Shown here piece after piece: positions 1-41,794 of a stretch of 41,794 nucleotides of DNA. The stretch is from Thioalkalivibrio sp. (GTDB lineage: Bacteria > Pseudomonadota > Gammaproteobacteria > Ectothiorhodospirales > Ectothiorhodospiraceae). A program made the translations under genes and the position numbers. Below the pieces are notes generated by a model. The model worked only from the letters and a program-made list of their open reading frames with translations, ran no database searches and was not told where the DNA came from. The stretch is taken from assembly GCA_011389655.1 (NCBI GenBank), contig JAABTX010000018.1, positions 1 through 41,794 on the forward strand. The letters run 5' to 3'. Each line of letters begins with the position of its first letter. Within the stretch, counting starts at the first letter, position 1.

Positions 1-1026
1 CTCGAGATGGTGGCGAACACGCCGTCTTCGGCCCTCGGTTCCACCCGGGACAAGCCGGATCTGAAGTACTGTCAGGAGATCTTCAAGGTCCTCCAGGCAC
101 ACGAGATCAGCTACTTCTTCTACATCGGCGGCAACGACTCCTCCGACACGGTGCGGATCGTCAGCGAGGAGGCGCGCAAGGCCAACTACGCAATGCGCTG
201 CATCCATATCCCGAAGACCATCGACAACGATCTGGTGGTGAATGACCACACGCCGGGTTTCCCGTCGGCCGCTCGCTTCGTGGCCCAGGCCTTCATCGGT
301 GCCAACCTGGACAACTCCGCCCTTCCGGGCATCTACATTGCGGTGGTGATGGGACGCCACGCCGGCTTCCTGACCGCCGCGTCCGCGCTGGGCAAGAAGT
401 TCCCCGATGATGGCCCGCACCTGATCTACCTGCCCGAGCGCGTCTTCAACGTCGAGAAGTTCCTGGCCGACGTCAAGGCGACGATGGACCGCTACGGCCG
501 GTGCGTGATCGCGGTGAGCGAGGGGATCCACGACGAGGAGGGCGTGCCGATCGCGGTGAAGCTGGCCAAGAACGTCGAGCAGGACGCCCATGGCAACGTG
601 CAGCTGTCGGGTACCGGCGCCCTCGCCGACATGCTCTGCGAGGAGATCCGCACCAAGCTCGGTGTGAAGCGGGTGCGCGGCGACACCTTCGGTTACGTTC
701 AGCGCTCGTTCATCGGCTGCGTCTCCGACGTGGACCAGCGCGAGGCGCGGGAAGTGGGGGAGAAGGCAGTGCAGTATGCGATGTGGGACGACAACGACGG
801 CTCGGTGGTCATCGATCGCACCGGTTTCTACTCCTCGGACTATCGTCTCGTTCCGCTGGAAACCGTTGCCGGCAAGACCAAGGTGATGCCGGACGAGTTC
901 ATCGCCGATTCCGGCACCGACGTAACCGACGCCTTCCGGCTCTATCTGCGGCCGCTGCTGGGTTCGGGGATGCCGGACGCCTACCGGTTGCGCCAGAACC
1001 TGGTGCCCCGGGTGCTGAATCCCTGA
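1..1026 (+). CDS. PPi-dependent 6-phosphofructokinase, 5'-truncated by window edge
   Basis: Phosphofructokinase-family enzyme interconverting fructose 6-phosphate and fructose 1,6-bisphosphate in the cytoplasm. The reading frame is open from base 1 (Leu-Glu before the first Met at base 7), so the N-terminal nucleotide-binding glycine loop lies outside the window; about 70-80 residues are probably missing. Counting from that Met, visible family motifs are GGNDSS (41-46), PKTIDND (69-75) and MGRHAGF (about 115-121). The PKTIDND form, with Lys before TIDND, is typical of the pyrophosphate-using branch rather than ATP-PFK, so PPi is the likely phosphoryl donor and the reaction is reversible. It converges on adk, with a perfect hairpin between them. 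Family assignment is firm; PPi specificity is inferred. Confidence 0.88.
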   Translation, partial: LEMVANTPSSALGSTRDKPDLKYCQEIFKVLQAHEISYFFYIGGNDSSDTVRIVSEEARKANYAMRCIHIPKTIDNDLVVNDHTPGFPSAARFVAQAFIGANLDNSALPGIYIAVVMGRHAGFLTAASALGKKFPDDGPHLIYLPERVFNVEKFLADVKATMDRYGRCVIAVSEGIHDEEGVPIAVKLAKNVEQDAHGNVQLSGTGALADMLCEEIRTKLGVKRVRGDTFGYVQRSFIGCVSDVDQREAREVGEKAVQYAMWDDNDGSVVIDRTGFYSSDYRLVPLETVAGKTKVMPDEFIADSGTDVTDAFRLYLRPLLGSGMPDAYRLRQNLVPRVLNP

Positions 1027-1050
1027 GCCGGAGGGGAGCTGCCCGGGCCT

Positions 1051-1078
1051 CCCCTCTCCCGCACCAGCGGGAGAGGGG
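1051..1078. terminator. Perfect 12-bp hairpin between convergent genes
   Basis: CCCTCTCCCGC-type arms of 12 bp (1051-1062 and 1067-1078) pair perfectly around an ACCA loop, between the convergent phosphofructokinase and adk genes. There is no T-run. The hairpin and its flank (GGCTTGGGGGTGAGGG, 1077-1092) resemble a dispersed intergenic repeat found in many proteobacteria, so it may be both a repeat copy and a bidirectional transcription stop. Confidence 0.55.
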
Positions 1079-1098
1079 CTTGGGGGTGAGGGTACGAC

Positions 1099-1764
<666 letters not shown>

Positions 1765-1903
1765 TTAGTGTCTTGAAAGTATGTTATGCACCCGGCGCCA
1801 ATCGGCCGCGAGTTGCGCGGCGCTACAGTACAGCTTCTGTGGAGCCCCGCACAAGGCTTGCGCTTACGCGGCTCCGCACACTCAGACGGAGGAAACAGGA
1901 ACG

Positions 1904-3073
1904 ATGATGGAACCCGGCCCACGCGAAATCACCACGCCGTTCCGACCGATACCGCTGGATATTCCGGAGGGTATGAAGCCGAACGAGTTCTTCAACAGCA
2001 CCGAGAATCTCGCGGACCTGGTCAACAACAACGGGCTGCTGGTCAACCCGGAGAATCTGCTGCTCTACCGTAAGGCGCTCGGGCACAGCAACGAGTTCGA
2101 CACCTCGATCATCTACAACACCTCGAAGGTGATCCTGGACCCACTCGGCAGACCCGTGCGGCGCACGCAGGTCCCTGACCACGTGCGGCAGGTCTGGAAC
2201 CGGATGAACGGCATCATCATCGAGTACATGCTCGAGCAATACCCCGATCCTGCCGACGCCTTGATCCTTGCCGGTGAGGCGAGCCTGGACGCGACCTGGC
2301 CGCTGACCGCCCCGGGCGTGCCCAGCATCCGCATGCTGCACAACCACTTCATGGTGTTCCCGATGGTAGACCTGAAGCGGGCGCCGTTGGCGGACGCGGC
2401 CAACCCCAATCTTACCGACGGCGGCCAGCACAGCCTCTTTCAGGCCTACATGCGGGACGTCTACCGGGAGTTCTTCACCCGCGCCCTGGAACTGCGAATC
2501 CTGAAGCCCACGGCCGACGCCGACGCACGCCTGAGCCTGACGGGGTATCCGCAGGGCCTGCCCAGCTGGGAGATACAGGGCGGCGCGGCGGCGCTGCGCG
2601 AGGTGCGCTTCTGGCAGGAGTATGACGAGATCCTGAAGGGCTTCCTGGATTTCTACCGGACCTTCTTCTCGCAGGTCTCCACGCGCAATGCACCGATGCC
2701 CGAGGGGGTTCACTTCCCGCGTCACGTCGAGGAGGTGCTACTGTTCAACAACGACTTCCTGAAGACTGCGAAGAAGGTGCGCGACCTCTGCATGCACGAT
2801 GCCCGGTACGCCCATGCCATCCGCTGGCAGCCCGCCTTCAAGCAGCTCATCTACCGAAACGACGCGGGCCAGCTGATCGTGACCATCAGCCAGAACTCGA
2901 TCGGCAACGCGATTACCGAACTGCTGGGCGTGGTGGTGAACCGGCAACCGGACGCAGAGGCCTACGAGAGGCGGGAACCCGCGCTGATCGAGCGGCTGCT
3001 CGAGGTGCGCCGGCGCCTGATCGAGGCCGACCTGGGCGAGGGGATCGCGACGGATTACTGGCCGGCGGGTTAG
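1904..3073 (+). CDS. Conserved protein of unknown function
   Basis: Function not recognised. The start at 1904 is preceded by GGAGGAAACAGG, a strong ribosome-binding site; an in-frame ATG at 1781 has no such signal and would add an unlikely Cys/Ala-rich extension. The product is 389 residues, soluble, without a signal peptide or membrane segment. Notable segments are a Asn-rich NLADLVNNNGLLVNPENL (about 35-52) and HNHFMVFPM (about 145-153). The latter faintly recalls His-rich motifs of nucleotide-binding HIT/GalT proteins, but I cannot demonstrate homology. It is divergent from adk and convergent with soeC, separated from the latter by REP hairpins. Codon usage is like its neighbours, so it is probably resident. 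Confidence 0.8.
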   Translation: MMEPGPREITTPFRPIPLDIPEGMKPNEFFNSTENLADLVNNNGLLVNPENLLLYRKALGHSNEFDTSIIYNTSKVILDPLGRPVRRTQVPDHVRQVWNRMNGIIIEYMLEQYPDPADALILAGEASLDATWPLTAPGVPSIRMLHNHFMVFPMVDLKRAPLADAANPNLTDGGQHSLFQAYMRDVYREFFTRALELRILKPTADADARLSLTGYPQGLPSWEIQGGAAALREVRFWQEYDEILKGFLDFYRTFFSQVSTRNAPMPEGVHFPRHVEEVLLFNNDFLKTAKKVRDLCMHDARYAHAIRWQPAFKQLIYRNDAGQLIVTISQNSIGNAITELLGVVVNRQPDAEAYERREPALIERLLEVRRRLIEADLGEGIATDYWPAG

Positions 3074-3081
3074 AGTGGGGT

Positions 3082-3185
3082 ATCGCGGCTGGAAGCCGCT
3101 CCCACGGGGGGTCTCGTAGGAGCGGCCTCTGGCCGCGATCGGGCCGGGCCTGACCAGGGGAATCGCGGCTGCAAGCCGCTCCCAC
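3082..3185. repeat. REP hairpin cluster (3 copies)
   Basis: Three 24-bp copies of a palindromic element lie at 3082-3105 (minus orientation), 3116-3139 (plus) and 3162-3185 (minus). The plus-strand form begins GTAGGAGCGGC and ends GCCGCGAT. The core is GCGGCY-N3-RGCCGC, a 6-bp stem with a 3-base loop. The same family recurs at 40031-40254. Alternating orientation is typical of REP/REPIN elements mobilised by RAYT (TnpA-REP) transposases; no such transposase is in this window. The cluster fills the gap between the convergent ends of the unknown gene and soeC and may also stop transcription. Confidence 0.85.
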
Positions 3186-3204
3186 GCGTGACGGGGAATG
3201 CCGC

Positions 3205-4188
3205 TCAGGCCACCGACTGGTAGTAGAGGTTCTGCGGGTGATTCGCCTGGGCAAAGAAGAACCAGCGTTCGGCGACCAGCCCGAGGTACTGGATCAGGGC
3301 CGCGGCGATCAGCACGCTGGTCGGATCGACCGTCATCAGCAGGCTCACGGCCAGCAGTATCGTCGGGATGGCGAAGGCGGCGATCAGGAAGATCCACTTC
3401 ACCGCGCGGACGAATCCCTCCGACTTGTGGTGGAAGAACTCGCGGGTGTTGAAGGACCCGCCCATGAAGCCCTGCGATTTCTGCACGATGCGGGGGTGCT
3501 TGACCCCGATCGCGGTCTGCAGCGTCGACTTGGGCTTGATCCTCGCGTTGCGGATCAGCGAGGCGATTCGCGTGACCAGACCGAGCAGGGTCAGCGCGAT
3601 CGCGGTCGACGCCAGCACGTGCACCAGCTGTGCTCCCGACCACGCGGCATAGGCGGTGGCGAGGGTAAAGCCGGAGGCGGCACCGAGCACGGTGTAGTTC
3701 ACCACGGTCAGCGGCGAGTGCCATTCCTGCAGGAATTTCACGGCCGCATAGATCATCGCGGTGCTCACGAAGAGCGCCACCGCCAGCAGCGTGCCCGCCA
3801 TGCCGAGGGCCACCGTCACCAGCACCGCGCGGTCGCCGGGCAGCGTGAGCAGCGTCGGATTGAAGTTCAGCCAGTGCGCGAGGCCGTACAGGAAGACCAC
3901 ACCCATGAAGGCCGGCAGCACGATGACCTCGCGCGAGAGCCATGAGGTGCGCCACTTTGTCGCGGTGCGCCAGGCTCGCTCCGGGCGGCCGAGGTGGAAG
4001 AAGGATGCGATCAGACCGAGCCCGAGCAGGATCAGGGAGGCCAGTGTTCCGAGCGCAAGGAAGTTCCCGTTCTGTGTCGGCGCCATGCCAAGGAGCCCCA
4101 GGGACTCCGTCAGGAACAGCGCGATGAAGAGCCCCTGACCGGCGCCGATCAGGGTGGTGAGGAAGATCACGGAGAAGGCAGGATGCAT
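3205..4188 (-). CDS. soeC: Sulfite dehydrogenase membrane anchor subunit (DmsC/NrfD-like)
   Basis: Integral membrane subunit that anchors the SoeAB catalytic dimer to the cytoplasmic face of the inner membrane and passes sulfite-derived electrons to quinone. The 327-residue protein is almost wholly hydrophobic, with about eight predicted transmembrane helices beginning MHPAFSVIFLTTLIGAGQG, as in DmsC-family anchors; FHLGRPERAW (about 68-77) is a conserved loop in this family. The start at 4188 follows AGGGAAG and lies 17 bp after the soeB stop, so the longer open frame reaching into soeB is not used. It is the last gene of soeABC. A polysulfide or tetrathionate reductase anchor is the main alternative, judged less likely because the catalytic subunit lacks an export signal. 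Confidence 0.85.
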   Translation of the reverse strand: MHPAFSVIFLTTLIGAGQGLFIALFLTESLGLLGMAPTQNGNFLALGTLASLILLGLGLIASFFHLGRPERAWRTATKWRTSWLSREVIVLPAFMGVVFLYGLAHWLNFNPTLLTLPGDRAVLVTVALGMAGTLLAVALFVSTAMIYAAVKFLQEWHSPLTVVNYTVLGAASGFTLATAYAAWSGAQLVHVLASTAIALTLLGLVTRIASLIRNARIKPKSTLQTAIGVKHPRIVQKSQGFMGGSFNTREFFHHKSEGFVRAVKWIFLIAAFAIPTILLAVSLLMTVDPTSVLIAAALIQYLGLVAERWFFFAQANHPQNLYYQSVA

Positions 4189-4205
4189 GACGAATTCTTC
4201 CCTGG

Positions 4206-4937
4206 TTACCAGCTGGTGACGTCGTCGAGCGACGGCTCGTCTCGGTCCGGCTTGGGCAGTTTGCTGTCGATCCTGAGCGGGTTGTCGGTGCGCTCGAGTT
4301 CGTCCTCGCGCACGGTAATGCGCGTCTTGTGCCGCGGCAGGTAGTGGTTGGCCGGCTTGGTGCCCCATTCCGGCATCAACTGGTAACCGCCGTTTTCGCG
4401 GATGGCCGTCGACACCTCGGAGTCGGGATCGTGGACATCCCCGAACAGGCGTGCGTTGGTCGGGCAGGCGCGCACGCAGGCCGGCTTGCGATCCCACTCC
4501 GGGAGTGCTTGGTCGTAGATGCGATCCACGCAGAGCGTGCACTTCGTCATCACCCGGCGCTGGGCGTCGACCTCGCGCACGCCATAGGGACAAGCCCACG
4601 AGCAGTACTTGCAGCCGATGCACTTGTCGTAGTCCACCAGCACGATGCCGTCTTCCTCGCGCTTGTACGAGGCGCCGGTGGGGCAGACCGGCACGCAGGG
4701 CGGTTCCTCGCAGTGCAGGCAGGACTTCGGGAAGTGCACGGTCTCGGTGTTCGGATACTCTCCGACCTCGAAGGTCTGCACCCGGTTGAAGAAGGTACCG
4801 GTGGGATCCGCATCGTAGGGACGCAGGTCGACCAGCGGGCCGGCCTCGCCAGAGGTGTTCCACTCCTTGCAGCTGGTCACGCAGGCATGGCAGCCGACGC
4901 AGACGTTCAGGTCGATGACCAAAGCGAGCTGGGTCAT
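4206..4937 (-). CDS. soeB: Sulfite dehydrogenase iron-sulfur subunit
   Basis: Electron-transfer subunit expected to carry four [4Fe-4S] clusters between the molybdenum site of SoeA and the membrane subunit SoeC. The 243-residue sequence has the four cysteine groups of DmsB/PsrB-type proteins: CVGCHACVTSC (about 13-23), CLHCEEPPCVPVC (about 73-85), CIGCKYCSWAC (about 106-116) and CTLC with CVRAC (about 132 and 154). There is no signal peptide. Its ATG overlaps the soeA stop codon by one base (TAATG), and AAAGGAGG just upstream is a near-perfect ribosome-binding site, so it is co-translated with soeA. Family is certain; the sulfite-oxidising role rests on the whole operon. Confidence 0.9.
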   Translation of the reverse strand: MTQLALVIDLNVCVGCHACVTSCKEWNTSGEAGPLVDLRPYDADPTGTFFNRVQTFEVGEYPNTETVHFPKSCLHCEEPPCVPVCPTGASYKREEDGIVLVDYDKCIGCKYCSWACPYGVREVDAQRRVMTKCTLCVDRIYDQALPEWDRKPACVRACPTNARLFGDVHDPDSEVSTAIRENGGYQLMPEWGTKPANHYLPRHKTRITVREDELERTDNPLRIDSKLPKPDRDEPSLDDVTSW

Positions 4938-7801
4938 TACTTGCCTCCTTTGGCAGCGAAGAAGTTCCAGACCCGGGGCCGCTTCGACTGGCCCGGGAAG
5001 GGCTTCACGGTGTCGAACTGCGGCGCCGTCACCTTCGGCTCGTCGGCCTCGGCCTTGTAGATGCGTACCCGGACGTCATACCAGGACGCCTGGCCGGTCA
5101 CCGGGTCGGAGTTCGAGATGCGTCCCTGATCGCTCGGCAGTTCCTCGGAGATCAGGTGGTTCAGCAGGAAGCCCTTGCGTGCCTCGTTCGACTTCGGGGA
5201 CAGGTTCCAGGCCCCGGCCGCCTTGCCGATCGCGTTCCAGGTCCACACGGTGCCCGGTTCCACGGCCTCGGAGTACTTGGCCATGCAGCGCACCTTGCCC
5301 CACTGGCTCTCGACCCAGATCCAGTCGTCATCCTGGATGCCGGCGTTCTTCGCGGTGACGGGGTTCACGAACAGCAGGTTGTGCGTGTGGATCTGTCGTA
5401 GCCAGGCGTTCTGAGAGTCCCAGGAGTGGTACATTGCCATCGGTCGCTGCGTGATCGCGGCGAGCGGATAGGTATGCTTGTCCGTGGCCTGGCATTCCAG
5501 CGGGTCGTAGTGAAAGGGCAGCGGGTCGAAATAGGTCGCGACGCGCTCGGCGAGGTGCGCGGGCGGCCGCCGTGACGTGCCCTTGCCCTGCGCCGCGGCA
5601 CGGAACTTCATCAGCACCTCGGAATAGAGGTGGATCAGAATCGGCTCCGCGTAGCGCGTGATGCGGTTGCGCTGGGACCACTCGAGGTAGCCCTTGTTCC
5701 AGTTGCGCATGTACTGGTAGCTCTTGGGCAGTTCGTGGTGGTAAACGCAGTTGTTCTTCGCGTACATCTCCCACTGGTTGGGGTTGGGCTCGCCGCGCAG
5801 GGCCTTCTCGCCGCCCTTGCCGCGCCAGCCGGCAAGGAATCCGATGCCGGAACCCGGCTCGGTCTCGTAGTTCACGACGAAGTCCGGGTAGTCGCGGTAC
5901 TTGCGCTTGCCCTCTGGCGTCGTGAAGGCGGGCAGCTTCAGCCGCGACCCGAGTTCGATCAGCACCTCCTGGAAGGGCTTGCACTCGCCCTTCGGCGGCA
6001 CCACGGGGATGCGCACCGAGTCCGCTGGTCCGTCGAATTCGGAGATCGGGCGGTCGAGCATCGACATCGCGTCGTGCCGCTCCAGGTAGGTGGTATCGGG
6101 CAGCACCAGGTCCGCGAAGGCCGTCATCTCGGACTGGAAGGCGTCGGCGACCACCAGGAAGGGGATTCTGTATTCGCCGTTCTCGTCCTTGTCGTTCAGC
6201 ATTTTCCGGACCTCAACCGTGTTCATGGTCGAGTTCCAGGCCATGTTGGCCATGAAGATCAGCAGGGTGTCGATCCGGTAGGGATCGCCGCGCCACGCAT
6301 TGGTGATCACGTTGTGCATCATGCCGTGCACCGCCAGCGGATACTCCCAGGAGAAGGCCTTGTCGATGCGCACCGGCTCGCCCTGCTCGTCGACGAAGAG
6401 GTCGTCGGGCTCGGCCGGCCAGCCCAGCACCATCCCGTCCAGCGGCTTGCCGGGCTGGACGCCCTCGGGGCCCTTCGGCGTGCGCGCGCAGGGCGGGATC
6501 GGGCGCGGGAACGGCGCCTTGTGACGGAAGCCGCCCGGGCGGTCGATGGTGCCGAGCAGCGACATCAGGATCGCCAGCGCGCGGATGCTGTGGAAGCCGT
6601 TGGAGTGTGCCGCGAGGCCGCGCATCGCGTGAAAGGAGACCGGGTTGCCGGTCACGCTCTCGTGCTCCACGCCCCAGGAGTCGGTCCAGGCGATCGGTAG
6701 CTCGATGCGCTGGTCGCGCGCGGTCACGCCCATCTCGTGGGCAAGGCGGCGGATGGTCTCCACCGGGATGCCGGTGATCCTGGAGGCCCATTCCGGGGTG
6801 TATTCCTCCACCCGCTCCTTCAGCAGCTGGAACGCCGGTTTCGCCAGGGTCCCGTCCTCGAGCCGGAATTCTCCGAGCAGGTACGGGTCGGCGTCGGCGC
6901 TGTGGGTGCGCACCGCGCGGTCGGTGCGGCGGTCCCACCAGAGCTTGTCCTGGGGATCGTAGCAACCGTCGGACGCCGGCGCCTCGTCCCGGAGGAACAT
7001 GCCGAACTCGTCATTGGCCTCGTCCACGTTCACCAGCTGGCCGCCGTTGCTGTAGCGCACCAGGAAGTCGCGGTCGTAGAGGCCCTTGGCAATGATCTCG
7101 TGGATCAGGGCCAGCAGCAGGGCGCTGTCGGTACCCGGCCGGATCGGCACCCATTCGTCGGCGATCGCAGAGTAACCGGTGCGCACCGGGTTGATGGAGA
7201 TGAAGCGGCCGCCCTCGCGCTTGAACTTCGAGATCGCGATCTTCAGCGGGTTCGAATGGTGGTCCTCGGCGGTGCCGATCATTACGAAGAGCTTGGAGCG
7301 CTCGAGGTCCGGGCCGCCGAATTCCCAGAAGGAGCCGCCGATGGTGTAGATCATCCCCGCGGCCATGTTCACCGAACAGAAGCCGCCATGGGCCGCGTAG
7401 TTCGGGGTCCCGAACTGCTTGGCGAACAGTCCGGTCAGCGCCTGCATCTGGTCGCGGCCGGTGAACAGCGCGAACTTCTTCGGGTCGGTCTCGCGCAGGT
7501 GGGCCAGCCGTCCCTCCAGCATGGAGAAGGCCTCCTCCCAGGAGATGGCCTCGAAGTCACCAGCGCCACGCTCGGCACCCTGCCTGCGGCGCAGCGGCCG
7601 GGTGAGGCGTGCCGGGGAGTACTGTTTCATGATCCCCGAGGAGCCCTTGGCGCAGATCACGCCCTTGTTGATCGGGTGATCGGGGTTGCCGTCGATGTAC
7701 CGGACCTCGCCGTCGCGGACATGCACGCGGATGCCGCAGCGGCACGCACACATGTAACAGGTGGTATTTTTGACTTCCTGCGAGGGGGTCTGTGGCATCA
7801 T
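4937..7801 (-). CDS. soeA: Sulfite dehydrogenase molybdopterin catalytic subunit
   Basis: Catalytic subunit of the complex iron-sulfur molybdoenzyme family, predicted to oxidise sulfite to sulfate in the cytoplasm. The 954-residue protein binds a [4Fe-4S] cluster near the N-terminus (C15-x2-C18-x3-C22-x27-C50) and bis-MGD. Cys142 in HGGFCS is the candidate molybdenum ligand, by analogy with PsrA-type enzymes. The C-terminal part (about 760-930) looks like the dinucleotide-binding domain. There is no twin-arginine signal; this separates SoeA from exported polysulfide, thiosulfate and tetrathionate reductases and fits known cytoplasmic SoeABC of purple sulfur bacteria. Two adjacent ATGs (7801, 7798) follow AAGGCGG. 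It heads soeABC, and the AT-rich 7802-7918 gap upstream should hold the promoter. Confidence 0.88.
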   Translation of the reverse strand: MMPQTPSQEVKNTTCYMCACRCGIRVHVRDGEVRYIDGNPDHPINKGVICAKGSSGIMKQYSPARLTRPLRRRQGAERGAGDFEAISWEEAFSMLEGRLAHLRETDPKKFALFTGRDQMQALTGLFAKQFGTPNYAAHGGFCSVNMAAGMIYTIGGSFWEFGGPDLERSKLFVMIGTAEDHHSNPLKIAISKFKREGGRFISINPVRTGYSAIADEWVPIRPGTDSALLLALIHEIIAKGLYDRDFLVRYSNGGQLVNVDEANDEFGMFLRDEAPASDGCYDPQDKLWWDRRTDRAVRTHSADADPYLLGEFRLEDGTLAKPAFQLLKERVEEYTPEWASRITGIPVETIRRLAHEMGVTARDQRIELPIAWTDSWGVEHESVTGNPVSFHAMRGLAAHSNGFHSIRALAILMSLLGTIDRPGGFRHKAPFPRPIPPCARTPKGPEGVQPGKPLDGMVLGWPAEPDDLFVDEQGEPVRIDKAFSWEYPLAVHGMMHNVITNAWRGDPYRIDTLLIFMANMAWNSTMNTVEVRKMLNDKDENGEYRIPFLVVADAFQSEMTAFADLVLPDTTYLERHDAMSMLDRPISEFDGPADSVRIPVVPPKGECKPFQEVLIELGSRLKLPAFTTPEGKRKYRDYPDFVVNYETEPGSGIGFLAGWRGKGGEKALRGEPNPNQWEMYAKNNCVYHHELPKSYQYMRNWNKGYLEWSQRNRITRYAEPILIHLYSEVLMKFRAAAQGKGTSRRPPAHLAERVATYFDPLPFHYDPLECQATDKHTYPLAAITQRPMAMYHSWDSQNAWLRQIHTHNLLFVNPVTAKNAGIQDDDWIWVESQWGKVRCMAKYSEAVEPGTVWTWNAIGKAAGAWNLSPKSNEARKGFLLNHLISEELPSDQGRISNSDPVTGQASWYDVRVRIYKAEADEPKVTAPQFDTVKPFPGQSKRPRVWNFFAAKGGK

Positions 7802-7918
7802 GAATACCGCCTTGATTAATAAGTAAATTACGATATAGTCGGGTCAGTATGCAGTTACCGAGCTGGTCCTACAAGACAAAAGTTTTTATCCATCCATAAG
7901 CAGCCAAGGAATTCCGAC

Positions 7919-8047
7919 ATGCCCGAGCCCACCCCCCAGTCCAGCGCAGACAAGCGGCAACGCGCCGCCGGGTCACCGCGGCATCAGGCCGGACGGCTGC
8001 CTGCCGGCGACGCTGCGGCGGGCGCCGAAAGGAGCGGCGGGGCATGA
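7919..8047 (+). CDS. Possible 42-residue leader or small protein
   Basis: A short frame begins at ATG 7919, ten bases after AAGGA, and ends in a TGA that overlaps the ATG of the phosphoesterase gene (ATGA at 8044-8047). The predicted product is hydrophilic and rich in Ala, Gly and Arg, starting MPEPTPQSSADKRQ, with no recognisable domain. The overlap suggests translational coupling, but in GC-rich DNA such a frame can be open by chance, and the downstream gene has its own AAAGGAG site at 8028-8034. I regard it as possible rather than established. Confidence 0.3.
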   Translation: MPEPTPQSSADKRQRAAGSPRHQAGRLPAGDAAAGAERSGGA

Positions 8048-8577
8048 AGGTCTGCATCGTTTCGGACAGCCATGACCGCGGCCCCATGCTGGCGCGGGCC
8101 ATCGAGGCGGGTGCCGCCGAGGGTGCCGAGGCGGTGATCCACTGCGGCGACCTGATCGGCGGAAACACCCTGAAGGCCTCGCTGAAGCTCGGGCTGCCGA
8201 TCCACGCGGTTCACGGCAACAACCTCGGTGATCCGGTGGCCATCTCGCGCATTGCCCACCAGTCCAACGGCCTGCTGACGTACTACGGGCACGACGGAAT
8301 CCTCACCCTGGGCGGCCGGCGCATCTTCGTGACTCACTATCCGCACTATGCCCATGCGATGGCCTGCACCGGAGAATACGACCTCGTCTGCTGCGGGCAC
8401 AGTCACGAGCCCGAGGTGCGCCAGCAGCCTCACGTGAAGAATGGGGCGGCCTGGGTCGTGAATCCCGGTACCGTGGCAGGCTTGGGGGCGCCCGAGGCCA
8501 CCTGGGCGCTGGGCGATCTGGCGACGATGAATTTCGAGATCCGGCTGACGCCAGAGGTGGAGCGGACCGAGGTCTGA
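8044..8577 (+). CDS. YfcE/MJ0936-type metallophosphoesterase
   Basis: Small calcineurin-like phosphodiesterase of 177 residues, predicted to hydrolyse phosphodiester or phosphomonoester bonds with a two-metal centre. The family metal ligands can all be read: SDSH (7-10), HCGD (about 33-36), HGNN (about 57-60), THYPHY (about 97-102) and GHSHEP (about 118-123), followed by NPG (about 140-142). The single-domain architecture and length match YfcE-like enzymes, whose natural substrates are mostly unknown. The start at 8044 has AAAGGAG about 10 bases upstream and overlaps the stop of a possible short upstream frame. It is divergent from soeABC; nothing in the sequence ties it to sulfur oxidation. 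Confidence 0.88.
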   Translation: MKVCIVSDSHDRGPMLARAIEAGAAEGAEAVIHCGDLIGGNTLKASLKLGLPIHAVHGNNLGDPVAISRIAHQSNGLLTYYGHDGILTLGGRRIFVTHYPHYAHAMACTGEYDLVCCGHSHEPEVRQQPHVKNGAAWVVNPGTVAGLGAPEATWALGDLATMNFEIRLTPEVERTEV

Positions 8578-8578
8578 A

Positions 8579-8594
8579 GCGGCCCAGGGGCCGC
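8579..8594. terminator. Hairpin just after phosphoesterase stop
   Basis: GCGGCCCAGGGGCCGC starts one base after the TGA of the phosphoesterase gene and folds into a 6-7-bp GC stem with a tiny loop. There is no T-run, so it is a weak terminator candidate. The rest of the 295-bp gap up to the CBS gene has no other clear signal. Confidence 0.4.
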
Positions 8595-8872
8595 GACACA
8601 CGCGCCCTCAGCGCCGAGGGGCCGTGCATCGGCCGGTTTCGGTCTCCTCACTGTCCCGGTTCCCGGGGCCGACCAGGTCCCCGCCGTATCGTGGCCCGGT
8701 CGACTGCCGGGAGGCGACGAGAACGGAGGATCGTGTTTCCGGTTGCCAATGGTCTATCCTCCGGTTGACGCGCGGTTGCCCGCAGCCGCACACGCGCCCT
8801 TCGGCCCTGGACGGCGCCGCGATCGGCGCCTAAATTGGGACGTTTGCTAGCGATAACAAAAAGGGAGTCGAG

Positions 8873-9478
8873 ATGACGAGTGAGAGCGCGCACAAGCCTC
8901 TGCCATCGCACAAGGCCCGGCCGGGCGCCCGGCTGCAGCAGCCTACCGAGGCTCCGTCGCTGGTGACCGTATCTTCCTCGGCGCTGTGCGTGATGACCGA
9001 TTTCCGCAAGGTGCCGGTCGCGACCATCGGGCCGATGGCGACACTGAGCGAGGCGACCCAGGCGATGATCAAGCGGGGCGTGCGCCTGCTGCTCGTGGTT
9101 GACGAGCAGGAGGACGTGATTGGCCTGATTACCGCTCGTGACACCCAGGGCGAGAGGCCGATCCAGATGGTTCACGAGCACGGGGGGCGCTACGACGATT
9201 TGCAGGTGCGTGACCTGATGGCGCCAGTGGACGGCATCGACCTGCTGGAGATGTCCCGGGTGATGCGGGCCGAGGTGGGTGACATCGTCGCAACCCTGAA
9301 GAACTGGGGTCGCCAGCACGCGCTGGTCGGGGAGCTGGATCCTGCAACCGGGACGCATCGCATCCGCGGCATGTTTTCGGCGACGCAGATCAGTCGCCAG
9401 CTCGGCCTGCCGGTGCAGACCTTCGATGTCGCCCGGACCTTCGCCGACATCCAGGCGGCACTTTCGAAGGCGTACTGA
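8873..9478 (+). CDS. CBS-domain pair protein
   Basis: Cytoplasmic 201-residue protein consisting of a low-complexity N-terminal tail (about 1-40) and a tandem CBS pair (Bateman module). The first CBS motif runs VPVATIGPMATLSEATQAM to VIGLITARD (about 47-90); the second begins VRDLMAPVDGIDLLEM (about 112-127). Such modules usually bind adenine nucleotides and act as energy sensors. No enzyme or channel domain is attached, so the partner is unknown. The start at 8873 follows AAAAAGGGAG. It lies convergent with sat, where an adenylate-sensing role would be plausible, but that is inference from position only. Confidence 0.85.
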   Translation: MTSESAHKPLPSHKARPGARLQQPTEAPSLVTVSSSALCVMTDFRKVPVATIGPMATLSEATQAMIKRGVRLLLVVDEQEDVIGLITARDTQGERPIQMVHEHGGRYDDLQVRDLMAPVDGIDLLEMSRVMRAEVGDIVATLKNWGRQHALVGELDPATGTHRIRGMFSATQISRQLGLPVQTFDVARTFADIQAALSKAY

Positions 9479-9516
9479 CTGGCGGCGCCCCGGGGGGGCG
9501 GATCTGCGGCGGCCCG

Positions 9517-9587
9517 GGGGGCAGATTTGCAAATCTGCCCCCGGCCTTTGCCGCGCCCCCACCCCAACCTCCCCGCAGGGGGGGAGG
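9517..9587. terminator. Two inverted repeats between convergent genes
   Basis: A perfect 26-bp palindrome (9517-9542; arms GGGGGCAGATTT and AAATCTGCCCCC around a central GC) is followed by a second GC-rich inverted repeat, CCTCCCC (9568-9574) with GGGGAGG (9581-9587). Both sit between the convergent CBS gene and sat, so bidirectional termination is likely. The second one, with its CCCCCACCCCAACC flank, belongs to the same dispersed repeat type as the hairpin at 1051-1078. Confidence 0.55.
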
Positions 9588-9600
9588 GGGTTAACGCCCC

Positions 9601-10794
9601 CTATTTCGCGTTGAGGCTCCGATAGTAGTCCATCAGGATCTCGGCCACCTCGATGCGGGAGAACTCGGGCGGGGGCGGTTCGCCGCGGCCCAGCATCTCG
9701 CGTACCTTAGTGCCGGATAGGAGTACGAAGTCCTCCTTGGTGTGATCCGGTACATCCCGCATCATCACGACGCGGTTGAGCTTCTTCGAGTAGGCGGTGT
9801 GGTCCGCGCGGAAGATCTCGATCTCGAGCGCGTCGGGGGGCACCTCGGTGTCGAAGATGGTCTGGGCGTCGAAGGCTCCGTAGTAGTCACCAACCCCGGC
9901 GTGATCGCGACCGATAATGAAGTGGGTCGCCCCCATGTTCTGACGGAACAGCGCGTGGAGGACCGCCTCGCGGGGTCCGGCGTACAGCATGTCAAAGCCG
10001 TAGCCGGTGATCATCACGGTGTTCGGCGGGAAATAGACTTCCGCCATCTTGCGAATGGCGGCGTCCCGAACGGGCGCCGGGATGTCGCCGGGCTTTAGCT
10101 TGCCGAGAAGCATGTGAATCACCACGCCGTCGGCGTCGAGCTGCTCCAGCGCCATGCGGCAAAGCTCCTCGTGGGCGCGATGCATCGGGTTGCGGGTCTG
10201 GAAGGCGACCACCTTGTTCCAGCCACGCTCGGTGATCTCGTTGCGGATCTCGACGGCGGTCCGGAAGGTGTCGGGGAAGTCATCCTGGAAGTAGGAGAAG
10301 TGCAGAACCTGGATCGGACCGGAGACGCAGATACGGCCGACACTGTTGAACGCGGCGACTCCTGGGTGCTCGGGGTCGGTGGTGCGATAGACCTGCTGCG
10401 TAATGAACTCCATCTGCTCGGGAGTGAACTCCTCGATCGCCTCCACCTCCTGGACGGCGAGGATCGGATTGCCCTCCATGTTGGGATCACGCAGGGCGAT
10501 CCGCTTGGCGCCCCGGATCGCGTCGGCGTTTTCCAGCAGGTTGACGATCGGGACCGGGAAGAACAGTCCCTTGGTGGTGCGCATCTCCTTTGCGCAGCCC
10601 ATCGCATCGGCGACATTCATGAAACCGGTGAGGGGGGTGAAGTATCCGCCACCCATCATCACCGCGTTACCGGCCGCGGCCGAGCTGATCAGCACGGAGG
10701 GAAGGGTCTCGGCCTCCTGCATCAGGGCGTGGTGCTTTTCGGTATCGTAGACAAAGAGCGGCTTAAGGGTATCCGCACCGTGTGGTTTCATCAT
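9601..10794 (-). CDS. sat: ATP sulfurylase, dissimilatory type
   Basis: Sulfate adenylyltransferase, 397 residues, catalysing APS + PPi to ATP + sulfate in the oxidative direction. The nucleotide-binding/catalytic signature QTRNPMHRAHEE is at 199-210 (R201, N202, H205, H208 are the family catalytic residues) and GRDHAG at about 299-304. The single-chain Sat form, rather than heterodimeric CysDN, is the one typical of dissimilatory sulfur metabolism. The start at 10794 has AGGAGA eight bases upstream; the open frame continues to 10935 but that extension has no ribosome site and is not family-like. Its usual partner AprAB (APS reductase) is not in this window. It is divergent from the methyltransferase-fusion gene. 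Confidence 0.95.
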   Translation of the reverse strand: MMKPHGADTLKPLFVYDTEKHHALMQEAETLPSVLISSAAAGNAVMMGGGYFTPLTGFMNVADAMGCAKEMRTTKGLFFPVPIVNLLENADAIRGAKRIALRDPNMEGNPILAVQEVEAIEEFTPEQMEFITQQVYRTTDPEHPGVAAFNSVGRICVSGPIQVLHFSYFQDDFPDTFRTAVEIRNEITERGWNKVVAFQTRNPMHRAHEELCRMALEQLDADGVVIHMLLGKLKPGDIPAPVRDAAIRKMAEVYFPPNTVMITGYGFDMLYAGPREAVLHALFRQNMGATHFIIGRDHAGVGDYYGAFDAQTIFDTEVPPDALEIEIFRADHTAYSKKLNRVVMMRDVPDHTKEDFVLLSGTKVREMLGRGEPPPPEFSRIEVAEILMDYYRSLNAK

Positions 10795-11119
10795 GGGCTG
10801 TTTCTCCTGCCGAAGGTGGATGTGGATATCTGCTGTGTCGGCGGCGCGGCCGCCGCATTTGTGGTAGCCAGGTCGTCCCCGACCGGACGGGTTTAAGAGC
10901 CACAGGCGGCGGTAACGTAGCACAAGATGATGCAAAACGGGCGGGGGATTTTAATCAGCAAACGCTGATCAACGGCGCTCGTTGCCGGCACTGCCGCTTC
11001 GCGGGCAGACAGCAATATCCTGAAATGCCTCGGGGTGAAGATCGCGCGCGGCCCGCTCCGGGCTTAGTCTCGCGCCCACTCGTGGCCGATTCGTCCAAGA
11101 GCCGAATAAAGGAGGGGGT
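10795..11119. promoter_or_regulatory. Divergent intergenic region sat / methyltransferase fusion, with inverted repeat
   Basis: This 325-bp gap separates two divergent genes and should contain both promoters. The clearest element is the inverted repeat TTAATCAGC-AAAC-GCTGATCAA at 10951-10972 (8 of 9 arm positions pair), located about 160 bp upstream of sat in an otherwise GC-rich stretch. It has the size of a dimeric regulator site, but I do not recognise the regulator. No convincing -35/-10 pair was found. Confidence 0.4.
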
Positions 11120-12352
11120 ATGCCGCGCTTCGACCCATTCGACGATCTCGCCGGCAAGGCACCCCGATCCCCCGGCAGCGGTTCCGCAGGCGGGCTGGGG
11201 ATCGCCCTGCGCTGGCACAGCGTGGAGGCCGCCCACCTTGACAGCCGGGTACTGTCCTGTCCGGCCCCCGAGGCGCTTCCGACGGCGCTGCGCGGCCTGC
11301 TCGCCGCGGACGGTGCCGGCACGGTGACCAGGGCATTCGACCCCGGCGAGCTCCTCCCGGACTGGCAGGACGCCCGGATGGTGACGGTTCCGGGCGGTTT
11401 CTTCCGGCGCACGCTGGGGCGCAGCCGGGTGGAACCCCGGGCCGGCCGCTTCTACCCCGGGCCCTTTCTCGAGGGCGCCCCGGGGCTGCCGCCCGGAACG
11501 CCCACGGCCTTCCGCGTGATCTCGATTGCTGCGGACGGCGAGATCGCGGTGGACTTCAATCATCCGCTGGCCGGGCTCCCGGTGGATCTGGAACTGCGGC
11601 TGCTGGATCTCTCGCCGCCCGTCGAGCCGCCGGCAGACGTGGGTCGCGCGGCAGTGACCAACGGTCCGGGCATGCAGTCACGCTGGCGCGGCCAGCCGAC
11701 GGACTTTGGGCACGGGGCTCCGTTTGCCCGCGCCGATGCCGGACCGGATGCCGAGTTTTACGCGAGTCCCAGGATGGTGCAGCACATCGATGACGCCGCG
11801 CGTGCGCGGATCGCCCGCCTCTACCGCGCCCTGCTGCCCGAGACGGGGGATGTGCTCGACCTGATGAGCAGCTGGACCTCTCATCTCGATCCGGCGGCCT
11901 CTGCGCTGCGGGTCGCGGGTCTGGGGATGAATGCGGAGGAGCTGGCCGCGAACCCGATGCTTCGGGAGCGCGTGGTGCACGACCTCAATCTCGAGCCGCG
12001 TCTGCCGTGGCCCGACGCCCGCTTCGACGCGGTGATCTGTACCGTGTCGGTCGAATACCTGGTGCGGCCGGTCGAGGTCTTCCGGGAGGTCCGGCGCGTC
12101 CTGAGACCCGGGGGCCGCTTCCTGGTCACCTTTTCGAACCGCTGGTTTCCGCCGAAGGCGATCGTGCCGTGGGCGGAACTGCACGAGTTCGAGCGCATGG
12201 GGCTGGTGCTGGAGTTCTTTCTCGAGGCCGGGGGCTTCGGGGCGCTGAACACCTGGTCCCTGCGCGGCCTGCCGCGACCGCCCGAGGATCCGTATGCCGG
12301 CCGCCTCGCGACGGCGGACCCCGTCTACGCGATCTGGGGCCAGGCGATGTGA
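11120..12352 (+). CDS. Fusion of SlyD-like FKBP fragment and class I SAM methyltransferase
   Basis: A 410-residue cytoplasmic protein of unusual architecture. Residues about 109-165 resemble part of a SlyD-type FKBP prolyl isomerase: FYPGPFLEG, a short strand region, then DFNHPLAG at 145-152, which is the hallmark NHPLAG turn of SlyD. The C-terminal half (about 213-405) is a type-11 methyltransferase with DLNLEPRLPWPDARFDAV (288-305) and LRPGGRFLVTFSN (328-340). Motif I is atypical: VLDLMSSWTSHL (245-256) replaces the usual glycine-rich loop, as in a known subgroup of putative methyltransferases. The substrate is unknown. The start is well supported by AAAGGAGGGGGT. It is monocistronic and convergent with rhlB. 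Confidence 0.8.
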   Translation: MPRFDPFDDLAGKAPRSPGSGSAGGLGIALRWHSVEAAHLDSRVLSCPAPEALPTALRGLLAADGAGTVTRAFDPGELLPDWQDARMVTVPGGFFRRTLGRSRVEPRAGRFYPGPFLEGAPGLPPGTPTAFRVISIAADGEIAVDFNHPLAGLPVDLELRLLDLSPPVEPPADVGRAAVTNGPGMQSRWRGQPTDFGHGAPFARADAGPDAEFYASPRMVQHIDDAARARIARLYRALLPETGDVLDLMSSWTSHLDPAASALRVAGLGMNAEELAANPMLRERVVHDLNLEPRLPWPDARFDAVICTVSVEYLVRPVEVFREVRRVLRPGGRFLVTFSNRWFPPKAIVPWAELHEFERMGLVLEFFLEAGGFGALNTWSLRGLPRPPEDPYAGRLATADPVYAIWGQAM

Positions 12353-12359
12353 TGGAGGA

Positions 12360-12375
12360 CGGGAACCGGTTCCCG
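12360..12375. terminator. 16-bp perfect palindrome between convergent genes
   Basis: CGGGAACCGGTTCCCG begins eight bases after the methyltransferase stop and is followed by a second inverted repeat, CCGCCGCC (12373-12380) with GGCGGCGG (12403-12410). Both sit in the short convergent gap before the rhlB stop, consistent with transcription termination, although no T-run is present. Confidence 0.4.
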
Positions 12376-12433
12376 CCGCCGGGGCCCGGCTCCGCGCGGG
12401 AAGGCGGCGGCGAGCCGCCGGACTCGAGGGGGC

Positions 12434-13744
12434 TCAGGTGTCCCCGGGAGCCGGCTTGCGCGGGGGGCGCCGACGCCCGCGCCCGTCGCCGGACGGGCGT
12501 GCCCCGCCCCGCGGCCCCCGAGGGCGGTCGCCGGGTTTGCGCCGTGCGCGCGGGGGCGGGCGGTTCAGCTCTCGGGGCAGGTCCTCGGGATAGAGCATTT
12601 CGGTGGGGATGCGCTGCCCCAGGTAGGCCTCTATGTCCGGCAGGTAGAAGGCGGAATCCTCGCAGCCGAAACTGATCGCGTCGCCCTGGGCACCGACTCG
12701 ACCGGTGCGTCCGATACGGTGCACGTAATCCTCGCCCGACTGCGGCAGATCGAAGTTGAAGACATGGGTCACGTCCGGGATGTGCAGGCCGCGCGCCGCC
12801 ACGTCGGTTGCCACCAGGAAGGTGTACTGTCCCTCGGCAAACTGGGCCAGCAGGCGCGTGCGCTTGTTCTGGGGCACGTCGCCCGAGAGCAGGGCGGCCT
12901 TCAGGCCGTTCGCATTCAGCCAGTCGCAGACGCGCTCGGCCCAGTGCTTGGTGTTCACGAACACGATCGCGCGTTGCGGCCCGATCTTGCGCGCAAGCCC
13001 GATCAGCAGCGGGATCTTCTGGTCGTTTGCCGGGTAGTAGATCACCTGGCGGATGTTTTCGGCGGTGACGGTCTCGGCCTCCACCTGGACCTTGTCCGGG
13101 TTGTTCATGTGCTCGTAGGCCAGTTCCATCACCCGCCAGGACAGGGTGGCCGAGAACAGCATGGACTGGCGCTGGGCCGGCGGGGAGCAGCGGCGCAGCA
13201 GGTAGCGGATGTCCTTGATGAAGCCGAGGTCGAACATGCGGTCGGCCTCGTCGAGGACCACCACCTCGACCCGCTTCAGGCCGAACACACGCTGCTTGTG
13301 GTAGTCGATGATGCGGCCCGGCGTGCCGATCAGCACGTCCGCCCCCTCCCGGAGCCGGTCGCGCTGCTCTTCGTAGCCGGTGCCGCCATAGGCGAGCGCG
13401 AACCTCAGACCGGTGTGCCGGCCGAGCAGCAGCGCGTCCTTGTGAATCTGGATCGCCAGCTCACGCGTCGGCGCCAGCACCATCATTCGCACATCGGTCG
13501 CGCGCCGGTCTTCGGCCGGCGGGTTGCGCAGGAGACGGTCGAAGGCCGCCAGCAGGAAGGCTGCGGTCTTGCCGGTCCCGGTCTGTGCCTGGCCGGCGAC
13601 ATCCCGACCGGCCAGCGCAATCGGCAGGGTCAGGGCCTGGATCGGGGTGCAGAACTCGAAGCCCGCGTCGCGGATGCCCTGCAGCACGGGTTCGGGAAGG
13701 TCGAAACCTTCGAAGCGGATGCCGGAGTTGTCGGCCTCGGTCAT
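12434..13744 (-). CDS. rhlB: DEAD-box RNA helicase RhlB
   Basis: ATP-dependent RNA helicase of 436 residues; in enterobacteria RhlB is a degradosome component that unwinds structured mRNA for RNase E. Canonical motifs appear in order: AQTGTGKT (Walker A, about 53-60), PTRELA, GTPGRIIDY, DEAD (about 169-172), SAT, ARG and HRIGRTGR. After the helicase core comes a disordered basic tail of Arg, Gly and Pro (about 396-436), probably an RNA-binding extension. The gene is divergent from trxA and followed on the other side by rho, the arrangement also found in E. coli, which supports the rhlB name over other DEAD-box paralogues. Confidence 0.93.
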   Translation of the reverse strand: MTEADNSGIRFEGFDLPEPVLQGIRDAGFEFCTPIQALTLPIALAGRDVAGQAQTGTGKTAAFLLAAFDRLLRNPPAEDRRATDVRMMVLAPTRELAIQIHKDALLLGRHTGLRFALAYGGTGYEEQRDRLREGADVLIGTPGRIIDYHKQRVFGLKRVEVVVLDEADRMFDLGFIKDIRYLLRRCSPPAQRQSMLFSATLSWRVMELAYEHMNNPDKVQVEAETVTAENIRQVIYYPANDQKIPLLIGLARKIGPQRAIVFVNTKHWAERVCDWLNANGLKAALLSGDVPQNKRTRLLAQFAEGQYTFLVATDVAARGLHIPDVTHVFNFDLPQSGEDYVHRIGRTGRVGAQGDAISFGCEDSAFYLPDIEAYLGQRIPTEMLYPEDLPRELNRPPPRARRKPGDRPRGPRGGARPSGDGRGRRRPPRKPAPGDT

Positions 13745-13776
13745 GGGACTCCCATGGGCGCAGACGCCCGTTCAAC

Positions 13777-13806
13777 TTGAACTCACCCGCGAAATTGACC
13801 GATAGT
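13777..13806 (+). promoter_or_regulatory. Candidate trxA promoter
   Basis: TTGAAC (13777-13782) and GATAGT (13801-13806) are separated by 18 bp in the 119-bp divergent gap between rhlB and trxA. Agreement with the sigma-70 consensus is moderate. The -35 element is part of an 11-bp palindrome, TTCAACTTGAA (13771-13781). Confidence 0.4.
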
Positions 13807-13863
13807 AGCAGGTGACAGAGGGCACGCTTTCCGCGCCCCACAGTCAATCAACGAGGAACCGGT

Positions 13864-14190
13864 GTGAGCGAAAATATTCATTATACCTCGGATGCCAGTT
13901 TCGAGGCCGACGTCCTGAAATCCGATCGGCCGGTACTGGTGGACTACTGGGCCGAATGGTGCGGTCCCTGCAAGATGATCGCCCCGATTCTCAGTGAAAT
14001 CGCTGAAGAGTACGACGGCAAACTCAGGGTTGCCAAGCTGAACATCGACGAGAATCCGGCGACGCCGCCGAAATACGGCATCCGGGGGATCCCGACCCTG
14101 ATGCTGTTCAAGGATGGGGACGTCGAGGCCACCAAGGTCGGCGCCCTGAGCAAGTCCCAGCTGACCGCCTTTCTCGACCAGCATCTCTGA
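13864..14190 (+). CDS. trxA: Thioredoxin 1
   Basis: Cytoplasmic disulfide reductase of 108 residues, the usual length. The active site WCGPCK is at about 32-37 in the context [18 protein letters not shown]; the cis-proline loop is [11 protein letters not shown] (about 72-82). It uses a GTG start at 13864, supported by the upstream GAGGAACCG and the conserved N-terminus beginning [10 protein letters not shown]. It lies between divergent rhlB and downstream rho, as in E. coli. Thioredoxin can support class I and some class II ribonucleotide reductases, so it is a possible electron donor for the NrdJ enzyme encoded further along. Confidence 0.97.
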
Positions 14191-14255
14191 CCACTGCCCG
14201 GGGCATCCCGCCGTCAGGCGAGGATCCCCGGTACATCCCTCCGCGGCTTCAATAC

Positions 14256-14284
14256 TTGCCTGAAGGCACGTCCTCGCCTATAGT
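14256..14284 (+). promoter_or_regulatory. Predicted sigma-70 promoter of rho
   Basis: TTGCCT (14256-14261) and TATAGT (14279-14284) are spaced by exactly 17 bp, 108 bp upstream of the rho ATG. This would give a 5' leader of roughly 100 nt, in the position where other bacteria place the autoregulatory rho leader. No obvious intrinsic terminator is visible in the leader. Confidence 0.6.
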
Positions 14285-14391
14285 CCGGCAAGGCGCCGCG
14301 TCCCCGGCGCTTCCCGCCTCCCTCCAGAAGCCCCGGCCACCGCCCCGGTCGCATTGCGATCCCGCATCTACTCACGTCAGAACAGTACCCG

Positions 14392-15651
<1,260 letters not shown>

Positions 15652-15659
15652 CCCAGGCC

Positions 15660-15911
15660 TCAGGCGTCTCCCAGCACCTCGAAGCGGGCGATCCGGTCAA
15701 GCCGCAGGATGCGGCGGCGGTCCAGGGCGTCGCGCAGGATCAGGTACTCGGCATGCCGCCGGGTCCTGAGATCGAGCGGGCGGACCACCTCGAGGTGCGT
15801 GACGCCCCGCCCGATCCAGCGCAGGCGCAGGGCGCGCTTCTGCAGGATCGCGAGCTCCAGCCGGGAATACTGCGCGCAGTCCATCGGCGCGTACCGGGGA
15901 ACCGGGGTCAT
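15660..15911 (-). CDS. rof: Rof homologue, inhibitor of Rho-dependent termination
   Basis: An 83-residue protein that lines up with E. coli Rof (YaeO) across nearly its whole length: Y7-x-P9-x-x-C12-x-x-Y15-x-x-LELA (18-21), a central DL-x-x-R (47-51), EYL (55-57) and the C-terminal LRLDRI (69-74) before an aromatic. Rof binds Rho around its primary RNA-binding site and blocks loading on RNA. The start at 15911 is chosen because ATGA couples it to the preceding CPXCG gene; the frame is open further upstream, but that part is a Gly/Arg-rich shadow of CPXCG. Its 3' end is 8 bp from the rho stop, convergently. This assignment is by recalled sequence comparison, not a search. Confidence 0.85.
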   Translation of the reverse strand: MTPVPRYAPMDCAQYSRLELAILQKRALRLRWIGRGVTHLEVVRPLDLRTRRHAEYLILRDALDRRRILRLDRIARFEVLGDA

Positions 15912-16105
15912 TCGCCCTCCCGCCAGACCGCGATCTCCGGCTCCTCGCCATCCCCGGAGTCCACGCGGCGGAAGACGATTGGCGCACAGCAGACGCCGCA
16001 GTCCTCCACCCATTCCCGTTCCCCGCTGACCATGTCGATGCTGGCCTCCCCGGGGGCCCCGCACCAGGGGCATGGATAGCTCAGGAATTCAATCGGACGG
16101 GTCAT
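15908..16105 (-). CDS. CPXCG-type cysteine-rich zinc-ribbon protein
   Basis: A 65-residue protein with CPWCG at 12-16 and DCGVCC at 35-40; together the paired cysteines should form a single zinc ribbon. This matches the family annotated as CPXCG motif-containing cysteine-rich proteins, whose function is unknown. The tail is acidic. Its ATG lies 17 bp inside the end of hemW, and its stop overlaps the rof start (ATGA), so it is translated as part of an rdgB-hemW-CPXCG-rof unit. A role in RNA or protein binding alongside Rof is only a guess from this coupling. Confidence 0.82.
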   Translation of the reverse strand: MTRPIEFLSYPCPWCGAPGEASIDMVSGEREWVEDCGVCCAPIVFRRVDSGDGEEPEIAVWREGE

Positions 16106-17270
16106 CGTCTTCCAGAAACATTTCCAGCAGGTCGTTGAGAAAGCGCAGACCGTGTTCCGTGGGTCGCAGCACGGCCGGATCGGGATCGAGCAGGCCGCGT
16201 TCCCGGGCCTGGGCCAGCAGCGTGCCGATCCTGTCCGGGGAGAGCCCGGTGCGCTCCGCGAACAGGGATGCGGGTACCCCGGCGGTTAGACGCAAGGCAT
16301 TCAGCATGAACTCGAAGGGCAGCGAGCGTGGCGCGACCGGTTGGCTGGACACGGCCTGCGGATCGCGCAGATAGGCATCCGGTTGCCGTGGCTTGAGCAG
16401 CCGGGTCACGGTGCCGGTGGTCGGGTCGGTGAGCTTGCCATGGGCTCCCGCCCCGATGCCGAGGTAGTCCCCGAACTCCCAGTAGTTGCGGTTGTGCCGG
16501 CATTCACTCCCCGCCAACGCGTAGGCCGAAACCTCGTAGCGAGTATAGCCCGAGCGCCGCAGCAGGGCCTGACCGCGCTCGAAGAGCTCGGCGACGCTGT
16601 CCTCCGGCGGCAGCGCAGGGGGGCGCGCCGCGAACAGGGTGTTCGGTTCCAGCGTCAGCTGGTACCAGGAGATGTGTCCGGGCGCGAAGTCCAGGGCGGT
16701 GCGCAGGTCATCCAGGCCCTGCCGCAGCGATTGACCCGGGAGGCCGAACATCAGGTCCAGGTTCATGCGTTCGAATCCTGCCCGCTGCGCCTGCTCGATC
16801 GCGGTCCGGGCATCGGCACCGTCGTGGATTCGACCCAGCCGCTCAAGCAGCGCCGGATCGAAGCTCTGTATGCCCAGCGACAGGCGATTGACGCCCGCCT
16901 CGCGATAACCGCGGAAGTGGCCCCGCTCGACGGCACCGGGGTTGGCCTCCAGCGTGACCTCGAGATCCGGCCGCCAGGGGAGCAAGGCGCGCAGCCCCGA
17001 CAAGAGCTCGTCGACAGACTCGGGCGCGAACAGGCTGGGGGTGCCGCCGCCGACGAACACACTCTCCAGCCGGCGGCCCCAGACCCGCGGCAGCTGGCCC
17101 TCCAGGTCCTGCAGCAGCGCGGCGACGTAGCTGCGTTCCGGCAGCTCGCCACGCTGCTCGTGGGAATTGAAGTCGCAGTAGGGGCACTTCCGCAGGCACC
17201 AGGGGAGGTGGACGTACAGTGCCAGGGGTGGGGTCCGGTCCGGCCCCGGTCCGGACCCCGAAGCGCGCAT
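16089..17270 (-). CDS. hemW: HemW, radical SAM heme chaperone-like protein
   Basis: Radical SAM protein of 393 residues, related to coproporphyrinogen dehydrogenase HemN but belonging to the HemW heme-chaperone branch. The cluster motif is C-x3-C-x2-C in LPWCLRKCPYCDFNSH (about 25-40), with GGGTPSLF (about 73-80) for SAM binding and GIQSFD following. HemN proteins have an extra conserved N-terminal part that is absent here. The frame is open upstream to 17465, but that section overlaps rdgB. A GTG at 17279, better spaced from AAGGGG, is an alternative start. It follows rdgB closely, as in many gammaproteobacteria. Confidence 0.93.
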   Translation of the reverse strand: MRASGSGPGPDRTPPLALYVHLPWCLRKCPYCDFNSHEQRGELPERSYVAALLQDLEGQLPRVWGRRLESVFVGGGTPSLFAPESVDELLSGLRALLPWRPDLEVTLEANPGAVERGHFRGYREAGVNRLSLGIQSFDPALLERLGRIHDGADARTAIEQAQRAGFERMNLDLMFGLPGQSLRQGLDDLRTALDFAPGHISWYQLTLEPNTLFAARPPALPPEDSVAELFERGQALLRRSGYTRYEVSAYALAGSECRHNRNYWEFGDYLGIGAGAHGKLTDPTTGTVTRLLKPRQPDAYLRDPQAVSSQPVAPRSLPFEFMLNALRLTAGVPASLFAERTGLSPDRIGTLLAQARERGLLDPDPAVLRPTEHGLRFLNDLLEMFLEDDDPSD

Positions 17271-17289
17271 TTCCGTCACCGCCACCCCT

Positions 17290-17895
17290 TCAGGCCTGCT
17301 CCAGCCGCCGGGCCAGTCGCTCCACCATCGCCCGCACGGCCTGCCCCCGGTGGCTGAGCCGGTTCTTTGCGGCCTCGGAGAGCTCGGCGGAGGTGCATCC
17401 GTGCCCGGGCAGGTAGAACACCGGGTCGTAGCCAAAGCCGCGGGGGCCCGCCAGCGCCTCCGCAACCCGGCCTTCCCAGCTCCCCTCGGTGATGATCGGC
17501 GACGGGTCGTCCGCGTGCTCGAGGAAGACCATCACGCAGCGAAAGCGCGCACCCCGCGCCTCCGGCGGCACTCCCTGCATCGCGGCGAGCAGTTTCTCGT
17601 TGTTCTTGCGGTCGTCGCCCTCGGGCCCGGAATAGCGGGCGGAGTAGATGCCCGGTTGCCCGCGCAGGAAATCGACCTCGATCCCGGAGTCGTCGGCGAG
17701 TGCCGGCATCCCCGTCTGTCGTGCGGCGTTGCGTGCCTTCAGGATCGCGTTTCCCACGAAGGTGAGACCGGTCTCCTCGCATTCCTCGACCTGCCACCGT
17801 GATTGCGGGACGATCTCGGCGCCCATCGGGCGCAGGAGTTCGGTGAGTTCGCGGATCTTCCCGGCATTGCCGGAGGCCAGCACGATGCGTTTCAT
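17290..17895 (-). CDS. rdgB: XTP/dITP pyrophosphatase
   Basis: House-cleaning nucleotide hydrolase that converts non-canonical dITP, XTP and dXTP to monophosphates plus PPi, keeping deaminated purines out of DNA. The 201-residue protein shows SGNAGK (8-13), FVGNAILKAR (about 46-55), ADDSGIEVD (about 67-75) and the substrate-pocket FGYDPVFYLPG (about 149-159), all family hallmarks. It sits between rph and hemW in a minus-strand run. A DNA-deoxyinosine glycosylase gene at 40312-40878 acts on the same damage after incorporation, although the two are far apart. Confidence 0.96.
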   Translation of the reverse strand: MKRIVLASGNAGKIRELTELLRPMGAEIVPQSRWQVEECEETGLTFVGNAILKARNAARQTGMPALADDSGIEVDFLRGQPGIYSARYSGPEGDDRKNNEKLLAAMQGVPPEARGARFRCVMVFLEHADDPSPIITEGSWEGRVAEALAGPRGFGYDPVFYLPGHGCTSAELSEAAKNRLSHRGQAVRAMVERLARRLEQA

Positions 17896-17964
17896 CTTCG
17901 TTCCGTACCTTGGCGTGAAGGTTCAGCCACGGATGGACACGGAAATCCGGGTTCCCGTGGTCGT

Positions 17965-18681
17965 TCAGGCCGCGAGCGTTTCCTGCTGACGCAGGATGAT
18001 CTCGCGAATGCCCTTTTCTCCGAGTTCCAGCATCGCATCGAGTTCATCGCGGCGGAAGGCGTGGCCCTCGGCTGTGCCCTGGATCTCGATCACGCCGCCG
18101 GCCTCGTTCATCACCAGGTTCAGGTCGGTCTCGGCCTGGGAGTCCTCGACATAGTCGAGGTCGAGTACCGGCAGGCCCTGAAAGATCCCGACGGACACGG
18201 CCGCAAGCTGGCCGTGCAGCGGGTTCCTCTTCAGCACGCCGGTCTTCAGGCACTGGGTCACCGCGTCGCAGAGGGCGACGTAACCGCCGCTGATGGCGGC
18301 GGTCCGGGTTCCTCCATCGGCCTGGAGCACGTCGCAGTCGATGATGACCTGCCGCTCGCCCATGGCCTCGAGATCGACCACCGCGCGCAGGGCCCTGCCG
18401 ACCAGCCGCTGGATCTCCAGGGTGCGCCCCCCCTGCTTGCCGCGCGCGGATTCGCGAACCATGCGGTCGTGCGTGGCCCGGGGAAGCATTCCGTATTCCG
18501 CGGTGACCCAGCCCCGACCCCGGCCCTTGAGGAAAGACGGCACCCGCGTCTCCACCGTGGCGGTGCAAAGCACCCGGGTATCGCCGAATTCCACGAGGAC
18601 GGAACCCTCGGCGTGGCGCGTGAAATGGCGCGTGAATCGAACCGGGCGCATCTGATCGGGCTGGCGGCCGCTGGGTCGCAT
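17965..18681 (-). CDS. rph: RNase PH
   Basis: Phosphorolytic 3'-5' exoribonuclease that trims tRNA precursors; acts as a hexamer. The 238-residue length is normal. Recognisable segments are [16 protein letters not shown] at the start, LCTATVE (about 37-43), RMLPRAT-like [10 protein letters not shown] (about 63-72) and [18 protein letters not shown] (about 116-133). The C-terminus appears intact, unlike the frameshifted rph of E. coli K-12. It is divergent from yicC, a pairing conserved in many proteobacteria, and it precedes rdgB by 69 bp. Confidence 0.96.
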
Positions 18682-18788
18682 GGACTTTCCTCGAGACTGG
18701 AATGAGCGGCGCAGTATACGGGAGGCGAAGGGCGCACGCGTCTACAATGGGGGACGCAGGCGACACACGAGAGCGCAAGGATACCCTG

Positions 18789-19655
18789 ATGACAGCCAGC
18801 ATGACCGGATATGCCCGCCACGCCACCGAGACCGATGGCCAGTCTCTGGTCTGGGAGATCAGGAGCGTGAATCATCGGCACCTGGATCTTCGGATTCAGG
18901 TGCCGGACGCTCTCAGGGCGCTCGAGGTTGAGGCGCGCGCCATGCTGCAGGAGTTGCTTGCGCGGGGCAGGGTGGAGGCCGTGCTGCGCGTGGAGACGGA
19001 TCCCACCACCGACGAGATCCGTTTCGATCATGAGCGCGCCACGGTCCTGATCCGGACGCTGCGCGAGATCGACCAGATGATGGTGAACGGGGCCCGCGTC
19101 TCGGCACTGGATGTGCTGACCTGGCCCGGCATCATGCAGCGCGACGAGCCGGTCGATATCGAAGCCCTGCGCGAGCCGGTGCTCGAGGGCCTGAAGGCCA
19201 CGATCGGCGAGTTGCGTGCAATGCGGCTCGCGGAGGGCGCGACGCTGCGGCAGGCCCTGGAGACGCGCCTGGACGCGTTCGCCGAACGGGTGCGGCAGCT
19301 GCGCGGGCGCCGTACCGAGGTGCTGGAGGCACAGCGGGAAAGGCTGCGCAGCCGGATCGCGGAGCTGGATCTCGCCCTCGATGAACAGCGCCTCGAGCAG
19401 GAGGTTGCACTGCTGGCCCAGCGTCTCGATGTGGACGAGGAGCTGGATCGGCTGGACGGGCACCTGGCCGCGATGCGGGAGATCCTGGGACGCGACGAAC
19501 CGGTGGGTCGACGCCTGGATTTCCTGATGCAGGAGTTCAACCGGGAGGCAAACACCCTGGGGTCCAAGTCCCACGACCTGGAGACCACCCGGGTCGTGCT
19601 GGAGATGAAGGTCCTGACCGAACAGATGCGCGAGCAGGTCCAGAACATCGAATGA
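18789..19655 (+). CDS. yicC: YicC-family endoribonuclease
   Basis: A 288-residue member of the YicC/YloC family, RNases implicated in small-RNA turnover in E. coli. The diagnostic N-terminus MTASMTGYAR is present, followed by SVNHRHLDLR (about 26-35). A long helical, heptad-like middle section (about 145-235) is rich in Glu, Arg and Leu. The conserved C-terminal block, DFLMQEFNREANTLGSKSHD (about 244-263), precedes the terminal helix. The ATG at 18789 follows AAGGA; an earlier ATG at 18702 would add a non-conserved extension. Divergent from rph. Confidence 0.94.
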   Translation: MTASMTGYARHATETDGQSLVWEIRSVNHRHLDLRIQVPDALRALEVEARAMLQELLARGRVEAVLRVETDPTTDEIRFDHERATVLIRTLREIDQMMVNGARVSALDVLTWPGIMQRDEPVDIEALREPVLEGLKATIGELRAMRLAEGATLRQALETRLDAFAERVRQLRGRRTEVLEAQRERLRSRIAELDLALDEQRLEQEVALLAQRLDVDEELDRLDGHLAAMREILGRDEPVGRRLDFLMQEFNREANTLGSKSHDLETTRVVLEMKVLTEQMREQVQNIE

Positions 19656-19688
19656 CCCGTCGGGTCGCGATCAGCGGGCGAACGGATT

Positions 19689-19718
19689 CTTGAAAACGCC
19701 TTCGCAGTCCCCAGATAT
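19689..19718 (+). promoter_or_regulatory. Sigma-32 heat-shock promoter
   Basis: CTTGAAA (19689-19695) and CCCCAGATAT (19709-19718) are separated by 13 bp, matching the RpoH consensus CTTGAAA-N11-16-CCCCATNT with one mismatch in the -10 region. It lies 41 bp before the hsp20 start codon and in the correct direction. Confidence 0.88.
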
Positions 19719-19758
19719 CCGTCAGGAGTAAACCGACACCCGATTGGAGGTGACAAAC

Positions 19759-20190
19759 ATGACCCTGATGCGTTACGAACCCTGGAGCCTGCTCAACCAG
19801 CTTTCGCGCGAGATCGAACGGCTGCACGAGTCCGGTGACCGCGACGAACCCGCAATCACCGCCGACTGGAGCCCCGCCGTGGATATCCGCGAGGAGTCCG
19901 ATGGCTACGTGCTGCACGCCGATCTGCCGGGTGTGGACCCGAAGGACATCGAGGTGCACATGGAGAACGGCGTGCTCACCATCCGCGGCGAGCGCAAGCG
20001 CGAGAGCGAGGAGGAGGGGGAAGGCTACAAGCGGGTCGAACGGGTGCGTGGTAGTTTCTTCCGGCGCTTTGCATTGCCGGATACCGCGGACTCGGACAAT
20101 ATCTCCGCGCGTTGCCAGAACGGCGTGCTCGAGGTGAGGATTCCGAAGCAGGCGAAGGTACAGCCGCGCCGGATCACCGTCGAGGGCTGA
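19759..20190 (+). CDS. Small heat-shock protein, Hsp20 family
   Basis: ATP-independent holdase chaperone of 143 residues. A short N-terminal arm (1-38) precedes an alpha-crystallin domain (about 39-130) containing VDIREESDGYVLHADLPGVD (residues about 41-60) and the conserved GVLTIRGER. The end has PRRITV, the usual I-x-V/I anchoring motif for oligomer assembly. GGAGGTGAC sits at ideal distance before the ATG at 19759, so the Met five codons earlier is not used. It is the first gene after a sigma-32 promoter and is followed by the co-chaperone gene cbpA, so both are probably heat induced. Confidence 0.95.
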   Translation: MTLMRYEPWSLLNQLSREIERLHESGDRDEPAITADWSPAVDIREESDGYVLHADLPGVDPKDIEVHMENGVLTIRGERKRESEEEGEGYKRVERVRGSFFRRFALPDTADSDNISARCQNGVLEVRIPKQAKVQPRRITVEG

Positions 20191-20221
20191 GCGGGCCACC
20201 GGACCGCATCCGTTCGGAACG

Positions 20222-20251
20222 GCGCGCCGTCCGGGCAACCGGGCGGCGCGC
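20222..20251. terminator. Strong GC hairpin between hsp20 and cbpA
   Basis: A 13-bp stem (20222-20234 with 20239-20251, one G-T pair) closes on a GCAA tetraloop, a stable GNRA-type loop in RNA. It starts 32 bases after the hsp20 stop and has no T-run. It could attenuate read-through into cbpA or stabilise the hsp20 message end. Confidence 0.5.
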
Positions 20252-20324
20252 AGCGCGCGTGGTGTCCGGGTTGCCGGATGCGCGCTGATGTTTCCTCGAA
20301 CCCAGCAGGCTGACGGGACCGTCT

Positions 20325-21221
20325 ATGGAATTCAAGGACTACTACAGGATTCTCGGCGTGCCGCGCTCGGCCAGCCAGGACGACATCAAGAAGGCCTACC
20401 GGCGCCTCGCACGCAAATACCACCCCGACGTCAGCTCCCAGTCCGACGCCGAGACACGCTTCAAGGAGATCAACGAGGCACACGAGGTGCTCGGCGACCC
20501 CGAGCGGCGCAGCGCCTATGACCGCCTGGGGGCGAACTGGCGGGCCGGGCAGGAGTTCCGGCCCCCGCCGGGCTGGGCCGGCCGCGGCGGCGGGGCGCCC
20601 GGGGGCGGCGGCCAGGGCTTCGACGGCTTCTCGGATTTCTTCGATTCGCTGTTCGGTGGCCGTGCCGGAGGCCGCCGTCGCGGCGCCGGTTTCCAGATGC
20701 GCGGCGCGGACCGCACCGGTGTTGCGGAGATCACGCTGGACCAGGCCCTGCAAGGCACCGAGGTCACGGTAAACGGCGGCTCGGGCGGTTCCCGCCGCGT
20801 GCGGATTCCGCCGGGCGCCCACACCGGCACGCGCCTGCGGGTGCGGGGGCAGGGTGAGCCCGGCGCAGGCGCGGGCACGCCCGGCGACCTGCTGCTGGAG
20901 ATCCGCGTCCGTCCGGACCAGCGCTACCGCCTGGAGGGCAGGGACCTGCACCGGGACCTGCCGATCACTCCCTGGGAGGCCGCACTCGGGGCCACCATCG
21001 ATGCCCCGACTCCGCAGGGCATGGTGCGGCTCAGGATCCCGCCGGGGACCCAGTCGGGCAAGGTGATGCGGCTGAAGGGGCGCGGTCTTCCCGGCAAGAC
21101 ACCGGGCGATCTCTACCTGCGCCTGATGATCGAGGTTCCGTCCGTGGAGGAGGCGGGGCAGTGGTACGAAGAGATGGCGAAGACCTCGGGTTTCCGGCCG
21201 CGGGCGCGGCTGCGGCCCTGA
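20325..21221 (+). CDS. cbpA: DnaJ-class co-chaperone, CbpA type
   Basis: Hsp40 co-chaperone of 298 residues that would stimulate DnaK ATPase. The J domain is at 1-65, with the essential HPD at 33-35. A Gly/Phe-rich linker (about 80-130) contains [14 protein letters not shown]. There is no cysteine zinc-finger domain, so this is the class II (CbpA) form and not DnaJ. Two C-terminal substrate-binding beta domains follow (about 130-280) with RIPPGAHTG and [10 protein letters not shown]. It lies downstream of hsp20 and may share its heat-shock promoter, attenuated by the hairpin between them. Confidence 0.92.
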
Positions 21222-21292
21222 CGGTCACGCGTCCGGACCCGGCTGGTCATCGGGATGTTCGCGCGGCACTCGGGCCGCGGGAGGGTCGATGG

Positions 21293-22636
21293 ATGAGAAC
21301 GATGCTTTTCTGGTTGTCTCTGATGCTGCTGTCCACCACCGCGGAGGCACGCCTGCCCGCCGGAGTGGACGGCGAACCGCTTCCGACGCTCGCCCCGATG
21401 CTCGAGCGCATCGTGCCGGCGGTGGTGAACGTGTCGACGCGCGCGGTCGTGGTCGAATCGGTGAGCCCGCTGTTCGATGACCCCTTCTTCCGGCGTTTCT
21501 TCGACCTGCCCACGCAGCCGCGCCAGCGTCAGCGCCAGGGACTCGGCTCGGGCGTGATCGTGGATGCCGATCAGGGGCTCATCCTCACCAACAACCACGT
21601 GATCGAGCGGGCGGACGAAATCGTGGTCACGCTGCACGATGGCCGCCGCTTCGACGCCGAGGTGATCGGCGGCGACCGCGAAAGCGACATTGCGCTGATC
21701 CGCATCGAGGCCAGCGATCTCCGGGCCCTGCCCTTTGCCGACTCGGACCGGCTGCGCGTGGGGGATTTCGTGGTTGCGATCGGCAACCCCTTCGGGCTGG
21801 GGCAGACGGTCACCAGCGGCATCGTCAGTGCCCTCGGCCGCAGTGGCCTGGGGGTCGAGGGACTCGAGGACTTCATACAGACCGATGCCTCGATCAATCC
21901 GGGCAATTCGGGCGGCCCGCTGGTCAACCTGCGCGGCGAGCTGGTCGGAATCAACACCGCCATCATCGCGCGCGGCGGCGGCAACATCGGAATCGGTTTT
22001 GCGATCCCGATCAACATGGCGCGGGCGGTGCAGGATCACCTGATCGAGGACGGTGCGGTCACCCGCGGCCAGCTCGGGGTCTCGATCCAGGATCTGACGC
22101 CCGATCTGGCCCAGGCCTTCACGCTGGATCTGACCGGCGGTGCGGTGATCGCTCAGGTGGAACCCGGCTCTGCTGCGGAGCGGGCAGGTCTGCGCGCGGG
22201 GGACGTGGTGATCGAGGTCGATGGCCGGCCGGTGCGCGGAGCCAGTGATCTGCGCAACCGCATCGGCCTGCTGCGCGCCGGCACCGAGGTCGAGCTGCGC
22301 CTGCTGCGCAACGGGCGCGAACAGCTTGCGAGCGCGCGCATCGAGGCGCCGCAGCCGCAGGAACTGGATGGCGAGGCTGTCGACTCGCGACTGGCAGGGG
22401 CCCGTTTCGAACGGGTGCTGGACCGGGAGGGCACGCCCCGGATCCGGATCGCCCGGGTGCAACCACGTTCCCCCGCGGAGCGGGCAGGCCTGCGCGAGGA
22501 CGATATCGTACTTTCGGTGAACCGGCGTGAGGTCGAGCGGCTGGAGGATCTGCCGGCGTCGGCTCGGTCGGGCGGCGGGACGCTGCTGCTGAACCTGCAG
22601 CGGGGCACCAGCGCCTTCTTCCTGATGCTGCAGTAG
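21293..22636 (+). CDS. degQ: Periplasmic serine protease/chaperone, DegP/DegQ family
   Basis: HtrA-family periplasmic protease that degrades misfolded envelope proteins. The 447-residue precursor has a signal peptide (1-19, MRTMLFWLSLMLLSTTAEA). The catalytic triad is readable: H102 in TNNHVI, D132 in ESDIALI, S206 in NPGNSGGPL. PDZ1 covers about 250-340 (GQLGVSIQDLTPDLA onward) and a shorter PDZ2 about 370-440. Length favours DegQ over DegP, which has a longer LA loop. The start at 21293 follows GGGAGGG; the earlier Met would hide the signal peptide. Proximity to hsp20 and cbpA suggests a stress-response neighbourhood. Confidence 0.93.
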   Translation: MRTMLFWLSLMLLSTTAEARLPAGVDGEPLPTLAPMLERIVPAVVNVSTRAVVVESVSPLFDDPFFRRFFDLPTQPRQRQRQGLGSGVIVDADQGLILTNNHVIERADEIVVTLHDGRRFDAEVIGGDRESDIALIRIEASDLRALPFADSDRLRVGDFVVAIGNPFGLGQTVTSGIVSALGRSGLGVEGLEDFIQTDASINPGNSGGPLVNLRGELVGINTAIIARGGGNIGIGFAIPINMARAVQDHLIEDGAVTRGQLGVSIQDLTPDLAQAFTLDLTGGAVIAQVEPGSAAERAGLRAGDVVIEVDGRPVRGASDLRNRIGLLRAGTEVELRLLRNGREQLASARIEAPQPQELDGEAVDSRLAGARFERVLDREGTPRIRIARVQPRSPAERAGLREDDIVLSVNRREVERLEDLPASARSGGGTLLLNLQRGTSAFFLMLQ

Positions 22637-22688
22637 CCTCGGTTCCGGGTCTGCCGGCCACCGGACCCGGGACGGCGCCCGGGGTTGC

Positions 22689-23126
22689 TCAATGCCCCGG
22701 CGTATTCTTCTCCACCCAGCGCTGGCTGCCGTCTGCCAGCCGCTCGCGCTTCCAGAAGGGTGCCTCGTGCTTGAGCCGCTCCAGGATCTCGGAGCAGGCA
22801 TCGCGCGCAGCGACGCGGTGCGCGGACCAGACCGCGACCAGCACCAGGGTCTCGGCCGGCTCGACCGCGCCCACGCGGTGTGCGACCTCGCAGGTGATCG
22901 ACGGCCAGCGGCTCTCTGCCTCCGCGACGATGCGTTCCATCTCGCGTTCGGTCATGCCCGGGTAGTGTTCGAGGAACAGCGCCCGGACGTCCTGGTCCTC
23001 GTTGAAGTCGCGCATGCGTCCGGCAAACACGGCGCAGGCACCGAATCCCTCCAGTGGCAGTCGGCGCTCCCGCTCCCGCACCAGGGTCCAGGGATCGAAG
23101 GCGTGGTTGAACAGCCGGACCGCCAC
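22689..23126 (-). CDS. moaE: Molybdopterin synthase catalytic subunit
   Basis: Large subunit of molybdopterin synthase, which inserts two sulfurs from MoaD thiocarboxylate into cyclic pyranopterin monophosphate. The 145-residue sequence has [14 protein letters not shown] (about 29-42), [12 protein letters not shown] (about 52-63), [10 protein letters not shown] (about 83-92) and [10 protein letters not shown] (about 119-128), including the catalytic lysines of the family. It starts with GTG at 23126, 5 bp after the moaD stop. The cofactor made here is needed by SoeA, which explains the value of moa genes in this organism, although they are not adjacent. Confidence 0.95.
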
Positions 23127-23131
23127 GGAAC

Positions 23132-23362
23132 CTAGCCTCCGGTCACCGGTGGGAAGAAGGCGACCTCGTCACCGTCCGCAACCGGGGTGTCCAGACGTGC
23201 GTGGGTCTGGTTCACCGCCGCCATCAGTCGGGCGGGCGGGGCGCCGTGCAGGTGGCGCCAGAGATCGCCCACGGTCTGCACTTCCCCGGTCACCGTGACC
23301 TCGTCGCGGTCACGCCCGATATCCTCTCGCAGGTTAGCGAAATACTGGACGGTGATCGTCAC
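23132..23362 (-). CDS. moaD: Molybdopterin synthase sulfur-carrier subunit
   Basis: Ubiquitin-fold sulfur carrier of 76 residues. It ends in the required Gly-Gly (PPVTGG), which is adenylated and converted to a thiocarboxylate, and opens with the beta-strand [16 protein letters not shown]. It uses a GTG start at 23362 and precedes moaE in a two-gene unit. The moaC gene is divergent across a 48-bp gap. moaA and moaB are not in the window. Confidence 0.95.
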
Positions 23363-23410
23363 CTTGGCGGCCCCCTACACATCTACAGGTCGGTCCCGCA
23401 TTATACGGGC

Positions 23411-23902
23411 ATGGACCGTCTCACACATTTTGACGCCTCCGGAAAGGCCCATATGGTGAACGTCGGCGGGAAGCCGGTCAGCCACCGGGTCGCAGTGGCG
23501 GAGGGCTGCATCCGAATGCAGCCGGACACCGCAGCCCGGATCCAAGCCGGCGACCACCACAAGGGCGACGTGCTCGGTATCGCCCGGGTCGCCGGGATCA
23601 TGGGGGCCAAGCGCACGGGCGATCTGATCCCCCTCTGCCATCCGATCGGGCTCACGCGTGTCGCCCTGGAACTGGAAACGGGAGAGGATCACGTGCGCGC
23701 CCGCGCCACCTGCGAGGTGCAGGGTCAAACCGGGGTGGAGATGGAAGCGCTCACGGCGGTGAGTGTGGCGCTGCTGACAATCTATGACATGTGCAAGGCG
23801 GTCGACCGCGGGATGCGCATCGAGGACGTCCGGCTCCTCGAGAAGCACGGCGGACGCAGTGGCAGCTGGATAGTGGGAGCCGAAACGGGAGAATCACAAT
23901 GA
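23411..23902 (+). CDS. moaC: Cyclic pyranopterin monophosphate synthase
   Basis: Catalyses the second half of cyclic pyranopterin monophosphate formation, after MoaA. The 163-residue length is typical. Conserved blocks include [18 protein letters not shown] (5-22), [19 protein letters not shown] (about 51-69), LIPLCHPI (about 72-79) and [22 protein letters not shown] (residues about 108-129, with the catalytic EALTAVS). The ATG at 23411 has no clear ribosome site; the short divergent gap may give a near-leaderless transcript. Its stop overlaps the next gene's ATG (ATGA). Confidence 0.95.
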
Positions 23903-26133
23903 AGTGGATCGTGCGTTTGCTGGGGCTGCTCGGCGTGCTGCTGCTGATTGCGGTGATCGTCGCCGTTTATCTGGTGGCGACCTTCGACCCCAATGACTAC
24001 AAGGGCCGGATCGAAGCGGAGGTCGCGGAGGCCACTGGTCGTGAGCTGACCCTGGCCGGCAGCGTCGAGCTCACCCTGTTCCCCTCGCTCGGTCTGCGGC
24101 TCCAGGACGCGCGCCTGGCCAATGCGGAGGGATTCGGAGAGGCACCGTTCGCCGAACTGCGGGTGATTGATCTGGCGGTGGCCGTGATGCCGCTGCTGCG
24201 CCGCGAACTCGAGGTGCAGCGCATCGAGGCCGACGGGGTTACGCTGCGGCTGGCCCGGGACGCGGATGGCCGCAGCAACTGGGACGACTTGCTGGAGCGG
24301 TCGGAGGCCGCGGCCGCCGAGGAGCCGGACAATGGGCCGGGCAGTTCCGGAGCTGAAGGTGCGCCGGGCATCGCGCTGGAGGAGTTGCAGGTCGCGGGTC
24401 TGGAGGTAACCGGACTGCGGGTCGAGTGGGACGACCGGCAGGCCGGCACGTTCATGCTCCTGGATCCGGTCAACCTGGAACTACGGGACTTCCGTCCCGG
24501 CGTCGAGACGCCGATCGACCTGGCAGCCTCGGTGCGGATCGAGGAGGCGGACCAGGCGCCGGTCGCGGCCGACCTGCGTCTGGATGCGCGGTTGAATCTG
24601 GACCTGGCGGCAGAGCGCTACGCGCTGCGCGCGGTCCGGTCCGAAGTGGATCTGCGCCATCCCGCGCTGGAGCAGGAGGTGAATCTACGGCTCGAGACCG
24701 ACCTCGTGCTCGACATGGCAGATGCCACCGCCCGGGCCGACAACCTCTCCGCTCATCTCTCCGACCTGCACCTGACCGGCCGTCTGGAGGTCAGCGGTCT
24801 GGACGCAGACATGCCCTCGCTGCAGGCCGAGCTGCGCAGCAACACCTTCAATCCTCGGGTGGTGTTCACCAGCCTCGGCCTCGACGCCCCCAGGACCACC
24901 GACCGCGAGGCCTTCACCCGCATGGAACTGGATATCTCCGCATCCGGCACTCCCCTCCGCCTGGAGCTGAACCCCGTGCTGGTCACCCTGGACGACACCA
25001 GCCTGCGTGGTGACGGCGAGGTGGATCTGGCCGGGGACCGCCCAGTTGTGCGCTTCGATGTCGCCGGCGATCGTCTGGACGTCGACCGGTACCTTCCGCC
25101 CGAGGTGGAGCGGGCCCGTACCCCGGAGACGCCGGATGCACCCGATCTCCCGGCGGAGGACATTACGATCGACCTGCCGGTCGAGCTGATGCGCGCCTTT
25201 GATCTGGACGGCCACCTGCGTCTCGATTGGCTGAAGCTGTTCGGGCTGACGCTCGAGGACATCGACCTGACGCTGCGCGCCCGCGATGGCGAGTGGAACG
25301 TGGAGCCACTGACCGGCAACGGCTACCAGGGCCGGCTGGAGGCCCGCGCGACCGTCGATGCCGGCGGTGAGGTGCCCGGTTACGCGGCCGCGGTCGACCT
25401 GCGTTCGGTGGCCATCGGCCCGCTGCTGGAGGCACTGCTGGAGGACGAGTCGAGGCTGGTCGGCACTGGAAATCTCGCCCTGGATGTCCGTACCGGAGGA
25501 GGGAGCGTGAACGCACTGATGGCCCGGCTGAACGGCCAAGGGGAGATGCGCTTCAGCGACGGCGCGGTGCGCGGCATCAATATCGCTCGAATCATCCGCA
25601 ATGCCGAGGCCAGGCTCCGGGGGGAGACCCCGAAGGACGAAGGGGAGCCGGACGAAACCGATTTCACGGCGCTGGCCGGCAGCTTCCGGATTCGCGACGG
25701 CGTGGTGCAAAACGACGACCTGACCGCCAGTTCGCCCCTGCTGCGCGTGGCCGGCCGGGGTTCTGCCGACCTTCCGGCCCGCGAGATCGACTACCGCCTG
25801 GATACGACCCTGGTCGCGACGATCGAGGGCCAGGGTGGACGGAGCCTCGAGGATCTGCGCGGCTTGACGCTGCCCATCCGCATCACCGGGAGCTTCGAGG
25901 AGCCGCGTTTCCGGCTCGATCTCGAGGAGGTGGTGCGCGAGCGGGTCGACCAGCGCCTGCGGCGCGAAGGCGAGCAGCTGCAGGAGCGGCTCCTCGAGCG
26001 CTTCGGTCTGGACGATGGAGCCGGCGATCAGCAGGAGGCGGCGCCCGAGTCCGGAGACACGGAATCCGGACCCCTCGAAGAGCAGATGGACCGCTTGCGG
26101 CGCGGTTTCGGCGAAAGACTGCGCCTGCGATGA
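23899..26133 (+). CDS. AsmA-family inner-membrane/periplasmic protein
   Basis: A 744-residue AsmA-like protein. One N-terminal transmembrane anchor (about 4-28, [19 protein letters not shown]) is followed by the AsmA signature [22 protein letters not shown] (about 30-51) and a very long periplasmic region of repeating beta segments. The C-terminal AsmA domain (about 470-650) includes [15 protein letters not shown], and the tail is charged and helical. AsmA/TamB/YhdP relatives are bridge-like proteins implicated in phospholipid movement to the outer membrane; which branch this belongs to is unclear. The start is set by ATGA overlap with moaC. Confidence 0.88.
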
Positions 26134-26726
26134 CGTCTGCCGGGTGGCTGCTGCCCTGGCTGCTGCTGTGGGTCCTGGCGCCGGACGCGGTCGCCGAGCC
26201 CGACGTCGATGTCAGCTTCGACGGTTCGAGGCTGGAATTCCGTCTCGACGCGACGATGCGTGCGCCGCCATCGCAGGTCGAGACCGTCCTGAATGACTAC
26301 TCGAGGTTCGATCGTGTCCTGCCGCTGGTGGTGGAGAGCCGATCCCTGGGCGAGGTCGCCGATGGCGTCGAACGGGTTGCCACCCGGATGCGCGGCTGTG
26401 TGCTGTTCCTGTGCCGGGAGATCGATCATGTCTTCGACGTGCGCGCGATCCCGGGGCAGTGGTCTTCCGGCATCACCGTGCCGGAACTCAGCCGGATTCG
26501 CCGTGGGCACATGTCCTGGCGGATCGAGGCGCAGGACGGGGATGGCGCGCGCTCGCGTCTGCAACTCTACGGTTACTTCGAACCCGATTTCTCCGTGCCG
26601 CGTCTGCTCGGGCCCCCGCTGGTGCGCCTCTGGGTGGGCTCGGAGCTAGAGAAGAGCGTGGGCCGCATCGAGGAGGCCGCCCTCGCGCTCGGTGAGCGGG
26701 GGGCAATGGCGGTGGAGGCCCGGTGA
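26130..26726 (+). CDS. Exported SRPBCC (START-like) domain protein
   Basis: A 198-residue protein with a signal peptide (1-22, ending APDAVAEPD) and a single SRPBCC/polyketide-cyclase-like fold (about 25-185). The pattern ATMRAPPSQVETVLNDYSRFDRVLP (residues about 41-65) is the characteristic opening helix of the family, where the cavity binds a hydrophobic ligand. Two cysteines in RGCVLFLCRE (about 88-97) could form a disulfide in the periplasm. It overlaps asmA (ATGA) upstream and mutY (GTGA) downstream. Coupling to an AsmA-type lipid-transport protein makes a lipid-binding role attractive but unproven. Confidence 0.8.
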   Translation: MTSAGWLLPWLLLWVLAPDAVAEPDVDVSFDGSRLEFRLDATMRAPPSQVETVLNDYSRFDRVLPLVVESRSLGEVADGVERVATRMRGCVLFLCREIDHVFDVRAIPGQWSSGITVPELSRIRRGHMSWRIEAQDGDGARSRLQLYGYFEPDFSVPRLLGPPLVRLWVGSELEKSVGRIEEAALALGERGAMAVEAR

Positions 26727-27769
26727 ACGCCTTCGCCAGCCGGCTGCTGGCGTGGTTCGATGTTCACGGCCGGCATGACCTGCCGTGGCAGCATCCGCGC
26801 AGCGCCTACCGGGTATGGGTCTCGGAGATCATGCTCCAGCAGACCCGTGCCGAGACCGTGATCCCCTACTTCCTGGCCTTCATGGCGCGTTTCCCGGACG
26901 TCCGCGCGCTGGCGGATGCGCCTGCCGACGAGGTCCTCCACCTGTGGTCGGGCCTCGGCTACTACGCCCGCGCCCGCAACCTGCACCGGGCGGCGCGCCA
27001 CGTGATGGCAGTCCACGGTGGCGAACTGCCCGCGAACAGGCATGAGCTGGAGGCCCTTCCGGGGGTCGGCCGGTCGACGGCCGCGGCCATCGTCGCACAG
27101 GCCTTCGGTCAGTCGGAGGCGATCCTTGACGGCAATGTCCGGCGGGTGCTTGCGCGCCATGCGGGCATCGACGGGTGGCCTGGGGGGGCGGCGGTGCAGC
27201 GGCGCCTCTGGTCTGTCGCCGAGGAGCGTATACCCGGCCTGCGCATGGCCGATTACACCCAGGCGATGATGGATCTCGGGGCGACCGTCTGTACCCGCAG
27301 TCGACCGGATTGCCCCCGATGCCCGGTCGCGGCGGATTGTGTCGCGCTGGCCGAGGACCGGGTCGCCGATCTGCCTGCCCCGCGGCCCAGCCGAGCGCTG
27401 CCGGTGCGGACACGCTGGGCCGGGCTGCTGTCGGCGCCGGAGGGCGTGTACCTGGAGCGCCGCCTTGCGTCCGGCATCTGGGGTGGCCTCTACAGCCTTC
27501 CGGAACGCGAGGATGCCGGAGAGCTGCGCGACTGGATCCTCTCACGCTGGCCGGGTGCCCGGCAGATCGAGCCACCGGTCGATCGGATCGGGCATGTCTT
27601 CAGTCATTACAGGCTGGACCTGCGCATCCTGCGGTTCGCCCTGCCGTCTGCGACATGCGGGATCATGGAAGGGGAACAGGCGATCTGGTATAACTCGCGC
27701 CTTCCGATGCGGGTCGGGCTGCCCGCCCCAATCGAACGTTTTCTGATCGAGCACGGGAATTCCGAATAA
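26723..27769 (+). CDS. mutY: Adenine DNA glycosylase MutY
   Basis: Removes adenine mispaired with 8-oxoguanine. The 348-residue protein has the catalytic E35 in SEIMLQQT, the helix-hairpin-helix [12 protein letters not shown] (112-123), catalytic D136 in [10 protein letters not shown], and the [4Fe-4S] motif C190-x6-C197-x2-C200-x5-C206. The C-terminal NUDIX-like domain (about 228-340) contains HVFSHYRL, the FSH loop that recognises 8-oxoguanine. It uses a GTG start overlapping the stop of the SRPBCC gene. Its stop overlaps yggX (TAATG), the same mutY-yggX order as in E. coli. Confidence 0.96.
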
Positions 27770-28041
27770 TGGCGAGAACCGTTAACTGCGTGTACCTGGG
27801 TCGCGAGGCGGAGGGTCTGGACTACCCGACCTATCCTGGCGAGCTGGGCAAGAAGATCTTTGCCAACGTCTCGAAGGAGGCCTGGCAGGCCTGGCTGAAG
27901 CACCAGACCATGCTGATCAACGAGTACCGTCTGAGTCCGATGGAGCCGAAGGCGCGGAAATTCCTCGAAGACGAGATGGAGAAGTTCTTCTTCGAGGGCG
28001 GCGCGCAGCGTCCCGAGGGCTACGTGGATCCGAACCAGTAA
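27769..28041 (+). CDS. yggX: Fe(2+)-trafficking protein YggX
   Basis: Small cytoplasmic protein of 90 residues linked to iron-sulfur cluster protection and oxidative-stress resistance. The N-terminus [20 protein letters not shown] includes the conserved Cys7, and the family block [20 protein letters not shown] (residues about 30-49) is intact. It is translationally coupled to mutY, whose product needs a [4Fe-4S] cluster, so the pairing makes functional sense. It is the last gene of the overlapping moaC-to-yggX run. Confidence 0.96.
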
Positions 28042-28158
28042 GGTTTGCGTCCCACCGCACTCTTCCGCCGCCGGTCCCCGCGGGTCACTGCTTGACGCCC
28101 GGGGCAGCTGCCGGTTTAATAGCGCCCTTCGCCTGCAGGCGACCGCCTGCCCAAGTCC

Positions 28159-28234
28159 GGCCAGGTAGCTCAGTTGGTAGAGCAGGGGACTGAAAATCCC
28201 CGTGTCGGCGGTTCGATTCCGTCCCTGGCCACCA
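28159..28234 (+). tRNA. tRNA-Phe (GAA)
   Basis: A complete 76-nt cloverleaf with encoded CCA. The acceptor stem GGCCAGG pairs perfectly with CCTGGCC, followed by ACCA. The D-arm is GCTC-AGTTGGTAGA-GAGC type. The anticodon stem GGGGA/TCCCC carries the loop CTGAAAA with anticodon GAA (34-36). The T-arm has GGTTCGATTCC with one G-T pair. All tertiary-contact bases (T8, A14, G18, G19, T54-T55-C56, A58) are in place. Confidence 0.98.
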
Positions 28235-28272
28235 TCTCCTTTCGCTAGTTCCCCGCGTGCCTGCCGCCTGGC

Positions 28273-28300
28273 GGGGTGCGCACTGGCGTGCGCGCACCCC
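28273..28300. terminator. Hairpin downstream of tRNA-Phe
   Basis: GGGGTGCGC (28273-28281) pairs perfectly with GCGCACCCC (28292-28300) across a 10-base loop, 38 bases beyond the tRNA 3' end. There is no T-run. It probably ends the tRNA transcript or serves as a processing barrier. The remaining DNA to 28473 shows no other clear signal. Confidence 0.5.
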
Positions 28301-28473
28301 CATGACCCCGGGTCCCGGCCGAATCGGTCCCGCGCCGACCTTGCAGGCGCGGGCATGATAGGGTAAGCCGACGCGGATCCCGAGGCGGCAACGCCGCGCA
28401 GCTGCCCGATCGGGTGCATTGCAGCCAGGCGGTCCGGATCGCGTTCAACCCGATTCGCACACGGCCCCCGGTC

Positions 28474-29514
28474 ATGAATCATCGGTACCTGCGCATCCTG
28501 ACTCCCCTGCTGGCCGCCCTGACGGCGGTGCTGCTCGGGGGGTGTGACATCAGCCTGTCCGTGAGCAACAGGACGTACATCGTGGATACGGATCCGGGAC
28601 CGGGCGGCGACATCGATCCCCGGGTGAAGCGGGTGAGCAGCGGCGGCCGCGCCTCGTTTCGGATCCTGCCCGATGCCGGTTTCGAGATCGATTCCGTGTC
28701 GGGTTGCGGTGGCTCGCTGGCGGGCACGCATTACACCACGGAGCGGATCTGGTCCGACTGCGTCGTTCGGGCCCGGTTTCGGGAAGCCGGACCGGCCTCG
28801 ATCAGCCTGTCTCCGGAGATCTCGCACATGCTTCTCTACCGGGGTCCCGCGGACGGCGACGCGGAGCTGATGATTGATGATCCCGGGATGACCCGGCAGC
28901 CGTCGGCCGCGGCTGCACGCGCAGGCGGGACCTGTGCTGGCGGGGCGGTCAGCGAGTTCGCGCGACATGACAGTGCGGCCGGGAGCAGATGCGCGCGGGA
29001 TCCGCTGTTCCGCTTTTACGGGCCCTGGGAACAGGCCGGGGACGTGCTCGCCGAGGCCGGCGCGGTGCAGGGGGTGGTGGACGCCGGCTTTGCATCCCTC
29101 GGATCGCCCGGCGGCGGCACCGGCTTCGACCGCCACGGCCGGTTCTCGCTGCGGACGACGATCGAGGCGATTCCGGCCGGCGGGATGACGCGGACCTACA
29201 GGCTGGTGCACGAGTGGGTCGGGCATCCGCAATACCTGCTGATCGAATCGGTGCCGCAGGCGAGGCCACCGGGCTTCGACCTCGCGGTGCGCACGCGCGT
29301 GCTGGTCACGGCCGTGGAGGTGGAGGCGGGGGAACCGGATCGCGTGGCAGACGGGCACGAGCAAGGCGTGACCGTGATGGACGAACGCCTCGACGAACAC
29401 GGTCGTGTCGAGTTCCACCCGCCGGCCGACTCGCCGCTCTACGCGCTTGCGGGCCCCGTGCGCTTCACGATGCGGGTTGAACAGGAGATCTCCGCGGGCC
29501 GCGAGGCGAGATGA
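28474..29514 (+). CDS. Putative lipoprotein of unknown function
   Basis: A 346-residue predicted lipoprotein. The signal sequence MNHRYLRILTPLLAALTAVL ends in the lipobox LLGGC, with Cys at about 24 and Asp at +2, which by the enterobacterial rule would keep it in the inner membrane. The segment from about 28 to 100 (PGPGGDIDPRVKRVSSGG, then GFEIDSVSGCGGSL) resembles the bacterial repeat/InlB-like module 'GGSITP...V..G....F...P..GY.I..V.GCGG' often seen on surface proteins. The rest is not recognisable. The start at 28474 fits the signal peptide; an earlier in-frame ATG at 28414 does not. No close neighbours share its direction. Confidence 0.75.
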   Translation: MNHRYLRILTPLLAALTAVLLGGCDISLSVSNRTYIVDTDPGPGGDIDPRVKRVSSGGRASFRILPDAGFEIDSVSGCGGSLAGTHYTTERIWSDCVVRARFREAGPASISLSPEISHMLLYRGPADGDAELMIDDPGMTRQPSAAAARAGGTCAGGAVSEFARHDSAAGSRCARDPLFRFYGPWEQAGDVLAEAGAVQGVVDAGFASLGSPGGGTGFDRHGRFSLRTTIEAIPAGGMTRTYRLVHEWVGHPQYLLIESVPQARPPGFDLAVRTRVLVTAVEVEAGEPDRVADGHEQGVTVMDERLDEHGRVEFHPPADSPLYALAGPVRFTMRVEQEISAGREAR

Positions 29515-29560
29515 CGCCGGGTCGGGGCACCCCGGTCGCCAGCGTTCCGCTGGCCCGCTT

Positions 29561-30427
29561 TCAGGCCGTGGCGCCGGGCCGGGCGGCCGGCTGCGGCGGC
29601 GCGGCCGCACCGGTGCGGGCGACGATCTGCCCTCCCTTGATGGCCAGCACCTCGCCGGCCTCCACCGGCTCCCAGGCTTCGCGGGTCAGCGGAACGCTGG
29701 CGACCAGGGTGACCCGCTGCCGGGCCTCGTTGAGTCCGAGGGTCAGGCCCTCGATCGGCTTGGGGTCCCGGCCCTCGGGCCGGGAGGGGCAGGTGCGGCA
29801 GAGCGTGTACAGACCCGGCGGCTCGATCCGGCCGCTCGTCTCCTGGGTGCGCTGGTGCCCGTGCACGTAGAGGTATTCCGAATCGCCATACAGGAAGTTG
29901 GCCGGACCAAAGGGCCTCAGCAGGGCCGCGAACGCGGTCACCGCGGCGAGGCGCGACTCGAGGGCCGGGACCTCGGACCCGGCCCACAGCGGTTCCAGGC
30001 GCGCGAGCAGCAGGCAGAAGGCGTGTTCGGAATCCGTATCCCCGATCGGCCGGAAACGGCCCAGGTCGGCGGCGGTGGCCTCTTCGAGGCCGATCAGATC
30101 ACCGTTGTGGGCGAACACATGCATCCTTCCGCCGAGCTCGCGGGCGAAGGGCTGGGTGTTTTCCAGGGACACGGCGCCCTTGGTGGCCTGGCGTACGTGG
30201 GCCAGCACGAAATGGCTGCGGTATTCCTGCTCGCTGAGGAAGCGGATGCCGCTGCTGCGGCTGGCAGCCCCGGTCTCCCGGAGGCGGCGGGCATCGCGGC
30301 CCGAGTAGAAGGCCGCGCCCCAGCCGTCCTTGTGCGGCGCACTCAGGCCACCGCGCTCGGAGAAGGCCTCGAGCGAGATCGAGAGCGTGGCCGGCTCCAG
30401 GCTGGACATCGCGAGCAGTTCACACAT
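29561..30427 (-). CDS. Class II glutamine amidotransferase, YafJ-like
   Basis: N-terminal nucleophile glutaminase of 288 residues. Cys2 (MCELLAMSS) becomes the catalytic N-terminal cysteine after Met removal. KDGWGAAFY (33-41), HVRQATKG (about 77-84) and FAHNGDL (about 104-110) are the family's glutamine-binding blocks. No synthase domain follows, so the ammonia acceptor or acyl substrate is unknown; YafJ-like stand-alone enzymes have been annotated simply as putative amidotransferases. The C-terminus is Ala/Pro-rich and probably disordered. It lies 170 bp downstream of the aldolase gene in the same direction. Confidence 0.87.
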   Translation of the reverse strand: MCELLAMSSLEPATLSISLEAFSERGGLSAPHKDGWGAAFYSGRDARRLRETGAASRSSGIRFLSEQEYRSHFVLAHVRQATKGAVSLENTQPFARELGGRMHVFAHNGDLIGLEEATAADLGRFRPIGDTDSEHAFCLLLARLEPLWAGSEVPALESRLAAVTAFAALLRPFGPANFLYGDSEYLYVHGHQRTQETSGRIEPPGLYTLCRTCPSRPEGRDPKPIEGLTLGLNEARQRVTLVASVPLTREAWEPVEAGEVLAIKGGQIVARTGAAAPPQPAARPGATA

Positions 30428-30597
30428 GGCGCTTCATTCGGGGGGGCAGGCATCGGGCTTCCGGTCGCGGGCGCTCGAATACCTTCTTCGCGTGTAATCA
30501 GCAGTATCCGCCGGGTCCCTGCAGGGGTCAAACCCGCCGGGGATGTCCCCGCGGCGCGTCATCCGGCATGCGGCGGCCGGTTGGCGGCGACCGGTCC

Positions 30598-31257
30598 TCA
30601 GCGCAGGCCGTAGTCCCTGAAGCCCTCCCGCACGCGCTCGATTTCGGCCTCGGAGAGCAGATCCGGTCCGCCGAGCATCAGGCTCAGTATGTACTGCCGC
30701 GCGAGCACCTCGATCTCCCCGGCCAGCCAGAGGGCCCGGCGAAGGTCGGTCCCGGTGGCCACCACGCCGTGATTCGCCAGCAGGCAGGCGCTCCTGCCCT
30801 CGAGGGCCTCGATCGCATGCTCGGACAGCTCCGCGGTCCCGAAGGTCGCGTAGCGGGCACAGCGGATGTTCGGGCCGCCGCCAGCGGCCACCATGTAGTG
30901 CGCCGCCGGGATCTCCATGCCGCGCATCGAGAGGGCCGTGGCGTGCACCGAGTGGGTGTGCACGACCGCGCCGATCCGTGGACGCGCCTGCAGGATGCCC
31001 AGGTGCAGCCGCCACTCGCTGGACGGGCGCTGGCCCGCAGTGTGTTCCCCGTCGGCGTCCAGGAACACGATGTCCCCGGGCTCGAGTTCCTCGTAGGGGA
31101 TCCCGGACGGGCTGATCAGCACGCCGTCGCGCCAGCGGGCACTCACGTTGCCGGAGGTGCCCTGGTTGATGCCCTCGCGATTCATCCGCAGGCAGGTATC
31201 GATGATCGACTGGCGCAGCGACAGTTCTGTGGGGTCCATCTCGCGGCCCTGGGTCAT
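30598..31257 (-). CDS. Class II aldolase/adducin family protein
   Basis: Zinc-dependent sugar-phosphate aldolase or epimerase fold, 219 residues, FucA-like size. Visible active-site elements are NQGTSGNVSAR (about 31-41), ISPSGIPYEEL (about 48-58), PSSEWRLHL (about 78-86), the zinc ligands HTHS (about 99-102) and LLANHGVV (about 160-167). Fuculose-phosphate, ribulose-phosphate and methylthioribulose-phosphate enzymes share this fold, and the sequence alone does not separate them. The start could also be the Met at 31239. It is divergent from a hexose-phosphate mutase gene, hinting at sugar-phosphate metabolism. The frame remains open far upstream only as antisense of that gene. Confidence 0.85.
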   Translation of the reverse strand: MTQGREMDPTELSLRQSIIDTCLRMNREGINQGTSGNVSARWRDGVLISPSGIPYEELEPGDIVFLDADGEHTAGQRPSSEWRLHLGILQARPRIGAVVHTHSVHATALSMRGMEIPAAHYMVAAGGGPNIRCARYATFGTAELSEHAIEALEGRSACLLANHGVVATGTDLRRALWLAGEIEVLARQYILSLMLGGPDLLSEAEIERVREGFRDYGLR

Positions 31258-31371
31258 TGGGCGGGAACATCCCGCGCCAACTATAGCAGGACGGTTGCCG
31301 GCATGATGCCCCCGGAACCCGTCGCGGAGGGCCGGTGCACCGCAGCGGCCCTCCGTGTGACAATGGTCGCC

Positions 31372-32919
31372 ATGGACTGGAAGGCGCTGCAGAATGGCTC
31401 GGACATCCGCGGGGTTGCGCTGGCCCCGGCGGGTGGTGCGGACGCCGACGTGAATCTGACCCCGGCGGTGGCCCGGCGCATCGGCTCCGCCTTCGCGCGC
31501 TGGCTGGGACAGACCCTCGAACGAGAGCCGCGGGCGCTGACCATCGCGGTGGGTCGCGACAGCCGCATCAGCGGTCCGGCGCTGGCGGCTGCGCTGTCCG
31601 AGGGAATCGCCGCGCAGGGCGCGCGGGTGCTGGATTTCGGGCTGGCCTCCACCCCGGCGATGTTCATGAGCACCGTGACGCCGGGATACCGCTGCGACGG
31701 CGCGGTGATGCTGACCGCGAGTCACCTGCCCGCGCACCGCAACGGCTGCAAGTTCTTCACCGCCCTCGGCGGGCTGAACCGGGAGGACATCACCACGCTG
31801 CTCGAGCTCGCCGGAAGCGGCGACCGTGAGCCCTCCGGTACGGCGGGGTCGGTCGAGGAGATCGACTTCATGTCCGTGTATACCAGCCAGTTGGTGGAAC
31901 GCATCCGGCAGGGCGCGGCGGACCCGGCGCACCCGAACCAGCCCCTCCGCGGGCTGCAGATCGTCGTTGATGCCGGCAACGGGGCCGGCGGGTTCTTCGC
32001 GGACCGCGTGCTCGAGCCGCTGGGTGCGGACACCACCGGCAGCCGGTTTCTGGAGCCCGATGGCCACTTCCCCAATCACGTGCCGAATCCCGAACACCCG
32101 GACGCGATGGCCGCGCTGCGCGAGGCGGTACTGGGCCATGGCGCGGATTTCGGCATCGCCTTCGATCCCGACGTGGATCGCGCGGCCGCGATGGACGGCT
32201 CCGGGCGGGAGATCAACCGCAACCGGCTGGTGGCGCTGGCCGCGGCGGTGGTGCTGCGCGAGCATCCCGGGACCACCATCGTCACCGACTCGGTGACTTC
32301 GGAGGGCCTGACCGAATTCATCGAGGACGGGCTCGGTGGCGTACACCACCGCTTCCGCCGGGGCTACCGGAACGTGATCAACGAGGCGGTGCGGCTGAAC
32401 GCGGCCGGTCAGCCCTGCTGGCTGGCGATCGAGACATCGGGGCACGCCGCGCTGAAGGAAAACCACTTCCTCGACGACGGGGCGTACCTGGTCGCGATGC
32501 TGCTGATCGAACTGGCGCGGGCGCGCAGGGAAGGTCGCGATCTGGGCGACCTGATCGCGGAGCTTCGGGAGCCGGCCGAAAGCCGCGAGTACCGGATCGG
32601 GCTGCCGGCGCAGGACTTTGCGGCCCGGGGCGGACGCATCCTCGACCTGCTGCGGGAACGCGTCGCGGCCGAGCCTGGCTGGGAGGTCGTGCCGGAGACC
32701 CACGAAGGCGTGCGCGTCACCTGCCGGGGGGAAGGGGAGCGGGGCTGGTTCCTGCTGCGGCTGTCCCTGCACGATCCGGTGCTGCCCCTGAACGTCGAGT
32801 CCGAGGTCGTCGGCGGCGTGGACCGGATCGGGGGCCGTCTCGCACGACTGCTGTCCGCGCAGGGGATACCAATGGACCTGAGCATGCTCGGCGCCCAGAC
32901 CCGTACGGATGCGACCTGA
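31372..32919 (+). CDS. Phosphohexomutase family protein with variant active-site loops
   Basis: Alpha-D-phosphohexomutase superfamily protein of 515 residues, expected to move phosphate between C1 and C6 of a hexose phosphate. It opens with GSDIRGVAL (9-17). The phosphoserine loop is TASHLPAHRNG, with S117, where typical enzymes have TASHNP. The metal loop is D265-P-D-V-D-R270 instead of DGDGDR but keeps the three aspartates. The sugar-binding loop reads ETSGHAAL. A plant/chlamydial-type subgroup with TASHLP is known; its substrate is unclear. A start three codons earlier (31363) is possible; neither has a strong ribosome site. Confidence 0.85.
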   Translation: MDWKALQNGSDIRGVALAPAGGADADVNLTPAVARRIGSAFARWLGQTLEREPRALTIAVGRDSRISGPALAAALSEGIAAQGARVLDFGLASTPAMFMSTVTPGYRCDGAVMLTASHLPAHRNGCKFFTALGGLNREDITTLLELAGSGDREPSGTAGSVEEIDFMSVYTSQLVERIRQGAADPAHPNQPLRGLQIVVDAGNGAGGFFADRVLEPLGADTTGSRFLEPDGHFPNHVPNPEHPDAMAALREAVLGHGADFGIAFDPDVDRAAAMDGSGREINRNRLVALAAAVVLREHPGTTIVTDSVTSEGLTEFIEDGLGGVHHRFRRGYRNVINEAVRLNAAGQPCWLAIETSGHAALKENHFLDDGAYLVAMLLIELARARREGRDLGDLIAELREPAESREYRIGLPAQDFAARGGRILDLLRERVAAEPGWEVVPETHEGVRVTCRGEGERGWFLLRLSLHDPVLPLNVESEVVGGVDRIGGRLARLLSAQGIPMDLSMLGAQTRTDAT

Positions 32920-33067
32920 CGCCCACCGGGGCGTGGTATTGCCCATTTTCCGGCGCGGACGCCCGGTTGCAACTGGACCGGCGGGCGGTGCGCGGCCATT
33001 CCGGGCGATCCCGTCGGTCCATAGTCTTCGCCTTCGGCAAATCCCGACGACCTTTGCTATTAACTCT

Positions 33068-33096
33068 TTGACCAGGAATTCCTTTGCGGCTAGCCT
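33068..33096 (+). promoter_or_regulatory. Candidate nrdJ promoter
   Basis: TTGACC (33068-33073) and TAGCCT (33091-33096) are separated by 17 bp in the AT-richer stretch upstream of nrdJa. The -35 is good, the -10 moderate. Transcription would start at about 33103, immediately ahead of the candidate NrdR box. Confidence 0.45.
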
Positions 33097-33107
33097 TGTT
33101 CGGGGCC

Positions 33108-33122
33108 ACTACATCTTGTAGT
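33108..33122. promoter_or_regulatory. Candidate NrdR box
   Basis: ACTACATCTTGTAGT is a perfect inverted repeat (ACTACA-TCT-TGTAGT) 47 bp before the nrdJa ATG. It resembles the NrdR operator (consensus about ACACWATATNTWGTGT), especially the variants seen in pseudomonads. NrdR represses ribonucleotide reductase genes when dATP is high. NrdR boxes usually come in pairs about 31 bp apart; I could not find a convincing second copy, so this is a partial match to the normal pattern. Confidence 0.55.
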
Positions 33123-33169
33123 CGGCAGGTATCGTTTCCCCAACAGGTAGTATAAACCCAAAGGATGTC

Positions 33170-36100
33170 ATGCACATGCAAGGCAGTACGCACCTGCACG
33201 CCGTCTCCATCGAGACCCCGGAGGTTCCGATGCAAACCGCCTCCACCGAGATCTGGGACCAGAAGTACCGCCTGAAGACCAAGGAGGGTGCGGTCCTCGA
33301 CCGCGACATCGACGGTACCTGGAAGCGCGTTGCCCGCGCGCTCGCGGACATCGAGGCAACGCCGGAGCTGCGCGAGCACTGGTACGAGCGGTTCCTGTGG
33401 GCCCTGCGCCACGGCGCGATCCCGGCCGGACGCATCATCGCGAACGCCGGCGCCCGGGCGCACAAGCCGGCGACCTCGACGATCAACTGCACGGTCTCCG
33501 GCACCATCCACGACTCGATGGACGACATCCTGCAGAAGCTGCACGAGGCCGGGATGACACTGAAGGCGGGGTCTGGTATCGGCTATGAATTCAGTACGTT
33601 GCGCCCGCGTGGCGCCTACGTGACCGGGGCCGGCGCGTACACCTCCGGGCCGCTGTCCTTCATGGACATCTACGACAAGATGTGCTTCACGATCTCCTCC
33701 GCCGGTGGCCGTCGCGGCGCGCAGATGGCCACCTTCGACATCGGCCACCCGGACGTGGTCGAGTTCATCCGCGCGAAGCGGGCCGACGGGACGCTGCGCC
33801 AGTTCAACCTGTCGCTGCTGATCACCGCCGACTTCATGGCCGCGGTGCAGAACGACGACGCCTGGCCGCTGGCATTCCCGATCACCGAGGTGGAGGCCGC
33901 GCAGGGCGGCATCGACCTGAACGACCCCGCGCAGGTGCTCTGGCGCGACTGGGCCGACACCGAGGGCTACATCGTCAACGACGGGGGGCAGGTCGCCTGC
34001 CGCATCTACAGGACGATCCGCGCCCGCCGCCTGTGGGACCTGATCATGTCCTCCACCTACGACTTCGCCGAGCCGGGCTTCATCCTGATCGACAAGGTCA
34101 ACGAGATGAACAACAACTGGTGGTGCGAGGAGATCCGCGCGACCAACCCGTGCGTGACTGGCGACACCTGGGTACAGACGGACGCCGGTCCGCAACGTGT
34201 ACAGGATCTTCTGGGCCGTCCGTTCTGCGCCCGTGTTGACGGTGAAGATCATGCCAGTGGCGCCGAAGGTTTCTTCCGCACCGCGACCCGGGAAGTACTT
34301 CGGCTGAATACCAGCGAGGGACCGATGTTGCGTCTCACCGATAATCATCCCGTGCGTCGAGTGGTTCGGCAGACGCGCTGGTCGCTGGAAACCGAATGGT
34401 GCGAGGCGGGGAGACTTGGCGTGGGCGACCGGGTGCTCCTGAACGATCATCGGGGCAACGCCGAGTGGGCGGGTCCCCGAACCTGGGAAGAGGGATACCT
34501 GCTCGGATTGTTGGTTGGTGACGGCACGCTGAAGCGGGACGCTGCCGTGCTGTCGGTCTGGTCGGCGGAACCCGCGGCCAACGGTGGTGATTTCTGTTCC
34601 AACCCACTGATGGAAGAAGCCCGGCGCTGCGCGGGCACGTTAACGCATCGCGCCGACTTTGCCGGCTGGACGGAGATCAAGGGCCGCGGCGAATATCGAA
34701 TGAAGCTCGCGGCGCTCCGAGATCTCGCGTTCGAACTCGGAATGCGGCCAGGCGCAAAGGGGGTGACCCCGACGATGGAAATGACCTCCAGTGCCTTCCA
34801 CCGTGGTTTTCTCCGGGGAATATTCGACGCTGACGGGTCCGTTCAGGGCTCACTGGACAAGGGCGTAAGCGTGCGCCTGGCCCAGTCGGACGGGCCGCGT
34901 CTTGAGGCGGTACAGCGAATGCTTCTGCGCCTTGGCATTGCCTCCAGGCTCTACCGGGATCGTCGACCCGCCGGGAATGCAATGCTGCCTGACGGTAAGG
35001 GCGACCGGAAAGCGTATCCTGTTCGCTCACAGCATGAACTCGTGGTGAGTGGGGACAACCTCGGCATTTTTGCGGCGCTGGTCGGGTTTGCCGACCCGGT
35101 GAAGGCCACGCGTCTGGCCACGTTTCTTGGTAGCTATCGACGTCGGTTGAATCGGGAACGCTTCATTGTGCAGGTAGAGTCTCTGGTGCCGGACGGCATT
35201 GAGGACGTTTTTGACGTTCAGGTTCCTGGCATCAATGCCTTCGATGCCAACGGCTTCTATGTACACAACTGCGGCGAACAGCCATTGCCGGCCTACGGTG
35301 CCTGCCTGCTCGGCTCGATCAACCTGACGCGCTTCGTGCAGGAGCCCTTCACGGACCGGGCCAGCTTCGACTGGGAGGGCTTCCGCGAGACGGTCGCGGT
35401 GTTCACCCGGATGCTGGACAACGTCGTCGAGATCAACGGTCTGCCGCTGCCGCAGCAGCGCGAGGAGGTCATGCGCAAGCGGCGGCACGGCATGGGCTAC
35501 CTCGGGCTCGGGTCGGTACTGACGATGATGCGCATGAAGTACGGCGCCGAGGACTCGCTGCGTTTCACCGAGGAGGTCACCCGCGAGATGGCGCTCGCGG
35601 GTTGGCGCGCCGGGCTGGAGCTCGCGCGCGAGAAGGGTTCGGCCCCGGTCCTGGACGAGGAGTTCACGGTCACCGCGAAGATGCTGCGCCAGCGCCCCGA
35701 GATGGTGCGCGACGGCTTCGGTCCCGGCGATCGGGTGAAGGGACGGGTCCTGCACGCGCGGTACAGCCGCTACATGCAGCGCGTCGCCGAGGTGGACCCG
35801 GAACTGGTGGAACAGCTCGCCGCCGAGGGTTGCCGCTTCACCCACCACAGCTCCATCGCGCCGACCGGCACCATCTCGCTGTCGCTGGCGAACAACGCAA
35901 GCAACGGCATCGAACCGAGCTTCGCCCACCACTACGCCCGCAACGTGATCCGCAGCGGCAAGAAGTCCAAGGAGAAGGTGGATGTCTTCTCCTACGAGCT
36001 GCTGGCCTACCGCGAGAAGGTGAATGCGCGCGCGATGCCATATTCCGAGGTGGAGGAGGAGCAGCTGCCGGATTACTTCATCACCGCGGACGACGTCTCG

Positions 36101-36451
36101 CCGAAGGCGCACGTGGACGTTCAGGCGGCGGCACAGAAGTGGATCGACTCGTCCATCTCCAAGACCGCCAACGTGCCGACGGACTACGCCTTCGAGGCCT
36201 TCAAGGACATCTACCTCTATGCCTGGCAGCGGGGCCTGAAGGGCTGCACCACCTTCCGGTTCAACCCGGAGGCCTTCCAGGGTGTGCTGGTCAAGGAAAA
36301 GGATCTCGAGAGCACCACCTACCGGTTCGTGCTGGAGGACGGCACGGTGATCGAGGCCAGGGGGAACGAGGAGATCGAGTACGACGGCGAGACCCACTAC
36401 GCCGCGAACCTCTACGATGCCCTGAAGGAAGGGTACTACGGCAAGTTCTGA
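33170..36451 (+). CDS. nrdJa: Class II ribonucleotide reductase NrdJ(a), intein-containing precursor
   Basis: Adenosylcobalamin-dependent ribonucleotide reductase making deoxynucleotides without oxygen or a diiron subunit. The 1093-residue precursor contains a 373-residue intein (residues 328-700), leaving a 720-residue enzyme. Catalytic cysteines are C107 (INCTVSG) and C712 (YGACLLG), the redox pair, and C701 in CGEQPLP, the thiyl-radical cysteine; the 11-residue spacing between the last two matches the Lactobacillus leichmannii enzyme (C408, C419). Glu703 completes the N-x-C-x-E active site. No ATP-cone is evident at the N-terminus. The start follows AAAGGA. The redox C-terminal part is encoded by the next gene, as in the split NrdJa/NrdJb of Pseudomonas aeruginosa. 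Confidence 0.95.
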   Translation: MHMQGSTHLHAVSIETPEVPMQTASTEIWDQKYRLKTKEGAVLDRDIDGTWKRVARALADIEATPELREHWYERFLWALRHGAIPAGRIIANAGARAHKPATSTINCTVSGTIHDSMDDILQKLHEAGMTLKAGSGIGYEFSTLRPRGAYVTGAGAYTSGPLSFMDIYDKMCFTISSAGGRRGAQMATFDIGHPDVVEFIRAKRADGTLRQFNLSLLITADFMAAVQNDDAWPLAFPITEVEAAQGGIDLNDPAQVLWRDWADTEGYIVNDGGQVACRIYRTIRARRLWDLIMSSTYDFAEPGFILIDKVNEMNNNWWCEEIRATNPCVTGDTWVQTDAGPQRVQDLLGRPFCARVDGEDHASGAEGFFRTATREVLRLNTSEGPMLRLTDNHPVRRVVRQTRWSLETEWCEAGRLGVGDRVLLNDHRGNAEWAGPRTWEEGYLLGLLVGDGTLKRDAAVLSVWSAEPAANGGDFCSNPLMEEARRCAGTLTHRADFAGWTEIKGRGEYRMKLAALRDLAFELGMRPGAKGVTPTMEMTSSAFHRGFLRGIFDADGSVQGSLDKGVSVRLAQSDGPRLEAVQRMLLRLGIASRLYRDRRPAGNAMLPDGKGDRKAYPVRSQHELVVSGDNLGIFAALVGFADPVKATRLATFLGSYRRRLNRERFIVQVESLVPDGIEDVFDVQVPGINAFDANGFYVHNCGEQPLPAYGACLLGSINLTRFVQEPFTDRASFDWEGFRETVAVFTRMLDNVVEINGLPLPQQREEVMRKRRHGMGYLGLGSVLTMMRMKYGAEDSLRFTEEVTREMALAGWRAGLELAREKGSAPVLDEEFTVTAKMLRQRPEMVRDGFGPGDRVKGRVLHARYSRYMQRVAEVDPELVEQLAAEGCRFTHHSSIAPTGTISLSLANNASNGIEPSFAHHYARNVIRSGKKSKEKVDVFSYELLAYREKVNARAMPYSEVEEEQLPDYFITADDVSPKAHVDVQAAAQKWIDSSISKTANVPTDYAFEAFKDIYLYAWQRGLKGCTTFRFNPEAFQGVLVKEKDLESTTYRFVLEDGTVIEARGNEEIEYDGETHYAANLYDALKEGYYGKF
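34151..35269 (+). mobile_element. LAGLIDADG intein in NrdJa at the catalytic cysteine
   Basis: In-frame 373-residue intein with all splicing blocks. Block A starts at Cys1 (CVTGDTWV), block B has T63-x-x-H66 (LTDNHPV), and the end reads FYVHN with penultimate His372 and Asn373, followed by extein Cys+1. The homing endonuclease has both DOD motifs, YLLGLLVGDG (116-125) and FLRGIFDADG (220-229), each with an acidic residue at the catalytic position, so it looks intact. Insertion is between NP and CGEQ, so Cys+1 is the enzyme's thiyl-radical cysteine. The DNA is visibly less GC-rich at third positions than the exteins, pointing to horizontal acquisition. Confidence 0.96.
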
Positions 36452-36467
36452 GCCGGGAGCGCGAAAG

Positions 36468-37166
36468 ATGACCATTCGAATCGAAAAGAAGATCACCGGC
36501 TACGAGGTCGCCCGCGAGGAGCCGGCTGCGGGGAAGCCCGCGGCGGCGCCGGAGGCCGAGGACAAGGTCGTGCAGATGCACGAGAAGCTCGAGCGGCCGG
36601 AGATGCTGATGGGATCCACGTACAAGATCAAGACGCCGCTCTCCGAGCATGCGCTGTACGTGACCATCAACGACGTGGTGCTGAACCCGGGCACCGAACA
36701 CGAGTTGCGCCGGCCCTTCGAGATCTTCATCAACTCGAAGAACATGGACCACTTCCAGTGGATCGTCGCGCTCACGCGGATCATCTCGGCGGTATTCCGC
36801 AAGGGTGGCGACGTGACCTTCCTGGTCGAGGAGCTGCGCTCGGTCTTCGATCCGCGCGGCGGCTATTTCAAGAAGGGTGGTCGGTACATGCCCTCCCTGG
36901 TTGCCGAGATCGGGGACGCGATCGAAGGGCACATGCGCATGATCGGGCTGATCAAGGATGATGGTCTGGACGAGCACCAGCGCCGGCACATCGAGGAGAA
37001 GCGTGCCCAGTTCGAGGCGAGCCGCAATCTCGCGAAGACGGAGACTGACCCGGGTGACCCCTTTCCCCCGGGCGCGCAGCTCTGCAGCAAGTGCAACACC
37101 CGGGCGGTGGTGGCCATGGACAACTGCCTGACCTGCCTGAATTGCGGGGAGAGCAAGTGCGGGTAG
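36468..37166 (+). CDS. nrdJb: Class II ribonucleotide reductase C-terminal subunit NrdJb
   Basis: A 232-residue protein corresponding to the C-terminal TSCPD region of class II reductases and to NrdJb of Pseudomonas aeruginosa. NDVVLNPGTEHELRRPFEIFIN (residues about 68-89) and the SLVAEIGDAIEGHM helix are typical of that domain. The end has CSKCNTRAVVAMDNCLTCLNCGESKCG-type cysteines (CSKC, CLTC, NCGESKC in the last 27 residues), a zinc ribbon plus the flexible CxxxC tail that re-reduces the active-site disulfide. It begins 16 bp after nrdJa and is surely co-transcribed. The two chains must associate to form a working enzyme. Confidence 0.88.
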   Translation: MTIRIEKKITGYEVAREEPAAGKPAAAPEAEDKVVQMHEKLERPEMLMGSTYKIKTPLSEHALYVTINDVVLNPGTEHELRRPFEIFINSKNMDHFQWIVALTRIISAVFRKGGDVTFLVEELRSVFDPRGGYFKKGGRYMPSLVAEIGDAIEGHMRMIGLIKDDGLDEHQRRHIEEKRAQFEASRNLAKTETDPGDPFPPGAQLCSKCNTRAVVAMDNCLTCLNCGESKCG

Positions 37167-37246
37167 TAGCATAGGGGAACCCGAAGCGATGGTCGGGCAT
37201 GCGCACGGTTGCCCGACATTCCCTCAGCCCCCGGAGCACGCCCGCC

Positions 37247-37873
37247 ATGAACCAGATCCCCATCCGCCCCAGCGAGACCTCGGCGGCGATCGCCGAGCTT
37301 GCCCGTATCCAGCTGGCCGGTGAGCGCCGGCTGCAGCGACTGGAGAGACTCTTCCGCTGGAACCTGGCGCTGCTCCTGTCGACCCTGCTCCTCGCCAGCC
37401 TTGCGCTGACGCAGTTCTTCGGTGCGGCCTCGGCTCAGTCCGGCTGGCCGCACGCGGCGCCCGAGCCGATTCCGGAGCCGCAGGTGACGGAGCCGCTGGA
37501 GGCGGATCCGGCACCGCCGGTGCACGACTTCCGCACCCGGATCGAGGAGCTCCGTACTGGCGTCGCCGGGGCCGATCCGGAGCAGATCAACCCGTTCCAT
37601 GCGATCACGGTGGTCCTTTACGACCTGCACGCGGTGCTCCGGGAGAGCAACGAGGCGCTTGCCGTGCTGCCCGAGATGGTGGAGGAGGTGCGCCAGATGC
37701 GCGGAGACGTCGGTCAGATCGCCGCCACGATGGATTCCATGGACGGCAAGATGGACGGCGTGCCGGTGATGGCCGAGGAGATGCACCGGCTCAACGTGAA
37801 CATCGACATCATGACGACCTCGATCGATTCCACGATGGGACGCATGGGGCGCATGATGCCCTACTTCTGGTGA
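37247..37873 (+). CDS. Single-pass membrane protein with coiled coil, unknown function
   Basis: A 208-residue protein with a short cytoplasmic Arg-rich N-terminus, one transmembrane helix (about 38-60, WNLALLLSTLLLASLALTQFF), a Pro-rich linker (about 68-95), and a helical periplasmic part (about 97-200) with heptad-like VLPEMVEEVRQMRGDVGQI and many Met and Asp residues near the end. No domain is recognised. The start at 37247 is the first Met compatible with the helix; the earlier one at 37199 lacks a ribosome site. Its stop overlaps the GTG of the TonB-dependent receptor, so the two are probably translated together. Confidence 0.75.
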   Translation: MNQIPIRPSETSAAIAELARIQLAGERRLQRLERLFRWNLALLLSTLLLASLALTQFFGAASAQSGWPHAAPEPIPEPQVTEPLEADPAPPVHDFRTRIEELRTGVAGADPEQINPFHAITVVLYDLHAVLRESNEALAVLPEMVEEVRQMRGDVGQIAATMDSMDGKMDGVPVMAEEMHRLNVNIDIMTTSIDSTMGRMGRMMPYFW

Positions 37874-39981
37874 GGCTCCCGTTGCCCCGGGCATGCCGCC
37901 GCCGGCCCGACGGTCCCGTGCCGGGTATCCTGCCGGAACGCGTCAGGCTGACCGCCCGTGCCCTGCCCGCGCTGCTCGTCCTCTTCACCGGGCCGGTTCC
38001 GGCGCAGGAGGTGCTGGAGCCGATGACGGTCACGGCCCCGCGGATCGCCACGCCGCTGACCGAGCTGCCGGCCGCGGTCGACGTGATCGACACCGCCGCC
38101 GCGACCGAGGGCCGACAGGGCCTGCAACTCGACGAGGCGCTGAATCGGATTCCCGGTGTCTTCGCGCAGAATCGCTACAACTTCGCCCAGGACGTCCGTG
38201 TTTCCATCCGGGGCTTCGGGGCCCGCGCGCCCTTCGGCATCCGCGGCCTGCGCATCCTGCAGGACGGCATCCCCGAGACGACCCCCGACGGGCAGTCCCA
38301 GGTGGACGCGATCGATCTGCTGAATGTGAGCCGCATCGAGGTGCTGCGTGGTCCCAATGCGGCCCTGTACGGGAACGCGACCGGCGGGGTGGTGGGGATC
38401 ACCACCCGCGACGGCAGCGACCCGCGCGGCCACGGCGGCGGTGCGCTGCTCGGCAGCTACGGGTTCCAGCGTCTGGAGGCCCTGAGCGAGGCCCGCGGCG
38501 AACGCGGGTCGTACTCTCTGAGCTTCCACGACCTGAGTTTCGACGGTTACCGGGACCAGTCCCGGGCCGAAAAGCGCCTGTTGCGGCTGCACCTTGCGCA
38601 GGGCTTCGACGCCGGTGACCTCGAACTGCACCTGCGGGCCCTCGACGCACCGCTGACCGAGGATCCCGGCGCGCTCACACGTGCCGAGGTGGACGCGGAT
38701 CGGCGTGGTGCGGCCCCTCTCGCGCGGACGCTGGACAGCCGCCAGTCGGCCGAGCAGCTGACCCTGGGCGGGCAGTGGCGGCAGCCCGTCGGTGCGGGCG
38801 AGCTCCGGCTCGGCGCCTTCGCCACGCGCCGGGATTACGAGCAGCAGCTGCCCTTCTTCGGCAGCAGCCAGGTCGCCTACGAGCGTGACTTCGACGGCGT
38901 CCAGGTCGGCTACGAGCGGGACTTCGGACCGACCCGCGCCCTCTTCGGGCTGGACGTGGAACGGCAGCGCGACGATCGTACCCGCAGGTGCATCGACAGC
39001 GATCTCGAACCGGTCTGTGATCCCCAGACAGACGCCGATCCCCTTGCGCTGGATCAGCGCGAACGTGCCCGCAGCCGCGGGTTGTACCTGCACACCGACA
39101 CACTGCTGGGCGATGACTGGAACCTTGCCCTCGGCGCGCGCCGCGATCGCATCCGCTTCGATATCGACGACCGGCTGCGTCTCGACGGCGCCGATCTCTC
39201 CGGCCGACGCACCTTCGACGAGACCAGCGCCAGCGCCGGCCTGATCTGGCACTGGTCACCCGGTCACCGAGCCTTTGCCAATGCCGCGAATGCCTTCGAG
39301 ACGCCGACCTTCACCGAGTTCGCGAATCCGGCGGGCACCGGCGGGTTCAACCCCGACCTCGAACCGCAGTACGCCCGCGCGTTCGAGATCGGGGCGCGTG
39401 GCGAAACCGGAATGCTCGCCTACGACGTGACCGCGCACGTGACTCGCGTCCGGGACGAGCTGATCCCGTTCCAGCTGGCGGACGGGGGCCGCAATTTCTA
39501 CCGCAACGCCGGCCGCACGGCGCGGGAGGGGCTGGAGGTCGGCCTCGAGCTGCGGCCCGCTCCGCGCTGGAACCTGCGCGCTGCCCTGAGCCTGAATGAC
39601 TTCCGCTATCGCGAGTTCACCGTCGATGACCAGAGTTTCCGCGGCAATCGCCTGCCCGGTCTGCCGGCGCAGCAGCTCTTTCTCGAGGCCGCGTGGCGCG
39701 ATGGTCCGGGCTTTGCCGTCGTCGATGCGCTCTACTCCGGCAGCCGCTACGCGGATGACGCGAACGAGGTGCGGGTGAGCGCCGATACGGTGGTGAATGC
39801 GCGCGTCGGTCGTCATTGGGATCATGGCCGCCTTCGGGCCGAGGGCTTCGTCGCGGTGAACAATCTCTTCGACACGGAGACGATCGACAACCTGCGGATC
39901 AACGCCCGCTTCGGCCGCTACTTCGAGCCGGCGCCCGACAGGAACTTCCTCGTCGGCCTGCGCCTCTACCACCGGCCCTGA
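37870..39981 (+). CDS. TonB-dependent outer-membrane receptor
   Basis: Outer-membrane transporter of 703 residues. A long N-terminal leader includes the hydrophobic core LTARALPALLVLFTG and a likely cleavage after PVPAQ (about 46). The plug follows: MTVTAPRI (TonB-box region), VSIRGFGARAPFGIRGLRIL (about 114-133) and IEVLRGPNAALYGNATGG (about 156-173). The remainder is a 22-strand barrel with alternating aromatic strands. The substrate (iron chelate, vitamin B12, zinc or other) cannot be told from sequence. The GTG at 37870 overlaps the previous stop; GTG 37918 is an alternative giving a more normal signal length. The final residues RLYHRP lack the usual C-terminal Phe. Confidence 0.9.
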   Translation: MRLPLPRACRRRPDGPVPGILPERVRLTARALPALLVLFTGPVPAQEVLEPMTVTAPRIATPLTELPAAVDVIDTAAATEGRQGLQLDEALNRIPGVFAQNRYNFAQDVRVSIRGFGARAPFGIRGLRILQDGIPETTPDGQSQVDAIDLLNVSRIEVLRGPNAALYGNATGGVVGITTRDGSDPRGHGGGALLGSYGFQRLEALSEARGERGSYSLSFHDLSFDGYRDQSRAEKRLLRLHLAQGFDAGDLELHLRALDAPLTEDPGALTRAEVDADRRGAAPLARTLDSRQSAEQLTLGGQWRQPVGAGELRLGAFATRRDYEQQLPFFGSSQVAYERDFDGVQVGYERDFGPTRALFGLDVERQRDDRTRRCIDSDLEPVCDPQTDADPLALDQRERARSRGLYLHTDTLLGDDWNLALGARRDRIRFDIDDRLRLDGADLSGRRTFDETSASAGLIWHWSPGHRAFANAANAFETPTFTEFANPAGTGGFNPDLEPQYARAFEIGARGETGMLAYDVTAHVTRVRDELIPFQLADGGRNFYRNAGRTAREGLEVGLELRPAPRWNLRAALSLNDFRYREFTVDDQSFRGNRLPGLPAQQLFLEAAWRDGPGFAVVDALYSGSRYADDANEVRVSADTVVNARVGRHWDHGRLRAEGFVAVNNLFDTETIDNLRINARFGRYFEPAPDRNFLVGLRLYHRP

Positions 39982-40030
39982 CCGTCCCCGCGCCGGAGCG
40001 CCGAGGGGCTCGCCTCCCACCGGGGTGGTC

Positions 40031-40254
40031 GTAGGAGCGGCCTCCGGCCGCGATTGCCTAACCCGACGCACCATCGCGGCCAGAGGCCGCTCCCACCAGG
40101 TCATGATCACAGAGCCCGGCACGAGTCCCTTGCAGGAGCGCCGCAGGAGCGGCTTCCAGCCGCGATGCGAAGGGTGGTTGTAGGAGCGGCTTCCAGCCGC
40201 GATGCGGCGTTGAATCGAGTGCCCAGGGCCATCGCGGCCGGAGGCCGCTCCCAC
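40031..40254. repeat. REP hairpin cluster (5 copies)
   Basis: Five 24-bp copies of the element also found at 3082-3185, at 40031-40054 (plus), 40073-40096 (minus), 40143-40166 (plus), 40180-40203 (plus) and 40231-40254 (minus). The first two and last two form inverted pairs like REPINs. Loops and the sixth stem pair vary (T-A or C-G) while pairing is kept. They occupy most of the 330-bp convergent gap between the TonB-dependent receptor and the glycosylase gene; nothing else is seen there. Confidence 0.9.
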
Positions 40255-40311
40255 AAGGGGGGCGGGCGCGCCCCGCAGCAGCCCAGCAGACCTGTCCCCC
40301 GCCGCAACACC

Positions 40312-40878
40312 TCAAGACCCGCCCGGAAGCACCCCGGCCCGCCCCAGTGCCTCCCCCCACAGGGCGAGCTTCGCCTCCAGCCCCAGGCGCGCATTGGCCG
40401 GGCTGGTCGACGGCAGCCGCAGCGCCGGAAGCCCGAGTGCCTCGATCTCCCGCATGCGCCGCGCGCTCTCCGCCCCGTTGTGGACCACCAGGCGCAATGC
40501 CGGAGCCCGAACGAGGAGGCCTTCGAGGTCATTGGGTACCGGGTCGCGGATCGCGGTATCCAGGCTGCCCTCGCGGTGACAGCTGGCGTAGACGTCCCAC
40601 AGACCGACGCCGTGATCCAGCAGGCAGCGGATCCGCTCGGGATACGCAAGCTCCGTCAGCGGCTGTGCCAGCAGGGCGCCGAGGATGGGCCAGAACTGGT
40701 TGCGCGGATGGGCGTAGTACTGCTGGGCGCGCAGGGAGGCGGTGCCGGGGAAGCTCCCGAGAATCAGCAGGCGCGTGTCGGCGCGCACCACCGGCGGCAG
40801 GGCAGACAACCGGCCCGTGGCGGGACCGGTAGCGCCGCCGCCCCCGGTCCGCAGCGTTCGGGTACCGACACGGGTCAC
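40312..40878 (-). CDS. DNA-deoxyinosine glycosylase (UDG superfamily family 6)
   Basis: Uracil-DNA-glycosylase superfamily protein of 188 residues, matching the hypoxanthine-DNA glycosylase branch. Motif 1 is LILGSFPGTASLRAQQYYAH (residues about 38-57), followed by PRNQFWPILG, and motif 2 near the end is LPSTSPANA (about 154-162). It would excise deoxyinosine formed by adenine deamination. The N-terminal 25 residues are Gly/Thr-rich and non-conserved. The GTG start overlaps the zur stop (GTGA), so translation is coupled to zur. A Mug-type glycosylase is the alternative, but the SFPGTASL motif favours family 6. Confidence 0.85.
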   Translation of the reverse strand: MTRVGTRTLRTGGGGATGPATGRLSALPPVVRADTRLLILGSFPGTASLRAQQYYAHPRNQFWPILGALLAQPLTELAYPERIRCLLDHGVGLWDVYASCHREGSLDTAIRDPVPNDLEGLLVRAPALRLVVHNGAESARRMREIEALGLPALRLPSTSPANARLGLEAKLALWGEALGRAGVLPGGS

Positions 40879-41345
40879 GGCGTGGCCCTGCGCTCCCGGG
40901 CGGCGCCTCGACAGGCATGGCAGGTCCCGTGCAGTTCGACCACCTTTGCGCTGATCGTGAAGCCCTTTTCATCCGCCGCCCGATCCAGGGCCTCGCTGAT
41001 GTGCTCCGGGTGCAGTTCGTCGATGTGCCCACAGCCGTCGCAGATCATCAGCAGGGTCTCGTGGGCCTCCCCCGGGTGATTGCAGGCGACAAAGCCGTTG
41101 AGGCTCTCGATCCGATGGATGAAGCCCTGATCGAGCAGAAAGGCCAGGCTGCGGTAGACCGTTGGCGGCTTGATGCTGCGGTCCTGCGAACTGAGATCGT
41201 GGATCAGGTCGTAGGCCTTGATCACGCCCTCCGTCTTCAGGATCTGCCGGAGGATCCGCCGGCGCAGCGCCGTCAGGCGCACCCCGCGCTGGGCACAGAC
41301 GCGCTCGGCGGCATCCAGCGCCTGGGCGGTTTGCATTGTGGCCAT
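40875..41345 (-). CDS. zur: Zinc uptake regulator Zur (Fur family)
   Basis: Fur-family metalloregulator of 156 residues. A winged-helix domain covers about 10-85, with recognition helix region PPTVYRSLAFLLDQGFIHRIES (residues about 60-81). The structural zinc site is formed by CDGC (102-105) and CHAC (142-145), both typical of Zur and PerR. Absence of the Fur HHDH metal cluster and the pattern HETLLMICDGCGH favour Zur over Fur. The start at 41345 is preceded by GAGAGG; a second ATG at 41336 is equally possible and the frame is open further upstream without support. It is coupled to the glycosylase gene. Confidence 0.88.
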   Translation of the reverse strand: MATMQTAQALDAAERVCAQRGVRLTALRRRILRQILKTEGVIKAYDLIHDLSSQDRSIKPPTVYRSLAFLLDQGFIHRIESLNGFVACNHPGEAHETLLMICDGCGHIDELHPEHISEALDRAADEKGFTISAKVVELHGTCHACRGAARERRATP

Positions 41346-41500
41346 TACCTCTCTCGATGCACTCAACGACACGGCAAGAGCATACCCGAAGCGGCCATGT
41401 GTTCGCGAAACCCCGCCGCGCGTCGGTTGCGGATGGGTCATCTACCTGTCACACTCCCGCCGGAGAAAAAAGCCAGTTCACTGGCCCGGTTGGAGAGTTC

Positions 41501-41617
41501 GTGTTGAGATTCTTTCGGTCTGGTCGCCTCAAGGATTGTTCCATCTGCGTTCTCACGCTTGCCTTCGTCGCGGGCGTACCGATCATGGCTTCGGTCAGCG
41601 TTCTGGTGTTTTTCTAG
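41501..41617 (+). CDS. Possible 38-residue membrane peptide
   Basis: A short frame starting at GTG 41501, with GGAG at 41492-41495 in good position, encodes a basic N-terminus (RFFRSGRLKD) followed by a hydrophobic stretch of about 25 residues ending VSVLVFF and stop. This is the layout of a small single-pass membrane protein. It lies divergent to zur. A small inverted repeat (GCCAGTTCACTGGC, 41472-41485) is just ahead of the ribosome site. No homologue is recognised. The 177 bases that follow to the window edge show nothing clear. Confidence 0.35.
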   Translation: MLRFFRSGRLKDCSICVLTLAFVAGVPIMASVSVLVFF

Positions 41618-41794
41618 CAGGCACCTGCAGATCAGCGTTCTTCGGAATCGCTCCGGAGATCCTGGCGGCATCCGGTGATCCGGTCAGCGGCGCCTCCCGT
41701 GACACCCCCTGGCTGCATCCGGCGTCCGTCACTAATCCTCTCTTCATCGCCACGCCCGTTTCGTCATCGTGCGCGCGGATGCGGCCGTCGCGCC

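Follow-up and report, generated by a model that had tools for sequence, protein, structure and literature searches.

Within its nrdJ gene, Thioalkalivibrio sp. very probably carries a full-length class 1 LAGLIDADG intein, apparently competent for both splicing and homing, most likely rir1-b, lodged in NrdJa and kept there without a regulatory role. The window is the whole analysed stretch of 41,794 nucleotides (contig JAABTX010000018.1), and positions below refer to it. The anatomy of the element, its insertion site, its pattern of occupancy, selection on both of its domains and its spread among relatives are observed directly. Both the intein and its site are already known; the element is mobile and widespread, and the window adds a further copy of it.

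A single forward-strand frame (33170–36451, 1093 aa) is open across both exteins and the insert. The N-extein of NrdJa (33170–34150, start codon uncertain) ends in IRATNP and matches TIGR02504 and PF02867, while the C-extein (35270–36448) begins with CGEQPLPAYGAC and likewise gives family matches; the exteins match NrdJ_Z at 561 bits (cut-off 400). Between them lie 1119 nt (34151–35269) encoding 373 residues, in frame and free of frameshifts. In precursor numbering Cys1 is residue 328, Asn373 is residue 700 and Cys+1 is residue 701, and the joined exteins amount to 720 aa, a figure that presumes the ATG at 33170 as the start. Homology to many relatives starts near residues 11–18, so that the ATG at 33230 (700 aa) is also possible. 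PRK08332, a family model of B12-dependent ribonucleotide reductases (RNRs), aligns unbroken through the intein into the C-extein. Empty alleles of the same gene in relatives indicate that the intein is not a chance feature.

The insert begins with a cysteine, contains T-x-x-H, ends in His-Asn and is followed in frame by a cysteine at +1, as in class 1 inteins. Conservation of these residues is given for 81 aligned sequences, the best 80 of 570 relatives plus the window. Cys1 (34151–34153), the first splicing nucleophile, is found in 81/81, one search pattern itself containing this residue. Thr63 and His66 of T-x-x-H (34337–34348), which we take to be block B, are each present in 81/81, as are His372 and Asn373 at the end of the C-terminal splicing region VFDVQVPGINAFDANGFYVHN (35207–35269), which scores 19.6 bits against TIGR01443 (cut-off 15.6). 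The endonuclease has two LAGLIDADG motifs with acidic residues, GYLLGLLVGDG (34493–34525; Asp124, 81/81) and FLRGIFDADG (34808–34837; Asp228, 79/81), and intein residues 216–312 match LAGLIDADG_3 (4.4e-23). The Pfam Intein_splicing match is weak (21.1 bits, under the cut-off of 35.8); with the splicing residues present and the TIGR01443 cut-off passed, we read this as a shortfall in model score. An AlphaFold model of the intein (mean pLDDT 88.4) can be superposed along most of its chain on full-length LAGLIDADG inteins (7qsu, Z 26.4; 1dq3, Z 25.6), and the structure comparison thus predicts a Hint fold together with a LAGLIDADG fold.

The first-pass annotation of this DNA, made from the letters alone, was right to the base in its boundaries and residue numbers (34151–35269; Cys1, His372-Asn373; precursor 701). 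Its view that the splicing and endonuclease motifs are intact holds as well, the key residues being present in the window copy and invariant or nearly so in the 81 aligned sequences (best 80 of 570 plus the window). Loss of Cys1, His372 or Asn373, or a frameshift, had been named as fatal to that view; all three residues are present and the frame is unbroken. An assembly chimera, a frameshift or a broken nrdJ would be conceivable in an assembly as fragmented as this one (367 contigs), but such an artefact has a negligible probability: no frameshift is seen, open precursors 95% identical to this one occur in two independent assemblies (G036 and G038), and the same junctions recur in 80/80 loci (best 80 of 570).

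The residue immediately after the intein is the catalytic one. In an alignment with 1xje, the class II RNR chain of T. maritima, precursor Cys701 (35270–35272) falls opposite residue 322, and Cys712 (35303–35305) takes the position of Cys333. We take Cys322 of T. maritima NrdJ to be the thiyl-radical cysteine and Cys333 its redox partner cysteine. With the radical role assigned in this way, the alignment agrees with the earlier proposal that the splicing nucleophile Cys+1 is also the future radical cysteine. The accompanying claim, that the active-site N-P-C-x-E is disrupted until splicing, stands in part: the precursor lacks x-E and an uninterrupted loop, but N-P-C is still read, at Cys1.

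The gene at 33170–36451 is NrdJa of a split class II RNR, a point that the earlier annotation overlooked. A separate gene downstream on the same strand, NrdJb (36468–37166), encodes the TSCPD domain (PF12637, 3.3e-08; PRK08665 positions 585–759) and the C-terminal cysteine-rich tail (CSKC...CLTCLNCGESKCG), neither of which is found on NrdJa. Accessible text on Pseudomonas aeruginosa describes a split NrdJa/NrdJb of which both subunits are needed for activity (PMC4520616), and a subclade of split class II enzymes has been described, as far as the available text goes (PMC9669993). By analogy the mature enzyme of the window should also need NrdJb, so two assembly steps are expected, cis-splicing of NrdJa and then pairing with NrdJb. 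P. aeruginosa resembles the window in having two genes, for a catalytic and a dithiol-exchange subunit; it differs in that the available part of its description mentions no intein and that the enzyme is one of three RNR classes (PMC4520616), whereas the window genome has a sole detected RNR. A strict motif search of the 80 loci (best 80 of 570) placed NrdJb in a gene of its own in 37 and the tail in a fusion in 2, with neither in 41; given the strictness of the motif, and a short flank in 10 of the 41, this last number is not a count of absences. Upstream lie a phosphomannomutase-like gene and, on the opposite strand, a class II aldolase gene. At the gathering threshold the tRNA is the sole Rfam match in the window; no cobalamin riboswitch appears.

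Relatives of the intein are widespread. Two peptide patterns, themselves containing Cys1 and Cys84, retrieved 570 from contigs representing one genome per species. Among the best 80 of these, identity to the window intein is 59–93% in 80/80 loci, which shows its relatedness to the other inteins at the site, and the insertion falls between NP and CGEQ with a terminal HN in every locus, so that the search for a shared insertion site urged by the first-pass annotation yielded just that. The closest named relatives among the best 80 are Thioalkalivibrio assemblies, the others being mostly further Gammaproteobacteria (Rhodanobacter, Dyella, Stutzerimonas, Xanthomonas sp.). Loci L069–L072 and L134 are probably the same records as genomes G036, G038, G028, G015 and G035; alignment A2 was built from the window and 39 of the 80 loci, A3 from the window and 33. 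Across 276 genomes sampled evenly from the class, 30 gave any match and 17, the window genome counted, a full-length match of at least 55% identity. Viral stretches also carry the pattern (n = 54), and 27 of them encode intein relatives, which start right after NP in 26/27 and have a plausible C[GSA]E junction in 20/27, a junction that the pattern required.

Intein-free nrdJ, which the first-pass annotation had suggested looking for, is common close by. Across the 47 genomes of the order the junction is readable in 37, with an intein at the site in 12 and none in 25; the latter include G040, which the script pattern missed and whose 722-aa frame marks it as empty. The remaining ten comprise two truncated genes, six genomes with a class I match only and two without a match.

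The surveyed genomes hold other insertions as well. A second, distant intein family (family B) occupies the same site in L036, L037 and L041 (genomes G014, G003 and G031); it is 28–35% identical to the window's family (family A) in a comparison that omits G031, and it ends in Gly-Gln, not His-Asn. The G014 copy has Asn in place of the second LAGLIDADG Asp. L044 and L045 (G009 and G008) encode a 493-residue intein directly before the partner cysteine, between GA and CLLGS, 11 residues past the thiyl cysteine. In L065 (G044) an extra in-frame stretch of about 60 residues lies within the NrdJ C-extein, without intein-like ends by eye. An intein ending SHN before SGAIEQD is found in L068 (351–3008, minus strand; G015), in a predicted DnaB protein, presumably the replicative helicase, with a similar match in G034.

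Homing within the clade is well supported. On an extein tree of 35 rows, the states at the locus (family A, family B, second-site intein or none) require at least 8 changes, and well-supported sisters differ: G015 has the intein and G034 does not, G043 has it and G044 does not, and G013 carries family A where G014 carries family B. The tree included G040 by its whole ORF and left out G030, G031 and G037 (incomplete), G033, G042, genomes without a class II match and the G016 plasmid copy. The 8 changes compare with a mean of 12.1 for shuffled labels, and none of 200 shuffles was as low; occupancy is thus patchy but more clustered than shuffled, and partly inherited. The endonuclease is under purifying selection: five inteins compared in 10 pairs give omega of 0.08–0.22 for the endonuclease part and 0.06–0.16 for the splicing part, against 0.07–0.11 for the exteins (6 pairs, the 4 G028 pairs being excluded for unequal length).

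Silent divergence, compared for seven pairs with trimmed exteins, adds to this picture. Among G036, G038 and G028 it is 2.7–5.1 times lower in the intein than in the exteins, with intervals apart (intein versus extein dS: G036/G038, 0.066 versus 0.225; G036/G028, 0.156 versus 0.425; G038/G028, 0.086 versus 0.436), and the intervals are also apart for the window genome, G000, against G028 (0.247 versus 0.421). On the other hand, the values are equal within error for G000/G036 (0.279 versus 0.251) and G000/G038 (0.204 versus 0.226), and for G000/G015 the intein is not lower (0.902 versus 0.683, intervals overlapping). The window copy is therefore not reduced in silent divergence relative to its two nearest relatives, and its own arrival need not be recent. 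The earlier suggestion of a recently active homing element thus carries over to the clade, through sister occupancy, purifying selection and low dS, but not to a recent arrival in the window's lineage.

Composition gives a similar answer. GC3 is 0.942 in the N-extein, 0.673 in the intein and 0.926 in the C-extein, so the predicted dip relative to the flanks is there; the intein is also lower in 79/80 relatives (best 80 of 570; median gap 0.110), and with this shared sign the gap alone is no proof of recent arrival. Its size in the window, 0.265, is matched by 1/80 relatives (best 80 of 570). We rejected GC3 as the sole evidence of recent arrival given the same sign in 79/80 relatives (best 80 of 570). 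We likewise set aside co-conversion as a main argument: in an identity table of 10/12 carriers (G038 and G031 omitted), the dips of G013/G014 to 72% and 78% in the first 180 nt of the C-extein fit it, and other pairs show little.

These data also bear on whether the element is a vertically inherited remnant that splices as it must and whose endonuclease is dead or unconstrained. The agreement of intein and extein silent divergences in G000/G036 and G000/G038 would suit such a history, as would the clustering of occupancy on the tree and the Asn found at the second catalytic Asp in 2/81 sequences (best 80 of 570 plus the window; one is L134, the G035 copy), which indicates that the endonuclease does decay. 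It is nevertheless a very unlikely account of the window copy, which has both LAGLIDADG Asp residues, and of a clade in which endonuclease omega is well below 1, sisters differ in occupancy and intein dS is low in G036, G038 and G028. The homing-competent intein remains the preferred reading, and the pairs G015/G034, G043/G044 and G013/G014 are natural ones for measuring homing.

Splicing, cleavage and the inactivity of the precursor are inferred from established intein biochemistry. In the window genome (99.6% completeness, 367 contigs) the RNR barrel family is matched once, and searches for the NrdB and NrdD families gave nothing; in 14 control genomes the same searches were positive in 11, 7 and 6, respectively. 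With one RNR detected in this assembly, splicing is probably needed for dNTPs, and the first-pass statement that dNTP synthesis depends on it should hold. Splicing dependence is not a general trait of the element. The 12 carriers of the order divide into six without another RNR (G000, G036, G038 and G015, plus G028 and G035, which are less complete) and six with a further one (G013, G014, G003, G043, G016 and G031, the NrdB match of G031 being a short piece). By these searches G001, G004, G006 and G007 have class II RNR only, and they are intein-free.

The first-pass annotation raised the idea that splicing is conditional. In a reading of this kind NrdJ would be kept inactive by an oxidised Cys1, Cys+1 or Cys84, or by some other signal, and the intein would be retained for regulation; this we consider very unlikely. 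The sole RNR detected in the window genome fits it, as does Cys84 (34400–34402), a non-catalytic cysteine kept in 79/81 sequences (best 80 of 570 plus the window; a mild overestimate, one of the two search patterns containing it). Redox control has been shown for the M. smegmatis DnaBi1 intein, according to the accessible text (PMC6195587), which describes a redox-trap intein; the window intein offers Cys84 only as a candidate for the reversible disulfide that would block splicing in such an element. Against regulation, empty alleles are common (25/37 genomes of the order with readable junctions) and class-II-only relatives are among them, 6/12 carriers have a further RNR, and family B occupies the same site without Cys84; homing alone explains both the conservation of the endonuclease and the spread of the intein. 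Redox-conditional splicing is unsupported, Cys1 and Cys+1 being common to ordinary Cys-type class 1 inteins. Our search of cysteine conservation and RNR redundancy for signs of it gave only Cys84, and carriers both with and without a further RNR. We drew nothing from the precursor model of A3 (mean pLDDT 70.0), as its confidence around the junctions is low. Gating through Cys84 with Cys1 or Cys+1, by which a sole-RNR cell would hold a silent pool of NrdJ precursor, we regard as similarly unlikely; were it true, gated splicing would set dNTP supply post-translationally by redox state.

Nor is the host new, contrary to the first-pass annotation, since the available text of PMC4071816 already names four Thioalkalivibrio strains (K90mix, ALE11, ALE30 and HL-Eb18) in its rir1-b list. 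One of our genomes, G016, is Thioalkalivibrio sp. K90mix, of the same genus as the window genome: its second contig is identical to plasmid pTK9001 across 2501 compared bases, and its chromosomal nrdJ carries a same-site intein. Its listing under rir1-b, together with its sole intein-size RNR insertion being at this site, makes the window intein most likely rir1-b, an equation that rests on that one insertion and not on a published coordinate. The two inteins share genus, gene and, by this reasoning, site, and are 60% identical; K90mix is another species, and its intein has 378 residues against 373.

More distant systems share single features. The intein in the SPbeta phage bnrdE gene (NC_001884.1) also lies directly before the equivalent cysteine, following SNL, running from C to GN and preceding CSEV; it differs in residing in a phage NrdE (which we take to be class Ib), in 22% identity and in a Gly-Asn end where the window has His-Asn, and bnrdE also has an intron. 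PI-PfuI (1dq3), presumably from a Pyrococcus RNR, has the full intein fold with a LAGLIDADG domain (Z 25.6, 323 residues aligned), but it is archaeal, has 454 residues and is 17% identical. The RNR intein MCA2543 of Methylococcus capsulatus, reported in 2004, is gammaproteobacterial like that of the window and unlike it is described, in the accessible text, as similar to archaeal inteins (PMC517821). In Aquifex aeolicus R2 an RNR intein likewise separates catalytic residues until splicing, these being metal ligands of the radical-generating subunit, whereas in the window it is the thiyl cysteine that is concerned (PMC8772380, as far as its available text goes). The accessible portions of the literature on RNR inteins (PMC8772380, PMC6370689 and PMC2795772 among them, but few subscription papers) do not state that the +1 nucleophile is the radical cysteine.

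The most interesting by-finding of the analysis concerns introns at the same codon. A second nrdJ of K90mix, on plasmid pTK9001, has a 293-nt insert that follows the T of this cysteine codon and ends in G (L040 2583–2875; NC_013930.1 about 3082–3374). Joining its flanks restores NPCGEQ, and no gene is entered at this locus in the gene table of the plasmid collection, from which pseudogenes are omitted. The nrdJ of G123 has a homologous 287-nt insert at the same point (L179 1470–1756), the two being 75% identical across the 99 positions that align. Each of these group-I-like inserts contains a complete hairpin with a GNRA cap and a complete P7-like pair; within these two helices both sides have changed in 6/12 pairs, a level reached by 12/500 shuffles, for two sequences and helices picked after viewing. 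On visual inspection, the exon end CCGU could pair with a GCGG close to the 5' end of either insert.

Ten viral contigs (L183–L192) share the core motif of this intron. In L183 it interrupts a major-head-protein gene, and in L184, L186 and L190 endonuclease genes lie just downstream (endonuclease VII-like, HNH and LAGLIDADG); protein-family searches of these loci covered five frames from four of the ten contigs. Rfam returned no match at gathering for the intron-like inserts and none at E 1 for 441 bases of L040, only two weak miRNA matches far under gathering for L179 and L180, and none at gathering for the ten viral loci. Wider searches for the intron gave hits in 1/47 genomes of the order (itself), in 2/274 of the class (one, G135, a 21-base match) and in 2/398 of the phylum, where each match spans 34 bases and is regarded as fortuitous. 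Judged from sequence, the inserts seem to belong to a family of mobile group I introns that escapes the current Rfam model. The coincidence of introns and inteins was reportedly noted before by Derbyshire and Belfort in 1998, to go by their title.

For the intein itself, the course of events would be that of a class 1 element. An acyl shift at Cys1 would be followed by transfer to Cys+1, cyclisation of Asn373 and an S–N shift joining Pro327 to Cys701. Cys701 would thereby become the radical cysteine of the spliced NrdJa, which would then pair with NrdJb. The LAGLIDADG domain would cut empty nrdJ alleles at the thiyl-cysteine codon, and the intein would be copied in. We attribute its persistence to its place in an essential catalytic loop, from which an insert cannot be lost imprecisely, and not to regulation.

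The window thus illustrates cleanly what makes catalytic codons a home for mobile self-splicing elements: such a codon is a target that cannot drift, and losing the insert imprecisely should kill the enzyme. In different nrdJ genes, the thiyl-cysteine codon of RNR is held by two intein families (about 30% identical) and a group-I-like intron, and a further intein sits at the partner cysteine of NrdJ.
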